This document shows, in pieces, positions 1-64,000 of a DNA stretch of 64,000 nucleotides. The notes beneath the pieces were generated by a model. It saw nothing but the letters and a program-made list of their open reading frames with translations, searched no databases and had not been told where the DNA came from. The stretch covers positions 413 to 64,412 of the forward strand of contig NZ_JAGKTC010000001.1 of the NCBI RefSeq assembly GCF_017939625.1, given 5' to 3'. A program made the translations under genes and the position numbers. Source of the DNA: Pseudoxanthomonas helianthi (lineage in GTDB: Bacteria > Pseudomonadota > Gammaproteobacteria > Xanthomonadales > Xanthomonadaceae). Within the stretch, counting starts at the first letter, position 1; every line of letters starts with the position of its first letter.

Positions 1-7
1 CAGGACT

Positions 8-394
8 ATGAGATACGTCGCCATCATTTTATTGCTATTCGCTTCATGCGATGCCTCAGGCGGAGACCTTTCGGCGCGAGTGGCCGCTGGCAACAAGGCA
101 ATTGCAACTCCCGAGGGCAAAGCTTATGACGGGGCTTTGGCCCCGGCTATCCAATCAGCAATGCTTGCCTGTGTTCCTCCAGGCTCACCTGCTGACGGGC
201 GTACCGGAAAATTTGCCCTCGTTGGCTATGTTGACGCCTCCGGCCATCTCTCCGGGATAGAGGTCGAGCCCGTTACTCCCGTGTCTCGTTGCTTCGCAGA
301 GAAGTTTGGGGCCAGCGAACTCCCTGTGCCGCCGTACCCCACCCAATGGGGCAATGCATACCCCGTCACAGTAGAGATGACGATCACTCCGTGA
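8..394 (+). CDS. Small secreted hypothetical protein (cassette-like)
   Basis: A 128-aa protein that I do not recognise. It begins with a short hydrophobic signal (residues 3-13) ending in FASC, which could serve as a weak lipoprotein box with Cys14. The rest is soluble and ends in a strand-like VTVEMTITP tail. The gene is less GC-rich than the core genes to its right and is followed by an attC-like sequence. This fits a mobile integron cassette, whose genes are typically small and of unknown function. The gene is complete; its start lies 7 nt from the window edge, so its ribosome-binding site cannot be judged. Confidence 0.6.
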   Translation: MRYVAIILLLFASCDASGGDLSARVAAGNKAIATPEGKAYDGALAPAIQSAMLACVPPGSPADGRTGKFALVGYVDASGHLSGIEVEPVTPVSRCFAEKFGASELPVPPYPTQWGNAYPVTVEMTITP

Positions 395-406
395 GCGGGC
401 TGGGGT

Positions 407-464
407 TTCGCCATTCATTCGAACCAAAGCCGCTCCGCGTGCAGGTCTAGTTCCGGCGTTAGCA
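407..464 (+). repeat. attC-like recombination site 1
   Basis: The stretch between the first two genes has the layout of an integron attC site: an ATTCATTCGAACC-like left arm, a central GCCGCTCCGCGTGC block, then a right arm ending in GCGTTAGCA. The terminal GTTAGCA departs from the GTTRRRY core at the sixth and seventh bases, so the site looks degenerate. Identification rests on position (directly after a small gene, before the next) and on similarity to Xanthomonas-type attC sites; folding the bottom strand was not possible here. Confidence 0.45.
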
Positions 465-482
465 CTCACAACAAGAATCCCG

Positions 483-752
483 ATGAACTCAATCCGTAAA
501 ACACCCATAAGCAGTTCATCCAAGCTAGTGCTCGTCCTATTTGTGGTATTTGGCGCCATTCGGGTTGTTGACTTCATCTTCTACGGACAACAAACGCGCG
601 ACCTGCTGGCCGGGATTGGTTTCTCCCTCATGGCATTTGGCGTTTACAAAAATGGTTTCGGCAAGACCGCTCCAGATGCAAACGGCCGCTACGCATCCAT
701 CGTTGGCGCGGGCTTGGTACTGGCGGCAATCGTCATGCGCTTCTGGCGGTAA
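483..752 (+). CDS. Small integral membrane protein, unknown function
   Basis: An 89-aa protein with three hydrophobic stretches (about residues 14-33, 40-54 and 69-86) and a basic N-terminus, so it is probably an inner-membrane protein with two to three spans. No family is recognised. It lies between two integron-like recombination sites and is of lower GC than the chromosomal genes to the right, which suggests that it is the second gene of a cassette array. The upstream ribosome-binding site is weak, as is common for cassette genes that rely on readthrough. Confidence 0.6.
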   Translation: MNSIRKTPISSSSKLVLVLFVVFGAIRVVDFIFYGQQTRDLLAGIGFSLMAFGVYKNGFGKTAPDANGRYASIVGAGLVLAAIVMRFWR

Positions 753-754
753 GT

Positions 755-767
755 GCTAACGTTAGGC
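755..767 (+). repeat. Collapsed attC remnant (inverse core and core abutting)
   Basis: Immediately after the stop codon, GCTAAC is followed directly by GTTAGGC. The second half is a perfect GTTRRRY integron core site and the first half resembles the complementary RYYYAAC box. The ~50-100 nt that normally separate them in attC are missing, as expected for an internally deleted site. Confidence 0.4.
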
Positions 768-796
768 CGCTGACAAGCATTTCAGGAGACAGCCGA

Positions 797-1204
797 ATGC
801 TCACGGGCAGATGCTTGTGCGGGGCGGTCCAGTACCAATCGGCTGGTCCGATGCTGTTTTCCGCCATTTGCCATTGCCGCGACTGCCAGCGAACGTCGGG
901 GACTGGCGGCGTCCCCGTCCTCGGCGTGCCCAAGACTTCCTTCACCGTCTCCGGGCCGATAAAACAGTCATGCACAAAGGGCGGCAGCGGCCTGCAAGCG
1001 CTCCGCAACTTCTGTCCTGAATGCGGCAGCCTGCTCTTCGGCACTCCCGAGTCGGCGCCCGATCTGGTGACCATCTACGTCGGCACGCTTGACGACCCGA
1101 CGCTCTTCCAGCCACGGGAGGCCATCTTCACCGGACACCGTCCCGCTTGGGCGAAGCTCGCTACGCCGCTTGCCGAGCATGTGGCGCTTCCAGGCGCGCA
1201 GTGA
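797..1204 (+). CDS. GFA/CENP-V-fold zinc protein
   Basis: A 135-aa member of the glutathione-dependent formaldehyde-activating enzyme (GFA)/CENP-V family. The zinc-binding cysteine pattern is visible: CLCG near residue 7, CHCRDCQ around 26-32 and CPECGSLLFG around 75-84. Most such proteins are Zn-binding folds of uncharacterised reaction; a true glutathione role is not implied. A clear AGGAG lies 9 nt before the ATG. The gene sits between two attC-like sequences, and GFA proteins are frequent integron cassette cargo. A second, divergent GFA protein lies at 21.3 kb. Confidence 0.85.
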   Translation: MLTGRCLCGAVQYQSAGPMLFSAICHCRDCQRTSGTGGVPVLGVPKTSFTVSGPIKQSCTKGGSGLQALRNFCPECGSLLFGTPESAPDLVTIYVGTLDDPTLFQPREAIFTGHRPAWAKLATPLAEHVALPGAQ

Positions 1205-1220
1205 GGAGTAACGAGACACA

Positions 1221-1276
1221 GCCTGGCAACTCATTACAAGCCGCTTCGTAGCGGCGCTCAATCCGCACACTAGGCC
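1221..1276 (+). repeat. attC-like recombination site 3
   Basis: This sequence between the GFA and tautomerase genes has the best attC architecture of the three. It has a GCCTGGC left box (GCCTAAC expected), the arm CAACTCATTACAAG, a perfect hairpin CCGCT-TCGT-AGCGG (1241-1254), a CGCTCAAT right arm, and ACTAGGC where GTTAGGC is expected. Two mismatches in each outer box suggest a decayed site. Confidence 0.5.
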
Positions 1277-1292
1277 TCACAGGAGCCCCAGC

Positions 1293-1676
1293 ATGCCACT
1301 CGTGACCGTAACAGTTCTCCGGCCGAAGTCCGTCGAATTCAAGGACACCGTGCTCGCCGCCGTCCACGCGGCATTGGTCAGCATCGGGGTTCCCGAAGCC
1401 GATCGATTCCACCGCGTACTCGAACTGCCTGCGGAAGACTTCCGCTTCGATCGGACTTACCCGGACGTACAGGGCCGAAGAACGGACGACTTCATCCTTA
1501 TCGAGATCCTTCTGTCCGCCGGCCGTAGCGTCAAGGTGAAGCGACAGTTCCTGAACCACCTCATGGACAGCCTATCGTCTGCTGGGCACAACCCTGAGAA
1601 CGTGATGGTCGTCTTCAAGGAAACGACATGGGAGAACTGGGCTTTCGCCGGCGGACGCCAGATCCACGTGCAGTGA
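1293..1676 (+). CDS. Tautomerase-superfamily protein
   Basis: A 127-aa protein resembling the longer tautomerase_2-type members of the 4-oxalocrotonate tautomerase superfamily. It begins MPLVTVTVL, placing a proline right after Met, the catalytic amino-terminal base of this superfamily. The ILIEILLSAGRS segment followed by an amphipathic helix and VMVVFKE matches the usual beta-alpha-beta layout. The substrate is unknown. AGGAG lies 8 nt upstream of the start. It appears to be the last recognisable cassette gene, since no attC-like sequence follows it. The 196 nt to the next gene show nothing I can name. Confidence 0.75.
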   Translation: MPLVTVTVLRPKSVEFKDTVLAAVHAALVSIGVPEADRFHRVLELPAEDFRFDRTYPDVQGRRTDDFILIEILLSAGRSVKVKRQFLNHLMDSLSSAGHNPENVMVVFKETTWENWAFAGGRQIHVQ

Positions 1677-1872
1677 ATCCCGGCCCCACGCCATGAGATA
1701 TATCCTCGTCGCCTGAGTTTTCCGGCACCGCACTCGCCGGCACAGATCACGGATGGGTGTCGGAAAGCCTTGGATGCTTTGCCCTGACGCTCCTATGGCG
1801 CTTCGTTCAAGCCAGCGCGCTTGGTCGGGACCGTGGCGCCGCGACGCTGACCCTCGGACTCGTCGCTTGCGG

Positions 1873-3981
1873 CTATGTAGCGGCTTCAGCCAGCCCCGGC
1901 TGCTGGCTCCGAACGTGGTGCCGCATCTCCCGAACGATCCGCCCTTGTTCCATTACCAGCACTCGATCCGCACTGGCAATGGTCTCGGGACGATGGGCCA
2001 CGATGACCTTGGTCAATCTCAGCGCTTTCACCGCATCGTTTACCAGCCGTTCCCTCATCACATCCAGATGGCTGGTAGCCTCGTCGAGGAACAGCAACCT
2101 GGGCTCGCGATACAACGCCCTGGCCAGAATGACCCGCTGCTTCTGCCCGCCCGATAGCGAGCTGCCCATGTCGCCGATCAGGCTGTGGTAGCCCATCGGC
2201 ATCGCGGCGATCTCGTCATGGACGGCCGCCAGCCGCGCAGCCGCTTCGACACGGCCCTGATCGAAGTCCGGATCGAAGAAGCCGATGTTGTCTGCGATGC
2301 TGCCAGCGAACAGTTGGTCGTCCTGCATCACCGCACCCACGATGGCCCGGACATTGCGCGGCCCGATCTTGCGCAAATCGTAGCCGCCGACACTGACGCT
2401 GCCTGTCGTCGGCTGCAGGAGACCCAGCATCAATTTGACCAAGGTGGTTTTGCCGCATCCCGATGGGCCAATCACGGCGACGGACTCACCCGACTCCACG
2501 GTGAAGCTGCAATCCTTCAACACCCACGGTTCGCCGTCGGCATAACGGAACGACAGGTTTTCCACCGCGATGCGGGTGTCGGCCGGCGGTGGGACTTCCG
2601 GCCTGCCCAGTGCCTCCTCCGGCGGGGTCAACACGATGTCGGAGAGGCGTTCGCCGTGCAGGCGCAACATGCGAAACTCGACCCATTTGTCGATCAACGC
2701 GCCCATGCGCTGGGCGAACTGGTCTTTGTAAGCCAGGTAGGCGATCAGCATGCCCACCGAGAACACATTCTGCAGGGCCAGCACCGCGCCGATCCAGATC
2801 ACAGCGATGCGTTCGGCGCCGAAGACCAGTTGGCTGGCACTGCTAAAACCCAAGCCCATGCGCGCCAGCCGAACCTCCTGATTGACGGTCTCGGTCATCA
2901 GGTTGTCGTAGGTCGCGCGGCGTTGGGATTCCTGCCCGGCCACCTTGACGCTCTGCATGCCGCGCAAGGATTCCAGCAGATGGCTTTGTTGCTTGGCCCC
3001 GGCGATCAGCTGCTGCTCGGTGCGGTCGCGGACAGGACGGAAGGCAACGGCGCGGATGGCGACGTATAGCCCCACCGCCAGCAAGGTGACCAAGGCCAGC
3101 TTCCAGCTGTAGAACAGCATCAGCCCCAGTGTGACCACGGCCATCAATCCATCGATCATGGCTTCGACGAAACTGGTGGTCAGGGTCTTCTGGATGGCCT
3201 GCACGGACGACATCCGCGAGGTAATGTCGCCCAGATGGCGCTTCTCGAAGAAATCCAGCGGCAGCTTCAGCAGATGGGCGAAGACGTTGCCCGTCCATTG
3301 CAGGCCGAGCTTCGACGAGAGGTACACCACCGACCAGCCGCGCAGCAGGCCGATGCCGATCTGCGACAGCAATGCCAGTCCGAAGCCCAATCCCAGCACG
3401 GTCAGCAGATCCTTGTCGGCTGACACCAGCACCTGATCCACGACCCATTGCATGAAGAACGGGGCCAGGATGACGAAGACCTGCAAGGCCACCGACAGCA
3501 GCAGGATTTGCGTCAATGCGCGCCACAAGCCATCTACGGGGCCTGTCAATTGCCGGGCGGTAACGGCAGGCGTCGCCTTCTGCGGATTGAATTCGGCAGT
3601 GGGCGCCAGTTCCAGCGCCACGCCGGTGAAGTGGTCGGAGACCTCGGAAAGCGAAAGCCGGCGTTCGCCGATGGCCGGATCGAAGATCGTGACCTTCGAC
3701 TTGCCGACCTTGGCCAGCACGACGAAGTGATTCAGATCCCAATGCAGCACGCAGGGCAATTTGAGTTGCCCCAAGTGTTCCATTTCCAACCGCAACGGAC
3801 GGGTGGAAAAACCTAGCTGCTGGGCGATATGAATCAACTGGTTGAGCTTTGCGCCCTTCAGCGACAACGAGAAGCGACGGCGTATATCCGGCAGCCCGAC
3901 ACGTATCCCATGTGCATCGGCAACCATGGCCAGAGACACTAAGCCGCATTCGGCCGCTTCGGATTGCAAAATGAGTTTCAT
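1873..3981 (-). CDS. Bacteriocin exporter: C39 peptidase-ABC transporter (CvaB/LktB type)
   Basis: A 702-aa bifunctional exporter that cleaves double-glycine leaders and secretes the mature peptides. The N-terminal peptidase C39 domain carries C12 in SEAAECGLVSL, H85 in DLNHFVVL and D101 in IFDP, forming a complete catalytic set. A transmembrane domain (about 150-430) follows, then an ATPase with Walker A GPSGCGKTT (505-513), signature LSGGQKQR (609-616) and Walker B LLFLDEA. The start is the first in-frame ATG after an in-frame TGA. It lies downstream of two double-glycine peptide genes and a small membrane protein, and is separated by them from its likely HlyD partner. All read leftward, so this is the dedicated processing and export ATPase of the locus. 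Confidence 0.93.
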   Translation of the reverse strand: MKLILQSEAAECGLVSLAMVADAHGIRVGLPDIRRRFSLSLKGAKLNQLIHIAQQLGFSTRPLRLEMEHLGQLKLPCVLHWDLNHFVVLAKVGKSKVTIFDPAIGERRLSLSEVSDHFTGVALELAPTAEFNPQKATPAVTARQLTGPVDGLWRALTQILLLSVALQVFVILAPFFMQWVVDQVLVSADKDLLTVLGLGFGLALLSQIGIGLLRGWSVVYLSSKLGLQWTGNVFAHLLKLPLDFFEKRHLGDITSRMSSVQAIQKTLTTSFVEAMIDGLMAVVTLGLMLFYSWKLALVTLLAVGLYVAIRAVAFRPVRDRTEQQLIAGAKQQSHLLESLRGMQSVKVAGQESQRRATYDNLMTETVNQEVRLARMGLGFSSASQLVFGAERIAVIWIGAVLALQNVFSVGMLIAYLAYKDQFAQRMGALIDKWVEFRMLRLHGERLSDIVLTPPEEALGRPEVPPPADTRIAVENLSFRYADGEPWVLKDCSFTVESGESVAVIGPSGCGKTTLVKLMLGLLQPTTGSVSVGGYDLRKIGPRNVRAIVGAVMQDDQLFAGSIADNIGFFDPDFDQGRVEAAARLAAVHDEIAAMPMGYHSLIGDMGSSLSGGQKQRVILARALYREPRLLFLDEATSHLDVMRERLVNDAVKALRLTKVIVAHRPETIASADRVLVMEQGRIVREMRHHVRSQQPGLAEAAT

Positions 3982-4072
3982 GACGTATGACGATCTTCAC
4001 CTCGCCGTACGCGCGTCAGAATGAATATCGACCACGCTTCACCGGCATGTGCAATGTCCGCCGCAACTCGTG

Positions 4073-4336
4073 CTAGCGCTCCTGCCAAATGACAACGCTT
4101 GCCACAAGCGAAAATAACCCCAGCGCAAATAGAACGAGGACAAACGCGCGACGAAAGGACGAGATCTCAGGATCTTTCGAATATTGACCCGACCCTATAT
4201 CAACCTTTACCGCAAGAGCCAGGAGAAAGAAGCCCGCCATTCCATACCACCCTGTAGCACCTGAACCTAGCCGTTCCGCCACAATACCTAATGTAAAAAG
4301 ACCGACCGAAATCAGGCTTCGTTTTTGACTCGTCAT
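4073..4336 (-). CDS. Small membrane protein, candidate bacteriocin immunity protein
   Basis: An 87-aa protein with three predicted membrane segments (about residues 7-20, 31-45 and 63-84) and no recognised family. The ATG at 4336 is preferred over the one at 4342 because GGAG lies 6 nt before it but abuts the earlier one. It sits between the two peptide genes and the C39 exporter, on the same strand, in the position where self-immunity genes are often found. Its composition is poorer in GC than the flanking chromosome. The immunity role is inferred from location and membrane nature only; a transport accessory role is possible. Confidence 0.65.
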   Translation of the reverse strand: MTSQKRSLISVGLFTLGIVAERLGSGATGWYGMAGFFLLALAVKVDIGSGQYSKDPEISSFRRAFVLVLFALGLFSLVASVVIWQER

Positions 4337-4368
4337 TTTCATCTCCAGAAATCAAAATCCCAGAACTC

Positions 4369-4395
4369 GCCATCCGGGAATCGCTCCCGGATGGC
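4369..4395 (-). terminator. Perfect 11-bp hairpin between peptide genes and downstream genes
   Basis: GCCATCCGGGA pairs perfectly with TCCCGGATGGC across a 5-nt loop, 46 nt after the second peptide gene. No uninterrupted U-run follows on the transcribed (leftward) side, only GATTTTGATTTC about 10 nt later. It may be an attenuator or mRNA-stabilising structure that favours peptide over exporter expression rather than a full terminator. Confidence 0.6.
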
Positions 4396-4441
4396 ATAAA
4401 ACAGCTACGTCATGGAATCCCGATCTACAGCCACGCCAGCT

Positions 4442-4594
4442 CTAATTGATATAAGTCGTCGGCAGAGCAGGCATTGACTCAAGGGCACCCCTAAGCGCCC
4501 TTCCCAGCCAGCTTCCCCATTCATAGGTCATTTCATCACCGCCGGAAACCTGGTCAACCTCGAAAGAACTAAGTTCCTGGATTTCTTTCTTCAT
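4442..4594 (-). CDS. Double-glycine leader peptide B (bacteriocin/microcin precursor)
   Basis: A 50-aa precursor. The leader MKKEIQELSSFEVDQVSGG fits the C39 consensus exactly: L(-12), S(-11), E(-8), V(-7), V(-4), G(-2), G(-1). Cleavage would give a 31-aa peptide starting DEMTYEWG with a GSWLG motif (G27-G31, GxxxG type), an amphipathic RALRGALES segment and the end LPTTYIN. It is mildly acidic and has no cysteine. The frame is open upstream for 25 more codons, but GGAG 7 nt before this ATG and the fit of the leader set the start at 4594. The gene begins 1 nt after the stop of peptide A, so the two are probably translationally coupled. Confidence 0.85.
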   Translation of the reverse strand: MKKEIQELSSFEVDQVSGGDEMTYEWGSWLGRALRGALESMPALPTTYIN

Positions 4595-4595
4595 C

Positions 4596-4742
4596 TCAAT
4601 TCTCCGGGTCAAATCCATCAAGGAAGCCATCAAAGAAGTCTCTGATATTGTTCCGCTCGTAGTAGACAAATGCCAACCCAGCTAATAGGGCGGCATTGCC
4701 ACCATCAACGATGGAAACTTCATGCTCATTAAGGTCACGCAT
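4596..4742 (-). CDS. Double-glycine leader peptide A (bacteriocin/microcin precursor, 48 aa)
   Basis: A 48-aa ORF too short for usual gene-calling cut-offs. Its leader MRDLNEHEVSIVDGG matches the double-glycine consensus: L(-12), E(-8), V(-7), V(-4), GG. The predicted 33-aa mature peptide starts NAALLAGLAFVYYE and ends GFLDGFDPEN. It contains an AxxxG motif (A18-G22) and a GxxxG motif (G39-G43), and is clearly acidic (six D/E against two R). GGAG lies 7 nt before the ATG. GC is about 46% by hand count, far below the rest of the window. Its stop is 1 nt from the start of peptide B, and it lies 65 nt after the HlyD gene. A paired (class IIb-like) bacteriocin is the best reading. Confidence 0.8.
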   Translation of the reverse strand: MRDLNEHEVSIVDGGNAALLAGLAFVYYERNNIRDFFDGFLDGFDPEN

Positions 4743-4807
4743 CTTACTTCTCCAATAGAGACACATTCCCTGTGCCTGGGGCTAGGATTACACCTAACAA
4801 TTTCCAT

Positions 4808-6073
4808 TCATACATTGGCGAATTTCCCCTTTAATGAGTACAGGGGCTCGAACACCCATTCAATTAATCGGCGTTTCTCGCCCAAGATGTCTGCATCTAC
4901 CAGCATCCCCGGCTTCAACGGTTCCGGCTTGCCATAGGCTGTCACCGCCTGCTTCGCCAGCGATACGGTGATGCGATAGAACGGCTCGCTGAAGTCCGCG
5001 TTGCCGATCAATGCGCCCAACTCGCCGGAGCCCAAGGCGCTGCGGCTGATCCTTACCACTTGTCCCTGGTAGTGTCCGAACTTCTGGTACGGATAGGCTT
5101 GATATCGCAGGAACACCTTATCGCCAGGTTCGACGAAGCCGATGGCACGGCTCGGCACAAGCAGCTGGGCCTGCAACTTCGAATTGGACGGCAATAGAGT
5201 CATCAGCGGCTGACCTGCCTGCACTGCCTGCCCCGGTTCCGCCAAACGACTGGCAACCAGACCGCCCACAGGCGCATCGACGCGCAATTCTCCATTGGCC
5301 TCTTGCTGCACGCGCTCCTGATCTAGCGCTGCCAGATCACGACGCGTGGCCGCCAGCGATGCATCCCGCTGAGTCGGCAATTCGTGTATCGACTGTTCCA
5401 ATTGTGCGATGTTGCGTCGTAAAGAGGTAGCCTGGCGCTCCAATGCCTGCTGTGCATTGAGCAGGTCCAGCACTGACTGCTGCTGCTGAGCCAGCGACAC
5501 CTGGCTGACGTACTTCTGCTCGGCCACACTCTTGTAGCGGGACACGGTCTCGTTGCCGATGCGCACCTGCTCGCGACGGCTGGTGATTTCATTCTCGATC
5601 TGGGCCAGTTCCCGGCGGGCCGCAGTCAGTTGGCGCACCGCCCCGGCCATCTGGACATCTATCTGCGTCACCTGCGAGCGACCCAAATCTACTAGGCTGC
5701 TGCTGCGGGTTCGCAAGCCCTCTCGAATAACGGCCAGTGCGTCGCTCCCTGATGCCGTGACTCGCGGCACGTCGATCCTGGCCAACGGTGAGCCCGCACC
5801 GACTTGTGCGCCTTCTTCCTGATAAAGGCGCCCCACGATGCCTGCCGTGGGCGCAACGACGGTGGACAGGCCCCGATCGGGCACCAGCTGGCCGACCACA
5901 TGAGAACGCCGCGTATAGGTACCGAGCGCGAGGAAGAGAACAATCGTTGACGCAACTGCTGCAGCGACACCCGTGAGAACCCAAAGCCCTATTGGCTGGG
6001 CAAGCGAAATGCCACCTAGCCAGCTCGTGCGCTTTGCCTCCAGCACTTCCTTGCGGAACAGTCCCTGCGTCAT
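4808..6073 (-). CDS. HlyD-family periplasmic adaptor (CvaA type) for peptide export
   Basis: A 421-aa membrane fusion protein. After a short cytoplasmic N-terminus (LFRKEVLEAKRTSWLG) comes one membrane segment (about 27-50), a first lipoyl half (VVAPTAGIVGRLYQEEGAQV), a long coiled-coil hairpin (about 110-270), the second lipoyl half (LRVDAPVGGLVASRLAEPGQAV) and a beta-barrel region. In type I secretion such proteins link an inner-membrane ABC exporter to a TolC-like channel; no TolC gene is in this window. It is the first gene of the leftward unit HlyD - peptide A - peptide B - membrane protein - C39 exporter. Its upstream region is shared with a divergent XRE regulator. Confidence 0.9.
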   Translation of the reverse strand: MTQGLFRKEVLEAKRTSWLGGISLAQPIGLWVLTGVAAAVASTIVLFLALGTYTRRSHVVGQLVPDRGLSTVVAPTAGIVGRLYQEEGAQVGAGSPLARIDVPRVTASGSDALAVIREGLRTRSSSLVDLGRSQVTQIDVQMAGAVRQLTAARRELAQIENEITSRREQVRIGNETVSRYKSVAEQKYVSQVSLAQQQQSVLDLLNAQQALERQATSLRRNIAQLEQSIHELPTQRDASLAATRRDLAALDQERVQQEANGELRVDAPVGGLVASRLAEPGQAVQAGQPLMTLLPSNSKLQAQLLVPSRAIGFVEPGDKVFLRYQAYPYQKFGHYQGQVVRISRSALGSGELGALIGNADFSEPFYRITVSLAKQAVTAYGKPEPLKPGMLVDADILGEKRRLIEWVFEPLYSLKGKFANV

Positions 6074-6185
6074 TGCTGCCTGCCCAAATCGTCCTTGCAG
6101 GCTTTGTCGGTAAAAATCAAACTCGCGTCAAGCGACGCCTTCCTTCGAAACCGACGCAATGTGACTTTTCCTACAAATGCGTCAC

Positions 6186-6202
6186 AAGCAAATCAATTGC
6201 TT
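6186..6202. promoter_or_regulatory. Candidate XRE operator 1 and leftward promoter
   Basis: AAGCAA-ATCAA-TTGCTT is a perfect 6-bp inverted repeat with a 5-nt spacer, of the size bound by XRE dimers. On the leftward strand it overlaps a possible -35 TTGATT, followed 17 nt later by TAGGAA, which could drive the HlyD-peptide unit. It lies in an AT-rich divergent intergenic region. Function is inferred from position. Confidence 0.4.
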
Positions 6203-6309
6203 ATCGTCTGTCGCAAGCTGAACTCTACAAGTTGCAGTCAATATTGCTTGCAACCAGAAAATCTCAGATGCGGTGTTTGATCTTGCCGCACGAGGGGTAT
6301 CGCATTAAC

Positions 6310-6320
6310 TTGCATTGCAA
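6310..6320. promoter_or_regulatory. Candidate XRE operator 2
   Basis: TTGCA-T-TGCAA is a perfect palindrome ending 33 nt before the regulator start. A related TTGC-TT-GCAA palindrome occurs at 6244-6253. The shared TTGC/GCAA half-sites across the divergent region suggest multiple regulator sites and autoregulation. Confidence 0.4.
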
Positions 6321-6353
6321 ATACAGTGGCGCAAGGACGAAGCAGGGGTGAAA

Positions 6354-6734
6354 ATGGAGTTTGCCATGCGCATTCGTGCCGCGAGACGCAGCGCAGGCAT
6401 GTCCCAGCGGGAGCTGGCGACGCGTCTGGGCGTTACCCGCGGTGCGGTTGCCAATTGGGAAAGCGACAATGTCGCTCCCGCCACGAAGCGCCTTCAACGT
6501 ATCGCACAAGTCACTCGCGTCAATTTCGAATGGCTCGCAACTGGACGCGGACCGGTGAAGAGGGACTCGCCCCCGGATGAAGTCCATGCCCTGGACACCG
6601 TGACGGAAACGGTGTTCGATCCCTTGGAACTGCGCCTGCTAAGAGCATTCCGGAACATTTCCCGCCACGACCGCATGCGCATCGTCGACTCCGTCCAGAG
6701 CCTTGCGGGCCGGAAATCCATATCATCCGACTAG
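6354..6734 (+). CDS. XRE-family transcriptional regulator
   Basis: A 126-aa DNA-binding protein. Residues 5-60 form an HTH_3 (Cro/CI) domain: RIRAARRSAGMSQRELATRLGVTRGAVANWESDNVAP, followed by RIAQVTRVNFEWLATGRG. The C-terminal half (LELRLLRAFRNISRHDRMRIVDSVQSL) resembles the short helical tail of phage-type repressors. The ATG at 6354 is chosen over the upstream ATG at 6315 because AGGGG lies 6 nt before it and the HTH starts right after. It is divergent from the bacteriocin export unit and is probably its regulator, acting on palindromes in the shared intergenic region. Confidence 0.85.
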   Translation: MEFAMRIRAARRSAGMSQRELATRLGVTRGAVANWESDNVAPATKRLQRIAQVTRVNFEWLATGRGPVKRDSPPDEVHALDTVTETVFDPLELRLLRAFRNISRHDRMRIVDSVQSLAGRKSISSD

Positions 6735-6804
6735 GACGGTTTCGTCAGCATCCGATGAACGATCGCCGCCGGCAAAGCGCGCCACGGATTACCGGGCGCC
6801 CTCA

Positions 6805-9804
6805 CTACCAAGCCACGCGCAGCCCCAGATTACCCTCGACGGTTTCGCGGTCCAGACCTTCGTCGCCGGTGTCGGAGGTGTAGTCGACGGCCAGATAGAA
6901 ACTGGCATGCTCGTCGAACTTCGCGACCAGCCCAGCACCGAATTCGACCGCGTTGTATTTCTGCTGCGTGACGATGCGGTCGGCGTCGAAACGAACCTCG
7001 TCCTGGCCACCGAAGCCGCGCCAGTAGTTGAGCTTCAGGTACGGCTGCCATGATCCGCGCGCCGTGGCGTAGTCGGCCGACAGCCGCAAGCCGACACGGC
7101 CGGTGAGCGCGTTGTCCGAATCGAAAGCGACATCGGCGAAAGCATCGTGCTGCCTGTCGAAGGACACACGTTGCCAGACGACCTGCGCCTGCGGCTCCAG
7201 CGCCCAGCGTCCGCCTTCGCGCCAACGCACGGGACGGCCGATTTCGAGGGACGCGGTTAGGCCGTCGCCTTTCAGGTCGATGCCCAGCCCGCGCGAGGAC
7301 GTGGACTTGCCGTCGTAGCGGCTGCCCAGCAAAACGGCATCCAGGTAGCCACCTTGTTCCCCGATGCGCGACCAGTACAGGCCGAGGTGATCGTCGTCGA
7401 GCTCGGTCTTGCCGACGGTCAGGTTGTTCCAGCCCAGGGCGAAGCCGCGCACATCGCCATCGGCACGGGTGCGGCCCACGAACAGGCCGAAGTGATCGCG
7501 CCGGTTGTCGCCTTCGTGCGCGTAGATGTCCACACCGATCTGCAGCCCCGTAATGGAACCGTCGAAGACCGGTGCCACCGTGCCGCGCCAATGCTGCTCG
7601 GTGTCCTGGCCGATCGCGCGAACCCATGCCGCACGCGCGGCGCCATCGCCCTGCAGCAGCATTTGTTCGCCCTGGCGCTCGTGGAAGGTGCCCAGGCTTG
7701 CGAGCGACAGCTGATGCACGACCGGTGGCACGACTGCGTAGGTCGGCGTCTCGACGCGATAGAGCGGAATCACGCCTTGATCGTTTGCGGTTGCCGCAAT
7801 AGCGCCGGGAGTGGGAGGAGATGGAGCTGTCGATTGACTTGGCACCGGTGCGGGATCCATCGCTAACGGTGGCTCGGCGGGCGGCGGCGACGGCGGCTCC
7901 GCGGGCGGCGGTTCGGACGGCGGAGCTGGCGGCGGCGCAGGCGGCACTTCCGGATCGGGATCGTCCGGCGTTTCCAGCGAAGGCGGAGGCGGCAGAGCGG
8001 GCGGCGGAGTTGCCGGCGGCTCGGGTGGTGCCGGCGGAGGCATGGTGGGTGTGGGCTCCAGGGGATCCGGCGCCGGTGCCGGCGCGGGCGGCTCAGGAGC
8101 GACCGCCAGGGCCGATCGCAGGTACCAGTTCTCGGCCGTGCCCGCGCTGACGCCGCCCTTGAACAGGAAATATTCGAACGCTCCCGCCGCGACCGGCGCA
8201 GTCAACGCGAAGGCATCGCCGGTCGAAGTGGCGCCATCGATGGCTTCGACCACGAGGATGCCGTCCAGCACGGTGGCGCCGCCCGTTCCGCCCAGGTTGA
8301 CGATGCCCAAGCCGGTGCCGCCGCTGGCATTGCCGCCGGAAATCACCAGCCGATCCGACGCTGAACTGTCGTCGCCAAGCACGGTTTGCAGATACACCGC
8401 GGCGTTGTTGCCGATGTAGTTGCCGGCGATGGTGAAACGATCGGTGGCACCAGAGCTTCCATTGGTCAAATCGATGCGCCCGCCATTGAGCACGGTGGCC
8501 AGTTGGCCGGCGTCGAAAGCGCGAATCGAGGCGTTCGCCCCATTGCCCGCGAACAACGTGCTGGTTGGGTCGACCATCAGGCTGCCGGTCCCGCTGCCCG
8601 AATCGCCCAGCACCAGGTCGCCGTCGAAGGTCAGTTCGGTGTCGTCGCGTGCGTTCACCGTTTCCCACTGCTGGAAGCGGGCGACGCCGTCGGTGCTGAC
8701 GTTGTCGAAGTTGAGCGTGTCGCTGCCGAGACCGCCGAGGATGCCCGGCGTCGCGCCTAGATGCGATCGATTCAGGCTGGCCAGCGTTGCGCTGTCGGTG
8801 CCGTCACCCAGGTCGACCGCGCCATAGATCACGCCACCGCCGTTCCACGAGAACGTGTCGTCGCCGCTGCTGATGCGCACTTCGCCGCGCACGATGCTAC
8901 CGCTGACGCTGACGTTGTCGTTGCCGCCGCTGACGCTAATGTTGCCGCCGATGTAACCATCGCTCAGGCGGATCGTGTCGTTGCCGAAACCGGTGACCAG
9001 GTTGCCGTCGATGGTGCCGCCGGACATGTCGAAGGTATTGTCGTCCAGCTTCATGTTGACCCGGCCGATGCGTCCCCCGGTCATCTCGGCGTAGTCGCCG
9101 TCCTCGAAAGCGCCGACGATGCGTCCGCCGCTCATGCGGAACGTGTCCAGGTTGTCGCCCTGCAGCAACGCGCCGACCTCGCCGCCGCTCATCACGAAAT
9201 CGTCCACGCCGCCGCCTTGCTGCACGGTGCCGGTGACACCGCCACCGTTGACCGTCATGCGATCGGCGCCGGCGCCCTGGTCAACAGCATCCAGTTGGCC
9301 GCCTTCAAGCAGCAGCACATCATCGCCGTCGCCTTGCGTCACCGCGCCGACGATCCGCCCGGCAAGCATCTCCATGCGGTCGTTGCCCGCGCCGAAGCCG
9401 ACACCGATACCGGCGCCGGTGATGTTGCCGCGGTTGATCAGCGTGCTGCCGAGGCTACCCGTGAACAGCACACCCGCCCCGCCCTGCGCGAGAAGGCTGC
9501 CGTCATTGTTGACCCGCCCCTGGTCGCCCAACTGCACTGCCGGCCCCGCCGCAATGTCCAGCGCGGCGCCACTGGCGACATTGACGGTCACGCCGGTACT
9601 GCCGGCGGCGGCGATGGCGGTTGTACTGGGATTGGGGGCAGCGGCAGTGCAGGTGACGGTCTGGCCGCTGGCCGGAGCGGTAAGGTCGCATTCGGCCTGC
9701 GCAGCGAACGGCAGTCCCAGCGCGATACCGCTCACGAGACCGGACGTGCCGTGGTGCAGGATCCGGGTAATGCAGGCAGAGAGCCAACGCTTCGAAACGG
9801 ACAT
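6805..9804 (-). CDS. Autotransporter (type Va) with repeat passenger and proline-rich linker
   Basis: A 999-aa outer-membrane autotransporter. A signal peptide (to about residue 36, ending AAQA) precedes a passenger built from repeated glycine-rich units with recurring MSGGxxxG and GxGxDxxxx patterns, typical of a right-handed beta-helix. Residues ~585-690 are an extreme proline-rich linker, and the last ~270 residues are an autotransporter beta-barrel with alternating aromatic strands ending in LGLRVAW. The ATG at 9804 is preferred over an upstream TTG (9810) because GAGGA lies 6 nt before it. It is monocistronic. The passenger shows no catalytic motif, so adhesion or aggregation is more likely than enzymatic activity. 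Confidence 0.9.
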   Translation of the reverse strand: MSVSKRWLSACITRILHHGTSGLVSGIALGLPFAAQAECDLTAPASGQTVTCTAAAPNPSTTAIAAAGSTGVTVNVASGAALDIAAGPAVQLGDQGRVNNDGSLLAQGGAGVLFTGSLGSTLINRGNITGAGIGVGFGAGNDRMEMLAGRIVGAVTQGDGDDVLLLEGGQLDAVDQGAGADRMTVNGGGVTGTVQQGGGVDDFVMSGGEVGALLQGDNLDTFRMSGGRIVGAFEDGDYAEMTGGRIGRVNMKLDDNTFDMSGGTIDGNLVTGFGNDTIRLSDGYIGGNISVSGGNDNVSVSGSIVRGEVRISSGDDTFSWNGGGVIYGAVDLGDGTDSATLASLNRSHLGATPGILGGLGSDTLNFDNVSTDGVARFQQWETVNARDDTELTFDGDLVLGDSGSGTGSLMVDPTSTLFAGNGANASIRAFDAGQLATVLNGGRIDLTNGSSGATDRFTIAGNYIGNNAAVYLQTVLGDDSSASDRLVISGGNASGGTGLGIVNLGGTGGATVLDGILVVEAIDGATSTGDAFALTAPVAAGAFEYFLFKGGVSAGTAENWYLRSALAVAPEPPAPAPAPDPLEPTPTMPPPAPPEPPATPPPALPPPPSLETPDDPDPEVPPAPPPAPPSEPPPAEPPSPPPAEPPLAMDPAPVPSQSTAPSPPTPGAIAATANDQGVIPLYRVETPTYAVVPPVVHQLSLASLGTFHERQGEQMLLQGDGAARAAWVRAIGQDTEQHWRGTVAPVFDGSITGLQIGVDIYAHEGDNRRDHFGLFVGRTRADGDVRGFALGWNNLTVGKTELDDDHLGLYWSRIGEQGGYLDAVLLGSRYDGKSTSSRGLGIDLKGDGLTASLEIGRPVRWREGGRWALEPQAQVVWQRVSFDRQHDAFADVAFDSDNALTGRVGLRLSADYATARGSWQPYLKLNYWRGFGGQDEVRFDADRIVTQQKYNAVEFGAGLVAKFDEHASFYLAVDYTSDTGDEGLDRETVEGNLGLRVAW

Positions 9805-10171
9805 GGGCAATCCTCATCCTGGAAATTGCTTGCACGTGCGCGATTGAAATCCGGGAATGCGATTCGGATACGACAGACCTTCCGACTTCGACGAAACGCG
9901 TTCCGCATCGAGATCGGTCACTAAATAGATGAGGCACGGCGCTGTTGCAACAGTTTGCGACGTCCGAACGAATGCAATCGCCAAGGCCGTGAGGGAACAG
10001 TGACGTCCGTCATGCACGTTTCGTGCTGTTGCGCGTCGCAGGCATGGCGAGCGAAAAACCCGCTTTGTTCGAATCTTCGCGCCGCATTTGCATCGGCGAA
10101 TTCAAGATGGCCCTTCCTCTGCGCCGCCCGCACCGGGCATATCAAGCCCTGGAGCCCCGAACGAGGCCGAC
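9805..10171. other. 367-nt intergenic region upstream of autotransporter and acetyltransferase
   Basis: This divergent spacer contains a perfect 12-bp palindrome CTGTTGCAACAG (9942-9953), about 140 nt upstream of the autotransporter start, that could bind a dimeric regulator. An open frame runs through 10088-10171 into the acetyltransferase, but its translation has no family character and the acetyltransferase start is better placed at 10172. No other gene or RNA was recognised. Confidence 0.4.
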
Positions 10172-10768
10172 ATGACGAACCATACCCTCGGTACCGCTAC
10201 CGTTTCCGATGAGGCGTCATTTGTCGCCGTGATGACCCTGGCATTCAGCGCGGACCCCGCGGCGCGCTGGACGTGGCCCGATCCTGGGCAATACCTGCGG
10301 CATTTCCCCGACCTCGTGAAGGCGCTCGGAGGCAAGGCGCTTTCGCATGGAGGTGCGTGCCATGTCGACAGCTACGCAGGCGCGGCAATGTGGCTGCCTC
10401 CGGGGGTCGGTCCTGACGAAGACGAGTTGGCCGATTTGCTGCAACGCACGGGGCACGGTCCGGTCCAGAAGGACCTGTCCGCCCTCTTCGAACAGATGGC
10501 CCGCTATCACCCGCAGGAACCGCATTGGTTCCTGCCGTTCATTGGCGTCGATCCGTTCCGGCAGGGCCAAGGCTACGGAGCGGCGTTGATGCGACACGCG
10601 CTTGTCCCGTGCGATCGCGACGGAGCGCTGGCCTATCTGGAGTCCAGCAACCCCAGGAACATCCCGTTCTACGAGCGACACGGGTTCGAATTGCTGGGCA
10701 CCATCCAGGCGGGAACATCGCCGCCCATTTTTCCGATGCTGCGCAAACCGAGGCGCACGCAGGCATGA
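10172..10768 (+). CDS. GNAT-family N-acetyltransferase
   Basis: A 198-aa acetyltransferase. The acetyl-CoA binding motif A is visible as FIGVDPFRQGQGYGAALMRHAL (about 131-152), with the Q/RxxGxG/A signature, followed by AYLESSNPRNIPFYERHGFELLG, the usual motif B region. The N-terminal half (AFSADPAARWTWPDPGQYLRHFPDLV) resembles the group that includes antibiotic and polyamine acetyltransferases; the substrate cannot be named. The frame is open 28 codons further upstream, but ATG 10172 starts the conserved region and has a purine-rich ACGAGG upstream. Confidence 0.85.
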   Translation: MTNHTLGTATVSDEASFVAVMTLAFSADPAARWTWPDPGQYLRHFPDLVKALGGKALSHGGACHVDSYAGAAMWLPPGVGPDEDELADLLQRTGHGPVQKDLSALFEQMARYHPQEPHWFLPFIGVDPFRQGQGYGAALMRHALVPCDRDGALAYLESSNPRNIPFYERHGFELLGTIQAGTSPPIFPMLRKPRRTQA

Positions 10769-10809
10769 CGATGGATGGGCCGACCGATCGGGCCCACCTA
10801 GTTACGGGA

Positions 10810-11232
10810 TCAGAACGGCTTGGCCAGCACCAGGTAAACGATCGCCACCAGCAACAGCACCGGCAATTCGTTGAACCAGCGCAGCGTTTTCGCCGAGGGC
10901 AGCGCGCGTCCCTTGTCCAGGCCCTTCAGCCAGCGCCCCGCCACGGTGTAGTGCGCCAGCATCAGCACCACCAGGGCCAGCTTGGCGTGCAACCAGCCGC
11001 CGCTGACGTGGAAGCCCAGCCACAGCACCAGGCCCATCAGGAACGCCAGCCCGAACATGATGTGGCCGAAGCGGTACAGCCGCCGCCCCATCAGGGCCAG
11101 CCGCGCCTGCACTTCCAGGTTGCCCGCGCTTTCGGCCAGGTTGACCAGGATGCGCGGCAGGTAGAACACGCCACCCATCCAGGCCATGACGAAGACGAGG
11201 TGCGCGGTCTTGACCCAGAAGTAGGCTTGCAT
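10810..11232 (-). CDS. hemJ: Protoporphyrinogen IX oxidase HemJ (CopD-like membrane protein)
   Basis: A 140-aa, four-span membrane protein of the HemJ (UPF0093) family, which oxidises protoporphyrinogen IX to protoporphyrin IX in bacteria lacking HemG/HemY. Diagnostic are the N-terminal YFWVKTAHLVFVMAWMGGVFYLPRIL with a conserved His, the FGHIMF and GWLHAKL segments, and the C-terminal NELPVLLLVAIVYLVLAKPF. The start at 11232 gives the usual length and N-terminus (MQAYFWVK); the frame extends 18 codons upstream. No clear ribosome-binding site is visible at either start. It is monocistronic. Confidence 0.88.
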   Translation of the reverse strand: MQAYFWVKTAHLVFVMAWMGGVFYLPRILVNLAESAGNLEVQARLALMGRRLYRFGHIMFGLAFLMGLVLWLGFHVSGGWLHAKLALVVLMLAHYTVAGRWLKGLDKGRALPSAKTLRWFNELPVLLLVAIVYLVLAKPF

Positions 11233-11295
11233 GGCGTTCGCGGATTGATGACGAAGTGCGAGAGGATACCCTTCCGCAGCCGTCATGTTTCAACC

Positions 11296-11390
11296 GTCAT
11301 CCGGGCGAAAGCCGGGACCCGGCATTTGATGCCTTGCGAATCGAAGCACGAGCAAAGCAAGAGCTGGGTCCCGGCTTTCGCCGGGATGAC
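11296..11390. repeat. REP pair (inverted GTCATCC...GGGACC units)
   Basis: Two inverted copies of a ~27-nt unit face each other: one begins GTCATCCGGGCGAAAGCC, and the other reads GGCTTTCGCCGGGATGAC on the same strand. Each copy can also fold by itself (GGCGAAAGCC). This is a typical intergenic BIME arrangement. It separates divergent hemJ and the methyltransferase gene, ending about 70 nt before the latter. Confidence 0.75.
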
Positions 11391-11461
11391 GAACCAAAAG
11401 CGGGCTCTCGGACAAAAGCGCGGTACGCTTCTCGCGTTTCCAACACGAATACCCGATTGCC

Positions 11462-12052
11462 GTGTCCACCAAGCAATACGACGAACGTTACTTCCAGCGC
11501 TGGTACCGCCACGGCGACATCGGCGGGCCGCAACGGCTCGCGCGCAAGGTGGCGCTGGCGGTGGCCTGCGCCGAGTACTACCTCGAACGTCCGGTGCGTA
11601 CGGTGCTCGACATCGGCTGCGGCGAAGGCGCGTGGCGTGCGCCGCTGCTGAAGCTGCGGCCGAAGCTGCGCTACCTCGGCTTCGACAGCAGCGAATACGC
11701 GATCGCCCGTCACGGCGCGAAACGCAACCTGCACTTCGCGCGTTTCGGCGATTTCGAGTACTTGCGTCCCTGCCCGCCGGTCGACCTGCTGGTATGCAGC
11801 GACGTGCTGCACTACCTGCCGTCCGCCGAACTGCGACGGGGCCTGCCGGGCCTGGCCGAACTGTGCGCCGGCGTGGCCTTCCTCGAGACTTTCGCCCGCG
11901 AAGACGAATTCGAAGGCGACCACGACGGCTTCCAAGCCCGCCCCGCCGCCTGGTACCGGCGCCAGTTCGCCGCCCAGGGCCTGCGCTCAGCGGGTTCGCA
12001 CTGCTGGCTCTCGGCCCGGCTGGCCGGGGAAATGGCTGCGCTGGAAGGCTGA
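11462..12052 (+). CDS. Class I SAM-dependent methyltransferase
   Basis: A 196-aa methyltransferase with a Rossmann-like core. Motif I is VLDIGCGEGAWRAPLL (about 48-63), the acidic loop is YLGFDSSEYA (72-81), and post-motif region PVDLLVCSDVLHYLPSAELRRGL (107-129) matches the Methyltransf_12/25 type acting on small molecules. The substrate is unknown. Translation starts at GTG (GTG TCC ACC AAG), the codon that gives a start just before the conserved YDERYF segment; a REP pair lies just upstream. It precedes the PHA depolymerase gene by 80 nt, so co-transcription is possible. Confidence 0.85.
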   Translation: MSTKQYDERYFQRWYRHGDIGGPQRLARKVALAVACAEYYLERPVRTVLDIGCGEGAWRAPLLKLRPKLRYLGFDSSEYAIARHGAKRNLHFARFGDFEYLRPCPPVDLLVCSDVLHYLPSAELRRGLPGLAELCAGVAFLETFAREDEFEGDHDGFQARPAAWYRRQFAAQGLRSAGSHCWLSARLAGEMAALEG

Positions 12053-12132
12053 ACCATTCGACCAATCCGCGGTCCGGAAGGGGGCGCTTTGCGGTATGCT
12101 GCGCCGCAATATCGCATCCGGAAACCTGAACG

Positions 12133-13380
12133 ATGCTGCTTTACCAATGGCATGAACTCAACCGCCACTGGATGGCCCCGTGGGTGCACCTGGCCGAGGC
12201 CAACGCGAAGATCTTTTCCGATCCCAGCAGCTGGCTGTCGACCCTGCCCGGCGCCGAGCGCGTTTCCGCCTATAACGAACTGCTGCATCGCCTCGGCAAG
12301 GACTACGAAAAGCCCGAGTGGGGCATCCACCAGGTGGAAACCAATGGCGTGATCACGCCGGTGGTGGAACAGGAAGTGCTGCGCAAGCCGTTCTGCCGGC
12401 TGCTGCGCTTCAAGCGCTACACCGACGACGCGAAGAACATCGCCGCGCTGAAGGACGACCCGTCGGTGCTGGTGGTCGCGCCGCTGTCCGGCCACCACGC
12501 CACCCTGTTGCGCGACACCGTCAAGACCCTGCTGCGCGACCACAAGGTCTACGTGACCGACTGGGTCGATGCGCGCATGGTGCCGCTGGCCGACGGCGGC
12601 TTCGGCCTGGACGACTACATCGCCTACGTCGAGGAATTCATCCGCCACATCGGCGCGGACAAGCTGCACGTGATCAGCGTGTGTCAGCCGACCGTGCCGG
12701 TGCTGGCCGCCGTGTCGCTGATGGCCGGGCGCGGCGAAGCCACGCCGCGTTCGCTGGTGATGATGGGCGGACCGATCGACGCGCGCAAAAGCCCCACTTC
12801 GGTCAACAGCCTGGCCACGCGCAATCCGCTGGCGTGGTTCGAGAACCATGTGATCCACACCGTGCCGGCGAACTATCCGGGCGAGGGCCGCAAGGTCTAT
12901 CCGGGCTTCCTGCAGCATGCCGGCTTCATCGCGATGAATCCCAGCCGCCACTTCATGTCGCACTGGGATTTCTATTCGGACCTGGTCAAGGGCGACCTGC
13001 AGGACGCGGAAGGGCATCGCCGCTTCTACGACGAATACAACGCGGTGCTGGACATGCCGGCCGAGTATTACCTGGACACCATCCGCACCGTGTTCCAGGA
13101 ATTCCTGCTGCCGCGCGGCAGGTGGAAGGTCAGGGGCGAGAAGGTCGATCCGGCGGCGATCCGCAAGACCGCGCTGATGAGCATCGAAGGCGAGCTGGAC
13201 GACATTTCCGGCCTCGGCCAGACCGCCGCCGCGCACGAACTGTGTACCGGCATCCCGAAGGCGAAGCACCAGCACCTGACCGTGGAAGGCGCGGGCCACT
13301 ACGGCATCTTCAGCGGCCGCCGCTGGCGCGACGTGGTCTATCCGCAGGTGCGGGATTTCATCGCGAAATATGCCGGTTGA
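12133..13380 (+). CDS. phaZ: Intracellular polyhydroxyalkanoate depolymerase
   Basis: A 415-aa protein of the intracellular PHB depolymerase family (Ralstonia PhaZ1 type), which mobilises amorphous storage polyester granules. The N-terminal MLLYQWHELNRHWMAPW is characteristic. The nucleophile is expected to be C184 in HVISVCQPTVPVLA, the place where PhaZ1 uses a Cys-Gln-Pro motif in place of a GxSxG lipase box. H304-region VEGAGHYGIFSGRRW near the C-terminus carries the catalytic His, with DWVDARMV (143-150) part of the conserved core. There is no signal peptide. A strong terminator follows; no PHA synthase gene lies in this window. Confidence 0.92.
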   Translation: MLLYQWHELNRHWMAPWVHLAEANAKIFSDPSSWLSTLPGAERVSAYNELLHRLGKDYEKPEWGIHQVETNGVITPVVEQEVLRKPFCRLLRFKRYTDDAKNIAALKDDPSVLVVAPLSGHHATLLRDTVKTLLRDHKVYVTDWVDARMVPLADGGFGLDDYIAYVEEFIRHIGADKLHVISVCQPTVPVLAAVSLMAGRGEATPRSLVMMGGPIDARKSPTSVNSLATRNPLAWFENHVIHTVPANYPGEGRKVYPGFLQHAGFIAMNPSRHFMSHWDFYSDLVKGDLQDAEGHRRFYDEYNAVLDMPAEYYLDTIRTVFQEFLLPRGRWKVRGEKVDPAAIRKTALMSIEGELDDISGLGQTAAAHELCTGIPKAKHQHLTVEGAGHYGIFSGRRWRDVVYPQVRDFIAKYAG

Positions 13381-13397
13381 TTTATTCGGTCCGTGAG

Positions 13398-13431
13398 AAC
13401 GAAAAAGCCGCCCGAGGGCGGCCTTTTCGTT
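13398..13431. terminator. Bidirectional Rho-independent terminator
   Basis: GCCGCCC-GAG-GGCGGC forms a GC-rich stem flanked by AACGAAAAA on the left and TTTTCGTT on the right, so it gives a U-run in both directions. It lies between the convergent PHA depolymerase and HAAS-domain genes and can terminate both. Confidence 0.9.
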
Positions 13432-13442
13432 GCGGCACGCGA

Positions 13443-14348
13443 TCACACGACGGGGTCGCGCACCAGCAACTGCTTGGCCAGCCAGCCATGGAACTTGCCG
13501 ATGCCGCGCGCCAGGTGCAGCGTGGCGAACAGCAGCAGGATGCCGAAGAGCGACACCAGCGGCAGCAGCCAGGTGCCCATCGTGCTGATGGTCCAGTGCG
13601 CGATGGTCACGTCGAACACGCCCGGGATCATCACGCTCAGCGGCGCGGCGGCCAGCATCACCGCTGCGGTCAGCAGCGTCACCGCGAGGCCGAAATACAG
13701 GGTGCCCAGCGGCTGCATCAACAGCAGGTACAGCATCGATGTCCAGGTGCTGCCGCTGGTGAACAGTTCCTTCAGGCGCGTCGCCCACGGCTTGTCGCGC
13801 TGGGTGTACAGCGGGCGGCGCGGCATGCGTTCGCCCAGCAGCACCTCGACGATGCGGCCTTCGACCAGCGACAGCAGCCGCACCGACATCAGGAACAGCA
13901 ACAGCAGCGGAATGCCGATGATCAGGATCGACAGGCCGATCGAAAGGCTGGCGCCGGTCGTCACCCAGGTGAAGTAGAAGATGCCGGTGGCCAGCGACAG
14001 CAACATGTAGAACAGCGCGCCGTAGGTGCGCGGATCGGCGATCACGCCGAAGAAGCGGCCCAGCGCGGACTTGCGCTTGGGCGGCGCCGGCGGACGCAGC
14101 GCGCGGCTGACCGTCACTTCGGTTTCGCGGTAGATCTCCGCCACTTCCTCCGGCGCGCCGTAGCTGCCGGCGACCGAGGCGATCACTTCGGCTTCGGATT
14201 TCCCCGCCTGTTCCGCGAGTTCGGAACGCAGGTACTCCTCGGCGTCGTACAGCGCGTCCTGGATCATCGCCGGATCGGCGCCCTTCAACGCCAGGCGCAG
14301 CTGGTCCAGGTATTCGGGAATGGTGGTGGGCAGGCCCTGGGCGTTCAT
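13443..14348 (-). CDS. HAAS-domain membrane sensor protein
   Basis: A 301-aa membrane protein. Residues 5-70 (PTTIPEYLDQLRLALKGADPAMIQDALYDAEEYLRSE) form a HAAS signalling domain, the helical module commonly encoded next to PadR regulators. The remainder (about 110-290) is a four- to six-span membrane region like the putative-sensor domain (FYMLLSLATGIFYFTWVTTGASLSIGLSILIIGIPLLLLFL). The start overlaps the padR stop by 4 nt (ATGA), so the two are translationally coupled. The pair probably monitors the envelope, with PadR as the DNA-binding output. Confidence 0.85.
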   Translation of the reverse strand: MNAQGLPTTIPEYLDQLRLALKGADPAMIQDALYDAEEYLRSELAEQAGKSEAEVIASVAGSYGAPEEVAEIYRETEVTVSRALRPPAPPKRKSALGRFFGVIADPRTYGALFYMLLSLATGIFYFTWVTTGASLSIGLSILIIGIPLLLLFLMSVRLLSLVEGRIVEVLLGERMPRRPLYTQRDKPWATRLKELFTSGSTWTSMLYLLLMQPLGTLYFGLAVTLLTAAVMLAAAPLSVMIPGVFDVTIAHWTISTMGTWLLPLVSLFGILLLFATLHLARGIGKFHGWLAKQLLVRDPVV

Positions 14349-14722
14349 TCAAGTATCCCCTCGAGGACGGAATCGACGGAGTCGCGGGTCGCGCGCCAGG
14401 CGGCGGCCCATTCGCGCAGGGCGGCGCGCCCTGCTTCGGTGATGCGGTAATAGCGGCGCGGCGGGCCGGTCATCGACGGCTCGACGAAACTGTCCAGCAG
14501 GCCGGCGCCTTCCAGGTTGCGCAGCACCGGGTACAGCGCGCTCTGCTTGCCGCTGAGCACGCCGTCGCCGACGCGCTCCAGCTTCTTGGCGATCAGGTAG
14601 CCGTACATCGGCTCCTCGGCGCGGGCCAGCACCGCCAGCAGGGCCAGCGACACGGTGCCGGCGCTGAGTTCTTTCTGGAACTTCTTCAGCTGGCTGTCGG
14701 CGCTGGATTCGGGCTCGGTCAT
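14345..14722 (-). CDS. PadR-family transcriptional regulator
   Basis: A 125-aa winged-helix regulator: LSAGTVSLALLAVLARAEEPMYGYLIAKKLE, then GKQSALYPVLRNLEGAGLLDSF and PRRYYRITEAGRAALREWAAAW, the canonical PadR wing and dimerisation helix. The ATG at 14722 is chosen over the in-frame GTG at 14734 because GGAGG falls 5 nt before the ATG and is itself inside the longer version. It is coupled to the HAAS-domain gene by a 4-nt overlap. PadR proteins usually repress their own operon and are released by small ligands or partner proteins. Confidence 0.9.
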   Translation of the reverse strand: MTEPESSADSQLKKFQKELSAGTVSLALLAVLARAEEPMYGYLIAKKLERVGDGVLSGKQSALYPVLRNLEGAGLLDSFVEPSMTGPPRRYYRITEAGRAALREWAAAWRATRDSVDSVLEGILE

Positions 14723-14812
14723 GGCGACCTCCACTAGGTTGGAGGGAATACTATGTTCAAGTTCGATATAGCGAATGTGCCAATAGTCATCCGAGGCGAA
14801 GTTTCTGCATTG

Positions 14813-14842
14813 TTGACTTACCTACCAACTGGTAGGTAGATT
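14813..14842 (+). promoter_or_regulatory. Promoter with TetR operator in the -35/-10 spacer
   Basis: A -35 box TTGACT (14813-14818) is followed after 18 nt by TAGATT (14837-14842). Between them lies a perfect inverted repeat, TACCTACC-AACT-GGTAGGTA (14819-14838). An operator in the spacer would block RNA polymerase when bound. The downstream unit encodes a membrane protein and a TetR regulator, which is the likely ligand-responsive repressor of its own operon. Confidence 0.75.
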
Positions 14843-14869
14843 TATTTCCCCTCCAAACGGAACGACCCC

Positions 14870-15355
14870 GTGGGCATTTCACCTATCGGCTGGATCCACA
14901 CACTCGGAAGCCTCCCGGCCATTCCGCTTGCCGCCTACATGCTGGTCAGGCATGGACGAATTACTCCCGAAACCAGCACGGGACGCGCCTACTTCTGGTC
15001 CATGTTGCTGGGGGCGCTCAGCGCATATCCGGTTGCGCACCAGCCGGTAAGCACGGTCATCGCCACCGCCACGCTCGTGTTCCTGCTACTCGGATACGGT
15101 CTGGCGAAATGGCAGCCCGAAGCCCGCCTCGGGGCGTACATCCAGACGATCTCGCTGAGCATCAGCGCTTTCCTGTTGATGATCCCTGCCGTGACCGAGA
15201 GCCTGCGCAGGCTGCCGGTCGGCAACCCGCTGGTGACGGACCTGAAGGATCCCTTGTTGCTGGGCGTGCAAGGCACCCTCTTCCTGATCCTGATCGTCGG
15301 GGTTCCCCTGCAGCTGCGTGCGCTGTACAAGCAACGTGCCATTGGAGGCCAGTGA
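14870..15355 (+). CDS. Multi-span membrane protein in a TetR-controlled operon
   Basis: A 161-aa protein with four to five membrane segments (about 8-24, 42-58, 62-80, 93-110, 135-152) and a short basic tail. The layout IGWIHTLGSLPAIPLAAYML resembles DUF2306-like membrane proteins, but no function can be assigned. The start is a GTG (GTG GGC ATT TCA) and lies 28 nt after the -10 box. The stop is 7 nt before the TetR start, so both are expressed from the operator-containing promoter. It could be the induced response gene of the TetR sensor. Confidence 0.65.
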   Translation: MGISPIGWIHTLGSLPAIPLAAYMLVRHGRITPETSTGRAYFWSMLLGALSAYPVAHQPVSTVIATATLVFLLLGYGLAKWQPEARLGAYIQTISLSISAFLLMIPAVTESLRRLPVGNPLVTDLKDPLLLGVQGTLFLILIVGVPLQLRALYKQRAIGGQ

Positions 15356-15362
15356 GGAATCG

Positions 15363-15965
15363 ATGTCTGTTTCGGAACCTGATTCGTTGGAGTATTCGCC
15401 GAAGGCCCGGGAGATCATTCAGCGGACGAACGAGCTGCTCGCCTCCGGCGGATACAACGGCTTCAGCTATGCGGACATCGCCGGGCTGGTGAACGTAAGA
15501 AAGGCCAGCATCCACCACCACTTCCCCACCAAGGCGGACCTGGTGACGGCGACGGTTGCGCTGCATCGCCAGGCGATGTTGCAAGGGCTGCATTCGCTGG
15601 ACCAATCGATCCCGGATCCGTTTGCCCGGCTCGCCGCCTATGCCCGGTACTGGGCGGAGTGCATTCGGGAGTCGAATCCTCCCATCTGCATATGCGCCCT
15701 CCTGGCGGCGGAATTGCCGGCAGTTCCGTCCGAAGTCGCCGACCAGGTCAAGGCGCATTTCCGCGACCTCCAGGCCTGGCTTTCCGCAACCCTAGAGGAA
15801 GGTTCCCGGACCGGAACCATGCGATTGACCGGCAGCGCTTCCTCCGAAGCCGAAGCGTTCATGGCTTCGATACACGGCGCCATGCTTTCCGCCCGTGCAA
15901 CGGGGGACGCGTCGCTTTTCTGGCAACTTGCGGAACGGTCTGTCGAACGGCTGAGGGCGGCGTAG
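15363..15965 (+). CDS. TetR/AcrR-family transcriptional regulator
   Basis: A 200-aa repressor. The N-terminal HTH is clear: AREIIQRTNELLASGGYNGFSYADIAGLVNVRKASIHHHFPTKADLV (about 15-61). The remainder is an all-helical ligand-binding domain resembling the AcuR/YxaF-like group, including PPICICALLAAELPAVP. GAGGA lies 4 nt before the ATG, just after the stop of the membrane protein gene. The palindrome with TACC...GGTA half-sites upstream of the operon matches operators known for this group and suggests autorepression. The inducer is unknown. Confidence 0.9.
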   Translation: MSVSEPDSLEYSPKAREIIQRTNELLASGGYNGFSYADIAGLVNVRKASIHHHFPTKADLVTATVALHRQAMLQGLHSLDQSIPDPFARLAAYARYWAECIRESNPPICICALLAAELPAVPSEVADQVKAHFRDLQAWLSATLEEGSRTGTMRLTGSASSEAEAFMASIHGAMLSARATGDASLFWQLAERSVERLRAA

Positions 15966-16047
15966 CCGCACGACCCTGCCGCGGACAAAGCCGCCCTGAG
16001 GAAAGCGCTGTCGCTACAATCCGGCGACCTCGTCCAGGAACCGACCG

Positions 16048-16977
16048 ATGCGCCCGACTCCGCTGCTGACCGCCTGCCTGCTTGCCCTGGGACTGTCCCT
16101 GCCCGCCGCCCATGCCGCTGAGCCGACCAAACCGAAGTACCGCAGCGCCTCGGAAATCATCAAGGCCTCGCCCGACAGCGACTGGCGTACGCCCGACCCC
16201 GCCAACCTGCTGTACATGGAACTGTCGGCCGGCCGGGTGATCATTGAACTGGCGCCGGCCTTCGCGCCCGAGCACGCTGGCAACATCCGCACCTTCGCCC
16301 GCGAACATTTCTGGGACGGCACCAGCATCTATCGTTCGCAGGACAACTTCGTCGTGCAATTCGGCGATGTCGATGGCGACGATCCGGCCAAGGCCAAATC
16401 GCTCGGTTCGGCGAAGAAGCACCTGCCGGCGGAATTCCATCGCGCCGCCAAGGGCCTGGATTTCACTGTGCTGCCCGACAGCGACGGCTGGGCGCCGCAG
16501 GTCGGCTTCGTCGATGGCTTCCCGGCCGCGCGCGATCCCAAGAAGGGCACCGCATGGCTGGCGCATTGCTACGGCATGGTCGGAGCGGGTCGCAACAACG
16601 CCGACGACAGCAGCGTCGGCGCTGAACTGTACGTGGTGACCGGGCAATCGCCGCGCCAACTGGACGACAACATCACCGTGGTCGGACGGGTGATCAAGGG
16701 CATCGAATTGCTCAGCGTGATTCCGCGCGGGCCGGAGCCGATGGGTTTCTACGAGAACGCCAGCGAACGCACGCCGATCAAGTCGATCCGCCTGGCCAGC
16801 GAAGTGCCGGAAGCCGAGCGCACGCCGATCCAGCTGCTGCGCGCCGATTCGAAGACCTTCGCCGACGCGGTCGAAGCGCGGCGCAATCGCATCGACGATT
16901 TCTACAAGCGGCCCGCCGGGCACATCGATCTGTGCAACGTGCCGCTGCCGGCGCGGGATCCGAAGGCGAAGAAGTGA
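16048..16977 (+). CDS. Periplasmic cyclophilin-type peptidyl-prolyl isomerase
   Basis: A 309-aa protein with a signal peptide (cleavage after AHA, residue 23) and a cyclophilin fold: [54 protein letters not shown]. It would catalyse proline isomerisation in periplasmic proteins. It is longer than minimal cyclophilins, carrying an insertion (about 110-190) between the first strands and the [36 protein letters not shown] segment and a ~60-aa C-terminal extension. AGGA lies 9 nt before the ATG. It is monocistronic and convergent with the metallo-beta-lactamase-fold gene. Confidence 0.87.
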
Positions 16978-16986
16978 CGGCAGGGA

Positions 16987-17010
16987 CGCAGGCGGAACAT
17001 TTCGCCTGCG
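16987..17010. terminator. Hairpin between convergent genes
   Basis: CGCAGGCG-GAACATTT-CGCCTGCG is a perfect 8-bp stem 10 nt after the isomerase stop and 8 nt from the end of the convergent gene. There is no clear U-run, so termination efficiency is uncertain. Confidence 0.55.
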
Positions 17011-17017
17011 GGCAGAT

Positions 17018-17878
17018 CTAGGCCGCCCGCCATTCAACCCATTCGCCAGGACGGACTATTTCCACGCCCTGGTGGCGTTTGCGCGCGGCGGCCAGCAATG
17101 CCTGTTCGACATCCGGCATTTCCGCGTAGCCTTCGGCGCCGCTGACGCCGTAGTGGATGGGCACGATCAAGCGGGCGCCCAATACCTGCGCGGCGGCGAC
17201 GGCTTGTTCCGGGGTCAGTACCGCAGGCACGTCGCTGACCGGCTTGCGCCATGAGAAGCGCGCGCCGTTGATCGGCAGGAACGCGGCATCGAACGGCCCC
17301 AGCTGGCGGCCGATATGCCACCAAGCGCCGTGCCACAGCGTATCGCCACAATGGATGATCCGGCGGCCGCCTGCATTGACCACCCACGACACCTGCGGGT
17401 CGCCGTAACCGTCCACCGCAGGCACGGCAGTGGCGGTGAAGTCGTTGAGCAGCACCGGCTCGTACAGCGCGCCGATGCGCACCTTGAATCCCGCGGCGGC
17501 CACCGCCGCTGCATTGTCCGGCGTGCACACCACCGTGCCGGAAGTGCCGACGATCCTGCGGATCGCGATCGGATCGAAATGATCGGGATGGCGATGCGTG
17601 ATCAGCACGAAACGCGCGCCTTCCGCATCGTCGAAAGGCACCAGCTTGTCGCGAAGCGCGGTTCCCCAGACATCGGCGTTGGCGAGCGGATCCAGGAACA
17701 GATCGTCCTTGCCCAGGCGCAGGCGCACGCCCGCCCAGGCCAGGCGTTGTGCCCGCAACGTCGGTCCGGCGCTCTCCGGCTCCGCGAAAGCGGCGTGGCA
17801 CGGAACCGCCAGTGCAACCGCCGCCGTGCCGGCCGCCGCCAGGAACCGCCGCCGGCTCAGGCGCTGTGCGGGCTTCAT
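17018..17878 (-). CDS. Tat-exported metallo-beta-lactamase-fold hydrolase
   Basis: A 286-aa protein with a twin-arginine signal (LSRRRFLAAAGTAAVALAVPCHA), implying export of a folded, metal-loaded enzyme. The metal-binding motif is THRHPDHFDP, with further ligands in GDTLWHG and VPIHYGV, as in the UlaG/YtnP-like group of the fold (Lactamase_B_2/3). The substrate is not identifiable. The ATG at 17878 overlaps the stop of the cupin gene by 4 nt (ATGA), so the two are co-translated. Confidence 0.85.
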   Translation of the reverse strand: MKPAQRLSRRRFLAAAGTAAVALAVPCHAAFAEPESAGPTLRAQRLAWAGVRLRLGKDDLFLDPLANADVWGTALRDKLVPFDDAEGARFVLITHRHPDHFDPIAIRRIVGTSGTVVCTPDNAAAVAAAGFKVRIGALYEPVLLNDFTATAVPAVDGYGDPQVSWVVNAGGRRIIHCGDTLWHGAWWHIGRQLGPFDAAFLPINGARFSWRKPVSDVPAVLTPEQAVAAAQVLGARLIVPIHYGVSGAEGYAEMPDVEQALLAAARKRHQGVEIVRPGEWVEWRAA

Positions 17879-18198
17879 TCGGAGACGCTCGCGCCGGGGT
17901 TGAAACCGATCAGGCGTACGCCAAGCTCGCTGCGCGGGCGATGGCTGCTGCCGGGCGCGAAGCGGACATAGGTGCCGGCGGCGTGGCGGTGCCCGTCTTC
18001 GATCACCTCCCCGCTGACCACGTAATACGCCTCGCCCTCCGGATGATGATCGACCCAAGGCCATTCGCTGCCGGGCGCCATGTCGACCACCCAGGCGCGC
18101 ACGCCTGCGGGTGCCGGCAAGTCGCGACGCGAACAACCGGAACCCACTTCCACTGCGACCAGGCGTTCGGGGTCCAGTGCCACGCCAGAAGAATCCAT
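17875..18198 (-). CDS. Cupin-domain protein
   Basis: A 107-aa single-domain cupin: SEWPWVDHHPEGEAYYVVSGEVIEDG gives the first motif (HH...E...G) and HRHAAGTYVRFAPGSSHRPRSELGVRLIGFNP the second. Small cupins bind a metal or small ligand; the activity is unknown. GGAGA lies 8 nt before the ATG at 18198. The stop overlaps the following Tat-exported hydrolase gene by 4 nt, so both may act on the same compound. The cupin has no signal peptide and would stay in the cytoplasm. Confidence 0.8.
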   Translation of the reverse strand: MDSSGVALDPERLVAVEVGSGCSRRDLPAPAGVRAWVVDMAPGSEWPWVDHHPEGEAYYVVSGEVIEDGHRHAAGTYVRFAPGSSHRPRSELGVRLIGFNPGASVSE

Positions 18199-18324
18199 GT
18201 CCGCGTCTCCATCGGGCCGGACTCGATCCGGCGACGGCGGGTATGGTTCATGCAGGGGATCGTTGCGGCAATCGCATAATCCGCAACGCAGCCTCAAACA
18301 GAATTCAAGACGGCGATGGACGAA

Positions 18325-19596
18325 CTATTTCCCTGCGTTCGCGCCGCATCGCCCACCGGCGAACAGTTGCAGGTCGATCGCGGCCGCCATCGCCTGATAA
18401 CCCGCATCGTTCGGATGCAGGTGGTCGCCGCTGTCGTAGGCGGGCGCCAAACGGTCCGGTTGGGCGGGATCGCCCATGGTCTTGTCCCAATCCACGACCG
18501 CATCGAAGGCGCCGGAACTGCGGATCCATGCATTGACCGCCTCGCGCTTGGCATTGGCCGCGGGTGTCGGTGGTGCCGGGAATTCGGTGCCGCCCCTCGG
18601 CAGCAAGGTGGCGCCGACGACCCTGATGCCACGCGCATGCGCGCGGGCGACTAGGGCCTTCATGCCTTCGATGATCTGCTGCGCCGATACGTTCTGGCCG
18701 GGTACCTTCTTCAGCACGTCGGACGCGGAGATGTCGTTGCCGCCCTGCAGCAGCACCATCCAGCCTATCGCCGCCTGATCCAGTACGTCGCGATCCACGC
18801 GCGACAACGAACTCGGTCCGCGATACGGCGCGACGGCATCGTTGAGGATGCGATTGCCGGCGATGCCGGCGTTGACCACGGCGATATGCGCCAGCGATGG
18901 ATCGGCCTGCAGCCGCTCTGCCAACCGGTCGGTCCAGCGTGCATTGCCGTTTTCGGTGGAACCCACGCCATCGGTGATGGAATCGCCCAGCGCAACGATC
19001 GCGCAGGCGCCCGGAGCGGCCGCCACGTCGATGCCGGTCAGGAAGTAACGCGTATCGTCGGCTTCGCCTTCCGGGACGATCCTGAGGGCGGAAGTGACGT
19101 CGCCCGAAGCGATGAACACGGTCTGGTTGCCGACCTGGTGCACTGTCGGCGTCGGTGCGCCCTGGGGCAGGTACACGCTCACGACCAGTTCTTCCAGCGC
19201 GCTTGCCGGAAGGGAAACCGCGTCGCTGATTACCTCGCCGCCTGCGGGAATGGTCGCCGTGGCCGCACCTTCGAAGGTCACCGGCTGGTCGGTTCCCGCT
19301 GCGATCGCAGGGCCGTTGGCGTGCCGCGCCAGGCGAACCGGGCCGATGGTCACCGCTTCCTTGCCGAATAGGTTGGAAAAATGAAGGCGCAGGTCCGTGC
19401 CGCCGATGCTGGTGCGGATGACCTGGCGCACGGTCTGTGCTTTCAGGGCGGGACCGGCTGCTACGGGTGCTGCGCCCCAGGTCGCGACCCACTGCGGTTT
19501 CGTTGCGTTCGCCGCTTCTTCCGCGAAAGCGATGGAGGTCGCGGCGAACCCACAGAACAAGGTGGCGATGCCCAATCGAATCAGCGAATGCTTCAT
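18325..19596 (-). CDS. Secreted SGNH/GDSL hydrolase
   Basis: A 423-aa exported esterase-type protein with a signal peptide (to about residue 25, SIAFA). Block I is ALGDSITDG (about 201-209) with the nucleophilic Ser, block III LLQGGNDISAS contains the Asn, and the catalytic Asp/His pair is DHLHPNDAGYQAM near the C-terminus. The N-terminal ~180 residues (WVATWGAAPVAAG ... LRLHFSNLFGKEAVTIG) form the beta-sandwich found in the large GDSL family active on carbohydrate esters. It is read leftward, with DUF2785 and a second SGNH gene upstream. Confidence 0.9.
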   Translation of the reverse strand: MKHSLIRLGIATLFCGFAATSIAFAEEAANATKPQWVATWGAAPVAAGPALKAQTVRQVIRTSIGGTDLRLHFSNLFGKEAVTIGPVRLARHANGPAIAAGTDQPVTFEGAATATIPAGGEVISDAVSLPASALEELVVSVYLPQGAPTPTVHQVGNQTVFIASGDVTSALRIVPEGEADDTRYFLTGIDVAAAPGACAIVALGDSITDGVGSTENGNARWTDRLAERLQADPSLAHIAVVNAGIAGNRILNDAVAPYRGPSSLSRVDRDVLDQAAIGWMVLLQGGNDISASDVLKKVPGQNVSAQQIIEGMKALVARAHARGIRVVGATLLPRGGTEFPAPPTPAANAKREAVNAWIRSSGAFDAVVDWDKTMGDPAQPDRLAPAYDSGDHLHPNDAGYQAMAAAIDLQLFAGGRCGANAGK

Positions 19597-19639
19597 GTCA
19601 GTCCTTGGCTTGGGATGCGTTGTAGGCGCGGCTGTTTGT

Positions 19640-20542
19640 TCAGAACCGCCGCATGGCCGCGGCGGCCGATGTTTTCAGGGCATGGATGTGCGGATCCGCG
19701 GATTGGTCCGCATTGACGTAAACCGCATCGAGGAAGGCCTGCAGGTCGTGGCGCCGTGCAAGCCAGCCACTGTCCTTGTAGCGCTGCGGCGAGCCGCCGA
19801 GACTCGCGGCCAGCGCATCGAACCAGGCGTTCCATTCGGCTTCGGGCAACAGGCCGCGCTGGGCGACGTACAGTACCGGTCGCGCGAGGCGCGCCGGCTC
19901 GCCGAACACGTACGCATGTCCCGCCGCGGGGGCTACTTGCGAGGAAACCGCCTCCAGGATGGCCTGCAACTGAGCGCGCTGCAGCGCAGAATTCATCGCC
20001 AATTGCAGCAACCAGTCGCTGCCATGGGCCACGCCATGGCGCCAGCCCTCCACCGGGTCGTAACCACGATAGTCCTGCACCGACTTCAAGTAGGCCGCAG
20101 CCTCCATCACCATCGCATCGCGTTCCTCCGTCGACATCCAGGGCTCGATGCGATCGGTGCGCGCGATTTCCGACAGCACCAATGCCGCGAACGGGCGGTG
20201 GAAACCTTGCCCGTCCTCCTGCCTGAGCAGCCCGTACAGGTTGTCGCGCAAGGAGCGCAGCGTCGTCGTGTCGAGCCGCTTGCCGCGCATCCACGCGCTG
20301 TATGCGGAAAAGGCAACCTCGTCGCGCAGCGCCGGATCGGCGTCGCCCAAGCAGGCAAGCAATCCATGCGCCAGCCGGGTGCGCGTCGCATCGTCGTCGA
20401 TGGCGAACCCGCGCTGCGCCAGCTGCAACAGCGCCGGCTTGTCGAAACCCGGCGGCGGGCAAGGCGCCTGGGCCATGGCGGGCCATGCGCCTGCCAGCCA
20501 TAGCACGAGCGCCAGACCCGTCCCCCTTATCGGGCGTTCCAT
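19640..20542 (-). CDS. DUF2785 secreted protein
   Basis: A 300-aa exported protein with a signal peptide (cleavage after AMA, residue 24). The all-helical body matches DUF2785: YSAWMRGKRLDTTTLRSLRDNLYGLL, HRPFAALVLSEIARTDRI, GYDPVEGWRHGVAHGSDWLLQLA and DSGWLARRHDLQAFLDAVYV. The function of this family is unknown; no catalytic motif is evident beyond the conserved WRHGVAHGSDWL. It starts 4 nt after the stop of the upstream SGNH hydrolase gene and precedes another, so the three probably share an operon. Confidence 0.8.
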   Translation of the reverse strand: MERPIRGTGLALVLWLAGAWPAMAQAPCPPPGFDKPALLQLAQRGFAIDDDATRTRLAHGLLACLGDADPALRDEVAFSAYSAWMRGKRLDTTTLRSLRDNLYGLLRQEDGQGFHRPFAALVLSEIARTDRIEPWMSTEERDAMVMEAAAYLKSVQDYRGYDPVEGWRHGVAHGSDWLLQLAMNSALQRAQLQAILEAVSSQVAPAAGHAYVFGEPARLARPVLYVAQRGLLPEAEWNAWFDALAASLGGSPQRYKDSGWLARRHDLQAFLDAVYVNADQSADPHIHALKTSAAAAMRRF

Positions 20543-20546
20543 CCGG

Positions 20547-21335
20547 CTACTTCGCCAGCGCGCGATCGATGGCCTTCTGCGCCAGCGGTGCCATCACCGC
20601 ATAGCCGGCCGGGGTGGGATGCACGCCGTCGGCGGCCAGCTTCGCGTCGATCCCGCCCTGCGCGTTCGCCAGCGCGGACCAGTAATCCAGGTACGTCGCG
20701 CCGCTGCGGCGCGCATAGTCGCGGATCCATGCGTTCAGGCGCCGCACCTTGTCCGCGGGTTGCAGGCCCGGGCGCCAGGGGTAGTCGCTGACCGGCAACA
20801 CCGAAGCCAGTACCACGCGGATGCCGTGCGCGCGAGCGAGTTCGGCCATCGACTGCAGATTGTCCTCGATCATCGCCTGCGTCGCCACGCCGGTATTGCC
20901 GGCGATGTCGTTGGTGCCGGCCAGGATCACCACCGCGGCCGGCTTCAGCGCGATCACGTCCTTGCGGAAGCGCAACAGCATCTGCGCGGTGGTCTGCCCC
21001 GAGATGCCGCGATTGACGTAGGGCTTGCCGGGGAAGAACGTCGTGCCCTGCACGCGGCCCCAGCCGTCGGTGATCGAATCCCCGTAGAAGACCACGCGTC
21101 GCTCGCCCTTCGCCGGCGGCGGCAATGCGGCATTGTCCGCGCGATAGCGATCCAGTTGCGGCCAGTCGGCCAGGCGTTGCTGCAACGAGCGCACCTGTTC
21201 GGGGTTCAGCGAATCGGCCGGCGCGACGAACAGCGGATCGGTGGCGACCGGCGCCTGCTGCGCGGCGGGCGCGCCCGCCGTCGCGAGCATCGCCAGCAGG
21301 CCGAGCCAGGTAGCCTTCGCCGAGTTCCCGCTCAC
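20547..21335 (-). CDS. Secreted SGNH hydrolase (GDSL-like lipase/acylhydrolase)
   Basis: A 262-aa exported hydrolase with signal peptide KATWLGLLAMLATAGAPAAA-like. Block I is VFYGDSITDGWG, block II GISGQTT, block III ILAGTNDIAGN, and block V DGVHPTPAGYAVM, giving complete SGNH catalysis. It resembles platelet-activating-factor acetylhydrolase-like and acetylxylan esterase-like enzymes. The start is a GTG at 21335 overlapping the upstream GFA-gene stop by 4 nt (GTGA). It is coupled to the GFA gene upstream and nearly abuts DUF2785 downstream. Confidence 0.88.
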   Translation of the reverse strand: MSGNSAKATWLGLLAMLATAGAPAAQQAPVATDPLFVAPADSLNPEQVRSLQQRLADWPQLDRYRADNAALPPPAKGERRVVFYGDSITDGWGRVQGTTFFPGKPYVNRGISGQTTAQMLLRFRKDVIALKPAAVVILAGTNDIAGNTGVATQAMIEDNLQSMAELARAHGIRVVLASVLPVSDYPWRPGLQPADKVRRLNAWIRDYARRSGATYLDYWSALANAQGGIDAKLAADGVHPTPAGYAVMAPLAQKAIDRALAK

Positions 21336-21682
21336 AGGCTGGCACCGTCGAAGTGAGTGATCTTCAGCGCCGGCAGATACACGTCCGGCAGGCAGCGCAC
21401 GTTGACCGCGACGGTCGGCACCCCGGTCTTTGGATGCATGGCCTCGCCGAACACCGCGACCCCGCAGTTCGCGCAGAAACGATGCTTGATGTGGTGCTTG
21501 TTGAAGGTATAGGTGGACAGGTCCGCTTCGGGGGTCTTCAGGGTCAGCGCTTCGCGCGGCGCGAACCACAGCAGGCCGCCGCGACGGCGGCACAGCGAGC
21601 AGTTGCAATCCATCGCCTCGGCGATATCGCCTTCCACCTCGAACGCGACCTTGCCGCAGTGGCAGCTTCCCGCGTGCTTCAT
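21332..21682 (-). CDS. GFA/CENP-V-fold zinc protein
   Basis: A 116-aa GFA-family protein: MKHAGSCHCGKVAFEVEG carries the first CxC, CNCSLCRRRG the second set, and FCANCGVAVFGE the CxxC pair, together binding structural and catalytic-site zinc. The reaction is not established for this group. It is translationally coupled (GTGA overlap) to the secreted SGNH hydrolase. It is not closely related to the GFA protein at 0.8 kb, which has a different spacing and tail. Confidence 0.85.
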   Translation of the reverse strand: MKHAGSCHCGKVAFEVEGDIAEAMDCNCSLCRRRGGLLWFAPREALTLKTPEADLSTYTFNKHHIKHRFCANCGVAVFGEAMHPKTGVPTVAVNVRCLPDVYLPALKITHFDGASL

Positions 21683-21809
21683 GTGCGTTGCCTCCAGGAT
21701 GGGTGGCGCCGAGCATAAGCCATCCGCCGCTTGCGGCACATGCGCGGCGTCCGGCTTTTGCCTATGCTCCGGTCCTTCGTGCGATGACGCACCGCAACGG
21801 AAAACGCCC

Positions 21810-23618
21810 ATGCGCCACAGCCTGCTCGCCCTTGCCCTGATCGCCGCCCTGTCCGCCTGCGGCAAGACCGAAGCACCCGGTCCTGCGGCTCCGGCCGCGC
21901 CCGCCGCCGCCACGGACACCTCGCAGGCCGACGCGGCTTTCGCCGACCTGTCGAAGCGGGCGCTGGACGGCTGGCTGCAGCTGTCGCCGGTCAGCGCGAC
22001 CCAGATCGGCGAGCACAAGTACGACGGCCAGATCGACGACCTGAGCGAAGCAGGCCGCAAGAAGTACCTAGATTTCGCTAGGCAGACGCTGGCAGAACTC
22101 GACGCGGTGGATGCATCGAAGCTGTCGCGCGAGAACCAGGTCGACGCGGCGATCCTGCGCAACCAGTTGCAATCGGACATCTGGAATAGCGAAACGCTGC
22201 AGAGCTGGGCCTGGGACCCGCAGGTCTACAGCGGCCTGGCCGGCGGCGCCCTCTACAACCTGATGGCGCGCGAATTCGCGCCGTTGCCGCAGCGCATCCG
22301 CTCGGCTACCGAGCGCATGGAGAAGATCCCCGCGCTGCTGGCGCAGGCTCGCGCCAACCTCGACCCGGCGCGCGTGCCGAAGGTCCACGCGGAGACGGTC
22401 GCGAAGCAGAACGCCGGCATCCTGAGCATCGTCGATACGTTCATCGCGCCGCACCTGCAGGAACTGCCCGAAACCGATCGCAAGCGCACCGAAGCCGCCA
22501 TCGATGGGCTGAAGAAAGCGGTGGCCGAGCAACAGACCTGGCTGGACAAGACGCTGGTGCCGCAGGCCAAGGGCGACTTCCGCATCGGCGAAAAGCTGTA
22601 CGACCAGAAGCTGAAGTTCGCCTTGTCCTCGTCGCTGTCGCGCGCCGAGATCAAGCAGCGCGCCGAGGCCGAACTGAAGCGCGTGCGCGAGGAGATGTAC
22701 GGCATCGCCCGCACCGTGCTGAAGGACAGGCCGAACGCCCCGGCGCTGCCGGAAACGCCGAGCGCGGACGAGCAACAGAAGGCCATCGAAGCCGCGCTGG
22801 ACCTCGCCTACGCCGAACGCCCCGCGCGGGACAAGGTCGTCGCCGACGCGGAGGCCGCACTGAAGTCGGCCACCGACTTCGTCCGCGCCAAGGACCTGGT
22901 GACCCTGCCCGATTCGCCGGTGAAGATCATCCTGATGCCGGAATTCCAGCGCGGCGTGTCGGTCGCGTACTGCGATTCGCCCGGCCCGCTGGACAAGAAC
23001 CTGGCGACCTTCTACGCGGTCTCGCCGATCCCCGACGACTGGAGCAAGGAACAGGTCGATTCGTTCCTGCGCGAATACAACAGCCGCATGATCCACCTGC
23101 TGAGCATCCACGAAGGCACGCCGGGCCATTACCTGGAAGGCTGGCATTCGGCCAAGTTCCCGTCGACGCTGCGCGGCGTGCTGCGCTCCGGCCTGTTCGC
23201 CGAAGGCTGGGCGGTCTATACCGAGCGGATGATGCAGCAGCAGGGGTACCTGGATAACGATCCGCTGTTCCACCTGGTGCAACTGAAGTTCTACCTGCGC
23301 ACCATCGGCAACGCGATCCTCGACCAGGGCGTGCATGTCGACGGCTGGAGCCGCGAGCAGGCGATGGACCTGATGGTGCGCCAGACCTTCCAGCAGGAGC
23401 GCGAAGCCGCGGGCAAGTGGACGCGCGCGCAGCTGACTTCGGCGCAACTGCCGACCTACTTCGTCGGTGCGCAGGAACACTTCGACCTGCGCAAGGCGAT
23501 GGAAGCGAAACTCGGCGACAAGTTCAACCTGAAGGCGTACCACGACCAGGTGCTGTCCTACGGCGCGCCGCCGGTGCGCTACGTGCGCGAACTGATGCTG
23601 GACGAACCGATCAACTGA
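21810..23618 (+). CDS. DUF885 lipoprotein, probable metallopeptidase
   Basis: A 602-aa lipoprotein (signal MRHSLLALALIAALSAC, lipobox LSAC at 14-17). The DUF885 body contains the conserved HEGTPGHY motif at about 434-441, where the two His and Glu are expected metal ligands, followed by FAEGWAVYTERMMQQQG, the conserved EGW glutamate region. DUF885 proteins are regarded as distant M32-like zinc peptidases of the envelope. The start at 21810 is fixed by the lipoprotein signal. It lies 70 nt upstream of an M1-type peptidase, consistent with a peptide-degradation cluster. Confidence 0.88.
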   Translation: MRHSLLALALIAALSACGKTEAPGPAAPAAPAAATDTSQADAAFADLSKRALDGWLQLSPVSATQIGEHKYDGQIDDLSEAGRKKYLDFARQTLAELDAVDASKLSRENQVDAAILRNQLQSDIWNSETLQSWAWDPQVYSGLAGGALYNLMAREFAPLPQRIRSATERMEKIPALLAQARANLDPARVPKVHAETVAKQNAGILSIVDTFIAPHLQELPETDRKRTEAAIDGLKKAVAEQQTWLDKTLVPQAKGDFRIGEKLYDQKLKFALSSSLSRAEIKQRAEAELKRVREEMYGIARTVLKDRPNAPALPETPSADEQQKAIEAALDLAYAERPARDKVVADAEAALKSATDFVRAKDLVTLPDSPVKIILMPEFQRGVSVAYCDSPGPLDKNLATFYAVSPIPDDWSKEQVDSFLREYNSRMIHLLSIHEGTPGHYLEGWHSAKFPSTLRGVLRSGLFAEGWAVYTERMMQQQGYLDNDPLFHLVQLKFYLRTIGNAILDQGVHVDGWSREQAMDLMVRQTFQQEREAAGKWTRAQLTSAQLPTYFVGAQEHFDLRKAMEAKLGDKFNLKAYHDQVLSYGAPPVRYVRELMLDEPIN

Positions 23619-23688
23619 CGCCAACCCTTTCCGTCGCGCGGGAGGGACTTCACGTATCCTCCCGCGGACACCCACGGGAGTACCTTCG

Positions 23689-25863
23689 ATGCTGCGATAC
23701 GCGTTGTTGTCCCTTGTGTTGCTGGCTGCCGCGCCGCTGCATGCGGAAACGGCGGGCGCCGCGCCCGCCAGCTGCGCCGCGATCCCCTTCGCCGGTCCCG
23801 ACGCCGCGGCGGTCGCCACGCCCAGCGACGCGAACGCCTGGGGCGGGCCGCGCAGCGGCCAGGAACCGACCCTGTCCGACCGCGTGGTCCGCTACGAGAT
23901 CGACGCGACGCTCGATCCCGACAAGCACACCATCGACGGCAAGCAGAAGCTGACCTGGCGCAACCGCAGCGCCCAGCCGGTCTGCGCGGTGTACCTGCAC
24001 CTGTACCTCAATGCGTTCGAAGGCGCGGACAGCACCTTCATGAGCGAGCAGCGCAACCTCAACTTCGCCTTCCGCAGCGATGTGCCGGTGAAGGACGGCG
24101 ACTGGGGCTACACCCGGCTGCAGCGGGTGCAGCAGGATGGACAGGCGGTGAAATGGCAGTACGTGCAGCCCGACAACGGCCCGCGTACCGACCGCACCGT
24201 GGTCCGCCTCGACTTGCCGAAACCTGTCGCGCCGGGCGCCAGCACCACGCTGGACATCGGCTTCCTCGACAAGCTGCCGCGCGTGGTCGCGCGTACCGGC
24301 CATTTCGGCAGCTTCCACCTGGTCGGCCAGTGGTTCCCGAAGATCGGCGTGCTGGAACTGCCGGGCGAGCGCGGCGCCACCGCGCCGCGCTGGAACGTGC
24401 ACGAATTCCACCTGCACAGCGAGTTCTACGCCGATTACGGCGAGTACGACGTGCGCATCACCGTGCCCAAGGGCTACACCGTCGGCGCCACCGGCGAAGA
24501 GACCGGCGCGCCGGTCGAACGCGACGGCAAGGTCACCCGCCGCTTCGTGCAGGGCGACGTGCACGACTTCGCCTGGACCGCCGACAAGCGCTACGCGAAG
24601 CCGCTCGACGGCGTCTACGAAGGCCCGGGCAGCCCGAAGGTCAAGGTGCGCGTGCTCTACCCGCCCGAGTACGCGGCCAGCGCGCAGCCGGCGCTGAAGG
24701 CGACGATCGATTCGCTGGCCTATTTCTCGCGCACGCTCGGACCGTATCCGTACCGCACCGTGACCGTGGTGATTCCGCCGTACAACGCCGGCGAGGCGGG
24801 CGGCATGGAATACCCGACATTTTTCACCGCCGATTCCTTCGCCACGGTCGAACCGAAGACGCTCAGCGAATACGCGCTGGACTTCGTCACCATCCACGAA
24901 TTCGGCCACGGTTATTTCTACGGGTTGCTCGGTTCCAACGAATTCGAGGAACCGATGCTCGACGAAGGCCTGAACGAATACTGGGACCAACGCATGCTGC
25001 GCGAGCGCAAGCAGCAGTTGCACGCGACCACGCCGCTGCTGAAGCGGCTGGGCATCGCCCCGGCGCTGGACGGCTTCGCCGCGGAACGCCTCGGCGCGAT
25101 GCTGCGCAACCCGGCCGACGGGCTGGGCCGCAATTCGTGGGACCGCATGTCCAGCGGCAGCTACGGCACGGTGTATTCGCGCACGGCCACGACCATGCGC
25201 GACCTAGAGGCGCGGGTCGGCACGCCAGCGCTGGAGCGCGCGTTCAAGCTGTACTACGAACGCTGGAAATTCCGCCACCCCAGCATCGCCGATTTCCGCG
25301 AGGCGCTCGCCGAAGGCACCGGCCAGCGCGCGGCGGTGGAACAGGTGTTCGCGCAACAGGTCTACGCTACCCGCAAGGTCGACGACCGCATCGCCGAATT
25401 CGCCAGCAAGGAAGTGCTGCCGTTGCCCGGCTACGTCGAGCATGCCGGCAAGCTGATCGAATCGACCGACGAAGGCGTGCAGAAGGAGATCGAGCGGCAG
25501 CGCGAGGCATGGAGCAAGCGCCACCCGAAAGCCAAGCCCGGCACCGGTCCGTTCCCCTACCTCACCACGGTGCTGGTCCGGCGCGACGGCGCCGACGTGC
25601 CGCAGCTGCTGCGGGTGAAATTCGCCGACGGCAGCAGCGAAACCGTGCGCTTCTCCGGCCAGCAGCCTTGGCAACGCTTCGCCTGGACCAAGCCGGTGCG
25701 CGCGGTATCGGCGGAGCTCGATCCCGCCGGCCAAGTCTACCTGGACCAGGACAAGCTCGACGACAGCCGCACGCGCGAGACCGACCGTTCCGCCGCCAGC
25801 CGCTGGGCCGCCGCCGCGGCCGCGCTGCTGAAAACCTTCCTTGCCCTGCTGGTGAGCGTATGA
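23689..25863 (+). CDS. Exported M1-family metallopeptidase
   Basis: A 724-aa protein with a signal peptide (cleavage near AAPLHA, residue 19). The gluzincin zinc motif is HEFGH (403-407) with the third ligand E426 in LDEGLNEYWD, an exact HExxH-x18-E. The upstream AGGMEYPTFF takes the place of the aminopeptidase GAMEN exopeptidase motif. The N-terminal beta domain (RYEIDATLDPDKHTIDGKQKLTWRNRS) is typical. A hydrophobic segment at the extreme C-terminus (AAAAALLKTFLALLVSV) may anchor it in the membrane. It overlaps the next gene by 4 nt (ATGA). Confidence 0.9.
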   Translation: MLRYALLSLVLLAAAPLHAETAGAAPASCAAIPFAGPDAAAVATPSDANAWGGPRSGQEPTLSDRVVRYEIDATLDPDKHTIDGKQKLTWRNRSAQPVCAVYLHLYLNAFEGADSTFMSEQRNLNFAFRSDVPVKDGDWGYTRLQRVQQDGQAVKWQYVQPDNGPRTDRTVVRLDLPKPVAPGASTTLDIGFLDKLPRVVARTGHFGSFHLVGQWFPKIGVLELPGERGATAPRWNVHEFHLHSEFYADYGEYDVRITVPKGYTVGATGEETGAPVERDGKVTRRFVQGDVHDFAWTADKRYAKPLDGVYEGPGSPKVKVRVLYPPEYAASAQPALKATIDSLAYFSRTLGPYPYRTVTVVIPPYNAGEAGGMEYPTFFTADSFATVEPKTLSEYALDFVTIHEFGHGYFYGLLGSNEFEEPMLDEGLNEYWDQRMLRERKQQLHATTPLLKRLGIAPALDGFAAERLGAMLRNPADGLGRNSWDRMSSGSYGTVYSRTATTMRDLEARVGTPALERAFKLYYERWKFRHPSIADFREALAEGTGQRAAVEQVFAQQVYATRKVDDRIAEFASKEVLPLPGYVEHAGKLIESTDEGVQKEIERQREAWSKRHPKAKPGTGPFPYLTTVLVRRDGADVPQLLRVKFADGSSETVRFSGQQPWQRFAWTKPVRAVSAELDPAGQVYLDQDKLDDSRTRETDRSAASRWAAAAAALLKTFLALLVSV

Positions 25864-26822
25864 GCCCGAAACCGCATTCCCGCGACCGACGTCCCAATGG
25901 TTTCGCCGCCCTGTTTTCCGGGCTGAAGTCCGCGCTGCAATGGCGCCTGCTGCTGTGGTGGCTGCTCGCGCTGGGCCTGCCGACCCTGCTGTTCGCCTTG
26001 CCGCTGTGGAGCGGACTGCAGGCGCAGTTCGGCCATTCCGTGCACGCGGCGGACATCGCCACGGGCCGCAACGTGCCGATGCTGGTCGAAGGCTTCGCCG
26101 GACTTGGCGACGATGGCGGCGGCAAGGCGGTGAGCTTCGGCATGCTCTCGGCGATCGCGCTGGCGCTGTTGCTGACGCCGTGGCTGACCGGCATGGCGGT
26201 CGCCGCGATCCGCGCCGGCCGCACGCTGCGCATGGGCGAGCTGGCGCACGGCGGCCTTGCCGAATACTTGCGCATGCTGCGCCTGCTGCTGTGGTCGCTT
26301 ATTCCGCTCGGCGTGGCTTTCGCCGTGGCCGCAGGCCTGTTGGCCCTGGTCGACAAGCGGGCCGAGACGGCGATCCTGGCCAGCGAGGTCGAACACAGCC
26401 GCTATCTGGCGATCGCCGTCGCGGCGGTGTTGTTCGTCGTCGCCCACTCGACCATCGAAGCCGCGCGCGGCTGGCTGGGTGCGGAAGCGTCGTTGCGTTC
26501 GATCTTCCGCGCGTGGTGGCGCGGCACCAAGCTGGTGTTCAAGCGTCCGCTGGCGACGCTGGTCGTCTACCTCGGCAGCAGCCTAGTCGGTTATGCGCTG
26601 GCCGCGCTGTGCGGCTATCTGCGCATCGGCGCCGACGGCGCGGGCTTGGGCGCGTTCCTGCTCGGGTTCGTGCTGACCCAGGCGACCGTCGTTGCGCTGG
26701 CCTGGGGACGCATCGCGCGTTTGTATGGTTTCGCGGCGTTGGCGCAGGGACATATCGCCGCGAAGACGAATGCAGAGGCTGATGCATCGCTGGAACCAGT
26801 GGCAAGCGAGTCGGCCGGGTGA
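25860..26822 (+). CDS. Integral membrane protein coupled to M1 peptidase
   Basis: A 320-aa inner-membrane protein with about six spans (LLLWWLLALGLPTLLFALPLW, LSAIALALLLTPWLTGMAVAA, LLLWSLIPLGVAFAVAAGLLAL, YLAIAVAAVLFVVAHSTIEAA, LATLVVYLGSSLVGYALAAL, GAFLLGFVLTQATVVALAW). No family is recognised with certainty. Its ATG overlaps the M1 peptidase stop by 4 nt, so the two proteins are made together. A role in assembling or anchoring the peptidase is possible but unproven. Confidence 0.75.
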   Translation: MSPKPHSRDRRPNGFAALFSGLKSALQWRLLLWWLLALGLPTLLFALPLWSGLQAQFGHSVHAADIATGRNVPMLVEGFAGLGDDGGGKAVSFGMLSAIALALLLTPWLTGMAVAAIRAGRTLRMGELAHGGLAEYLRMLRLLLWSLIPLGVAFAVAAGLLALVDKRAETAILASEVEHSRYLAIAVAAVLFVVAHSTIEAARGWLGAEASLRSIFRAWWRGTKLVFKRPLATLVVYLGSSLVGYALAALCGYLRIGADGAGLGAFLLGFVLTQATVVALAWGRIARLYGFAALAQGHIAAKTNAEADASLEPVASESAG

Positions 26823-26833
26823 TCTTCTGCTTC

Positions 26834-26854
26834 CCTTCTCCCACCGGGAGAAGG
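26834..26854. repeat. Intergenic hairpin/REP-like element
   Basis: CCTTCTCCC-ACC-GGGAGAAGG is a perfect 9-bp stem just after the membrane protein stop. Further along (26870-26985) related pieces recur in inverted orientation (GGATGAGGG / CCCTCATCC and GGGAGAAGG), so the 172-nt space between convergent genes is mostly repeat sequence. Confidence 0.6.
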
Positions 26855-26994
26855 TGGCGCGAAGCGACGGATGAGGGAAGAAATTCTCAGGCGCACACGC
26901 TACGTCCACGCGCATGATGGCTTCCGCCCTCATCCGCCCTGCGGGGCACCCTCAGCCGCTTGATGCGGCTTCGATCCCGGAGGGAGAAGGAAAG

Positions 26995-28827
26995 CTAAGC
27001 GGCGCCGACAAACCCTCCGGTCTGTCTCGCCCACAACCGCGCGTACAAGCCATCGCGCGCGACCAGTTCCGCATGGGTACCGGTTTCGACGATGCGGCCC
27101 TGGTCCATCACCACCAGCCGGTCCATCCGCGCGATGGTCGACAGGCGATGGGCGATGGCGATGACCGTCTTGCCGCGCATCAACGTATCCAGGCTGTCCT
27201 GGATCGCCGCTTCCACTTCCGAATCCAGCGCCGAAGTCGCTTCGTCCAGCACCAGGATCGGCGCGTCCTTCAGCAGCACGCGGGCGATGGCGATGCGCTG
27301 GCGTTGGCCGCCCGACAGCTTGACCCCGCGTTCGCCCACCGTGGCGTCGTAGCCGGTGCGGCCTTCGCCGTCCACCAGGTCGGGAATGAAACCGTCGGCG
27401 CGCGCACTGCGCACCGCTGCCTGCAACTGCGCGTCGCTCGCGTCCGGGCGGCCGTACAGCAGGTTGTCGCGGATCGAACGATGCAGCAGAGAAGTGTCCT
27501 GGGTGACCACGCCGATCCGGCCGCGCAGGCTTTCCTGGGTCACCGCGGCGATGTCCTGCCCGTCGATCAGGATGCGCCCGCCTTCCAGGTCGTACAGCCG
27601 CAACAGCACGTTGACCAGGGTCGACTTGCCGGCACCGGAGGGCCCGACCAGGCCGATCTTCTCGCCGGGACCGACCACGAGGTCCAGCCCCGCAATCACG
27701 CCGCCTTGCTTGCCGTAGTGGAAATGGATGTCCTCGAAGCGCACCTCGCCGCGCGTCACCTGCAGCGGCTGCGCATCGGCGTGGTCCTGCACCGCGCGCG
27801 GCTTCGCCACCGTTTCCATGCCGTCCTGCACGGTGCCGATGTCCTCGAAGATGCCGTTGACCACCCACATGATCCAGCCGGACATGTTGTTGATGCGGAT
27901 CACCAGCCCGGTCGACAGCGCGACCGCGCCCAGGGTGATCGCGCTGCGGCTCCACAGCCACAGCGCCAGCCCGCAGGTCGATGCGATCAGCACGCCGTTC
28001 AACGCGGTGATGCTGAAATCCATCGCCGTGGTCAGCCGGGTCATCGCGCGCACCTTCGCCGCGTTGTCGGCGACGGCCTCGGCCACGTAGGCGTCCTCGC
28101 GCCCGTCATGCGGGAACAGCTTGAGCGTGGCGATGTTGGTGTAGCCGTCCACCACCCGGCCCATGAATCGCGAACGCGCCTGCGAAGCCAGCCACGAACG
28201 CTGCTTGGTGCGCGGCACGAAGTACGCCAGCAAGGCGACGTAACCGACCAGCCACAGCGCCAGCGGCAGCATCAGCCACGGATCGGCTTCGGCGAACAGC
28301 ACCAGCGCCGAGCCGGTGTAGATCAGCACGTGCCAGATCGCATCGACCACCTGCACCGCCGATTGGCGCAGGGCGGCGCCGGTCTGCATGATCCGGTTGG
28401 CGATGCGTCCGGCGTAATCGTTCTGGAAGAAGGACAGGCTCTGCCGCACCACGTAATGGTGCTGCTGCCAGCGGATCCGCGCGGTTAGTCCCGGCACCAG
28501 CGACTGGTTCACCAGCAGGTCGTGCAGGACGAACAGCACCGGCCGCGCGACCAGCGCGACGAAGGCCATCCACGCCAGCTCGCGGCCGTGCGCGCGGAAG
28601 AAATCCGCCGGCGGCGTGTTTCCGGCCAGGTCGATCAGCCGGCCGAGGAATTCGAACAAGGCCACTTCGACCAGCGCGCCGAAGAAGCCCAGCACGCACG
28701 CCCACAGCAGGATGCCGCGCACCTGGCGCAGGTAATGCCAGTAGAAACGCCACACGCCGCGCGGCGGCATGCCTTCGCCGGGCTGGGCGAAGATGTCGAC
28801 CAGCGATTCGAACCATCGCACGATCAC
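26995..28827 (-). CDS. ABC-type exporter, fused membrane and ATPase domains
   Basis: A 610-aa half-transporter of the lipid/multidrug exporter type. Six membrane spans fill about 35-340 ([24 protein letters not shown] onward). The ATPase carries Walker [11 protein letters not shown]-loop VVTQDTSLL, signature [16 protein letters not shown] and Walker [13 protein letters not shown], with H-loop AHRLST. The substrate is unknown; it would act as a homodimer. The start is GTG 28827, which overlaps the rraA stop by 4 nt (GTGA); a second in-frame GTG lies 6 nt later. It is co-expressed with rraA. Confidence 0.9.
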
Positions 28828-29306
28828 GGCGGCGACAGCTCCGTGGCGGACACGATCACCCCGTTGGCGTCCGCGTACAGCCAATGGCCGGGGATGAAAT
28901 CGACCCCGGCGAAATTCACCGGCACGCCGACTTCGCCCAGACCGCGCTTTTCGGTCTTCATCGGCGTGGCGGCCAGCGCTTTCACTCCCAGTGGCAAGGC
29001 CGCCAGCGCCTCCACGTCGCGCACGCCGCCATTGATCAGCAGGCCGCTCCAGCCGTTGCCGACCGCCAGCTCGGCCAGCATGTCGCCGAGCAGCGACTTG
29101 CGCACCGAGGCGCCGCCGTCGACCACCAGCACCTTGCCGCGGCCGTCGCTGCCGACCTGCTCGCGCACACGCGAGTTGTCCTCGAAGCAGCGGATGGTGA
29201 CGATGCGGCCGGCGAATCGGCGGCTGCCGCCGAAATCGCGGAACAGCGGTTCGGCGACCTGCACGTCGGGATGCAGGTCGCACAGGTCGGGCGTGGTCCA
29301 GCTCAT
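28824..29306 (-). CDS. rraA: Ribonuclease E activity regulator RraA
   Basis: A 160-aa RraA-family protein, which binds RNase E and modulates mRNA decay. Visible family features are [24 protein letters not shown], the [47 protein letters not shown] core and the [27 protein letters not shown] end. The length fits RraA rather than longer HMG/CHA aldolase relatives, although these share the fold. It is co-translated with the ABC exporter gene (GTGA overlap), which is an unusual partner. Confidence 0.92.
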
Positions 29307-29353
29307 CGCGGGGTTCGTCGCGGGGGAATGCGCCGACTTTACAGGAAGCGCGT

Positions 29354-30382
29354 CTACAGGGCCCGGCTGATGGTGAAGCTGCCGAACACCGGCGGTTCCT
29401 TCTGCGTCTCGAACTCGCGGGTGCCCTGGTAGCGGGCCAGCGCGAACTTCCAGCTGCCTTTCATCAACGCGAAACCGAAACCGACGTAGGCGACGAAGGG
29501 TTCCTTGTCGACGCTATGGCTGTCGCGCCAGGTATTGCCGTCTAGGGTGATGTCGCGCAGCACCCAGCGCGCGTCCGCGGTCAGGAAACCGTGCCAGCGC
29601 CATGCGCCGCCGCGCCGGGTCTGGCTGCGCGGCGCGGTGTTCTCGCCGGCCGGACGCAGCGGCGTGCTGCCGAAGTCGTCGGGCAGGCGCAGGCCGAAGC
29701 GCACTTCCCCGCCGACATTGGCGAAGGTGGCCAGGGTGCCGACCGCGCCACCGTAATGCGAGATCGCATCCCAGCCCCACACGCCTTCGCTGCCGCCAAA
29801 ACGGCGCATGCGTTCGTGTTGCAGCATGAACACCGGTTCGTCGTGCAGCTGGTTGTCCCAACCCTTGAAACGGTCCGCGCCGATGATCCGGTGCACGCCG
29901 TTCTGCACTTCTTCGCCGCGCGCCGAAGGACCGATCATGCCCAGGCGCAGCTGCGTGGTCTGCAACTGGTCGCCATTGCGCGCGTTGTAGCCCAGGCCGA
30001 CCAGGAAACCGCCCACGTAGGGCCGGTCGTCCTCGATCAGGTCGCTGCGGCTGAAATCGGTGGGAGTGAAGATCGCGTGAGCGAAGGTCACCACCATGTT
30101 CTGCTGTTCGAAACCGCTGGGCTGGATCGCGCCGAGGTAGCGGTTGACCAGTCGCGCGAGACGCGGCAGGCAGGGGTCTTGGGTGTAGTCGGCCAGGTTC
30201 GGCGACACCAGGGTCAGCTGCACGCCGTTGCTGTAACCCTGGTCCTGGCCGCCGAACAGATCGTTGTCGACGCGGAAATTCACCGTGGGCGGCAATTCGG
30301 TGCGGCGCTCGCAGGTTTCGTCTGCGAATGCGGGGAAAGCGGCCAGCCATAGCAGCGCCAGCAAGGCGACGACTCGGGACAT
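29354..30382 (-). CDS. LpxR-type outer-membrane lipid A deacylase
   Basis: A 342-aa protein with a signal peptide (cleavage after AFA) followed by [27 protein letters not shown], the LpxR/DUF2219 signature containing the catalytic Asn and metal-binding Asp. [22 protein letters not shown] supplies the conserved His and the GWxxQLxDEP motif. The family forms a 12-strand outer-membrane barrel that removes the 3'-acyloxyacyl chain of lipid A; the C-terminal strand ends with aromatic and hydrophobic residues ([11 protein letters not shown]). The start at 30382 is set by the signal peptide. It is divergent from the DUF72 gene. Confidence 0.85.
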
Positions 30383-30485
30383 GGGGACGGGTCTTTTCGG
30401 GGGGTGGCGGAACAATGCGGCCGGGACGGACCGATTCCAATCGGGGTCTCGCGACAGAGCATCCCATCCGTGCCACGATGATCGG

Positions 30486-31313
30486 ATGAAGAACGACCTG
30501 TTCACTTCCGCGCCAACCGCCGCGGACGGCATCCGCGTCGGCATCGGCGGCTGGGTTTATGCGCCCTGGCGGGACAATTTCTATCCCAAGGGCCTGGTAC
30601 AGCGACGCGAACTGGAATACGCCAGCCGCCACGTCACCGCCATCGAGATCAACGGCACCTATTACGGCGCGCAGAAGCCGGCGACCTACGCCAAGTGGCG
30701 CGACGAAACGCCCGAGGGTTTCCTGTTCTCGGCCAAGGCGCCGATGCGGATCATGCAGTCGCGGACCCTGGCGAAGACCGGCCCGCAGATCGACGACTTC
30801 CTCGGCGGCATCGCCTCGCTCGGCAACCGCCTCGGCCCGATCGTCTGGCAGTTCGACGCCGGCGTGCGCATCGACCGCGACGATTTCGCCGTGTTCCTCG
30901 ACCTGCTGCCGGCGACCGTCGACGGGCGCGCAATGCGCCACGTGCTGGATGTCCGCGACCCTGGCTTCGTCGGCACGGAGTTCCTCGCCCTCGCCCGTTC
31001 GCACGGCATGGCGACGGTGTTCACCGACTCGGACGAACACCCCTCGTTCGCCGACCTGACCGCCGATTTCGTCTACGCGCGACTGATGCGCTCGCGCGCG
31101 GACGTCGCCAGCGGCTATCCGGCCGACGAACTCGACGCGTGGGCACGGCGCATCCGCGACTGGCGCGACGGCGGTGACCCCGCGGACCTGCCGCACCTCG
31201 GCGCATCGGCACCGCGACGACCGCGCGAAGTGTTCGTGTTCTTCATCGCCAGCGCCAAGGAACGCAACCCGGCGGCAGCGATGGCATTGCTGGAGCGTAT
31301 GAGTTCGCCTTGA
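30486..31313 (+). CDS. DUF72 TIM-barrel protein
   Basis: A 275-aa DUF72 (YecE-like) protein: VGIGGWVYAPWRDNFYPKGLVQRRELEYASRHVTAIEINGTYYGAQKPATYAKWRDETPEGFLFSAKAP is diagnostic. The fold is a TIM barrel with a possible metal site; the biochemical role is unknown. The ATG at 30486 precedes the conserved region by 21 residues. The gene is followed, after 40 nt, by a dispersed structured repeat with a strong terminal hairpin, and converges on a Pr6Pr-type membrane protein gene. Confidence 0.87.
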   Translation: MKNDLFTSAPTAADGIRVGIGGWVYAPWRDNFYPKGLVQRRELEYASRHVTAIEINGTYYGAQKPATYAKWRDETPEGFLFSAKAPMRIMQSRTLAKTGPQIDDFLGGIASLGNRLGPIVWQFDAGVRIDRDDFAVFLDLLPATVDGRAMRHVLDVRDPGFVGTEFLALARSHGMATVFTDSDEHPSFADLTADFVYARLMRSRADVASGYPADELDAWARRIRDWRDGGDPADLPHLGASAPRRPREVFVFFIASAKERNPAAAMALLERMSSP

Positions 31314-31352
31314 TCGCCAAGAAAGCAACGCATCTGCTGTTGCTTTTCAAGG

Positions 31353-31571
31353 CCCCGTCCGCAGCGGCGGAGCCGGTGGGTAAACCTCCGCAGGGGCGAG
31401 GCACAAGGATGTGCGCCGTTTCCGGAGCCGCAGAGCCTGCCCCGTACTTGATACGGGGATGCGGCTTCCGGAAATTCCCGCCGGCTCCGCGATCCCTTCG
31501 CGCAGCGAAGGGCGCGAGGAAGGGTGTGTTTCTTTTGCTTACTTTTCTTTGCACAAGCAAAGAAAAGTAAG
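31353..31571 (+). repeat. Dispersed structured repeat, copy 1
   Basis: This ~219-nt element shares long stretches of near identity with 45292-45483. Common blocks are CCCCGTCCGCAGCGGCGGAG at the left end, ATTCCCGCCGGCTCCGCG, CCCTTCGC-GCA-GCGAAGGG (a perfect hairpin) and GAGGAAGGGTGTGTTTCTTT. It ends in a perfect 15-bp hairpin with an ACAA loop (31538-31571). It lies between convergent genes and could terminate the DUF72 transcript. Confidence 0.85.
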
Positions 31572-31593
31572 TCGCCGTCAGGCGGAATACCGC

Positions 31594-32232
31594 CTAACCA
31601 CGCTTGCGAAGATTCCCGTCCAGCCACACGACCAACGCGCCACCGACGACGAACAGCACCAGCACCCCCAGCGCATTGCGCGCAGCCGTGACCCAACCCA
31701 GCAGGTTCACGTCGATGAAGGGATACGGGTATTCGTCCACCCACTGCCCGCGCAACAGCGTCCACGCCACGTAAGCCAACGGGAACGCCAGCCAGCGCAA
31801 CACATCGCCACGGCGCAGATCTCCGTGCGGAACGAACCCCAGCCACCACGCCCAGTACAGCAACGGCACCGCGTAATGCAGGCCGGTGTCCGCCCACCAC
31901 TGTGCGCCCTGCGGCTGCCACAGATGGCGCAGGACCAGGAAATAGATCGCGCCGGTAACGCCGATGTACAGCGCCAGCGCCCCGCGCCCGCGCGCACTGG
32001 CGAAGAAACCCGGGCTGGCCAGCGCCGCATGCACGGCGACCAGCAGCACGCCCACGTTGCTGAGGATGGTGAAGTAACTGAAATAGCGCAGCGTGCCCAT
32101 CCACGGCCCGATGCTGGAGCGCACCAGTTCCAGCAACAGCACGTACTGCAGCAGCAGCGAGCCCAGCGCCACCGCCGCGATCAGCGCGGCAAGGACGCGT
32201 CCGGTCCTGCCGATTCCGTCCGTTACCTGCAT
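31594..32232 (-). CDS. Pr6Pr-family membrane protein
   Basis: A 212-aa, six-span membrane protein of the Pr6Pr/FAR-17a-AIG1-like type. Typical segments are YFSYFTILSNVGVLLVAVHAAL, TGAIYFLVLRHLW and DTGLHYAVPLLYWAWWLGFVPHG, followed by WLAFPLAYVAWTLLRGQWVDEYPYPFIDVNLLGW. The conserved NV/H positions in spans 2 and 4 match relatives of androgen-induced hydrolases, but activity in bacteria is not established. The ATG at 32232 begins the conserved part; the frame is open 25 codons upstream with no family similarity. Confidence 0.82.
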   Translation of the reverse strand: MQVTDGIGRTGRVLAALIAAVALGSLLLQYVLLLELVRSSIGPWMGTLRYFSYFTILSNVGVLLVAVHAALASPGFFASARGRGALALYIGVTGAIYFLVLRHLWQPQGAQWWADTGLHYAVPLLYWAWWLGFVPHGDLRRGDVLRWLAFPLAYVAWTLLRGQWVDEYPYPFIDVNLLGWVTAARNALGVLVLFVVGGALVVWLDGNLRKRG

Positions 32233-32342
32233 CGCCCGTCCCCTTCGCAACCGGTCGGCCCAGCTTGCCACACGGGCGCGGCGCCGTCGCGCGGGCCCAG
32301 CGCGCATGGCATGCTGTCGCTCTCCAGCCCCGCGGCACCCGC

Positions 32343-33971
32343 ATGTACCTAGGTTATTACGGACTGCACGAAGCGCCGTTCTCGATCACGCCGGACCCGC
32401 GCTTCGTGCATCTCAGCGAACGCCACCGCGACGCGCTGGCGCACCTGCTGTTCGGCATCGACAAGGGCGGTGGCGGCGGCTTCGTCCAGCTCACCGGCGA
32501 GGTCGGCACCGGCAAGACCACGCTGAGCCGCCTGCTGCTGGAACAATTGCCGGCCGACACGCGCATCGCCCTGGTGCTGAACCCGCGACAGACCGCCGTC
32601 GAGTTGCTGGAAACCATCTGCGAAGAACTGCACATCGACATCGCCGGCAAGCAGGGCTCGGCCAAGGCCCTGGTCGATGCGCTGAACGCCCACCTGCTCG
32701 AAGCCTACGCCCGGGGCCTGCGCGTGGTGCTGCTGATCGACGAGGCGCAGAACCTGCCCGCCGACGCGCTGGAACAGGTCCGCCTGCTGACCAACCTGGA
32801 AACCGATACGCAGAAGTTGTTGCAGATCCTGCTGCTGGGCCAGCCGGAACTGCGCGCGATGCTGGCGAAACCTGAGCTCCGCCAACTCGCCCAGCGCATC
32901 ACCGCGCGCTTCCACCTGACTCCGCTGGATCCGAAGGAAACCGGCGAGTACCTGCGCCATCGCTGGCGCGTGGCCGGCGGCGAGCGTTTCCCGTTCGATA
33001 CGAAGGCCGTGCAGCGCGTGCACACGCGGTCCGGCGGCGTGCCGCGCCTGATCAACGTGATCGCCGAGCGCGCCCTGCTCGCCGGCTACGCGCGCGACAC
33101 CGCCGGCATCGATGCGAAGTTGATCGATGCCGCCGCGGACGAAGTACTGCCGCCCGTCGCCAAGCGCACGTGGTGGCCATGGCTGGTCGCCGCCGGCGCC
33201 GCAACCGTCGCGGTCGCCGCGTTCGCGGCGCTGCAATGGCGGAACGGGCCGACGACGCCCGCCTCGGCTCCGGCGACGACTGCCGTCGAGGCACCCGTGC
33301 GGACACCGGCACCGGCGCCGTCGCGACCGAAACCCGTTCCCGTGGAAGCTGTCGATGCCGCCGCGCTGACCCAGTTGATCGGTGCGACCGGCGACACCCC
33401 GCTGCCTGCCTGGCAGCACCTGCTGGGATTGTGGAAGTTGCCCGCGGACGCGATCACCGTCGATCCGTCGGGCCCCTGCACGCCGGCCGCGCGAACCGAC
33501 GTGCACTGCGTGCAGGGCAGTTCGCGCCTGGACGCGCTGCTCGCGCTCGACCGGCCCTTGTTGCTGCATCTGCGCGATGGCGACGCCAATGCCTGGGCCG
33601 TGCTGCTCGGCGCCGACGTGCGCAATGCGCGCGTGCGCATCGGCCAGCGCAGCGTCGATCTCGACCGGGTGTTGCTGCAATCGCGCTGGGATGGCGGTTA
33701 CGTCGGTCTGTGGCAAGGCCCGGCGATGCTGGTCGCGCCACCTCAACCCCGTACCTCCGGACCTGCAGTGGACTGGATCCGGCATGCCCTTTCGCCAACC
33801 ACCGATGCCGCAGCCGGAACGCCCTACGATGCCGCGCTGTCCCGGGCGGTGCGCGAATTCCAGAACGCGCGCGGCTTGCCGGCGGACGGCGTCGCCGGGC
33901 CGCTGACCCTGATGGCATTGGCCAGCGACGCGCCGGGCCCGCACCTGCTGCGCGTGCTGCAACCGAACTGA
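32343..33971 (+). CDS. gspA: ExeA-type secretion ATPase with peptidoglycan-binding domain
   Basis: A 542-aa GspA/ExeA protein, which with GspB inserts the type II secretin through peptidoglycan. The AAA ATPase has Walker A GEVGTGKT (52-59) and Walker B VVLLIDEAQ (128-136). One membrane span follows at 277-298, then a proline-rich periplasmic region, a peptidase C39-like fold (TPLPAWQHLLGLW onward) and a C-terminal PG_binding_1 repeat (AVREFQNARGLPADGVAGPLTLMAL). The starting MYLGYYGLHEAPFSITPDP is diagnostic. gspB follows 13 nt later. No other gsp gene is in the window. Confidence 0.92.
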   Translation: MYLGYYGLHEAPFSITPDPRFVHLSERHRDALAHLLFGIDKGGGGGFVQLTGEVGTGKTTLSRLLLEQLPADTRIALVLNPRQTAVELLETICEELHIDIAGKQGSAKALVDALNAHLLEAYARGLRVVLLIDEAQNLPADALEQVRLLTNLETDTQKLLQILLLGQPELRAMLAKPELRQLAQRITARFHLTPLDPKETGEYLRHRWRVAGGERFPFDTKAVQRVHTRSGGVPRLINVIAERALLAGYARDTAGIDAKLIDAAADEVLPPVAKRTWWPWLVAAGAATVAVAAFAALQWRNGPTTPASAPATTAVEAPVRTPAPAPSRPKPVPVEAVDAAALTQLIGATGDTPLPAWQHLLGLWKLPADAITVDPSGPCTPAARTDVHCVQGSSRLDALLALDRPLLLHLRDGDANAWAVLLGADVRNARVRIGQRSVDLDRVLLQSRWDGGYVGLWQGPAMLVAPPQPRTSGPAVDWIRHALSPTTDAAAGTPYDAALSRAVREFQNARGLPADGVAGPLTLMALASDAPGPHLLRVLQPN

Positions 33972-33984
33972 CGAGAGCCGGCGA

Positions 33985-34638
33985 ATGTCCCTGATCCTCG
34001 AAGCCCTGCGCAAATCGGAAGCCGAACGCCGCCGTGGCCAGGTACCCGACGTCGCCGCGGAGCTGCCGCCAGCACCCGCGGCGCACGCGCGCCGTTCGCC
34101 GGCATGGCTGCGGCCCGCGATCGTCGCCGGCGTGCTGGTCTTGCTCGGCGCGTTCTGGTGGTCGTTGCGCGATGCGTCCCCACCCGTTCCCGTGGCGCCC
34201 CTTCCGCCTCAGGCGAGCGCGGAAACCGAAGTCGCGCCACCGGCACTGGTCGTTCGTTCGCGTCCGGCGCCATCGACCACCGCGCCATCGCCCGCACAAA
34301 CACAAGCGCGGCCTGCACCGGCGCCCGCCGCGCCACCCGCTTCCACGCCCGCGGCCCCGCAGCCCCAGCCGCCGCAACCTTCCGTTGCGTCCGCTTTGCC
34401 GCCGACTATCGCGCCACCGCCGCTGCCCGCGCCCGAGGACATTCCGACCACGACTGCGTCGCGCACGGAACTGACCATGCACGTGTGGGACGAATCCGCT
34501 GCGCGGCGCTTCGTCATCCTCAACGGCCAACGCATGGGCGAAGGCGATCGCAACGGCGAGTTGCAGGTCGTGTCGATCGAACGCGACGGCGTGGTGATCG
34601 AGCGCAACGGCCAGCGTTCGCGGCTGCGTTTGCCCTGA
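33985..34638 (+). CDS. gspB: GspB/ExeB secretion pathway protein
   Basis: A 217-aa bitopic inner-membrane protein. The N-terminal MSLILEALRKSEAERRRGQVPDV is the conserved GspB cytoplasmic motif. A membrane span (about 42-59) follows, then a long Pro/Ala-rich periplasmic spacer (about 66-155), and the C-terminal GspB domain LTMHVWDESAARRFVILNGQRMGEGDRNGELQVVSIERDGVVIERNGQRSRLRLP. It partners the GspA ATPase encoded just upstream in assembling the secretin. The pair is separated from the main type II operon, as is common in this family. Confidence 0.9.
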   Translation: MSLILEALRKSEAERRRGQVPDVAAELPPAPAAHARRSPAWLRPAIVAGVLVLLGAFWWSLRDASPPVPVAPLPPQASAETEVAPPALVVRSRPAPSTTAPSPAQTQARPAPAPAAPPASTPAAPQPQPPQPSVASALPPTIAPPPLPAPEDIPTTTASRTELTMHVWDESAARRFVILNGQRMGEGDRNGELQVVSIERDGVVIERNGQRSRLRLP

Positions 34639-34669
34639 CGATCGACATAGGAATGTCAAGGTTTCGGGA

Positions 34670-34766
34670 GTGGGAGCGACGTAAGTCGCGAATGCTTTTC
34701 AAGTGAACACGGAACAACTCAGGACAAAGAGCATTCGCGACTTACCGGCAGTGCTCCGGCACTGCC
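34670..34766. repeat. REP/BIME element with 15-bp inverted repeat
   Basis: GTAAGTCGCGAATGC (34681-34695) is perfectly complementary to GCATTCGCGACTTAC (34731-34745). A further hairpin GGCAGTGC-TCCG-GCACTGCC follows at 34747-34766, and the outer GTGGGAG / CTCCCAC ends also match. It lies between convergent gspB and rluF and probably folds into a long cruciform in RNA or DNA. Confidence 0.8.
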
Positions 34767-34821
34767 ACTCCCACACCGGGAGAATTCTGCGGGTGTGCAG
34801 CGCGGCCAGCGATCGCTGGCT

Positions 34822-35559
34822 TCACCAATCGGAATGCCCCGGCAACAGGCCGCGCAGTTCCGCATCGGTCAGGTTGCGCCAGCGACCCGGCTTCAGCTCG
34901 CCGAGCTTGAGATTGTCGATGCGCACGCGGCGCAGTTGCTTGACCCGGTAGCCGAACGCTGTCGCCATCAGGCGAATCTGCCGGTTCAACCCCTGGGTCA
35001 GCACGATGCGGAAACCGAACTTGCCATGCCGGGACGTGCGGCACGGCAAGGTCTGCTGGCCGTGGATCCACAGCCCGCCCTTGGCCATGCCGCGCAGGAA
35101 TTCGTCGGTCACCGGCAGGTTCACCGCCACCAGGTATTCCTTCTCGTGGTTGTTTTCCTTGCGCAGGATCTGGTTGACGATGTCGCCGTTGCTGGTCAGC
35201 AGGATCAGGCCTTCCGAATCCTTGTCGAGGCGGCCGACCGGGAAGATGCGCTGCTCGTGGCCGACGAAATCGACGATGTTGCCCTTGACCGAGCTCTCCG
35301 TGGTGCAGGTGATGCCGACCGGCTTGTTCAGCGCGATGTAGACGTGCCGGCGCTTGCCGGCCTTGGCACTGCGCGCACGCAGCAACTGGCCGTCGACGCG
35401 GACTTCGTCGCCCTCGCCGACCACCGCGCCGATGCCCGCGACCACGCCGTTGACGGTGACATGGCGCGCGGCGATCAGCCGGTCGGCCTCGCGGCGCGAA
35501 CAGAAGCCGGTTTCGGCGATGAATTTGCTGAGTCGGGGCAGGCTGGGGCTTTCGATCAT
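34822..35559 (-). CDS. rluF: 23S rRNA pseudouridine synthase RluF
   Basis: A 245-aa RsuA/RluB/E/F-family synthase. An N-terminal S4 RNA-binding domain (RLSKFIAETGFCSRREADRLIAARHVTVNG) precedes the catalytic domain with GRLDKDSEGLILLTSNGD, where Asp is the nucleophile, and GLNRQIRLMATAFGYRVKQLRRVRI. The length and the KENNHEKEYLV segment point to RluF (U2604 of 23S rRNA) rather than RluE. The ATG at 35559 overlaps the stop of the GGDEF/EAL gene by 4 nt (ATGA), which ties an rRNA modification enzyme to a signalling protein. Confidence 0.88.
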   Translation of the reverse strand: MIESPSLPRLSKFIAETGFCSRREADRLIAARHVTVNGVVAGIGAVVGEGDEVRVDGQLLRARSAKAGKRRHVYIALNKPVGITCTTESSVKGNIVDFVGHEQRIFPVGRLDKDSEGLILLTSNGDIVNQILRKENNHEKEYLVAVNLPVTDEFLRGMAKGGLWIHGQQTLPCRTSRHGKFGFRIVLTQGLNRQIRLMATAFGYRVKQLRRVRIDNLKLGELKPGRWRNLTDAELRGLLPGHSDW

Positions 35560-37985
35560 GCCTGCATTATCGGCCAAGCCTCGCCACCCGCGCCCGCCTG
35601 GCGGATCAATTCCTCCAGCGGACAGGGCTCGTGCAACGCATAACCCTGGGCGAAGTCGATGCCGATGCGCGCCAGCCGCGGCGGGGTTTCCGCCGATTCG
35701 ATGCCTTCGGCGATGGTTTCCTTGCCCAGCGCCCGGGCGACCTGGGCCATCGAGCGCACCATGGCCAGGTCGCTGCCGCCCTTGCCGATGTCGCGGACGA
35801 AGGCGCTGTCGATCTTCACGATGTCGACCGGCAGGTCCTTCAGGTAGGCGAACGAGGACAGACCGCTGCCGAAATCGTCCAGGGCCACGCGGCAACCCCG
35901 TTCGCGCACCGCATCGATGAAGCGTCGCGCGTCGGCCAGGTTGCCGATCATCGCGGTTTCGGTGAGCTCGAAGCACAGCCTAGAGGCGACGGCGGGACGA
36001 CGGTCGAGCCGTTCGGTCACCCGGGCCAGGAAGGCCGGGTCGGCGATGGATTGCGCGGAAATATTGACGTGGCACGAGGCCAGCCGCTGCAGGTGGCCGG
36101 GATGGCGGTCGAATTCGCCGAGCACCGCGTCCAGGACATGCCCATCCACCGCCGTGGCCTGGCCGAAGCGCTCCATCGCCATCAGGAATTCGCCCGGCGG
36201 ATGCAGCACCCCGTCCATGCCGCGCATGCGCACCAGCACTTCGTAGCGCAGGCCCGCCTCCGGCGCATGCAGCGGGACGATCTTCTGCGCATACATCAAC
36301 AGGCGCCGCTCGGCGATCGCCGCCTGCGCGCTGGTCACCCAGTCCAGGTCGTAGCGGCGGCGCGCCAACGCCCGGTTCGCATCGCTGTAGGCGCGGACGC
36401 GATTGCGCCCCTCTTCCTTGGCCAGGTAGCAGGCGGCATCGGCGGCGGACAACAGCCATTCGACGTCGGCGGCGGAAGCGTTGACCTCGACCAGGCCGAC
36501 GCTGCAATGGAACGGCATTTCCCGTCCGTCCCAGCGGAACGACGTGCGCGAAAGCAGGCCGTGGATTTCCTCCATCGTGCGCAGGCCGTGCCCGAGGTCG
36601 GCGCCATGCAGGAACACCGCGAATTCGTCGCCACCCAGTCGGCCCAGCCAGTCGCCGCCCTGCAACTGCTCCGACAGCAGATTGACAAAGCGGCGCAGGA
36701 ACCTGTCGCCGACCGCATGCCCGCAGGTGTCGTTGACCAGCTTGAACCGGTCCACGTCGATGAAGGCCAGCGTATGGACGATGTCGCCACGGCGCGCCTG
36801 CGCCAGGCCCTCGCCCAGCCGACGGCCGATCTCGCGCCGGTTGATCAATCCGGTCAGTTCGTCATGGGTGGCCTGGTGGGCGATTTCGCGGGCCATCGCG
36901 TGGGCGTCGGAAACGTCCTCCAGCAGCACGAAGATCCGGTCCGCCGAAGCTCCCGGGCGCGCCAGCGGCGAAGCGGTCCAGCGCACCCAGCGTACGCGGC
37001 CGTCGCGGGTCAGCAGCCGGCGCTCGCCGGACTGCAGCCATTGCTGCCAATCGGCTCCGTCGGCGGTCCTGTCCAGGTCCTCGGCCGGGACCATGTCCTG
37101 CACGCGCATGTCGCGCAGCTCCGCCAACGACGTGCCCAGCAGCTTGGCCAGCGCTTCGTTGGCCTGGACGATACGGCCGTCCGGCGCGAGCTTCAGCATG
37201 CCCACCGCGGCCTGGTGGAAGGCCATGCGGAATTCGGCCTCGGTCTCGCGCACGTGGCGCAAGGTGTGCTGCATCACCCGCAACGAATACCAGGCCAGCA
37301 GCGCGAACGCGACGGCGCTGGACAGCAGCAGCAGGCGGCGGATCGCCGCGGCGCCGCGCGCCAGCGAATCAGAGAACTCCACCGTCAGCGGATAGATGCG
37401 CGCGTTGATCTCGTACAACCGGCTCCGGTATGCGGCGATCTCATCCGCGTCGGGCGTTCCCCGGCGCCAGCGCGCTTCCAGTTCGTCGGCGATACCGGCC
37501 TGGGTCCGCAGGTCGGCGTCGGTACGTCGCCAGGCCCGCACCGAATCGCGCAGGTATGGCGCATCGGCCAGCAGGCGATAGACCCAGATCAGCCGGTCGT
37601 GGTCCTCGGGCCGGTTGCCGGCCGCGCGCACGTGGCGATACGCGGCCTCGAGGTCCGGCGGGTCGCGATCCAGCGCCTGGCGCAGGGCCAGGTCCTCGAG
37701 CGGAGTGCGCAGGGTCTGGCGCGCCTCGGCCAGGTCGCGCGGATCGCCGCTGCCGGAATAGCGGTACATCGCCAGTACCGACTGCTTCTGCATCTTCGAC
37801 CACAGGCCTTCGGCATTGACGTAGGCGGTGACGCTGGCCTGGATTTCGAGCACCAGCCACGCGCCGAGCATGCCCAGCGCGACCAATCCGATCAGCCAAT
37901 AGGCGCGGCCGGGCAGCCGCCGCAACGCCCTGGCATGGCCACGGTCGATCTCGTCGTCCACCACACGCGCATCCGCCCTCGCCAC
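35556..37985 (-). CDS. Membrane PAS-GGDEF-EAL cyclic-di-GMP protein
   Basis: An 809-aa bifunctional signalling protein. Two membrane spans (about 26-48 and 236-258) frame a ~190-aa periplasmic sensor. A PAS domain (FRMAFHQAAVGMLKLAPDGRIVQANEALAKLLG), a GGDEF domain with intact LGGDEFAVF, and an EAL domain follow. The EAL motif reads EVL (YEVLVRMR), but the other metal and catalytic residues are present: N in HVNISAQS, E in ELTETA, DD in LDDFGSG, K in VKID, E in AEGIES. Both synthesis and hydrolysis of c-di-GMP are possible. The start is GTG 37985, with GGGGGGA upstream. Confidence 0.9.
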   Translation of the reverse strand: MARADARVVDDEIDRGHARALRRLPGRAYWLIGLVALGMLGAWLVLEIQASVTAYVNAEGLWSKMQKQSVLAMYRYSGSGDPRDLAEARQTLRTPLEDLALRQALDRDPPDLEAAYRHVRAAGNRPEDHDRLIWVYRLLADAPYLRDSVRAWRRTDADLRTQAGIADELEARWRRGTPDADEIAAYRSRLYEINARIYPLTVEFSDSLARGAAAIRRLLLLSSAVAFALLAWYSLRVMQHTLRHVRETEAEFRMAFHQAAVGMLKLAPDGRIVQANEALAKLLGTSLAELRDMRVQDMVPAEDLDRTADGADWQQWLQSGERRLLTRDGRVRWVRWTASPLARPGASADRIFVLLEDVSDAHAMAREIAHQATHDELTGLINRREIGRRLGEGLAQARRGDIVHTLAFIDVDRFKLVNDTCGHAVGDRFLRRFVNLLSEQLQGGDWLGRLGGDEFAVFLHGADLGHGLRTMEEIHGLLSRTSFRWDGREMPFHCSVGLVEVNASAADVEWLLSAADAACYLAKEEGRNRVRAYSDANRALARRRYDLDWVTSAQAAIAERRLLMYAQKIVPLHAPEAGLRYEVLVRMRGMDGVLHPPGEFLMAMERFGQATAVDGHVLDAVLGEFDRHPGHLQRLASCHVNISAQSIADPAFLARVTERLDRRPAVASRLCFELTETAMIGNLADARRFIDAVRERGCRVALDDFGSGLSSFAYLKDLPVDIVKIDSAFVRDIGKGGSDLAMVRSMAQVARALGKETIAEGIESAETPPRLARIGIDFAQGYALHEPCPLEELIRQAGAGGEAWPIMQA

Positions 37986-38149
37986 GCATCCCCCCGCGCC
38001 CGAGCGACCTGCATGGTCGGTTGCATCGCGTCCCCGGCCGCGATACCCGCCATCCCTGGTCGTTGACCGGAATGTAGCAGAGCCCGCCGGTCCGCGACGG
38101 GAATGCCGGCACATTCACGTGGTCGCGAACGCGGCCGCACCCCCAGGCG

Positions 38150-39985
38150 TCAGGACTGCTTCGGCGGACCCTTGCGATGCGGCTTCTTCGGCCCGCCGGG
38201 CTTGAACCCCGGTTTGCCGCCGGGGCGTCCCGCCCGCGCACCGAACTTGCGCGGCGGCTGTCCGCCGCCCTCTTCGCCTTCGCCCAGCCGGCTGATGCGC
38301 AGTTGCTGGCCGGAGACCCAGACCTTCTTCAGGTGCATCAGGGTCTCGCGCGGCATGCCTTCCGGCAGGTCGATCACGCTGTGTTCGTCGTGGATGTCGA
38401 TGCGACCGATGTGCTTGCTTTCCAATCCCGCCTCGTTGGCGATGGCGCCGACGATGTTGGCCGGCTTCACCCCGTGCGCATGGCCGACCTCGATGCGGAA
38501 GCTTTCCATGCCGAATTCGGATGCTCCGCGCGGCTTCTTCTCGCGGCGGGGCTTGTCGTCGAAGCGGTTGTCCTCGAAACGGGAGTCGCGCTCGCGCAGC
38601 GGCCTCGACTCGCGAACCCTGTCGCCGAACTCGCGCTGCGCGCGTTCCGGCTTGCGGTCCGGCTCCAGCAGCAGCGGCGTATCGCCCTGCAACAGCTTGG
38701 CCAGGGCCGCGGCGATCTCCACCGCCGGCACGTCGTGCTCGCGTTCGTAATTCTCGATCAGGCCGCGGAATTCGCCTGACTGGCCCGTCGCCAACGCTTC
38801 GCCGATACGGGCGAGGAAGCGTTCGATGCGCTTGTCGTTGACCGCCTCGACGCTGGGCAGCGGCATTTCCTGGATCGGCTGGCGGGTCGCGCGCTCGATC
38901 GCGCGCAGCATGCCCTTCTCGCGCGGGGTGACGAACAGGATCGCCTCGCCGCTGCGCCCGGCGCGTCCGGTGCGGCCGATGCGGTGCACGTAACTTTCGG
39001 TGTCGTAGGGAATGTCGTAGTTCAGCACGTGGCTGATCCGCTCCACGTCCAGCCCGCGCGCGGCCACGTCGGTGGCGACCAGGATGTCGAGCTTGCCGTC
39101 CTTCAGCATGCCGATGGTGCGTTCCCGCTGCGCCTGCTGCATGTCGCCGTTGATCGCCGCCGCGGCCAAGCCGCGCGCCTGCAGTTTCTCGGCCAGTTCC
39201 TCGGTGCCGGCCTTGGTCCGGGCGAACACGATCATCGCGTCGAACGGCTCGACCTCGAGGATCCGGGTCAACGCATCCAGCTTGTGCATGCCGCTGACGA
39301 ACCAGTAACGCTGGCGGATGTTGGTCGCGGTGGTGGTCTTCGCCGCGATGTTGACCTCGGCCGGCTCGCGCAGGTAGGTCTGGGCGATGCGGCGGATCTG
39401 GGCCGGCATGGTCGCCGAGAACAGCGCGACCTGGCGCGATTCCGGGGTCTTCTTCAGCACCGCCTCGACGTCGTCGATGAAACCCATGCGCAGCATTTCG
39501 TCGGCTTCGTCCAGCACCAGCGTGGTCAGGCCCGACAGGTCCAGCGAACCGCGTTCGAGATGGTCGATGACCCGCCCCGGCGTGCCGACGACGACGTGCA
39601 CGCCGCGCTTCAGCGCCTGCAGCTGCGGAGCGTAGCTCTGCCCGCCGTAGATCGGCAGTACGTGGAAACCCGGCAACTTGGCCGCGTAGCGCTGGAACGC
39701 TTCGGCCACCTGGATCGCCAGCTCGCGGGTCGGCGCCAGCACCAGCGCCTGCGGCAGTTTCCTGTCCAGGTCGAGTCCGGACAGCACCGGCAGCGCGAAC
39801 GCCGCGGTCTTGCCGGTGCCGGTCTGCGCGGTGCCGAGCACGTCGCGGCCGGCCAGCAGTGCGGGAATGGTTGCCGCCTGGATCGGCGAAGGCGACTCGT
39901 AGCCGACCTCGGCCAGCGCCGCCTGCACCGGGGCGGACAGGCCCAGAGCGGAGAACGGCACGGTGGTTTCGGAATCGGCGGACAT
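38150..39985 (-). CDS. deaD: DEAD-box RNA helicase (DeaD/CsdA-like)
   Basis: A 611-aa ATP-dependent RNA helicase. Motifs in order: Q-motif SPSPIQAATIPALL, I AQTGTGKT, Ia PTRELAIQ, GTPGR, II LVLDEADEM, III SATM, IV IVFARTK, V ATDVAARGLD and VI HRIGRTGRAG. After a charged linker, an RNA-binding DbpA-like RRM follows (SFRIEVGHAHGVKPANIVGAIANEAGL) and then a basic Gly/Lys/Pro tail (GGKPGFKPGGPKKPHRKGPPKQS). The architecture matches CsdA, which acts in ribosome assembly and cold-stress RNA remodelling. It is monocistronic. Confidence 0.9.
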   Translation of the reverse strand: MSADSETTVPFSALGLSAPVQAALAEVGYESPSPIQAATIPALLAGRDVLGTAQTGTGKTAAFALPVLSGLDLDRKLPQALVLAPTRELAIQVAEAFQRYAAKLPGFHVLPIYGGQSYAPQLQALKRGVHVVVGTPGRVIDHLERGSLDLSGLTTLVLDEADEMLRMGFIDDVEAVLKKTPESRQVALFSATMPAQIRRIAQTYLREPAEVNIAAKTTTATNIRQRYWFVSGMHKLDALTRILEVEPFDAMIVFARTKAGTEELAEKLQARGLAAAAINGDMQQAQRERTIGMLKDGKLDILVATDVAARGLDVERISHVLNYDIPYDTESYVHRIGRTGRAGRSGEAILFVTPREKGMLRAIERATRQPIQEMPLPSVEAVNDKRIERFLARIGEALATGQSGEFRGLIENYEREHDVPAVEIAAALAKLLQGDTPLLLEPDRKPERAQREFGDRVRESRPLRERDSRFEDNRFDDKPRREKKPRGASEFGMESFRIEVGHAHGVKPANIVGAIANEAGLESKHIGRIDIHDEHSVIDLPEGMPRETLMHLKKVWVSGQQLRISRLGEGEEGGGQPPRKFGARAGRPGGKPGFKPGGPKKPHRKGPPKQS

Positions 39986-40062
39986 GGCAGGCTCAGGGCT
40001 GATGGCTGCGTATTGTGCGCCCTGCCAGTGGTGTTGTCGCTCGAATCCGCTTCGGCGAGCCC

Positions 40063-40156
40063 GTAGGAGCGCCCCTGGGCGCGACAGAAAGACTGGCGCT
40101 ACGCGGAAGATTCCGTCGATTGTGAGGTTCACGGTCGCGCCCAGGGGCGCTCCTAC
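40063..40156. repeat. GTAG-headed REP pair (BIME)
   Basis: Two 23-nt units in perfect inverted orientation (40063-40085 and 40134-40156) each begin GTAGGAGCGCCC and contain a GCGCCC...GGGCGC stem. The GTAG head is the hallmark of Stenotrophomonas/Xanthomonas REP families. The TAG of the right-hand unit (40153-40155, leftward strand) is the stop codon of the adjacent EEP-family gene. Confidence 0.88.
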
Positions 40157-41016
40157 AAGGCCGGCCAGCGATACTCCGCCAGCACCGGGAAATGATCGGA
40201 CGGATAGCGGCCATCGCGCTGGTCGGTAATGGTCTGCACGCGGCGGACCTGCAATCCCTTCGACCAGACCCAGTCGATGCGGCGGTCGGCCTTGCCGGTG
40301 AAATCGTGGAACGTGGCCTCGGGCCCGCTGCGGCGTGGCGCGGTCGTCCACGCGTCCTGTAGGGTGGCGGCCAACGCGCGGTAAGCGCCGCTATCGGGCA
40401 CGTCGTTGAAGTCGCCGGTGACCACGACCGGGACGCCCTGCGGCAGCTTCGCCAACCTTTGCGCGATCAACGCCGCCGCACGGGTCCGCGCCTCGCCGTC
40501 CTGCTCACGATACGGGAAATGGGTGTTGAAGAAATAGAAACGCCGGCCGTCGGACTTGCGCTCGAACAGGGCCCACGTGACCATGCGCGGGAACAGGTTG
40601 CCCCAGGTGATGCTGCCGGCGACTTCGGGCGTGTCCGACAGCCAGAAATCCCCGGATTCGACCACACGCAGACGGTCCTTGCGATAGAACACGCCCATGT
40701 GCTCATCGCCGTCGTCGCCGCGCCGGCCGCGACCGAACCACGCGTACTGCGGCAGCCCGGCCACGATGTAATCGCCCTGTTCCTTGAACAGTTCCTGCGT
40801 GCCGAACACGTCGGCATCGGCGCGGCGGATGGTCTGCACCAGCAGGTCGCGCCGCGCTTCCCAGCGGTTCACGCCATCGTCCGCCGGCATCAGCCGCACG
40901 TTGAAGCTCATGACCCGCAGCGTTGGCGGGGTACCGGCCGCCGATGCGGTGACGGCCACCAACGCCAATCCGGCCAACAGGCCGCGGAACATGGCGATTG
41001 CACGGGTTTTCAGCAT
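40153..41016 (-). CDS. Secreted endonuclease/exonuclease/phosphatase-family protein
   Basis: A 287-aa exported EEP-fold enzyme with a signal peptide (cleavage near ASA, residue 26). Metal-binding and catalytic motifs are RVMSFNVRL, GTQELF (Glu), NTHFPYR (His), VVTGDFNDVPDSGAYRAL (Asp/Asn) and YPSDHFPVLAEY (Asp-His). It resembles the secreted group acting on phosphoester or sphingomyelin-like substrates, so it could be a phosphatase or a nuclease. Its TAG stop codon is provided by a GTAG-headed REP element. It is divergent from the sigma factor gene. Confidence 0.85.
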   Translation of the reverse strand: MLKTRAIAMFRGLLAGLALVAVTASAAGTPPTLRVMSFNVRLMPADDGVNRWEARRDLLVQTIRRADADVFGTQELFKEQGDYIVAGLPQYAWFGRGRRGDDGDEHMGVFYRKDRLRVVESGDFWLSDTPEVAGSITWGNLFPRMVTWALFERKSDGRRFYFFNTHFPYREQDGEARTRAAALIAQRLAKLPQGVPVVVTGDFNDVPDSGAYRALAATLQDAWTTAPRRSGPEATFHDFTGKADRRIDWVWSKGLQVRRVQTITDQRDGRYPSDHFPVLAEYRWPAL

Positions 41017-41137
41017 GAATCGATCCTCCGGAGGCGAACGGGCGGAATTTTGCGCTTCGGGATGTGATTTTATCGATTCCGCCGCGAATCACCTCCATGA
41101 CCCGCATCGCACGCCTCGCATAATCGTACCGACGACC

Positions 41138-41650
41138 ATGGAACTCGCCGCCCCGATGACCCAGGACTCACGTCTGCAATTCCGGGAATTGCTGGAAAGG
41201 CACCACGGCATCGTCGTCGGGGTCGCCAGGACCTACGCGTGGAACCCCGAAGACCGCGCCGACCTGGCCCAGGAAATCGCCGCGCAGTTGTGGCGTTCGT
41301 TCCCGCGTTACGACGGCACCCGGAACCTTTCCACCTGGATGTACCGGATTGCGTTGAACGTGGCGATCTCGTACGTCCGCGACAACGGCCTGCGCGGCAG
41401 GCGCGACATGCCGCTGGACGAAGGACTGCACGAACTGGCCGACGACAACGCCGTCGACCACGAACGCGAACAGCACATCCGCCTGCTGCACGCGTTCATC
41501 CGCAGGCAGAAGCCGCTCGACCGCGCCCTGCTGCTGCTTTACCTGGACGACCGCAGCCAGCGCGACATCGCCGAGATCCTCGGCATCAGCGAAACCAACG
41601 TGGCGACCAAGATCGGCCGCCTGAAGCAACGCCTCCGCGAAGAACTCTGA
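41138..41650 (+). CDS. ECF-type RNA polymerase sigma factor
   Basis: A 170-aa sigma-70 family protein. Region 2 is visible as FRELLERHHGIVVGVARTYAWNPEDRADLAQEIAAQLWRSFPRYDGTRNLSTWMYRIALNVAISYVR, and region 4 as LLLLYLDDRSQRDIAEILGISETNVATKIGRLKQRLREEL. ATG 41138 and ATG 41156 are both possible; neither has a strong ribosome-binding site. A CATAAT sequence about 20 nt upstream could be a -10 box. The next gene, 27 nt downstream, encodes a membrane protein in the usual anti-sigma position. Targets are unknown. Confidence 0.87.
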   Translation: MELAAPMTQDSRLQFRELLERHHGIVVGVARTYAWNPEDRADLAQEIAAQLWRSFPRYDGTRNLSTWMYRIALNVAISYVRDNGLRGRRDMPLDEGLHELADDNAVDHEREQHIRLLHAFIRRQKPLDRALLLLYLDDRSQRDIAEILGISETNVATKIGRLKQRLREEL

Positions 41651-41677
41651 CGCAGGCCCACGATAAGGGAAACGCCC

Positions 41678-42337
41678 ATGGAACCCGACGAACTGAAGTC
41701 CGCCTGGCAGGCGATCAACCAGCGCCTCGATCGCCACGACGCACTGAACCTGCAATTGCTGCGGGAACGCAAACTGGACGGATTGCGCAGCAATCTGCGC
41801 CCGCTGTTCTGGGGGCAGTTCCTGCAGGTGCTGCTCGGCGTGGCGCTGGCGTTGCTCGGCATCGCCTGCTGGAAAAACAACCTGCATGCCGCGGGCTATT
41901 TGCTGGCCGGGGTCGTGCTGCACGCTTTCGGCGTCGCCAATGCGGCGCTGGGCGGCATCACCATGGGCCTGATCGGCGGCATCGACCATGCTGCGCCGGT
42001 GCTGGACATCCAGAAGCGGCTGACCCTGCTGCGTAAGTTCTACCTGTTCGGCGCCGTTCTCGTCGGCTTGCCGTGGTGGATCATGTGGATCGTGGTGGTG
42101 ATCGCGTTCGCCGGACTCGCCGGGCACCCGCTGCAGGGCGGTACGCCGGCGTGGATCTGGATCAACCTGGCCGTGGGCGCGCTGGGCTTGCTGGCGACCT
42201 GGGGCCTGTACCGCTGGTCGCACGCCGATCCGAAGCGGGCGAAGCTGGCCAAATGGATGGACGACGCCATCTCGACCGCCAGCCTGCGCAAGGCGCAGGC
42301 GCGGCTGGACGAAGTGCGCCAGTTCGAGTGCGATTGA
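41678..42337 (+). CDS. Membrane protein linked to the sigma factor
   Basis: A 219-aa protein with a soluble N-terminus (MEPDELKSAWQAINQRLDRHDALNLQLLRERKLDGLRSNLRPLFWGQ) and four membrane spans (about 47-62, 69-90, 124-143, 156-173), then a cytoplasmic tail. This type is frequent in Xanthomonadaceae directly after a short ECF sigma factor. The N-terminal helices are in the right place to bind the sigma factor, so an anti-sigma role is plausible, although no zinc-binding ASD motif is present. It is probably co-transcribed with the sigma gene. Confidence 0.75.
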   Translation: MEPDELKSAWQAINQRLDRHDALNLQLLRERKLDGLRSNLRPLFWGQFLQVLLGVALALLGIACWKNNLHAAGYLLAGVVLHAFGVANAALGGITMGLIGGIDHAAPVLDIQKRLTLLRKFYLFGAVLVGLPWWIMWIVVVIAFAGLAGHPLQGGTPAWIWINLAVGALGLLATWGLYRWSHADPKRAKLAKWMDDAISTASLRKAQARLDEVRQFECD

Positions 42338-42360
42338 GCGCGATTCGCTAGACTGCGGCG

Positions 42361-42582
42361 ATGCAGACCCTCGATTTCGAACTAGACGGCGACTACATCG
42401 AGCTGAACCAATTGCTCAAGCTGGCCGGCGTCGTCGACAGCGGCGCGAGCGGCAAGCATCGGGTCGCCGAAGGCCGGGTGCGGGTGGATGGCGAGACCGA
42501 GTTGCGCAAGACCTGCAAGATCCGCGCCGGACAGGTCGTCGAGACCGGCGACTGGCGCATCAGGGTCGTCGCCGCCAGCTGA
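42361..42582 (+). CDS. S4-like RNA-binding protein (YbcJ type)
   Basis: A 73-aa single S4-like domain: DYIELNQLLKLAGVVDSGASGKHRVAEGRVRVDGETELRKTCKIRAGQVVETGDWRIRVV. This matches the YbcJ family, small RNA-binding proteins thought to act in ribosome assembly or rescue. It starts 23 nt after the membrane protein stop and may be co-transcribed with the sigma factor unit. It is complete and of normal length. Confidence 0.85.
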   Translation: MQTLDFELDGDYIELNQLLKLAGVVDSGASGKHRVAEGRVRVDGETELRKTCKIRAGQVVETGDWRIRVVAAS

Positions 42583-42601
42583 GCGGCGGCGCCCCGTCGA
42601 A

Positions 42602-43729
42602 TCACTGGGTCGTGGTCTTTGCCGCGTCGGCCGGAGCCGGCTCCGCGTTGGCGGTGCTCGCCGGCTTGGGCGCAGTCGCGACGGCGACCAGGTCGAATTC
42701 CGATAGCGGGCTTTCGTTGGCGCAGGTCTTGTCGGGGAACCCGTATTGCTTTCGCAGCTCGATGCCGCAGGCGTTCAGCGCTTCCAGCCCCGCGACCTCG
42801 CTGCGGCAGCGGTTGTCGAAGGCGCGGATGAAGGCGTCGCGGCGGGTAACGAAATCCTGCCCGCATTCGCGCATCAGGCGCAGGCGGTCCAGGTCGTCCT
42901 GCACCGGATTGACCCCGTCCAGTCCGTACCATTGCAGCTCGTCGGTGCTGAGCAGGCGCAGGTTGCGGTTCGGCACCGACATCATCTGGTCGGCCATCGC
43001 CACCGCGGCGCCGTTGCGTTCGAGGTAGTCGCGCACGCGGCCGTATACCGCGCGCAGCTCCTCGTTCAACTGCGCGCGCGTGGTGGCGGTGGAACTCATG
43101 CGGATGATGCGGTGGATGCCGACGTTGCCGCGGATCATGCGCATGTCGCCGGCAGCCAGCACCAGCACGCAGGCGCTGTGGCAGACCGCGCCCTCGCGCA
43201 CCCACAGCGTCCAGTGCGACCCGGCGATCACGTCGCCGGCCTTGATCGCGTCCTCGACCATGCCGCCGACGGAGTCCAGGTCCAGCACGCGCTTGCCGAT
43301 CTTCAGCTCGTCGGCGACGTGCACCACGCGCTGCAACAGCGCGGTGAACTTGGCGTCGATCTTGCCGGTGTAGCGCAGCCGCAACACGCCGCGTTCCACG
43401 CACGGCGCCATCACGGCTAGCAGGCTCTGCCGGTCCAGGTCGGTCAGCGCCTCGCCATCGCCCTGCCCGGCGTAGTCCAGTTCGCAGCTCAACGATCCTT
43501 CGCCCGCGGCCAGCGACAGCGGCGACCAGTCGAGCTTGGGCTCTTCACGCCGAGGCGCGGGCCGCTTCTGCGACGGCGTTTTCTCGACCGGCGCCGTACT
43601 GACCGCGCCACCCTCTTCCGGGTTGGCGACCTCGATGGTCTTCGACTTGTTCGCCACGGCCTCCGGCTGGCTTGGCCGGCAGGCGGCGATCAGCAGGCAA
43701 GCGATCAGCAGGCAAGGCAGTTTGGACAT
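42602..43729 (-). CDS. Lipoprotein with ClpP/crotonase-like domain
   Basis: A 375-aa lipoprotein (MSKLPCLLIACLLIAAC, lipobox IAAC). After a low-complexity linker (about 25-70) a ClpP-like fold is visible: VLDLDSVGGMVEDAIKAGDVI, then WTLWVREGAVCHSACVLVLAAGDMRMIRGNVGIHRI, which has the usual oxyanion-GG and Ser-Ala-Cys-Val layout of periplasmic ClpP-like proteins. The catalytic Ser candidate is in HSACVLVLAAG. The C-terminal tail is Ala/Pro-rich. Substrate unknown. The start at 43729 is set by the lipoprotein signal; the frame is open 7 codons upstream. Confidence 0.78.
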   Translation of the reverse strand: MSKLPCLLIACLLIAACRPSQPEAVANKSKTIEVANPEEGGAVSTAPVEKTPSQKRPAPRREEPKLDWSPLSLAAGEGSLSCELDYAGQGDGEALTDLDRQSLLAVMAPCVERGVLRLRYTGKIDAKFTALLQRVVHVADELKIGKRVLDLDSVGGMVEDAIKAGDVIAGSHWTLWVREGAVCHSACVLVLAAGDMRMIRGNVGIHRIIRMSSTATTRAQLNEELRAVYGRVRDYLERNGAAVAMADQMMSVPNRNLRLLSTDELQWYGLDGVNPVQDDLDRLRLMRECGQDFVTRRDAFIRAFDNRCRSEVAGLEALNACGIELRKQYGFPDKTCANESPLSEFDLVAVATAPKPASTANAEPAPADAAKTTTQ

Positions 43730-43849
43730 GGAAACGGCGGGACAATGCATGCAACGGGAATGGAACCAGTGTAACGGCCGCCCTTGCGGCTGCCCGCCTG
43801 CAGCCTGAATCGTCGCGAACGCTTCAGCTTCGGCAAATACGCGCCAACA

Positions 43850-45121
43850 TCAGTCCGCGGTGCGCGTCGACGGCGCCAGCACGGGGCGCGGCAACCATTC
43901 GTCCTCGAGGTAACGCGGCCTGCACGCCTGCCAACCGCCCCAGGCCAGCGCCAGGATGCACAGGCCGAGGAAGCCCACCGGCCAGGCCCAATGCCCGCTC
44001 CATTCATGCAGCAGGCCGAACAACAACGGCCCGAGGCAGGCCAACGTGTAACCCACGCCCTGCACGAAGCTGGACAGCATCGCCGAGCCGGCCGGCGTGC
44101 GCGTGCGCAGGTTGATCAGCACCAAGCCCAGCGGGAAGGTCATGCCGGCCATGCCCAGCGACGCAGCCCACAGATTGGGGAACGCCAGCGGCTTCCACAG
44201 CATGCCGAGGAAACCGACGGCATAGCAGGCGACGGCCGCCAGCACGATCAGGAACGGCCGGCGCATGCGCGTGGCGACCAGCGGTACCAGCAAGGCCAGC
44301 GGCAGCAGCACCGCCGAATACACGCCCAGCAGGTTGCCCGCCGCCTGCGGCGTCGCGCCCGCCTCAACGAACCAGCGCGGCAACCAGGTGAACATCGAAT
44401 ACGTCGCCAGCGAGGTCATGCCGAACATCGCGCACATCGCCCAACCCAGTCCCGAATGCCACGCGCGTGCCTTGCGCGGCGGATGAGTATCGGGCAGGTC
44501 GCCGCCGTGCGCGTGGCCCTGCTGGCGCAACAGGACGATCCACGGCAGCAGCGCCACCAGCGACGCCACCGACCACGACGCCAGCGACACGCGCCAGCCG
44601 TAGGCATTCGCCAACGGCACCGCCGCGAACGCCGGCAACATCGTGCCCAGCTGCAGCAAGGTGATGTAGAGCGAACTCAGCACGCCGACTCGACCCGGGA
44701 AATGCCGTTTCACCAGCGGCGGCAAGGCCACGTTGCCGATGCCCATGCCCGCCAGCGCCAGCAGCGAGGTGACGATCAGCCCCGTCGTGCCCTGCACGAA
44801 GCCGCGCGCCAGCAATCCGGCGGTGGCCAGCGCCATCGCCAGCGCCGTGGTGCGCTCCAGGCCCAGCCGATGCACGATGCGCGCGGTCATGACGCCGAAG
44901 AAGGCGAAACTCGCGGTAGGCAACATGCCGACCACGCCAGTGACGGCGGAACCGAAACCAAAGGTCTCGCCGACCGTCTGCAACAGCGGCGTCAGCGACG
45001 TGACCGCGGTGCGGAGGTTGAATGCAGCCAGCAGGATGCCCGCCAGCGCCAGCCAGCGACCATGTCGCAGGCCTCCCCGAGGCGTTCCGGCGAGAAGCGT
45101 TGGATTTTCGGATGCGGGCAT
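43850..45121 (-). CDS. MFS transporter, CynX/NimT family
   Basis: A 423-aa permease with 12 predicted spans. The start region LALAGILLAAFNLRTAVTSLTPLLQTVGETFGFGSAVTGVVGMLPTASFAFFGVMTARIVHRLGLERT is characteristic of the CynX/NimT group (cyanate or 2-nitroimidazole transporters), with the conserved NLR motif in span 1. The central loop (GHAHGGDLPDTHPPRKARAWHS) separates the two halves. The substrate is unknown. It is read leftward, with a dispersed repeat ending within ~200 nt upstream of its start. Confidence 0.87.
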   Translation of the reverse strand: MPASENPTLLAGTPRGGLRHGRWLALAGILLAAFNLRTAVTSLTPLLQTVGETFGFGSAVTGVVGMLPTASFAFFGVMTARIVHRLGLERTTALAMALATAGLLARGFVQGTTGLIVTSLLALAGMGIGNVALPPLVKRHFPGRVGVLSSLYITLLQLGTMLPAFAAVPLANAYGWRVSLASWSVASLVALLPWIVLLRQQGHAHGGDLPDTHPPRKARAWHSGLGWAMCAMFGMTSLATYSMFTWLPRWFVEAGATPQAAGNLLGVYSAVLLPLALLVPLVATRMRRPFLIVLAAVACYAVGFLGMLWKPLAFPNLWAASLGMAGMTFPLGLVLINLRTRTPAGSAMLSSFVQGVGYTLACLGPLLFGLLHEWSGHWAWPVGFLGLCILALAWGGWQACRPRYLEDEWLPRPVLAPSTRTAD

Positions 45122-45291
45122 GGGAACGATACAGCGTGGGGGACCGCCATTGTCCCAAGCCCGACCCCATCCCGCACGATCACGAGCGGAACGCTGCCAT
45201 CCATCCGCTTGAAGCTCGCGGCTGCCGACCCTTGCTCGGCCACGACCAGCGATTCGAATCTGCTTGTGCGATTGCCGTTACTTGCCTTCGA

Positions 45292-45483
45292 CCCCGTCCG
45301 CAGCGGCGGAGCCGGTGGGTAGACCCCGCAGGGGCGGCGCACAGGGATGTGCGCCGTTTTCGGAAGGGGCAGGATGCCTCGCCCGAAAATTCCCGCCGGC
45401 TCCGCGGACCCTTCGCGTAGCGAAGGGCGCGAGGAAGGGTGTGTTTCTTTGGTTACTTTCTTTGCACAAGCAAAGAAAGTAAC
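45292..45483 (+). repeat. Dispersed structured repeat, copy 2
   Basis: A 192-nt copy of the element at 31353-31571. It keeps the left block CCCCGTCCGCAGCGGCGGAG, the CCCTTCGC-GTA-GCGAAGGG hairpin (loop GTA here, GCA in copy 1) and the terminal hairpin GTTACTTTCTTTGC-ACAA-GCAAAGAAAGTAAC (45452-45483). Relative to copy 1 the outermost pair and one internal pair are changed on both arms together. Confidence 0.85.
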
Positions 45484-45533
45484 TCGCGCGTCAGCGCGAA
45501 ACGCTTTCTGGAGACCGGGAGCAACGTCCATGG

Positions 45534-45590
45534 ATTCCCGCTTTCGCGGGAATGACGAGCAAAGGCAGCCGAGCAGGCTCGGCTCTACAA
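45534..45590. repeat. REP hairpins (ATTCCCGC and GTAGAGCCGAGC types)
   Basis: ATTCCCGCTTTCGCGGGAAT (45534-45553) is a self-complementary hairpin. It is followed by GCCGAGC-AG-GCTCGGC (45568-45583), which continues as CTCTAC; on the leftward strand this reads GTAGAGCCGAGC, the GTAG-headed form of REP described in Stenotrophomonas. Confidence 0.75.
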
Positions 45591-45731
45591 AGCTGCAGCC
45601 GGTACACACGGTGGTGGAACACCGTTAATTCCGGGCGCACCCCCACCCCAGTCCTCCCCCGTCAAGGGGGAAGGCGCAAAACAGAGCAGAGCAAAATCGA
45701 TTCCCGCCTTCGCGGCGACGACGAGCAGAAA

Positions 45732-47171
45732 CTACACCTGCACCGTCTTCCACTTGCCGCGACTGAACAACCACAGCGTGAACAAACCGACCGACGTCTC
45801 CGACACGAACACCGCCCAGAACACCCCCAGCTCCTTCCAGTCGAAGTGCAACGCCAACAACCACGCCAGCGGAATCTGGATCAGCCAGAAGAACACCAGG
45901 TTGATCCGCGTCGGCGTCATCGTATCGCCCGCACCGTTGAACGCCTGCACGCTGACCATCCACCAGCCGTACACGAACAGCGAATACGACAGGATACGCA
46001 GCCATTCCGCCCCGACCGCGACCACCTTCGCATCGTCGGTGAAGAACGCAACGATGCCATGCGGGAACAGGAAGAACGCCACCGACACCACCAGCAGGTA
46101 GGCCATGTTGTACCAACCGATGCGCCATACCGAAGCCTCCGCGCGCTGCGGCTGCTGCGCCCCCAGGTTCTGGCCGACCAGCGTCGCCGCCGCGTTCGAC
46201 ATGCCCCAGGCCGGCATCATCGTGAACATCATCACCCGGATCGCGATGGTCGCCCCGGCGACCGCCTCGCTGCCGATGCTGGCGAGCACGCGCATCAGGA
46301 AGATCCACGAAGTCATCGCCACGATCATCTGGCCGATGCCGCCCAGCGAAGTGCGCACGATGTTCCACAACACCGCGCCCTGCCAGGCGATCTGCGAAGC
46401 GGCCACGCGGATGTGCTTGCCGCCATGGAACAGCACCCACAGCTGGAACAGCACGCCGACGCCGCGGCCGATGTTGGTGGCGATGCCCGCGCCCTCGATG
46501 CCCAGCGCCGGCACCGGGCCGAGACCGAAGATCAGCAGCGGGCACAACAGGATGTTCAGACCGTTCGACAGCCACAGCACACGCATCGCGATGGCCGCGT
46601 CGCCGGCTCCGCGGAAAATCGCGTTGATCACGAACAGCAGCATGATCACCGCGTTGCCGCCGAGCATCCATTGGGTATAGCGGTAGCCGTGCTCGAGGGT
46701 CCACGCATCGCCACCCATCAAGCGCAACAGGTCCTGCGCCCAGACGATGCCGGCCAGCGCCGGCAGCACCGACGCCAGCAGCGCGACGAAAATCGCCTGC
46801 ACCGCGCTGATCGCGGCTTCCTCGCGCTTGCCCTCGCCGATGCGCCGCGCGATCACCGCGGTCACCGCCATCGCCAGGCCCATCGCGACCGAATACACCA
46901 GGAACAGGTAGCTTTCGGTCAGCCCGACCGTGGCCACCGCCGACGGCCCCAGCTTGGCGACGAAGAAGATGTCGACCACCGCGAAGGTCGATTCCAGCAC
47001 CAGCTCCAGCACCATCGGCACCGCGAGCAGGAACACTGCGCGACGCAGCGGGATGCGGGTGTAGTCGGCGTGGGTGCCGCGGACCGCGTCGCGCAGTTCG
47101 GCCCACAGGGACTGGGGCGCGGCGGTTTCGTGGGCTTCCGGGGATTCGGCGGCGGGCTGTTCGGGCTGCAT
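45732..47171 (-). CDS. MATE-family efflux transporter
   Basis: A 479-aa polytopic protein with two six-span halves. The MATE features are IPLRRAVFLLAVPMVLELVLESTFAVVDIFFVAKLGPSAVATVGLTESYLFLVYSVAMGLAMAVTAVIARRIGEGK in the first half and ATIAIRVMMFTMMPAWGMSNAAATLVGQNLGAQQPQRAE in the second. It would export drugs or metabolites in exchange for Na+ or H+. The ATG at 47171 is the start before the soluble N-terminus (QPEQPAAESPEAHETAAPQSLW). Repeats follow its stop; the DUF1697 gene lies upstream. Confidence 0.9.
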   Translation of the reverse strand: MQPEQPAAESPEAHETAAPQSLWAELRDAVRGTHADYTRIPLRRAVFLLAVPMVLELVLESTFAVVDIFFVAKLGPSAVATVGLTESYLFLVYSVAMGLAMAVTAVIARRIGEGKREEAAISAVQAIFVALLASVLPALAGIVWAQDLLRLMGGDAWTLEHGYRYTQWMLGGNAVIMLLFVINAIFRGAGDAAIAMRVLWLSNGLNILLCPLLIFGLGPVPALGIEGAGIATNIGRGVGVLFQLWVLFHGGKHIRVAASQIAWQGAVLWNIVRTSLGGIGQMIVAMTSWIFLMRVLASIGSEAVAGATIAIRVMMFTMMPAWGMSNAAATLVGQNLGAQQPQRAEASVWRIGWYNMAYLLVVSVAFFLFPHGIVAFFTDDAKVVAVGAEWLRILSYSLFVYGWWMVSVQAFNGAGDTMTPTRINLVFFWLIQIPLAWLLALHFDWKELGVFWAVFVSETSVGLFTLWLFSRGKWKTVQV

Positions 47172-47250
47172 GTCGGCTCCGTGATTGCGATGCGGATACT
47201 GCCATGACGAACGGGAAAGGCGTGGATCGACACGCCTGCGCACGGTTGCG

Positions 47251-47766
47251 TCAGCCGCCCGCCATTTCCACCAGCTTGGCCACCGTGTTCATGTTGCGGG
47301 CCGTGCCCGCCTTCGCCGCGGGGATCTGCAGCTTCGAATCGCGCATCCCGTCGACATCGCGGTAATCGACGTAGATTTCGCGCGTGCCCAGGGCCACCCG
47401 CTCGTTGCGCAGGCCCTTGGCCTGGTCCAGCGCACCGGCTGGCGGCACTTCGTCGAGGAAGATCGCCACCACCCGGTTTGGCGCCGAATCCGCGAACGGG
47501 TTGGCGTCCAGCGCCTCGCGCATCTGCGCGACCGAACGCACCAGCACGCCGACCGGCTTGCCCGCATAGGCCTGCAGCGCCGCCTCCAGCGCCTGCTTCA
47601 CCTGTCGCTCGTCCTTGCCGCCGCGCAACACCACATTGCCGCTGGCGATGTAGGTACGCACATCGCGGAATCCCGCCTTCGCGCACAGCGCGCGCAGGTC
47701 CTCCATCGGCAGTTTGCCGGTGCCGCCGACGTTGACCGCGCGCAAAAGGGCAATGAAGGTATCCAT
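47251..47766 (-). CDS. DUF1697 protein
   Basis: A 171-aa DUF1697-family protein: MDTFIALLRAVNVGGTGKLPMEDLRALCAKAGFRDVRTYIASGNVVL is diagnostic, with the ferredoxin-like duplication continuing as VGVLVRSVAQMREALDANPF and the end RNMNTVAKLVEMA. The molecular function is not known. It is cytoplasmic and of usual length, lying 24 nt before the GH16 gene's end on the same strand. Confidence 0.88.
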   Translation of the reverse strand: MDTFIALLRAVNVGGTGKLPMEDLRALCAKAGFRDVRTYIASGNVVLRGGKDERQVKQALEAALQAYAGKPVGVLVRSVAQMREALDANPFADSAPNRVVAIFLDEVPPAGALDQAKGLRNERVALGTREIYVDYRDVDGMRDSKLQIPAAKAGTARNMNTVAKLVEMAGG

Positions 47767-47790
47767 GTCCCAGCTTAACCGACGTGGGTT

Positions 47791-48621
47791 TCAGTTGCCG
47801 AGCAGCGGATACACGCGCACGTAATCGACCTGCATCGTGGCGGGGAACGCGGCGGCGTCCACGCCCTGCTTGCCGCCCCAGTCGCCGCCAACCGCCACGT
47901 TCAACAGCCAATGGAAGCGCCGGTCGAACGGCCAGGCATCTGCGCCGCTGCCTTCGTTGCGGAATTCGAATACCGGCGCATCGTCGATGTAGCCGCGGAT
48001 CGCATCCGGGGTCCAGTCGATGCGGTAGCGATGGAATTGCGAAGTCGCGTCGGGGACCGGGGTGACGCTGGTCTTCTGCGTGCCGGCGATGTGGTTGTAG
48101 GCCTGGGTATGCACGCTGACGTGCACGCGGCCGGGGTCGTAGCCTACGTGCTCCATCATGTCGATCTCGCCCGACCGCGGCCAGCCGCCGTAGGCCCAAT
48201 CGGTGGGCAGCAGCCAGATCGCCGGCCAGGTACCGACGCCCGGAGGCAGTTTCGCCCGCGCCTCGAAGCGGCCGTAGAGGAAATCGCCCTTGCCCTTCGA
48301 CACCAGCCGCGCGGAAGTGAAGTCGCTGCCCTTGCGGCGCTGCCTGCGCGCGACGATGTTTAGTACGCCCTTTTCGACGTAGGCGTTGGCCTTGCGCTTG
48401 CCGTAGTACTGCAGCTCGTGGTTGCCCCAGCCGTCGCCGCCGATGTCGTAGCCCCACTTCGCCCGGTCAGGCTTTCCCTGGTAATCGAATTCGTCCTGCC
48501 AGGCCGGCACGTCCGCGAAACGCCATGCGGCCTGCTGCGTCGGCAACTGGCCGGTCGCGTGTCCCGCGCATGCGAGCAGCAGCAGCGCGAGCAAACAGAT
48601 CGCTGCCCGCCCGGATTTCAC
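47791..48621 (-). CDS. Secreted glycoside hydrolase family 16 (laminarinase-like)
   Basis: A 276-aa exported beta-glucanase. A lipoprotein-like or secretory signal (GRAAICLLALLLLACAGHATG) leads into the GH16 jelly roll: DEFDYQGKPDRAKWGYDIGGDGWGNHELQYY. The catalytic motif GEIDMMEHVG contains the nucleophile E152, D154 and acid/base E157. WPAIWLLPTDWAYGGWPRSG and FHRYRIDWTPDAIRGYIDD complete the family core. Beta-1,3-glucan is the likely substrate. The start is GTG 48621, overlapping the GNAT stop by 4 nt (GTGA). Confidence 0.9.
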   Translation of the reverse strand: MKSGRAAICLLALLLLACAGHATGQLPTQQAAWRFADVPAWQDEFDYQGKPDRAKWGYDIGGDGWGNHELQYYGKRKANAYVEKGVLNIVARRQRRKGSDFTSARLVSKGKGDFLYGRFEARAKLPPGVGTWPAIWLLPTDWAYGGWPRSGEIDMMEHVGYDPGRVHVSVHTQAYNHIAGTQKTSVTPVPDATSQFHRYRIDWTPDAIRGYIDDAPVFEFRNEGSGADAWPFDRRFHWLLNVAVGGDWGGKQGVDAAAFPATMQVDYVRVYPLLGN

Positions 48622-49316
48622 GCCTTCATCCCTTCGACCCCAGGCCGCGTCAACGACCAGAACCCGATGTCGCGGCGCAAACGGTAGCCCATGCGCTCGT
48701 ACATCGACTTGGCACGCGGGTTCTCGTAGCTGACGTGCAGGAATGGCAGGTCGCCGCGCTGCAGCGTGTCGTTGCCCAGCCACGCGGTCAGGCGACGCGC
48801 ATAACCTCGGCCGTTGTAATCGGGGTGGGTGCAGATCGCGCTCATCTCGCGGCAACCGGAAGCGCCGAGGCGCTCGCCGATCATCGCCGCGAGCCGGCCG
48901 TCTTCGTAGATGCCGAAGTAGCGGCCCATCTCCATCGTGCGCTCGCGGAAATAATGCGGATAGACCAGCGCGGTCAGCGCCAGCACGTCATGGCGATGGC
49001 GTTCGTCCAGCGGCACGATTTCGGGACCGTCGGGAACCGGCAGCGGCGCGTCGCAGACCATCTGCGCCAATGGACGATAAGCCTCCAGCCGCCAGCCTTC
49101 CGGCACCTTCGGCGTAGTGCCGAGCAGATACACGGATTCGCCCGGCGCCACCAGGCTGCCCAGCGCCGCATCGACGCGGGCGCCATCGCGGGCGACGCCG
49201 AGGAACGGCGCGTATTCGGCCGGATAACGGGCCACATCGTCGGCGGCCACGGCCAGGTGCGCGTGGATGCTGCGCAGCGCCGACCAGAACGGTTGGTCGA
49301 GTTCGGAAACGGGCAT
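48618..49316 (-). CDS. GNAT-family acetyltransferase (FR47-like)
   Basis: A 232-aa two-part acetyltransferase. The N-terminal half is a divergent GNAT-like fold; the C-terminal half has the acetyl-CoA site REMSAICTHPDYNGRGYARRLTAWL and the motif B PFLHVSYENPRAKSMYERMGYRLRRDIGFWSL, typical of FR47-like enzymes. The substrate is unknown. It is co-translated with the GH16 gene by a GTGA overlap, an unexpected pairing of a cytoplasmic acetyltransferase and a secreted glucanase. Confidence 0.85.
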   Translation of the reverse strand: MPVSELDQPFWSALRSIHAHLAVAADDVARYPAEYAPFLGVARDGARVDAALGSLVAPGESVYLLGTTPKVPEGWRLEAYRPLAQMVCDAPLPVPDGPEIVPLDERHRHDVLALTALVYPHYFRERTMEMGRYFGIYEDGRLAAMIGERLGASGCREMSAICTHPDYNGRGYARRLTAWLGNDTLQRGDLPFLHVSYENPRAKSMYERMGYRLRRDIGFWSLTRPGVEGMKA

Positions 49317-49406
49317 TCAACGATAAAGTGGCGGCGTGGCGGCGACGCCACCCGTGCATGTTCGATCCTCGGATGGCCTCAGGCAAGCGCCATGCGGGCA
49401 GCGCCG

Positions 49407-50966
49407 TCACCGCACGGGTTCGACCACGAAGATTTCACCATCCAGGTCGACCAGATATAGATTGCCGGCTTCGTCCACGCCGAAACTGACCAGGTTGTTG
49501 AATTGCCCGGCGTCCGGTGCGAAATCCGCATTGCGCAAGACGAACTCGGAACTGGCCAGCGTGGTTCCCTGCGCCACCCGCGAAACCGGGATCGTCCACG
49601 TGTTCGGCACGATGAAATCGGCGAACGCGTACTGGCCCTGCAACTGCTCTATCGGACCGCGATAGACGTAACCACCGATCACGGTGTTGCCCTGGCGCGT
49701 ACCCGAGCCATGCAGGTATTCCGCAACCGGCGGGGTCAGGCCGACGGTCGATCCACCGCGATACGCCCGCGTGCCTTCCATGATCGGCCAGCCGTAGTTG
49801 GCGCTGGCGTCGGTCGGACGCAGCAGGTCGATTTCCTCGACCGCATCCTGCCCCACGTCGCCGATCCAAAGGTTGCCGGTGGCCGGGTCAAATCCGTTGC
49901 GAAACGGATTGCGCAGACCATAGGCCAGCACCTCCGGCGCGCCGCCGCCGGTGGCGAACGGGTTATTCGCCGGAATCGCGTAATCGCGCAACGTATCGGT
50001 GGCATAGGCGTCGCGCGAAGGGTCGATGCGCAGGATCTTGCCCAGCAGGGTATTGGGATTCTGCCCGTTGTTGTCCGGATCGCCACCCCCACCGCCGTCG
50101 CCGACGCCGATGTACAGCAGGTTGTCCGGGCCAAAGCCGATCCAGCCGCCGTTGTGGTTGCTGCGCGGATGCGGCACCGACAGGATCGCATCGCCGGTCG
50201 CGGGATCGGCGCGGTCGCGGTTGCCGCTCATCGTGCGGTATTTGCGTATCTCTATCGTGCCGCCGGGAATGGTGACGAACACATAGAACGTACCGCTGTC
50301 GCGGAAATCCGGCGCGGTCGCGAAACCGAGCAGGCCGCGCTCGCCGTCCGTCGCGATCTGCCCGGTCAGATCGAGGAAAGGCGTCGGCGCGATCGTTCCG
50401 GCCGAGGGCGACAACAACAGGATGCGGCCGCCCAGTTCGACGACGAATACGCGCCCGCTGCCATCCGGCACCGGTGCCAGGAACGCGGGCTGGTTCAGTC
50501 CCGCCGCGACCCGGCGCACGCGGAATGCGGTTTCGCCGACATCGGTCACCGTCACCGACAAGGAAAGGGTGGCCCTGGCCATGCCGTCGCTGACCGCCAG
50601 GTCGACCTGGTAGACGTTGTCGCGATTGCCATCACCTGGATTTTCGAAATCCGGCGGAGACGCGAACGACAGGCCGCCGGCGGAAGTGATCTGAAACCGG
50701 TTGCGATCGGTGCCGCCGGACAACGAAAACGTCAGCGCATTGCCGTCCGCATCCGTGGCCATCGCAGTGTAGAACACGCCGGCGGCGTTTTCCGCGACCG
50801 CCGCCGTCCCGGGCGAGGTGAACACCGGTGCCCGGTTCGATGCGGGCGGCGGAGTTCCACCACCGCCATTGCCACCACCGCTACTGCTGCCGCCACCGCC
50901 ACAACCGGAGACCGCCAGCGCCAGCGACACCGCCAAGCCCACGCCCCATCGCCGTGACACCGTCAT
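49407..50966 (-). CDS. Cadherin-like/PQQ-type sugar dehydrogenase lipoprotein, paralogue 1
   Basis: A 519-aa lipoprotein (LALAVSGC, then a Gly/Ser-rich linker). One cadherin-like domain (about 43-145: NRAPVFTSPGTAAVAENAAG ... VSVTVTDVGET) precedes a six-bladed propeller of the glucose/sorbosone dehydrogenase family. Typical propeller motifs are GERGLLGFATAPDF, HNGGWIGFGPDNLLYIGVGDGGGGGDPDNNGQNPNTLLGKILRIDP, ANYGWPIMEGTRAYRGGSTVGL and SFGVDEAGNLYLVDLDGEIF. Members oxidise sugars with PQQ, though many have other roles. GGAGA lies 6 nt before the ATG. It is a close paralogue of the gene at 52.5-54.3 kb. Confidence 0.87.
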   Translation of the reverse strand: MTVSRRWGVGLAVSLALAVSGCGGGGSSSGGGNGGGGTPPPASNRAPVFTSPGTAAVAENAAGVFYTAMATDADGNALTFSLSGGTDRNRFQITSAGGLSFASPPDFENPGDGNRDNVYQVDLAVSDGMARATLSLSVTVTDVGETAFRVRRVAAGLNQPAFLAPVPDGSGRVFVVELGGRILLLSPSAGTIAPTPFLDLTGQIATDGERGLLGFATAPDFRDSGTFYVFVTIPGGTIEIRKYRTMSGNRDRADPATGDAILSVPHPRSNHNGGWIGFGPDNLLYIGVGDGGGGGDPDNNGQNPNTLLGKILRIDPSRDAYATDTLRDYAIPANNPFATGGGAPEVLAYGLRNPFRNGFDPATGNLWIGDVGQDAVEEIDLLRPTDASANYGWPIMEGTRAYRGGSTVGLTPPVAEYLHGSGTRQGNTVIGGYVYRGPIEQLQGQYAFADFIVPNTWTIPVSRVAQGTTLASSEFVLRNADFAPDAGQFNNLVSFGVDEAGNLYLVDLDGEIFVVEPVR

Positions 50967-51068
50967 CGGATCTCTCCCCGCGCATGTTCGGCGGAGGGTG
51001 TTCCTGCGAACGCTAGTTCTGCGTGAAGAGACCAGGTCCCATCCGGCCGGGCAACGTCGCTCGATTGC

Positions 51069-52124
51069 TCAGGAAACCGGAACCTGCTGTTCCTGCGCCA
51101 CCACGCCACGCCACCAGCGTTCGCCGGCATGCGGCGCGTCCAGGTCGATGCGTTCGCCCATGACCGGCGTCGCCACTTCGATGCCGCGTTCGCCACCCAA
51201 GGCCAGCACGAGTTCGAACGGCTCGAACCACGGATGCATGGCCAGGTCGAAGGTGCCGTTGTGGATCGGCAGCAGCCAGCGTCCGCGCAGGTCCTGGTGC
51301 GCCTGCACCGTCTGTTCGGGCTGCATGTGCACGTACGGCCACTGCGCGTTGTAGGCGCCGGTCTCCATCAGGGTGAGGTCGAACGGGCCCAGCCGACGAC
51401 CGATCTCGGCGAAGCCGGCGAAGTAACCGCTGTCGCCGCTGAAGAACACGCGCCGTTCGCCGTCCACGATCGCCCAGGAACCCCACAGCGTGCGATTGCC
51501 GTCGCGCAACCCGCGCCCGGAGAAATGCTGGGCCGGCGCGAAAGTGAACTGCACGCCATCAACCGTCGCGCCCTGCCACCAGTCGAACTGGCGCACGTTC
51601 GCCCGCGGCACGCCCCAGGCGACTAGGCGGTCGCCGACGCCGAGCGGCGCGAGGAACAGGTCGGTCTTCTTCGCCAATGCCTTGATCGCCGCCTTGTCCA
51701 GGTGGTCGTAGTGATCGTGCGACAGCAGCACGCCGCGGATCGGCGGCAGTTCGTCCAATGCGATGGGCGGTGCATGGAAACGCTTGGGGCCGAACCATTG
51801 CACCGGCGAGGCGCGCTTCGAGAACACGGGATCGGTCAGCCACCATTGGCCGCGCAATTTCATCAGCAGGGTCGAATGCCCCAACCGGTAAAGGCTGCGG
51901 TCCGGCGCGGCATCCAGTTCGGCGCGGGTCAATCGGCGCACCGGGATCGGCGCGCGCGGTTCGGTGTTCTTCGGCTTGTTGAAGAAGAAGTCCCACATCG
52001 TCCCCGCGCCGGGTTGCGGCGCGGTGGCCGGTCTGGGCGTGGTGTTGCGGAACTGGCCATCGGCGTACTGCCGGGAATCCGCGTAATCGCCGAGAGGCGT
52101 ACGCAGGCATTGGGAAGCGGTCAA
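51069..52124 (-). CDS. Metallo-beta-lactamase-fold hydrolase (UlaG/NAPE-PLD-like)
   Basis: A 351-aa Lactamase_B_2 protein: SLYRLGHSTLLMKLRGQWWLTDPVFSKRASPVQWFGPKRFHAPP, then the metal motif LLSHDHYDHLDK, FAPAQHFSGRGLRDGNRTLWGSWAI, FFSGDSGYFAGFAEIG and LLPIHNGTFDLAMHPW. This is the NAPE-PLD-related group of putative phospholipase D or lactonase enzymes. The start is uncertain: TTG 52124 has GGAG 8 nt upstream and gives MTASQCLRTPLGDYADSRQYADG, a possible truncated lipoprotein signal, but no clear signal peptide is present. The frame is open to 52184. It sits between two sugar-dehydrogenase paralogues. Confidence 0.78.
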   Translation of the reverse strand: MTASQCLRTPLGDYADSRQYADGQFRNTTPRPATAPQPGAGTMWDFFFNKPKNTEPRAPIPVRRLTRAELDAAPDRSLYRLGHSTLLMKLRGQWWLTDPVFSKRASPVQWFGPKRFHAPPIALDELPPIRGVLLSHDHYDHLDKAAIKALAKKTDLFLAPLGVGDRLVAWGVPRANVRQFDWWQGATVDGVQFTFAPAQHFSGRGLRDGNRTLWGSWAIVDGERRVFFSGDSGYFAGFAEIGRRLGPFDLTLMETGAYNAQWPYVHMQPEQTVQAHQDLRGRWLLPIHNGTFDLAMHPWFEPFELVLALGGERGIEVATPVMGERIDLDAPHAGERWWRGVVAQEQQVPVS

Positions 52125-52456
52125 GACGATGACTCCGGCATCAGGGGGACACGCCCACCCGACGACGCCTGGGCTTCGCGGCACTATCCGGCTTGCCCAG
52201 AGATTGTCGGCGAATTGGCATGGAACCTTGGAACTGGGGTCGGATCGAACGGACGCAAGCCCCCTTCATTCCCCCGATGGCAGGCGGGACTGGCATGCGC
52301 TGGCGCCCAGGCAAGCACGGGCTCGTCGCCGCGGCGTCCGCGCGGTCCGCACCCGTCGTGCCCTGCGTCGATCCGACGCATGCCCGAATTTCCCGCTGGA
52401 GAGCGCAAGGCAACGGCGGCCGGATCACCGGCCGCCACGGAACGCTCCACGTATCG
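52125..52456. other. 332-nt intergenic region with terminator-like hairpin
   Basis: No supported gene is present. GGCGGCCGG-ATCA-CCGGCCGCC (52415-52436) is a perfect 9-bp hairpin 20 nt beyond the end of the paralogue 2 gene; it lacks a U-run. The rest, including a low-complexity GC-rich stretch before the metallo-hydrolase start, shows no further feature I can name. Confidence 0.6.
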
Positions 52457-54319
52457 TCAGCGCGGCTCCAGCACGAATATCTCCCCGTCCATGTCGACCA
52501 GGTAGAGATTTCCCGCCGTGTCCACGCCGAAACTCACCAGCATGTCGAAGCTGCCCGCATCGGGCGCGAAATCGGTATTGCGCACGGTGAAAGCGGATGG
52601 TTGCAAGGTCGTACCTTGTGCGACCTGGGATATCGGCAACGTCCACACGTTGTGGAGGATGAAGTCGGCGAACACGTAAAGTCCGCGCAGTGACTGCACC
52701 GGACCGCGGTACACCGGGCCGCCGATCACCGTGTTGCCCGCCAAGGTGCCGCTGGTAGCGTGAGGGTATTCGGCCACCGGCGCCGTCAGGCCAACGGTCG
52801 AACCGCCGCGGTTCACCCGCGTACCTTCCAAGATCGGCCAGCCGTAATTGAGTCCGCCTTCGGTGGTACGCCACAGGTCGACTTCCTCGATTTCGCCCTC
52901 GCCCACGTCGCCGATCCACAGGTTACCGGTGGCCGGATCGAACCCATTGCGGAACGGATTGCGCAGGCCCCGCAGCAGCACTTCCGGCGCACCGCCGCCG
53001 CTGGCGTACGGATTGCCGGCGGGGATGGCGTAATCGCGTGCCGCGTCGGCCGGGAAATCGTCGCGCGAGGGATCGATGCGCAGGATCTTGCCCAGCAGCA
53101 TGTTGGGATCCTGCGGATCATTGGGACTGGCCGCGTCGCCGCCATCGCCGATGGCGATGTACAGGTTGTTGTCGTTGCCGAAGCCGATCCAACCGCCGTT
53201 GTGGCCGCTGTCCGGATGCGCCACGCGCAGGATGGGATCGGCGGTAGCCGTATCCGCACGGTCGGGATTGCCGGCCTGGGTCTTATAGCGGCGGATTTCG
53301 ATGGTGCCGTCGGCCACGGTGACGAACACGTAGAAGTTGTGGCTGGTGGGGTAATCCGGCGCGGTGGCGAAACCGAGCAGGCCGCGTTCGCCGCTGACCC
53401 CGATCTGTCCGGTCAGGTCGAGGAACGGCGTCGAAGCGATCGCGCCGGTCGCGGGGTTCAGCAGGCGGATGCGGCCATTGCGTTCGACCACGAACACGCG
53501 ACCACTGCCGTCCGGCACGCCCGCAACGAACACCGGCTGATCGAACCCGGTCGCCACCCGGCGCACCCGGTATGCGGTGCTTTCGGACACATTGGTCACC
53601 GTCACCGCCAGGGCCAGCGTGGTACTGGTCTTGCCGTCGCTGACCGATACCACCACCTGGTAGACGTTGTCGCCGTTGGCGTCGACGGGCGCTTCGAAAT
53701 CCGGCGCCGCGACGAAGGACAGGGCGCCGCCGGCGGTGATCTGCAGGCGGGCGCGATCGGTGCCGCCGCTCAGCGAATAGGTCAGCGTATCGCCGTCCGC
53801 ATCGGTCGCCGTGGCCGTGTAGAACACGCCCGCGGTGTTTTCCGCCACGCTGGCCGCCGCCGCCGAAGTGAATACCGGGGCCCGATTCGGCGTGTCGGCG
53901 ACATCCGTCACCGTCACGGTCACCATCTGCGTAGCACTGGCCGTGCCATCGCTGACCGACAGTTCGACCTGATAGACATTGTCGCCGTTGGCGTCGACAG
54001 GCGCCTCGAAATCCGGCGCCGCGATGAAGGACAGCGCACCGGCCGCGCTGATCTGGAAGCGGGCACGGTCGGTGCCGCCGCTCAACGAGAAAGTCAGCGC
54101 ATTGCCATCCGCATCGGTCGCCGCGGCCGTATGGAACGTACCCGCGGTGTTTTCGGCCACGCTGACCGTTGCCGCAGACGTGAAAACCGGTGCCCGGTTC
54201 GCCGGAGGCGGTGTCGTACCTCCTCCTCCGCCGCCTCCACCTCCACCGCCGCCGCAAGCGGCCAGCAGCAGCGCCATCATCCCTACCGCACCTACTCCCA
54301 AGCCTCGTGAAGTCGTCAT
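52457..54319 (-). CDS. Cadherin-like/PQQ-type sugar dehydrogenase lipoprotein, paralogue 2
   Basis: A 620-aa lipoprotein (LLLAAC at 17-22, then a run of 12 Gly). Two tandem cadherin-like domains (about 41-144 and 145-248) are nearly identical to each other, sharing NRAPVFTSA, SVAENTAG and SFxAAPDFEAPVDANGDNVYQV. The sugar-dehydrogenase propeller follows with HNGGWIGFGNDNNLYIAIGDGGDAASPNDPQDPNMLLGKILRIDPSRDDFPADAARDYAIPAGNPYASGGG. GGAG lies 6 nt before the ATG. It differs from paralogue 1 chiefly by the extra cadherin-like domain. Confidence 0.87.
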   Translation of the reverse strand: MTTSRGLGVGAVGMMALLLAACGGGGGGGGGGGGTTPPPANRAPVFTSAATVSVAENTAGTFHTAAATDADGNALTFSLSGGTDRARFQISAAGALSFIAAPDFEAPVDANGDNVYQVELSVSDGTASATQMVTVTVTDVADTPNRAPVFTSAAAASVAENTAGVFYTATATDADGDTLTYSLSGGTDRARLQITAGGALSFVAAPDFEAPVDANGDNVYQVVVSVSDGKTSTTLALAVTVTNVSESTAYRVRRVATGFDQPVFVAGVPDGSGRVFVVERNGRIRLLNPATGAIASTPFLDLTGQIGVSGERGLLGFATAPDYPTSHNFYVFVTVADGTIEIRRYKTQAGNPDRADTATADPILRVAHPDSGHNGGWIGFGNDNNLYIAIGDGGDAASPNDPQDPNMLLGKILRIDPSRDDFPADAARDYAIPAGNPYASGGGAPEVLLRGLRNPFRNGFDPATGNLWIGDVGEGEIEEVDLWRTTEGGLNYGWPILEGTRVNRGGSTVGLTAPVAEYPHATSGTLAGNTVIGGPVYRGPVQSLRGLYVFADFILHNVWTLPISQVAQGTTLQPSAFTVRNTDFAPDAGSFDMLVSFGVDTAGNLYLVDMDGEIFVLEPR

Positions 54320-54434
54320 CTGACACTCCAAACAACAGGCCCCTGCACTGCGATCCTATCGCGGTATCCGGTCCGCAGGGAAGACGGCTGACGATCCTGA
54401 CCCCGGGAGACGCCCACGGCGCCGCAGGACCGCG

Positions 54435-55085
54435 TCAGCTCCCTTTCGCCGTCGCGATCTGCCGCAGCGCCTGTTCGAACACCTCCGGCGACTGCCCGCC
54501 GCTGATCAGGTGTTTGCGCTCGATGATGATCGCCGGCACCCCGTTGATGCCGTTGCGCATGAAGAACTGCTCCGCCTCGCGCACTTCGGTCGCATATTCG
54601 TCCGCGTCGAGGACCGTCCGCGCGCGTTCGGCATCCAGTCCGACGCCTGCGGCGACGGCTACCAGCGTATCGCGGTCGCTGACGTTTTTCCCCTCGCTGA
54701 AATAAGCGCGCAACAACGCATGCTTCAGCGCCGGTTGCCTCCCTTCGAGTTCAGCCCAGTGCAATAGCCGGTGCGCGTCGAAGGTGTTGTAGATGCGGCT
54801 GCGCGCGTTGAAGTCGAACACGAAGCCGAGTTCGGCGCCGCGCCGGCGGATGCGCTCCTGGTTCTCGGCCAACTGCGCATCGGTGAGGCCGTACTTGCGC
54901 TGCAGGTGCCCGGCGATGCTTTCGCCCTCTACGGGCATCTGCGGATTCAGCTCGAACGGCTGGAAGTGGATGTCGGCCTGCACTTCTCCGGCGAGGCGCT
55001 GCAGGGCCTGGTCCAGCGAAGCCAGCCCGATGGCGCACCAGGGGCAGACCACGTCGGAGACGAAATCGATGCGCAGCGTGGTCAT
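54435..55085 (-). CDS. FrnE-like DsbA-family oxidoreductase
   Basis: A 216-aa thioredoxin-fold protein with an all-helical insertion. The active site is C14-P-W-C17 (VSDVVCPWCAIGLASLDQAL). The segments FHFQPFELNPQMPVEGE and YNTFDAHRLLHWAELEGRQPALKHALLRAYFSEGKNVSDRDTLVAVAAGVGLD and NGVPAIIIERKHLISGGQ are typical of the FrnE group, cytoplasmic DsbA relatives linked to oxidative stress or polyketide biosynthesis. There is no signal peptide. It is the last gene of a four-gene operon and overlaps the ATP-grasp gene by 4 nt (ATGA). Confidence 0.88.
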   Translation of the reverse strand: MTTLRIDFVSDVVCPWCAIGLASLDQALQRLAGEVQADIHFQPFELNPQMPVEGESIAGHLQRKYGLTDAQLAENQERIRRRGAELGFVFDFNARSRIYNTFDAHRLLHWAELEGRQPALKHALLRAYFSEGKNVSDRDTLVAVAAGVGLDAERARTVLDADEYATEVREAEQFFMRNGINGVPAIIIERKHLISGGQSPEVFEQALRQIATAKGS

Positions 55086-55969
55086 GCAGGGACTCCATCG
55101 GCGAGGGATGCGCGCATGGCTCGTGCAAAGCCGGCGCCTTGCGAGGGATCGACGCCCAGGTAGAAATCGGGCTCGATCAGTTCGGCTTCCATCAGCAGCC
55201 AGCGCCCATCGGCGTCCGGTACCACGTCGATGCGCGCGTACAACAAGGGCTCGTCGACTGCGGCCAGCACCTGTTCGGCCAGCGCGACCGCACCCGCGGG
55301 CGGCGACGGCAACAGCGTGTACCGGCCGCCGAATTCCTCCTGGATGCGGAAATCGCCGGCGACCGGCCGCTTGTTGACCACATGGCTCAGGCGGCCACCG
55401 AAATACAGCAGCGAGGTCTCGCCTTCGCTCTCGATGGTCGGCAGATAGGGTTGGATCAGCATGGTAATGCCCGTCGTCTCTTCGACGGCATCGCCACGGC
55501 GCAGGCGCCGGGTTTTCCACGCGCCGCCGGAAACGCTGGGCTTGACGATCAGCTCGTCCGCGCCGGTTTCATCGAACGCGCGGTCGACCTGTGCCTGCGT
55601 CAACCGCTCGGTCCACGCGGTTGGCGGAATCGCCACGCCGCGCCCGGCCAGCACCGACAGGTAGCGCTTGTCCGAATTCCACGCCAGCACGCTCGCCGGA
55701 TTCGATATCGCCGCGCCATCCCGCTCCCAGCTGGCGCATGCCCGCAGCCAGCGGGCGTGGTCGCGGTGGTAGCCCCAGACCAGCAACGGCAGCACGTGCG
55801 CGTAGCCTTTCAATCCCTCGCCGCTGTCGACATGGTCGGTCCAGGGCGTGGGCACGGTGCGGATGTCGGCCCCATCCAGCGCACGTTGCAAGCGAGCCAG
55901 CACCTTCGGCCACAAATCGGGATAGGCGATGTCCGCCGGGTCGGGGGTGAGGATGGCGACTTCGGTCAT
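55082..55969 (-). CDS. ATP-grasp family protein
   Basis: A 295-aa ATP-grasp enzyme. The N-terminal AILTPDPADIAYPDLWPKVLARLQRALDGADIRTVPTPWTD and KRYLSVLAGRGVAIPPTAW segments, ADELIVKPSVSGGAWKTRRL (nucleotide-binding) and YARIDVVPDADGRWLLMEAELIEPDFYLG (Mg-binding Asp/Glu with final ELIEP) match the RimK/glutathione-synthetase-like ATP-grasp pattern. These ligases activate a carboxylate and join it to an amine; the substrate is unknown. Four-nt overlaps with the GNAT gene before it and the FrnE-like gene after it indicate strict co-expression. Confidence 0.85.
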   Translation of the reverse strand: MTEVAILTPDPADIAYPDLWPKVLARLQRALDGADIRTVPTPWTDHVDSGEGLKGYAHVLPLLVWGYHRDHARWLRACASWERDGAAISNPASVLAWNSDKRYLSVLAGRGVAIPPTAWTERLTQAQVDRAFDETGADELIVKPSVSGGAWKTRRLRRGDAVEETTGITMLIQPYLPTIESEGETSLLYFGGRLSHVVNKRPVAGDFRIQEEFGGRYTLLPSPPAGAVALAEQVLAAVDEPLLYARIDVVPDADGRWLLMEAELIEPDFYLGVDPSQGAGFARAMRASLADGVPA

Positions 55970-56547
55970 GGGCGAACCTTGGGGGTATCGTTCATACGCA
56001 ACTCGAGTATGTCTTCCACGCCGTCGACTTCATCCACGTGGGACGAGATTTTCACGAAGCCGAGGCCCGCGGCGAGCGCCTGGGAAGGGAGGTTATCCGG
56101 GCGGATGCTCACGATGAACTCGGTCACGCCATGTTGCGCATGCGCCCATTGCATCATGGCTTCGACCGCTTCGCGAGCATAGCCACGACGTCGACAGGAT
56201 TCGCATACGCCGAACCCCAGCTCCACCGCCTTCGGCGAATACGGCCGCAGGTATTCCGGCGCAGGCGCGGTATGGAAGCCGATGGTGCCGACCATCGCAC
56301 GCGAGGCGCGATCGACCATCGCCCGCATCAGCCATGGCTGCAGCGTGGGATCGACGCGCAGTTCGCGCAAGCGCATGGCCAGCACGTCGCGGTATTCCGG
56401 CTCCGGCCATTCCTGCGGCATCGTCGCACCGAGAATCGCGGCGCAGGCAGCACGGTCACCGGCCAGGGACGCGCGCAGGAAGTCCGGCGCAAGCGGCATG
56501 AGATCGAGCCGGGGCGAGGAGATGTGGGACATGGGTCGCTCGATCAC
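55966..56547 (-). CDS. GNAT-family N-acetyltransferase (RimJ/RimL-like)
   Basis: A 193-aa acetyltransferase: SPRLDLMPLAPDFLRASLAGDRAACAAIL and PWLMRAMVDRASRAMVGTIGFHTAP lead to the acetyl-CoA site VELGFGVCESCRRRGYAREAVEAMMQWAHAQHGVTEFIVSIRPDNLPSQALAAGLGFV. It may acetylate small molecules or amino termini. Start: GTG 56547 overlaps the S15 gene stop by 4 nt (GTGA); ATG 56532 (MSHISSPRLDL) is an alternative that removes five residues. Its stop overlaps the ATP-grasp start by 4 nt. Confidence 0.84.
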   Translation of the reverse strand: MIERPMSHISSPRLDLMPLAPDFLRASLAGDRAACAAILGATMPQEWPEPEYRDVLAMRLRELRVDPTLQPWLMRAMVDRASRAMVGTIGFHTAPAPEYLRPYSPKAVELGFGVCESCRRRGYAREAVEAMMQWAHAQHGVTEFIVSIRPDNLPSQALAAGLGFVKISSHVDEVDGVEDILELRMNDTPKVRP

Positions 56548-58775
56548 CGCAGCGGCAGATCGAGATAACTGCTGCTGTTCCAGCGAATTTCGAGCGGCGC
56601 TCCCGCGTCCGCAATGGTTTCGTCCGCCGGATTCTTGCCGCTGCCGAGGTTGAGCTGGCGATCGGGCTGCTTGATCGCGCCCACTGCCACCACGATGCGG
56701 CTGCCGGCGGCCAGCTTGCGGCCGAGCAGGCGCGTGTCCTTCACCACGATGCGCTGCGGTTTGCCTGCTTGTAGCAGGCGACGTTCGCGACGATCGGCGT
56801 TGTAACTGGCGCGCTGCAGCCAGAAAGCGAGATCGAGGTATTCGCCTGCGGCGTTCAACTCGTAGATGCCAATGGCAAGGTCTGCATCGCGCTTGTTCGC
56901 GGTGAACTCGAGGACGCCGGAAAACGGACCGGAGAGCTCGGTATCGCCTTGCATCGGCTCACCGACGAAGACCAGGCCCAGGTGCGGATCCAGCATTTTG
57001 TTGACGACGTTCGGCGGCTGCGTCCAGGCGGCATCGCTGCGCTCGGTGAAATCGATGCGCTGCACGATCTCCGCCTTGGGTTTGGGCTGTGCGGACAGCG
57101 CGTTCGATCCGGCTGTATCGCCCGGCACTAGGTACAGCCGCTGCGTGCGCGTGGCCATCGCTTCCAGCGTCGGCGCGTGTCGCCAGCTATCGGCGCCCAT
57201 CACCTGCCAGTTCACCCGGTCGGCCAGCAGGGCCGGCTTCGGCTTGCCCTTGAACACATGGTCGAACCAGTCCAGCCGCAGCGCCTGCAGGTCGATGCGT
57301 GCGGACGGCTCGACATCGTACCCCTGCACCGCCGGCAGAACGCCGGTCTGCATCGTGTAATGCTCGTACGGCCCTATGACCAGGGTATGGTCGGCTTCCG
57401 GGCGATGCCGCAGGTGCTCGCGGAAATAGTGCAGCGTCCCGATCTGCGCGCCATCGAAATAGCCGGTCGTCGCCAGCACCGGGATATCGAAACCGGCGAA
57501 CTCCTCGCCTTGCGGGATCATCGCCTGCCAGTAGGCGTCGTAACCGGGATGTTGCAACCACTTGGCAAATACCGGATTCGCGTCGCCATCGATGGCCGGC
57601 AGTCCGCGATAGGCGCGACCGCCTGCGTACCAGTCGCGATTGAGCCTGGCCCAGCGTTGCGCATCGCCGTAGCGCGCGTCGTCCAGCAAGCGGTTGCTCG
57701 TCGTGTACAACGGCCACGGATACATGAAATTCAGGAAGATGCCGCCTTCCATCGGCACGTCGATGCCGGGCGCGGTGGTGGCAGAAGCGGCGATCGCCTT
57801 CAGCGCCTTCGGCCGGTGTTTCAGCGCGGCCCATTGGGTGAAACCGCTGTAACTGCCGCCATACATGCCGACGCGACCGTCGCTCCACGGTTGCCGTGCG
57901 ATCCAGTCGATCACCGCGGCGGCGTCGGCGCCATCGTGTTCGAAGGGGACGATGGCGTCGGTGCTGCGCCCCTTGCCCCGCGTGTAGGCCACTACGCCGG
58001 CATAGCCGTGCGCAGCCATCTTCTTCGCGTCGGCCCAGGCCCAGTCGTCGTTGGCGTAGATGGTGAACGTCAGCAGCGCCGGCAATGGCCCGGACTTCGC
58101 CGGGCGTACGACCAGCGTGGAGATCCCCGCGCCATCCGGCGTGCGCACCATGGTCTCGCGGTCGATGGTGTAGCGGCGCGCGTCGTCGTCCTTGAGCGCC
58201 GCATCGAACAGGGGCAGGAATGCCGAGTAGGTCGCATGCACCTGGTAGGCACGGACCAGGTCGATGGCCTCGGCCAACGGCAACCGCTTCCTGCCGGCCG
58301 CCTTCGCCAAGGCCGCATCGAGTTCTCCGCGCATGCGCGGCAAGCCGCCGCCGAAACCGAATTCCGCCTGCAGTGCGACCTTGTCATCCAGTTCGCCGAA
58401 GCGCCGGGCAAACGCTTCGAGCCAGGCTTGCGCGAACGGGATACCACGCCGTGCCTGCTCTTTCGCCCGCGCATACACCTCGTATTGCAGATATAGCGGT
58501 GGCTGCCCGGGTGCATCGTTGCGCAACGCGCGGATCGTATCGACGCTTTCGATAGCCTGGGCGTACTGCCCGGCGACCATCTGCAAGCGGAACAGGTTGC
58601 CGAGGTAACGCTGGCGGTCGTCTTCGCGATAAGCCGCCATCGCCTCGCGCGCCAATACCGGCATCGCGCGATCGATTCCCTCGCCGTTCAAACCCTCCGG
58701 CACGCGGACATCAGGCGCCTGCGCGAACGCGGGCCATGCGAACAATGCCAGCAGCAACCCCGGTAGCCGTTTCAT
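56544..58775 (-). CDS. Exported CocE/NonD-type alpha/beta hydrolase (peptidase S15 family)
   Basis: A 743-aa exported protein with a signal peptide (LLLALFAWPAFA). A helical N-terminal extension of ~210 residues precedes the S15 core TMVRTPDGAGISTLVVRPAKSGPLPALLTFTIYAND. The nucleophile is S308 in MYGGSYSGFTQW; Asp and His are expected in TTGYFDGAQIG and IGPYEHYTMQ. A C-terminal jelly roll follows (MLDPHLGLVFVGEPMQGDTELSGPFSGVLEFTANKRDADLAIGIYEL). The family includes X-Pro dipeptidyl-peptidases and cocaine esterases, so peptidase or esterase activity is possible. It begins 4 nt after hutU and overlaps the next gene. Confidence 0.87.
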   Translation of the reverse strand: MKRLPGLLLALFAWPAFAQAPDVRVPEGLNGEGIDRAMPVLAREAMAAYREDDRQRYLGNLFRLQMVAGQYAQAIESVDTIRALRNDAPGQPPLYLQYEVYARAKEQARRGIPFAQAWLEAFARRFGELDDKVALQAEFGFGGGLPRMRGELDAALAKAAGRKRLPLAEAIDLVRAYQVHATYSAFLPLFDAALKDDDARRYTIDRETMVRTPDGAGISTLVVRPAKSGPLPALLTFTIYANDDWAWADAKKMAAHGYAGVVAYTRGKGRSTDAIVPFEHDGADAAAVIDWIARQPWSDGRVGMYGGSYSGFTQWAALKHRPKALKAIAASATTAPGIDVPMEGGIFLNFMYPWPLYTTSNRLLDDARYGDAQRWARLNRDWYAGGRAYRGLPAIDGDANPVFAKWLQHPGYDAYWQAMIPQGEEFAGFDIPVLATTGYFDGAQIGTLHYFREHLRHRPEADHTLVIGPYEHYTMQTGVLPAVQGYDVEPSARIDLQALRLDWFDHVFKGKPKPALLADRVNWQVMGADSWRHAPTLEAMATRTQRLYLVPGDTAGSNALSAQPKPKAEIVQRIDFTERSDAAWTQPPNVVNKMLDPHLGLVFVGEPMQGDTELSGPFSGVLEFTANKRDADLAIGIYELNAAGEYLDLAFWLQRASYNADRRERRLLQAGKPQRIVVKDTRLLGRKLAAGSRIVVAVGAIKQPDRQLNLGSGKNPADETIADAGAPLEIRWNSSSYLDLPLR

Positions 58776-58779
58776 CGGC

Positions 58780-60447
58780 TTACAGCATCGGTAGCTTGAG
58801 GCCCTGCTCCTTCGCGCACTGCTGCGCGATCTCGTAACCCGCGTCGGCATGGCGCATCACGCCCGTGCCAGGGTCGTTCCACAACACGCGGGCGAGGCGT
58901 TTGTCGGCGGCCTCCGTGCCGTCGCAGACGATGACCACGCCGCTGTGTTGCGAATAGCCCATGCCGACGCCGCCGCCATGGTGCAGCGAGACCCAGGTCG
59001 CGCCGCCGGCCACGTTGAGCATCGCGTTGAGCAGCGGCCAGTCGGACACGGCATCGCTACCGTCGCGCATGGCTTCGGTTTCGCGGTTCGGCGAGGCGAC
59101 GCTGCCGCTGTCGAGGTGGTCGCGACCGATTACCACCGGCGCCTTCAGCTCGCCGTTGCGCACCATCTCGTTGAACGCCAGTCCCAGCTTGTGGCGCTGG
59201 CCCAGGCCGACCCAGCAGATGCGCGCCGGCAGTCCCTGGAAACTGATGCGTTCGCGCGCCATGTCCAGCCAGTTGTGCAGGTGCGCGTCGTCGGGAATCA
59301 GTTCCTTCACCTTCGCATCGGTCTTGTAGATGTCCTCCGGGTCGCCGCTCAACGCGACCCAGCGGAACGGACCGACACCGCGGCAGAACAGCGGGCGCAC
59401 GTAGGCCGGGACGAAGCCGGGGAAGTCGAACGCGTTCGCGCAGCCTTCGTCCTTGGCCATCTGGCGGATGTTGTTGCCGTAATCGACGGTGGGAATGCCC
59501 TGCGCATGGAAGGCCAGCATCGCCTCGACGTGCACGCGCATCGACTTCTTCGCCGCATCGCGGACCTTGTCGGGATCGGCTTTCTGTTCGTCCAGCCATT
59601 GTTCGACCGTCCAGCCGATCGGCAGGTAACCGTGCACCGGATCGTGCGCGGAGGTCTGGTCGGTGACGCAGTCCGGCTTGACTCCGCGCCGCACCAGTTC
59701 CGGCAGGATCTCCGCCGCGTTTCCAAGCAGGGCGATCGACTTGGCTTGGCCGGCTTGCGTGTACTTCGCGATGCGGCCCAGCGCGTCGTCGATATCGCTG
59801 GCCTGTTCGTCGACGTAACGCGTCTTCAGGCGGAAATCGATGCTGCTCTGCCGGCACTCGATGTTCAGCGAACACGCGCCGGCCAGCGACGCCGCCAGCG
59901 GCTGCGCGCCGCCCATGCCGCCGAGGCCGGCGGTGAGTATCCACTTGCCGCGCAGACTGCCGCCGTAGTTTTGGCGGCCCATCTCGACGAAGGTCTCGTA
60001 GGTGCCCTGCACGATGCCCTGCGAGCCGATGTAGATCCATGACCCTGCGGTCATCTGCCCGTACATCATCAGGCCCTTGCGGTCGAGCTCGTTGAAGTGT
60101 TCCCAGGTCGCCCAGTGCGGTACGAGGTTGGAGTTCGCCAGCAGCACGCGCGGCGCGTCCGGATGGCTGGGGAACACGCCGACCGGCTTGCCGGACTGGA
60201 CCAGCAGGGTTTCGTCGTCGCCGAGGGTCTTCAGGGTTTCCAGGATCCGATCGAAACAGCCCCAGTCGCGCGCGGCGCGGCCGATGCCGCCGTACACCAC
60301 CAGGTCTTCCGGACGCTCGGCCACTTCCGCGTCGAGATTGTTCTGCAGCATGCGGAACGGGGCCTCGGTCAGCCAGGAGCGGCAGCTGAGCTGGTTGCCG
60401 CGCGGCGCGCGGATGACGCGGGACGGATCGTGACGCGGGTCGGACAT
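58780..60447 (-). CDS. hutU: Urocanate hydratase
   Basis: A 555-aa urocanase, converting urocanate to imidazolonepropionate with NAD+ as electrophile in histidine degradation. Conserved segments include [16 protein letters not shown]-type [18 protein letters not shown], the glycine-rich [38 protein letters not shown] and the catalytic-cysteine region [15 protein letters not shown]. Full length. It heads the leftward operon, 4 nt before the S15 hydrolase gene. The other hut genes (hutH, hutI, hutG) are not adjacent here. Confidence 0.95.
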
Positions 60448-60518
60448 GGAAACGGCACCTTGCTGTTCGATGCGGCATTATCGCAGGCCTGTCCCCTGCC
60501 CGTGGCCCGAGGTTCGCC

Positions 60519-61250
60519 ATGACCCTGAATTTCCTGCGCGGCGCATTGGCCCTGCTGTTGTGCGGCGCGGTGTCCGCGGCGGCCGCCGCTCCTTCGCGCG
60601 TGCTGATCTTCAGCAAGACCGCCGGTTTTCGCCACGAATCCATTCCGGTCGCGGTTGCTGCGCTGCAGCGGCTGGCCGCGCAACAGATGATGGACGCCGA
60701 CACCAGCGAGGATGCGGGCGTGTTCACTGCGGAGCGGCTGTCGCGCTACGGCGCGGTGGTTTTCGTCAGCACCACCGGCGACGTGCTCGACGACGCGCAG
60801 CAGCGTGCGCTGCAGGATTTCATCGAGGAAGGCGGCGGCTTCGTCGGCGTGCATGCCGCGGCCGATACCGAATACGACTGGCCGTGGTACGGCAGGCTGG
60901 TGGGCGCATGGTTCCGCAACCACCCGCCCGGGCTGCAGACCACGCGCGTGCGCTTCGTCCAGGACGGCATCGCCGCGCAGGGCCGCGAATGGCAGGTCAC
61001 CGACGAGATCTACAACTACCGGGACAATCCGCGTGGCCGCGTGCGCGTGCTGGCCACGGTGCAGGAAGCCGATTACGCCGGCGGCACCATGGGCGCGGAC
61101 CACCCGATTGCGTGGTGCCACGAGTCGCGGCGTGGCCGCGCCTGGTACACCGGGCTGGGCCACGACGCGAAGCTGTACGCAGACCCGGTGTTCCTGCGCC
61201 ACCTGGCCCGCGGACTGCGCTACGCGACGCGGCTTTCCGAAGACTGCTGA
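60519..61250 (+). CDS. Secreted ThuA-domain protein
   Basis: A 243-aa exported protein with signal peptide (LLLCGAVSAAAAA). The ThuA-like flavodoxin/amidotransferase fold is visible as RVLIFSKTAGFRHESIPVAVAALQRLA, DAGVFTAERLSRYGAVVFVSTTGDVL, GGGFVGVHAAADTEYDWPWYGRLVGAWFRNHP and HPIAWCHESRRGRAWYTGLGHDAKLYADPVFLRHLARGLRYA. The family is linked to sugar utilisation or carbohydrate binding, without a proven reaction. It is convergent with the SnoaL-like gene, 4 nt away, and divergent from hutU. Confidence 0.88.
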   Translation: MTLNFLRGALALLLCGAVSAAAAAPSRVLIFSKTAGFRHESIPVAVAALQRLAAQQMMDADTSEDAGVFTAERLSRYGAVVFVSTTGDVLDDAQQRALQDFIEEGGGFVGVHAAADTEYDWPWYGRLVGAWFRNHPPGLQTTRVRFVQDGIAAQGREWQVTDEIYNYRDNPRGRVRVLATVQEADYAGGTMGADHPIAWCHESRRGRAWYTGLGHDAKLYADPVFLRHLARGLRYATRLSEDC

Positions 61251-61254
61251 GCGC

Positions 61255-61791
61255 TCAGATTTCCGCCGGGCATTGATCGCGGCGGCCGGCTTCGAACGCC
61301 TGCACCGCCGCGGCGTTCGCGGGCCTCGGCGGTTGCACGCCACCATCGAAGACCACGCGCCATGCGCCATCGCCACCGCGCTGCCATACCGAGCCGAAGC
61401 GCCTCAGGCGCACGCCGCCATCCTTCGGATCGCGGTACAGCCCCGGACCACTGGAATGCGCGGTGCGGCCATCGGGCGCCAGCGACACCTGGTCCGGGTA
61501 CCAGCGCAGTTCCAGCGCGCTGCCGTCGATGATGCCCTTCCACTCGGCGACGATGGCCTCGCGCCCGCGCGTGCGGCGCGGTCCGCCGACGCCGAATACG
61601 GCGCTCGCATCGACATGCTCGGCGAACGCCCCGGCGTCGTGGTCGGCGACCGAACGGGCGAAGCCCAGCTCGCGTTTCCACACTTCGCAACGCGGGTCGC
61701 CCTTGTCCGCCGACGCCTGCGCCCATGCCGCGGAGGCGACGAACAGCGGGGCGCAAAGGCCCGCGACGACGATGCCATGCAGTCCTGTCAT
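61255..61791 (-). CDS. Secreted SnoaL/NTF2-like protein
   Basis: A 178-aa exported protein with signal peptide (VVAGLCAPLFVASAAWAQA) and an NTF2-like fold: CEVWKRELGFARSVADHDAGAFAEHVDASAVFGVGGPRRTRGREAIVAEWKGIIDGSALELRWYPDQVSLAPDGRTAHSSG, then WQRGGDGAWRVVFDGG, as in DUF4440-type proteins. These bind small ligands, and some are isomerases. The C-terminal tail contains one Cys. No operon partner; it is convergent with ThuA and divergent from the phosphodiesterase. Confidence 0.82.
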   Translation of the reverse strand: MTGLHGIVVAGLCAPLFVASAAWAQASADKGDPRCEVWKRELGFARSVADHDAGAFAEHVDASAVFGVGGPRRTRGREAIVAEWKGIIDGSALELRWYPDQVSLAPDGRTAHSSGPGLYRDPKDGGVRLRRFGSVWQRGGDGAWRVVFDGGVQPPRPANAAAVQAFEAGRRDQCPAEI

Positions 61792-61852
61792 GCAAGGTTC
61801 TCCGGTTTCTGCGAAGCTTGCGGCCTACGATTCGACGCCATTCCCTTCGCCG

Positions 61853-63091
61853 ATGCGCCTGCCATTCGTCAGGGTCGCGTGGCTGGCCTGCCTGTCGCTG
61901 CTCGCCGCCTGCGCTACCCCGCCCCGCTCCGCCGCCCAACCGCCCGCTTCCGTACTGCTGGTTTCCATCGACGGCCTGCGTGCCGACTACCTCCAGCGCG
62001 GGCTGACTCCGAACCTGTCGCGCCTCGCCAGCGAAGGCGTGCGCGCGCAGTGGATGAACCCTTCGTACCCGGCGCTGACCTTCCCCAACCACTACGCCAT
62101 CGTCACCGGGCTACGGCCGGACCACCACGGCATCATCCACAACAGCATGAGCGATGCGGAACTCGGCACATTCAAGCTGTCCGACCGCGATGCGGTCGGC
62201 GACGCGCGCTGGTGGGGCGGTGAACCGATCTGGATCGGCGCGATGAAGTCGGGCCAGCGGGCCGCGACGCTGTTCTGGCCGGGCAGCGAGGCGCCGATCG
62301 GCGGCGTGCATCCGACCTATTGGAAGCCCTACGACGAAACCGTCAGCTACGACGCACGCGTCGACCAGGTGCTGGCCTGGCTGTCGGAACCTGCGGCGAC
62401 GCGGCCGCGCGTGGCGACGCTGTATTTCGACCACGTCGATCACGAAGGCCACGACCACGGACCGGATTCTCCGCAGGTGCGCGACGCGCTGGTCGAGGCG
62501 GACAAGGCCATCGGCCGCCTGGTCGACGGGCTGGATTCGCGCGGACTCGGCGACCGCGTCGACCTGATCGTCGTTTCCGACCACGGCATGGCCACGGTCG
62601 CACCGGACCACGTGGTCGCCATCGAGGACATGGCGTCGGTCGAGGAAGCGAAAGTCGCGTCGGTGGGACAGGTGATCGGCATCAACCCGAACCCGGGTTT
62701 CGAAGCGCGGGTCGAGAAGAAGCTGCTGGGCGCGCACGACCATTACGACTGCTGGCGCAAGGGCGAGTTGCCGGCGCGCTGGCATTACGGCACGCATCCG
62801 CGCGTGCCGGCCATCGTCTGCCAGATGCACGAGGGCTGGGACGCCCTGCCGCGCGCCCAGATCGCCAGGCGCAAGGCCGGCGCGACCCGCGGTTCGCACG
62901 GCTACGACCCGGCCTTGCCCTCGATGCGCGCGATCTTCATCGCCAAGGGCCCTTCGTTCCGGCAAGGCGTGGTCCTGCCCGCGTTCGACAACGTCGACGT
63001 GTATCCGTTGCTGGCGAAGCTGGCCGGGGTGGCGCCGGCGCCGAACGACGGCAATCCGCAGACCCTGTTGCCGGCATTGAAAGCCCCCTGA
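61853..63091 (+). CDS. ENPP-like lipoprotein phosphodiesterase
   Basis: A 412-aa lipoprotein (LACLSLLAAC, lipobox at 15-18) of the nucleotide pyrophosphatase/phosphodiesterase (alkaline-phosphatase superfamily) type. SVLLVSIDGLRADYLQ gives the first metal Asp, NPSYPALTFPNHYAIVTGLRPDHHGI the catalytic Thr with PNHY, and LYFDHVDHEGHDHGPDS and VVSDHGMATV the further metal ligands. HDHYDCWRKGELPARWHYGTHPRVPAIVCQ resembles the insert of the ENPP family. It would hydrolyse nucleotides or phosphodiesters in the periplasm. Monocistronic. Confidence 0.9.
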   Translation: MRLPFVRVAWLACLSLLAACATPPRSAAQPPASVLLVSIDGLRADYLQRGLTPNLSRLASEGVRAQWMNPSYPALTFPNHYAIVTGLRPDHHGIIHNSMSDAELGTFKLSDRDAVGDARWWGGEPIWIGAMKSGQRAATLFWPGSEAPIGGVHPTYWKPYDETVSYDARVDQVLAWLSEPAATRPRVATLYFDHVDHEGHDHGPDSPQVRDALVEADKAIGRLVDGLDSRGLGDRVDLIVVSDHGMATVAPDHVVAIEDMASVEEAKVASVGQVIGINPNPGFEARVEKKLLGAHDHYDCWRKGELPARWHYGTHPRVPAIVCQMHEGWDALPRAQIARRKAGATRGSHGYDPALPSMRAIFIAKGPSFRQGVVLPAFDNVDVYPLLAKLAGVAPAPNDGNPQTLLPALKAP

Positions 63092-63157
63092 ACGTCGCCC
63101 GGCATTGATGTCCGAAAACGGTTAGTCCGGCCCGGATGCCGGTGCTAGCCTGCACCC

Positions 63158-64000
63158 ATGACATCCCCCGCCCATTCCGTCTTGCCCGATCCGCAGGTCT
63201 GCGAGGAAGCGCGGCGCAGCCGCGACGCACGCTTCGACGGCCTGTTCTTCGTCGCCGTCACCAGCACGCGGATCTACTGCCGGCCGATGTGCCCCGCGCC
63301 TTCGCCGAAACCGCGCAACGTGGTGTATTACCCGAACGCCGCCGCCGCGGAATCGGCGGGCTTCCGCCCATGCCTGCGTTGCCGGCCGGAGCTCGCGCCC
63401 GGCGACGGCACCTGGCGGCGCGGCGACGAAACCGTGGCGCGCGCATTGAAGCTGATCGACCAGGGCGCCCTGGCCGAACGCCCGCTGGCGGAACTCGCGC
63501 AATCGCTAGGCTTGGGCGAGCGCCAGTTGCGCCGCCTGTTCAACGAGCGCCTGGGCGCCAGTCCGGTCGGGGTCCATGCGACGCGACGGCTGCTGTTCGC
63601 CAAGCAATTGCTGACCGAAACGCGGTTGCCGATCACCCAGGTCGCACTGGCCGCCGGCTACGGCAGCCTGACCCGGTTCAACACCACGTTCCGCGACGCC
63701 TACCGTATGGCGCCGCGCGACCTGCGCAAGCGCGACGCCGCGGCGCGCGACGAAGGCCTGTCGCTGCGGCTGGGTTATCGCCCGCCCTATGATTTCGACG
63801 CGATGCTGGATTTCCTGCGCGGTCGCGCCCTGCCCGGGGTCGAGCACGTCGACGACGAAAGCTACATGCGCGTGATCGGCACGCCCGCCGCACCCGGCTG
63901 GCTGCGGGTGAGCCGCGCCGACGCCAGGGCCGGCGAGCATGCGCTGTCGCTGGAACTGCATGGCGCCGCGCCGGGCGAATTGCTCGGCATCGTGCAGCGC
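63158..64000 (+). CDS. Ada-AraC-AlkA type DNA repair protein (truncated by window end)
   Basis: At least 281 residues, running off the right edge. An Ada-type zinc domain (C41, C45, C72, C75 in YCRPMC and CLRCRPE) senses methylphosphotriesters. An AraC-type HTH follows (DQGALAERPLAELAQSLGLGERQLRRLFNERLGASPVGVHATRRLLFAKQLL). The last part (RLGYRPPYDFDAMLDFLRGRALPGVEHVDDESYMRVIG) is the AlkA N-terminal domain, so the full protein is expected to be a fused regulator and 3-methyladenine glycosylase. The catalytic HhH-GPD half lies outside the window. Confidence 0.9.
   Translation, partial: MTSPAHSVLPDPQVCEEARRSRDARFDGLFFVAVTSTRIYCRPMCPAPSPKPRNVVYYPNAAAAESAGFRPCLRCRPELAPGDGTWRRGDETVARALKLIDQGALAERPLAELAQSLGLGERQLRRLFNERLGASPVGVHATRRLLFAKQLLTETRLPITQVALAAGYGSLTRFNTTFRDAYRMAPRDLRKRDAAARDEGLSLRLGYRPPYDFDAMLDFLRGRALPGVEHVDDESYMRVIGTPAAPGWLRVSRADARAGEHALSLELHGAAPGELLGIVQR

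What the first reader, a model, noticed from the sequence alone, without database searches (positions are those of the whole stretch)
4442..4742. Two overlooked double-glycine peptides form a compact two-peptide bacteriocin pair
Two short ORFs (48 and 50 aa), 1 nt apart, each begin with a near-perfect C39 leader (L at -12, E at -8, V at -7 and -4, GG at the cleavage site) and each has its own GGAG 7 nt before ATG. Mature peptides would be 33 and 31 aa, both with GxxxG motifs that in class IIb bacteriocins mediate helix pairing. Peptide A is below usual gene-calling size. Unusually, both are acidic and lack cysteine, unlike most cationic bacteriocins.
Basis: partly seen in the sequence, partly recalled or inferred. 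Interest (0 to 1): 0.93.

Follow-up and report, generated by a model that had tools for sequence, protein, structure and literature searches.

The report
Acidic two-peptide bacteriocin cassette in Pseudoxanthomonas
Two tiny neighbouring genes look like the two halves of one antibacterial weapon, sitting among the pump genes that would cut and export them; similar pairs recur in related bacteria, although two-part weapons of this kind are known mainly from a very different group of bacteria.

Summary
Confirmed: two ORFs on the minus strand (A 4742-4596, 48 aa; B 4594-4442, 50 aa; 1 nt apart) with double-glycine leaders that outscore the rest of the window and 60 of 60 shuffles. They sit in a cluster: HlyD adaptor, A, B, 3-helix protein, C39 ABC exporter. 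Genus mates lack this pair; 8 of 12 that have the exporter show other double-glycine peptides, so the cargo turns over. The pairing recurs: 11 loci hold an A-type peptide (C-terminal FxxGxxxG; one deviates), and in all 11 a B-type peptide (GxxxG at mature residues 6-8) lies 1-123 nt away, in either order. The closest pairs are in a Stenotrophomonas and two unnamed family members. A resembles lactococcin G-beta and plantaricin S-beta; B resembles lactococcin G-alpha only faintly. No curated cut-off is reached, and window B's homology is marginal. Best reading: an acidic, class-IIb-like two-peptide bacteriocin of a Gram-negative; activity is untested. Leads: leaderless single-helix copies of A follow the pair in two relatives (candidate immunity by mimicry), and broken adaptor or exporter ends between cassettes suggest cassette exchange.

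The parts
4596..4742 (-). Peptide A gene (48 aa; leader 15, mature 33 aa, C-terminal DFFDGFLDGF with GxxxG); beta-like partner
   Evidence: left-out profile rank 1 of 20,546 ORFs less members, E 0.0039, and rank 1, E 1.6e-13 with the close set
4442..4594 (-). Peptide B gene (50 aa; leader 19, mature 31 aa, N-terminal TYEWGSWLG with GxxxG); alpha-like partner
   Evidence: pairwise to L205 B none of 5000 shuffles as good; left-out profile weak: rank 7816, rank 4 at E 4.3
4073..4342 (-). 89-aa membrane protein P0003, candidate immunity protein (three predicted helices 5-25, 29-53, 58-88)
   Evidence: position; single-sequence AlphaFold2, mean pLDDT 70.7; no family above cut-off
1873..3981 (-). 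C39 peptidase-containing ABC exporter P0004 (702 aa)
   Evidence: Pfam Peptidase_C39 E 1.8e-34, ABC_membrane, ABC_tran
4808..6073 (-). HlyD-family periplasmic adaptor P0005 (421 aa)
   Evidence: Pfam HlyD_3 E 1.3e-18, HlyD_D23 E 1.5e-16
4368..4396 (-). 12-pair RNA hairpin between B and P0003; possible attenuator (role inferred)
   Evidence: fold of 4343-4441 is -39.3 kcal/mol, z -2.79, 4 of 200 shuffles as good
6354..6734 (+). Divergent HTH regulator P0007 (126 aa); belonging to the system is a guess
   Evidence: Pfam HTH_3 E 5.3e-15

Best explanation
The cluster makes a two-peptide (class-IIb-like) bacteriocin. A and B are encoded 1 nt apart and both carry C39 leaders (shown); the co-encoded C39 ABC exporter and HlyD adaptor, with an outer-membrane channel from elsewhere, would cut after GG and export both (inferred from domains). 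Mature A (hydrophobic helix, kink, second helix with a C-terminal GxxxG) and mature B (N-terminal GxxxG) would pack helix to helix in the inner membrane of a susceptible relative and permeabilise it, as proposed for plantaricin S and lactococcin G (inferred). P0003 would protect the producer (inferred from position). How the pair crosses the target's outer membrane is unknown. The cargo between adaptor and exporter is exchanged among relatives.
For: Leaders and operon. A-B neighbours in 11 of 11 A-type loci: window, L205, L206, L220, L007, L067, L108, L119, L173, L112, L043; order A-B in 6, B-A in 5. Less biased checks: 6 of the 7 A peptides listed have a neighbour found by leader and distance alone, and all 6 carry GxxxG at residues 6-8, against 15 of 121 other GG peptides; the seventh, L119, has a B with a variant leader that ranks first (E 3.3e-8) when left out of the B profile; two new pairs came from an A-only profile and one from a profile of A and leaderless relatives. 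Profile comparison: A to lactococcin G-beta P 0.00042, A to alpha 0.6; B to alpha 0.0065 over only 5 columns, B to beta 0.71. First PDB hit of the A profile is plantaricin S-beta, E 0.11. In L220 the third gene is a CPBP-type protease (Rce1-like, E 5.2e-16), a kind known among class IIb immunity proteins (PMC6957408, passages).
Against: Mature peptides are acidic. No family cut-off is reached: A precursor 16.7 bits against 37 for lactococcin G-beta, and mature window A alone matches no family; B 13.7 against 27.1 for Bacteriocin_IIc. Window B is at rank 7816 with the wide B profile and at rank 4, E 4.3, with the close one. Direct pairwise comparison with lactococcin G is weak (A to beta 751 of 5000 shuffles as good; B to alpha 154 of 5000). 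Several B partners were chosen by eye with the motif in view. P0003 resembles no immunity candidate of the relatives (rank 372). L220 A deviates (GxxxS, leader ending SAG) and L119 B has a variant leader. No activity data.
Confidence: 0.66

Rival explanations
1. Two independent one-peptide microcins that share an operon; each acts alone.
For: 39 of 121 other distinct GG peptides in these loci also have a GG neighbour within 130 nt, so neighbouring GG genes are common without evidence of joint action.
Against: A-type and B-type carry different motifs and recur together in 11 of 11 loci; in the five loci with a related hairpin protein one such gene follows the pair.
Confidence: 0.16
2. [quoted passage not shown]
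For: Type I secretion, two cargo peptides, and a small membrane protein with three predicted helices, like the three-TM CdzI (PMC5380434, passages and section 13).
Against: Published Cdz-like criteria include 60-151 residues and glycine zippers; here 48 and 50 aa with a single GxxxG each.
Confidence: 0.1
3. Secreted peptide signals rather than toxins.
For: GG leaders with C39 exporters also serve signal peptides (recalled); the peptides are acidic; an HTH gene is divergent.
Against: No sensor kinase among the seven proteins scanned; cargo differs between close relatives while the exporter is kept.
Confidence: 0.06
4. Chance ORFs.
For: Short; the pair region is in 1 of 38 genus genomes.
Against: Leader scores above the maximum of 60 shuffles; A has homologues in other genera next to a GG peptide.
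Confidence: 0.02

Closest known systems
Lactococcin G / enterocin 1071 / enterocin C (class IIb two-peptide bacteriocins)
   Same: Two GG-leader peptides with GxxxG, early in the alpha-like and late in the beta-like partner; exporter with C39 domain (recalled for lactococcin G); membrane immunity protein. Enterocin C binds BacA as receptor (PMC12765074, abstract and opening of the introduction).
   Different: Gram-negative host with HlyD adaptor; acidic; below the curated cut-off; receptor unknown.
Plantaricin S (class IIb)
   Same: Motifs that matter there, G9xxxG13 in alpha and S17xxxG21 in beta (PMC6382864, passages), lie roughly where B (G8xxxG12) and A (G24xxxG28) carry theirs; first PDB match of the A profile (6go0, E 0.11).
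   Different: Similarity is confined to about 15 residues and is not significant by itself.
CdzC/CdzD of Caulobacter crescentus
   Same: Two-protein bacteriocin of a Gram-negative, type I secretion, small membrane immunity protein (PMC5380434, passages and section 13).
   Different: 84-86 aa, glycine zippers, surface-bound; window peptides are 48 and 50 aa without zipper.
Nap peptides of Neisseria gonorrhoeae
   Same: GG-leader bacteriocin-like peptides of a Gram-negative with a protein 30% identical to a domain of LagC (PMC11798529, passages).
   Different: Three cationic peptides, linked to autolysis; sequences not compared here.
Class II microcins (MccV type), incl. candidates from Xanthomonas
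   Same: C39 exporter, membrane fusion protein and GG peptide; Xanthomonas candidates screened in E. coli (PMC13174018, passages).
   Different: Screened as single peptides; 'two-peptide' does not occur in that paper's main text.

Membership tests
Class IIb two-peptide bacteriocin | Two different precursor peptides encoded side by side | tested here: met
Class IIb two-peptide bacteriocin | Double-glycine leaders and a C39 exporter in the cluster | tested here: met
Class IIb two-peptide bacteriocin | GxxxG or GxxxG-like motif in each mature peptide | tested here: met
   G24xxxG28 in A, G8xxxG12 in B; in the family 10 of 11 A (L220 has GxxxS) and 11 of 11 assigned B
Class IIb two-peptide bacteriocin | A dedicated membrane immunity protein | tested here: inconclusive
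   P0003 follows the pair and is predicted as three helices, but matches no immunity family and not the candidates of relatives (rank 372)
Class IIb two-peptide bacteriocin | Cationic peptides (usual, not universal; recalled) | tested here: not met
   net charges -4 and -2
Class IIb two-peptide bacteriocin | Both peptides needed for full activity | not testable with these tools
   needs peptides and indicator strains
Lactococcin G-beta/enterocin 1071B family NF038034 (for A) | Score above the curated cut-off of 37 bits | tested here: not met
   precursor 16.7 bits, E 0.0064, residues 35-44; mature peptide alone no match
Bacteriocin_IIc PF10439 (for B) | Score above the gathering cut-off of 27.1 bits | tested here: not met
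   13.7 bits
Cdz-like system | Cargo of 60-151 residues with glycine-zipper motif | tested here: not met
   48 and 50 aa, one GxxxG each; criteria from PMC5380434 section 13
Class II microcin (type I secretion) | Peptide under 10 kDa with GG leader beside C39 ABC exporter and HlyD adaptor | tested here: met
Class II microcin (type I secretion) | Match to microcin profile models | not tested
   the cinful models are not on hand

The most novel reading that the evidence does not exclude
This is a Gram-negative family of lactococcin-G-like two-peptide weapons in which immunity has evolved from the weapon itself: a leaderless, membrane-anchored copy of peptide A is encoded right after the pair and occupies B or the receptor as a decoy. 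Orphan copies of that decoy sit in genomes without the exporter and protect them, and whole weapon cassettes move between strains by recombination in the flanking adaptor and exporter genes.
Probability: 0.3. Interest if true: 0.8.

Novelty: new variant of a known kind. Interest (0 to 1): 0.58.

Why it matters
Two-peptide bacteriocins with paired GxxxG helices are described almost wholly from Gram-positive bacteria (recalled; PMC6957408 abstract speaks of Gram-positive producers). In the listings of my ten literature searches (open-access papers only) the only characterised two-protein Gram-negative case I saw was Cdz, with the Nap peptides as a related precedent. A recurring, short, acidic pair in this family of bacteria gives testable material: which half binds the receptor, whether BacA/UppP could be the target in a Gram-negative too, and how such peptides pass an outer membrane. 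The leaderless A copies allow a direct test of immunity by mimicry; the mechanism of class IIb immunity was called a mystery in 2019 (PMC6957408, passage).

Tried and rejected
(1) Assigning window B by profile: failed with the wide set (rank 7816), weak with the close set (rank 4, E 4.3). B is kept on position, motif and pairwise scores (shuffles as good: L205 B 0 of 5000, L206 B 25 of 5000, L220 B 1404 of 5000). (2) PDB search with the B profile: first hits were designed armadillo repeats, judged spurious. (3) Linking P0003 or P0006 to the immunity candidates of relatives: ranks 372 and 3245, rejected; the hairpin family itself holds for L007, L108, L119, L173 and, less firmly, L025, while L067 and L112 drop out when left out (ranks 25 and 178). 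(4) A profile over 369 genomes of the class: 6 with a match, one being this genome; of the other five I read three loci (L200, L201, L204) and saw no leader; L202 and L203 were not read. (5) Of the 18 matches, four in frames of 287-635 aa (L195, L196, L197, L199) were not read; of the 23 matches, nine in long frames (L222-L227, L229-L231) were not read. (6) Plasmid records: no match to peptide A. (7) Promoter-like sites: 1 found, 1.8 expected. (8) Membership in Cdz: rejected on length and zipper. L054 (split exporter) was left out of the count of remnants; duplicate loci were merged (177 loci with exporter, 133 distinct). L025 has a B-type motif but its neighbour was not counted as A. Models of A (precursor helices 12-29 and 33-42, pLDDT 77.6) and P0003 rest on single sequences.

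Full report
Anatomy. The two ORFs lie on the minus strand: A at 4742-4596 and B at 4594-4442, one base apart, each with GGAG seven bases before ATG. 5' to 3' the cluster reads: HlyD adaptor (6073-4808), A, B, an 89-aa membrane protein P0003 (4342-4073), C39-ABC exporter (3981-1873). A stable hairpin (4396-4368) lies between B and P0003. The window is in a 3.59-Mb genome whose genus group contains G011, which by contig number and position is the named Pseudoxanthomonas sp. Root630 (L007), so the genus is very probably Pseudoxanthomonas.

More than chance. A 14-column leader matrix trained on 40 leaders of other loci, chosen by a strict motif, gives 28.6 and 29.1; the third best place in the window gives 8.8; 60 dinucleotide shuffles of the window reach at most 19.8. 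A leader profile finds three places in the own genome at E up to 10: A, B and one more (L236).

Turnover in close relatives. In 38 genomes of the genus group only this one has the 501-bp pair region; 13 of 38, this one included, have the exporter at E up to 1e-150, as have 142 of 395 family genomes at 1e-180. Of the 12 other genus genomes with exporter, 8 show a different GG peptide (score 9 or more) in the stretch held; in G021, G009, G029 and G031 I saw none at the exporter locus. Of 133 distinct exporter loci, 132 were tallied for GG peptides at score 15 or more: 47 none, 53 one, 32 two or more.

Recurring pairs. A type A (C-terminal FxxGxxxG, mostly [DS]FxxGFxxG[FYL]) and a type B (mature N-terminus with GxxxG, mostly YxxGxxxG) stand out. 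A-type peptides with a leader were found in 11 loci: window, L205, L206, L220, L007, L067 (Dyella tabacisoli), L108, L119, L173, L112 and L043 (Stenotrophomonas pavanii). In all 11 a B-type peptide lies beside it, with gaps, in that order, of 1, 14, 7, 123, 10, 15, 11, 12, 16, 10 and 83 nt; order A-B in six (window, L205, L206, L220, L067, L112) and B-A in five. GxxxG starts at mature residue 6-8 in all 11 B (L119); Tyr stands three before it in 9 of 11 (not in L206 and L043). Two leaders are variants that my leader scan missed: L119 B and L220 A; L220 A also has GxxxS and Ala for the Phe.

How biased is the pairing? I chose several B partners with the motif in view. Cleaner tests: six of the seven A peptides listed have a neighbour found by leader and distance alone, and all six carry GxxxG at 6-8, against 15 of 121 other GG peptides; L119's B ranks first (E 3.3e-8) in the B profile built without it; and three pairs were reached from the A side only, L205 and L206 with a profile of A peptides, L220 with a profile of A peptides and leaderless relatives. 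GG neighbours as such are common: 39 of 121 other GG peptides have one within 130 nt.

Strength of homology. Left out of the wide set, window A ranks first of the non-member ORFs (E 0.0039); six of eight A rank first, L043 third, L007 fourth. In the close set window A, L205 A and L206 A rank first (window E 1.6e-13) and L220 A fifth. For B, six of nine rank first and L067 second in the wide set, but window B is 7816th and L043 B 1131st; in the close set L205 B is first at E 0.4, window B fourth at E 4.3, L206 B 208th, and L220 B does not appear. Pairwise, no shuffle of 5000 equals the match of window B to L205 B; 25 do for L206 B and 1404 for L220 B. So A is a family; B is mainly a motif, with one good match to the window's.

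Likeness to known two-peptide bacteriocins. The A alignment against lactococcin G-beta gives P 0.00042 over 18 columns (probability 34%) and 0.6 against alpha; B gives 0.0065 against alpha over five columns (probability 6%) and 0.71 against beta. Among PDB chains plantaricin S-beta comes first for A at a weak E of 0.11; the next are unrelated transporters from 0.66. In NCBIfam, the precursor of window A best matches the lactococcin G-beta model (E 0.0064), its mature part alone matches nothing, one of eight mature A peptides matches that model at 0.0012, L205 A matches class IIb lactobin A/cerein 7B at 0.0034 mainly through the leader, and L220 B's best match is the lactococcin G-alpha model at 0.073; all are below cut-off. 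Pairwise scores of the window peptides with lactococcin G are weak (as good: B to alpha 154, A to beta 751 of 5000). In plantaricin S the motifs that matter are G9xxxG13 in alpha and S17xxxG21 in beta, the latter aligned with G18xxxG22 of lactococcin G-beta (PMC6382864, passages); B has G8xxxG12 and A G24xxxG28. It may well work like them; common descent is not shown.

Third genes. After the pair come: a 3-helix protein in the window; a small hairpin protein in L007, L108, L119, L173 and L025, of which L119's was found by profile in the right place; a CPBP/Rce1-like protease in L220; and in L205 and L206 a leaderless single-TM protein that repeats the core of A. A profile of the four leader-bearing A peptides of this clade finds leaderless relatives in L206, L207, L208, L209, L217, L218 and L219 at E 1.4e-8 to 0.0093 among 22,128 ORFs and L221 at 0.29; L205's copy is not among the 22 rows printed. 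Shuffles as good: L206 A to its leaderless neighbour 0 of 5000, L205 20 of 5000. Of eight genomes where such a copy lies away from an A-B pair (G200, G166, G314, G307, G084, G203, G029, G173), three (G200, G166, G307) have no exporter at E up to 1e-100. I read the copies as candidate decoy immunity genes; the reverse, that A arose from an older small membrane protein, is equally open. The window has no such copy: the profile that includes them finds only A itself in the own genome.

Cassette exchange. Remnants of the HlyD 3' end lie between cassettes in L007, L009, L113 and L072, and of the exporter's 5' end in L108, L135, L139 and L115 (L115's only 21 residues, E 0.001): 8 of 133 distinct loci. 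L007 has two cargo sets separated by such a remnant. This fits acquisition of cargo by recombination in the flanking genes. No remnant was reported for the window.

Literature. Ten searches of open-access full text. Read in part: PMC5380434 (passages, section 13), PMC13174018, PMC6957408, PMC11798529 and PMC6382864 (passages), PMC12765074 (abstract and opening). I saw no description of this pair family in those listings; that is not proof of absence.

Verdict. Observation confirmed; the two-peptide reading is the best one, at about two chances in three; new variant of a known kind.

Noticed in passing
L007 4867-5046; L009 4984-5100; L113 4825-5031; L072 4456-4665; L108 4543-4707; L135 5426-5226; L139 6781-6426; L115 4006-4068: Broken copies of the adaptor's 3' end or the exporter's 5' end between cargo cassettes, in 8 of 133 distinct loci: likely marks of cassette exchange.
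   Followed up: partly
L205 7498-7331; L206 7589-7443; L207 6976-6803; L208 7170-7015; L209 7362-7192; L217 1435-1605; L218 1438-1599; L219 1444-1617: Leaderless single-helix small proteins sharing the core of peptide A; next to the A-B pair in L205 and L206, elsewhere without it.
   Followed up: partly
L236 1501-1665 (own genome, contig 2 at 737822): A third double-glycine precursor (MKSLNENEISAVSGG plus 39 aa); no exporter seen in the 3 kb held.
   Followed up: no
L123 2885-1771: Five short GG-leader-like peptides in tandem just downstream of the exporter.
   Followed up: no
L086 4431-4670: GG-leader precursor whose mature part repeats GPNGGW; a shorter GPNxxW peptide in L070.
   Followed up: no
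window 483-752, +: 89-aa membrane protein P0006 beyond the exporter on the other strand, no family; unrelated by profile to the immunity candidates.
   Followed up: partly
window 6805-9810, -: ORF of 1001 aa beside the cluster that reads like a surface autotransporter (impression only; not scanned).
   Followed up: no
L205 8302-8814, +: A further precursor-like ORF (MRELTYEVMSVSGG...) followed by an 80-aa membrane protein, divergent from the A-B pair.
   Followed up: no
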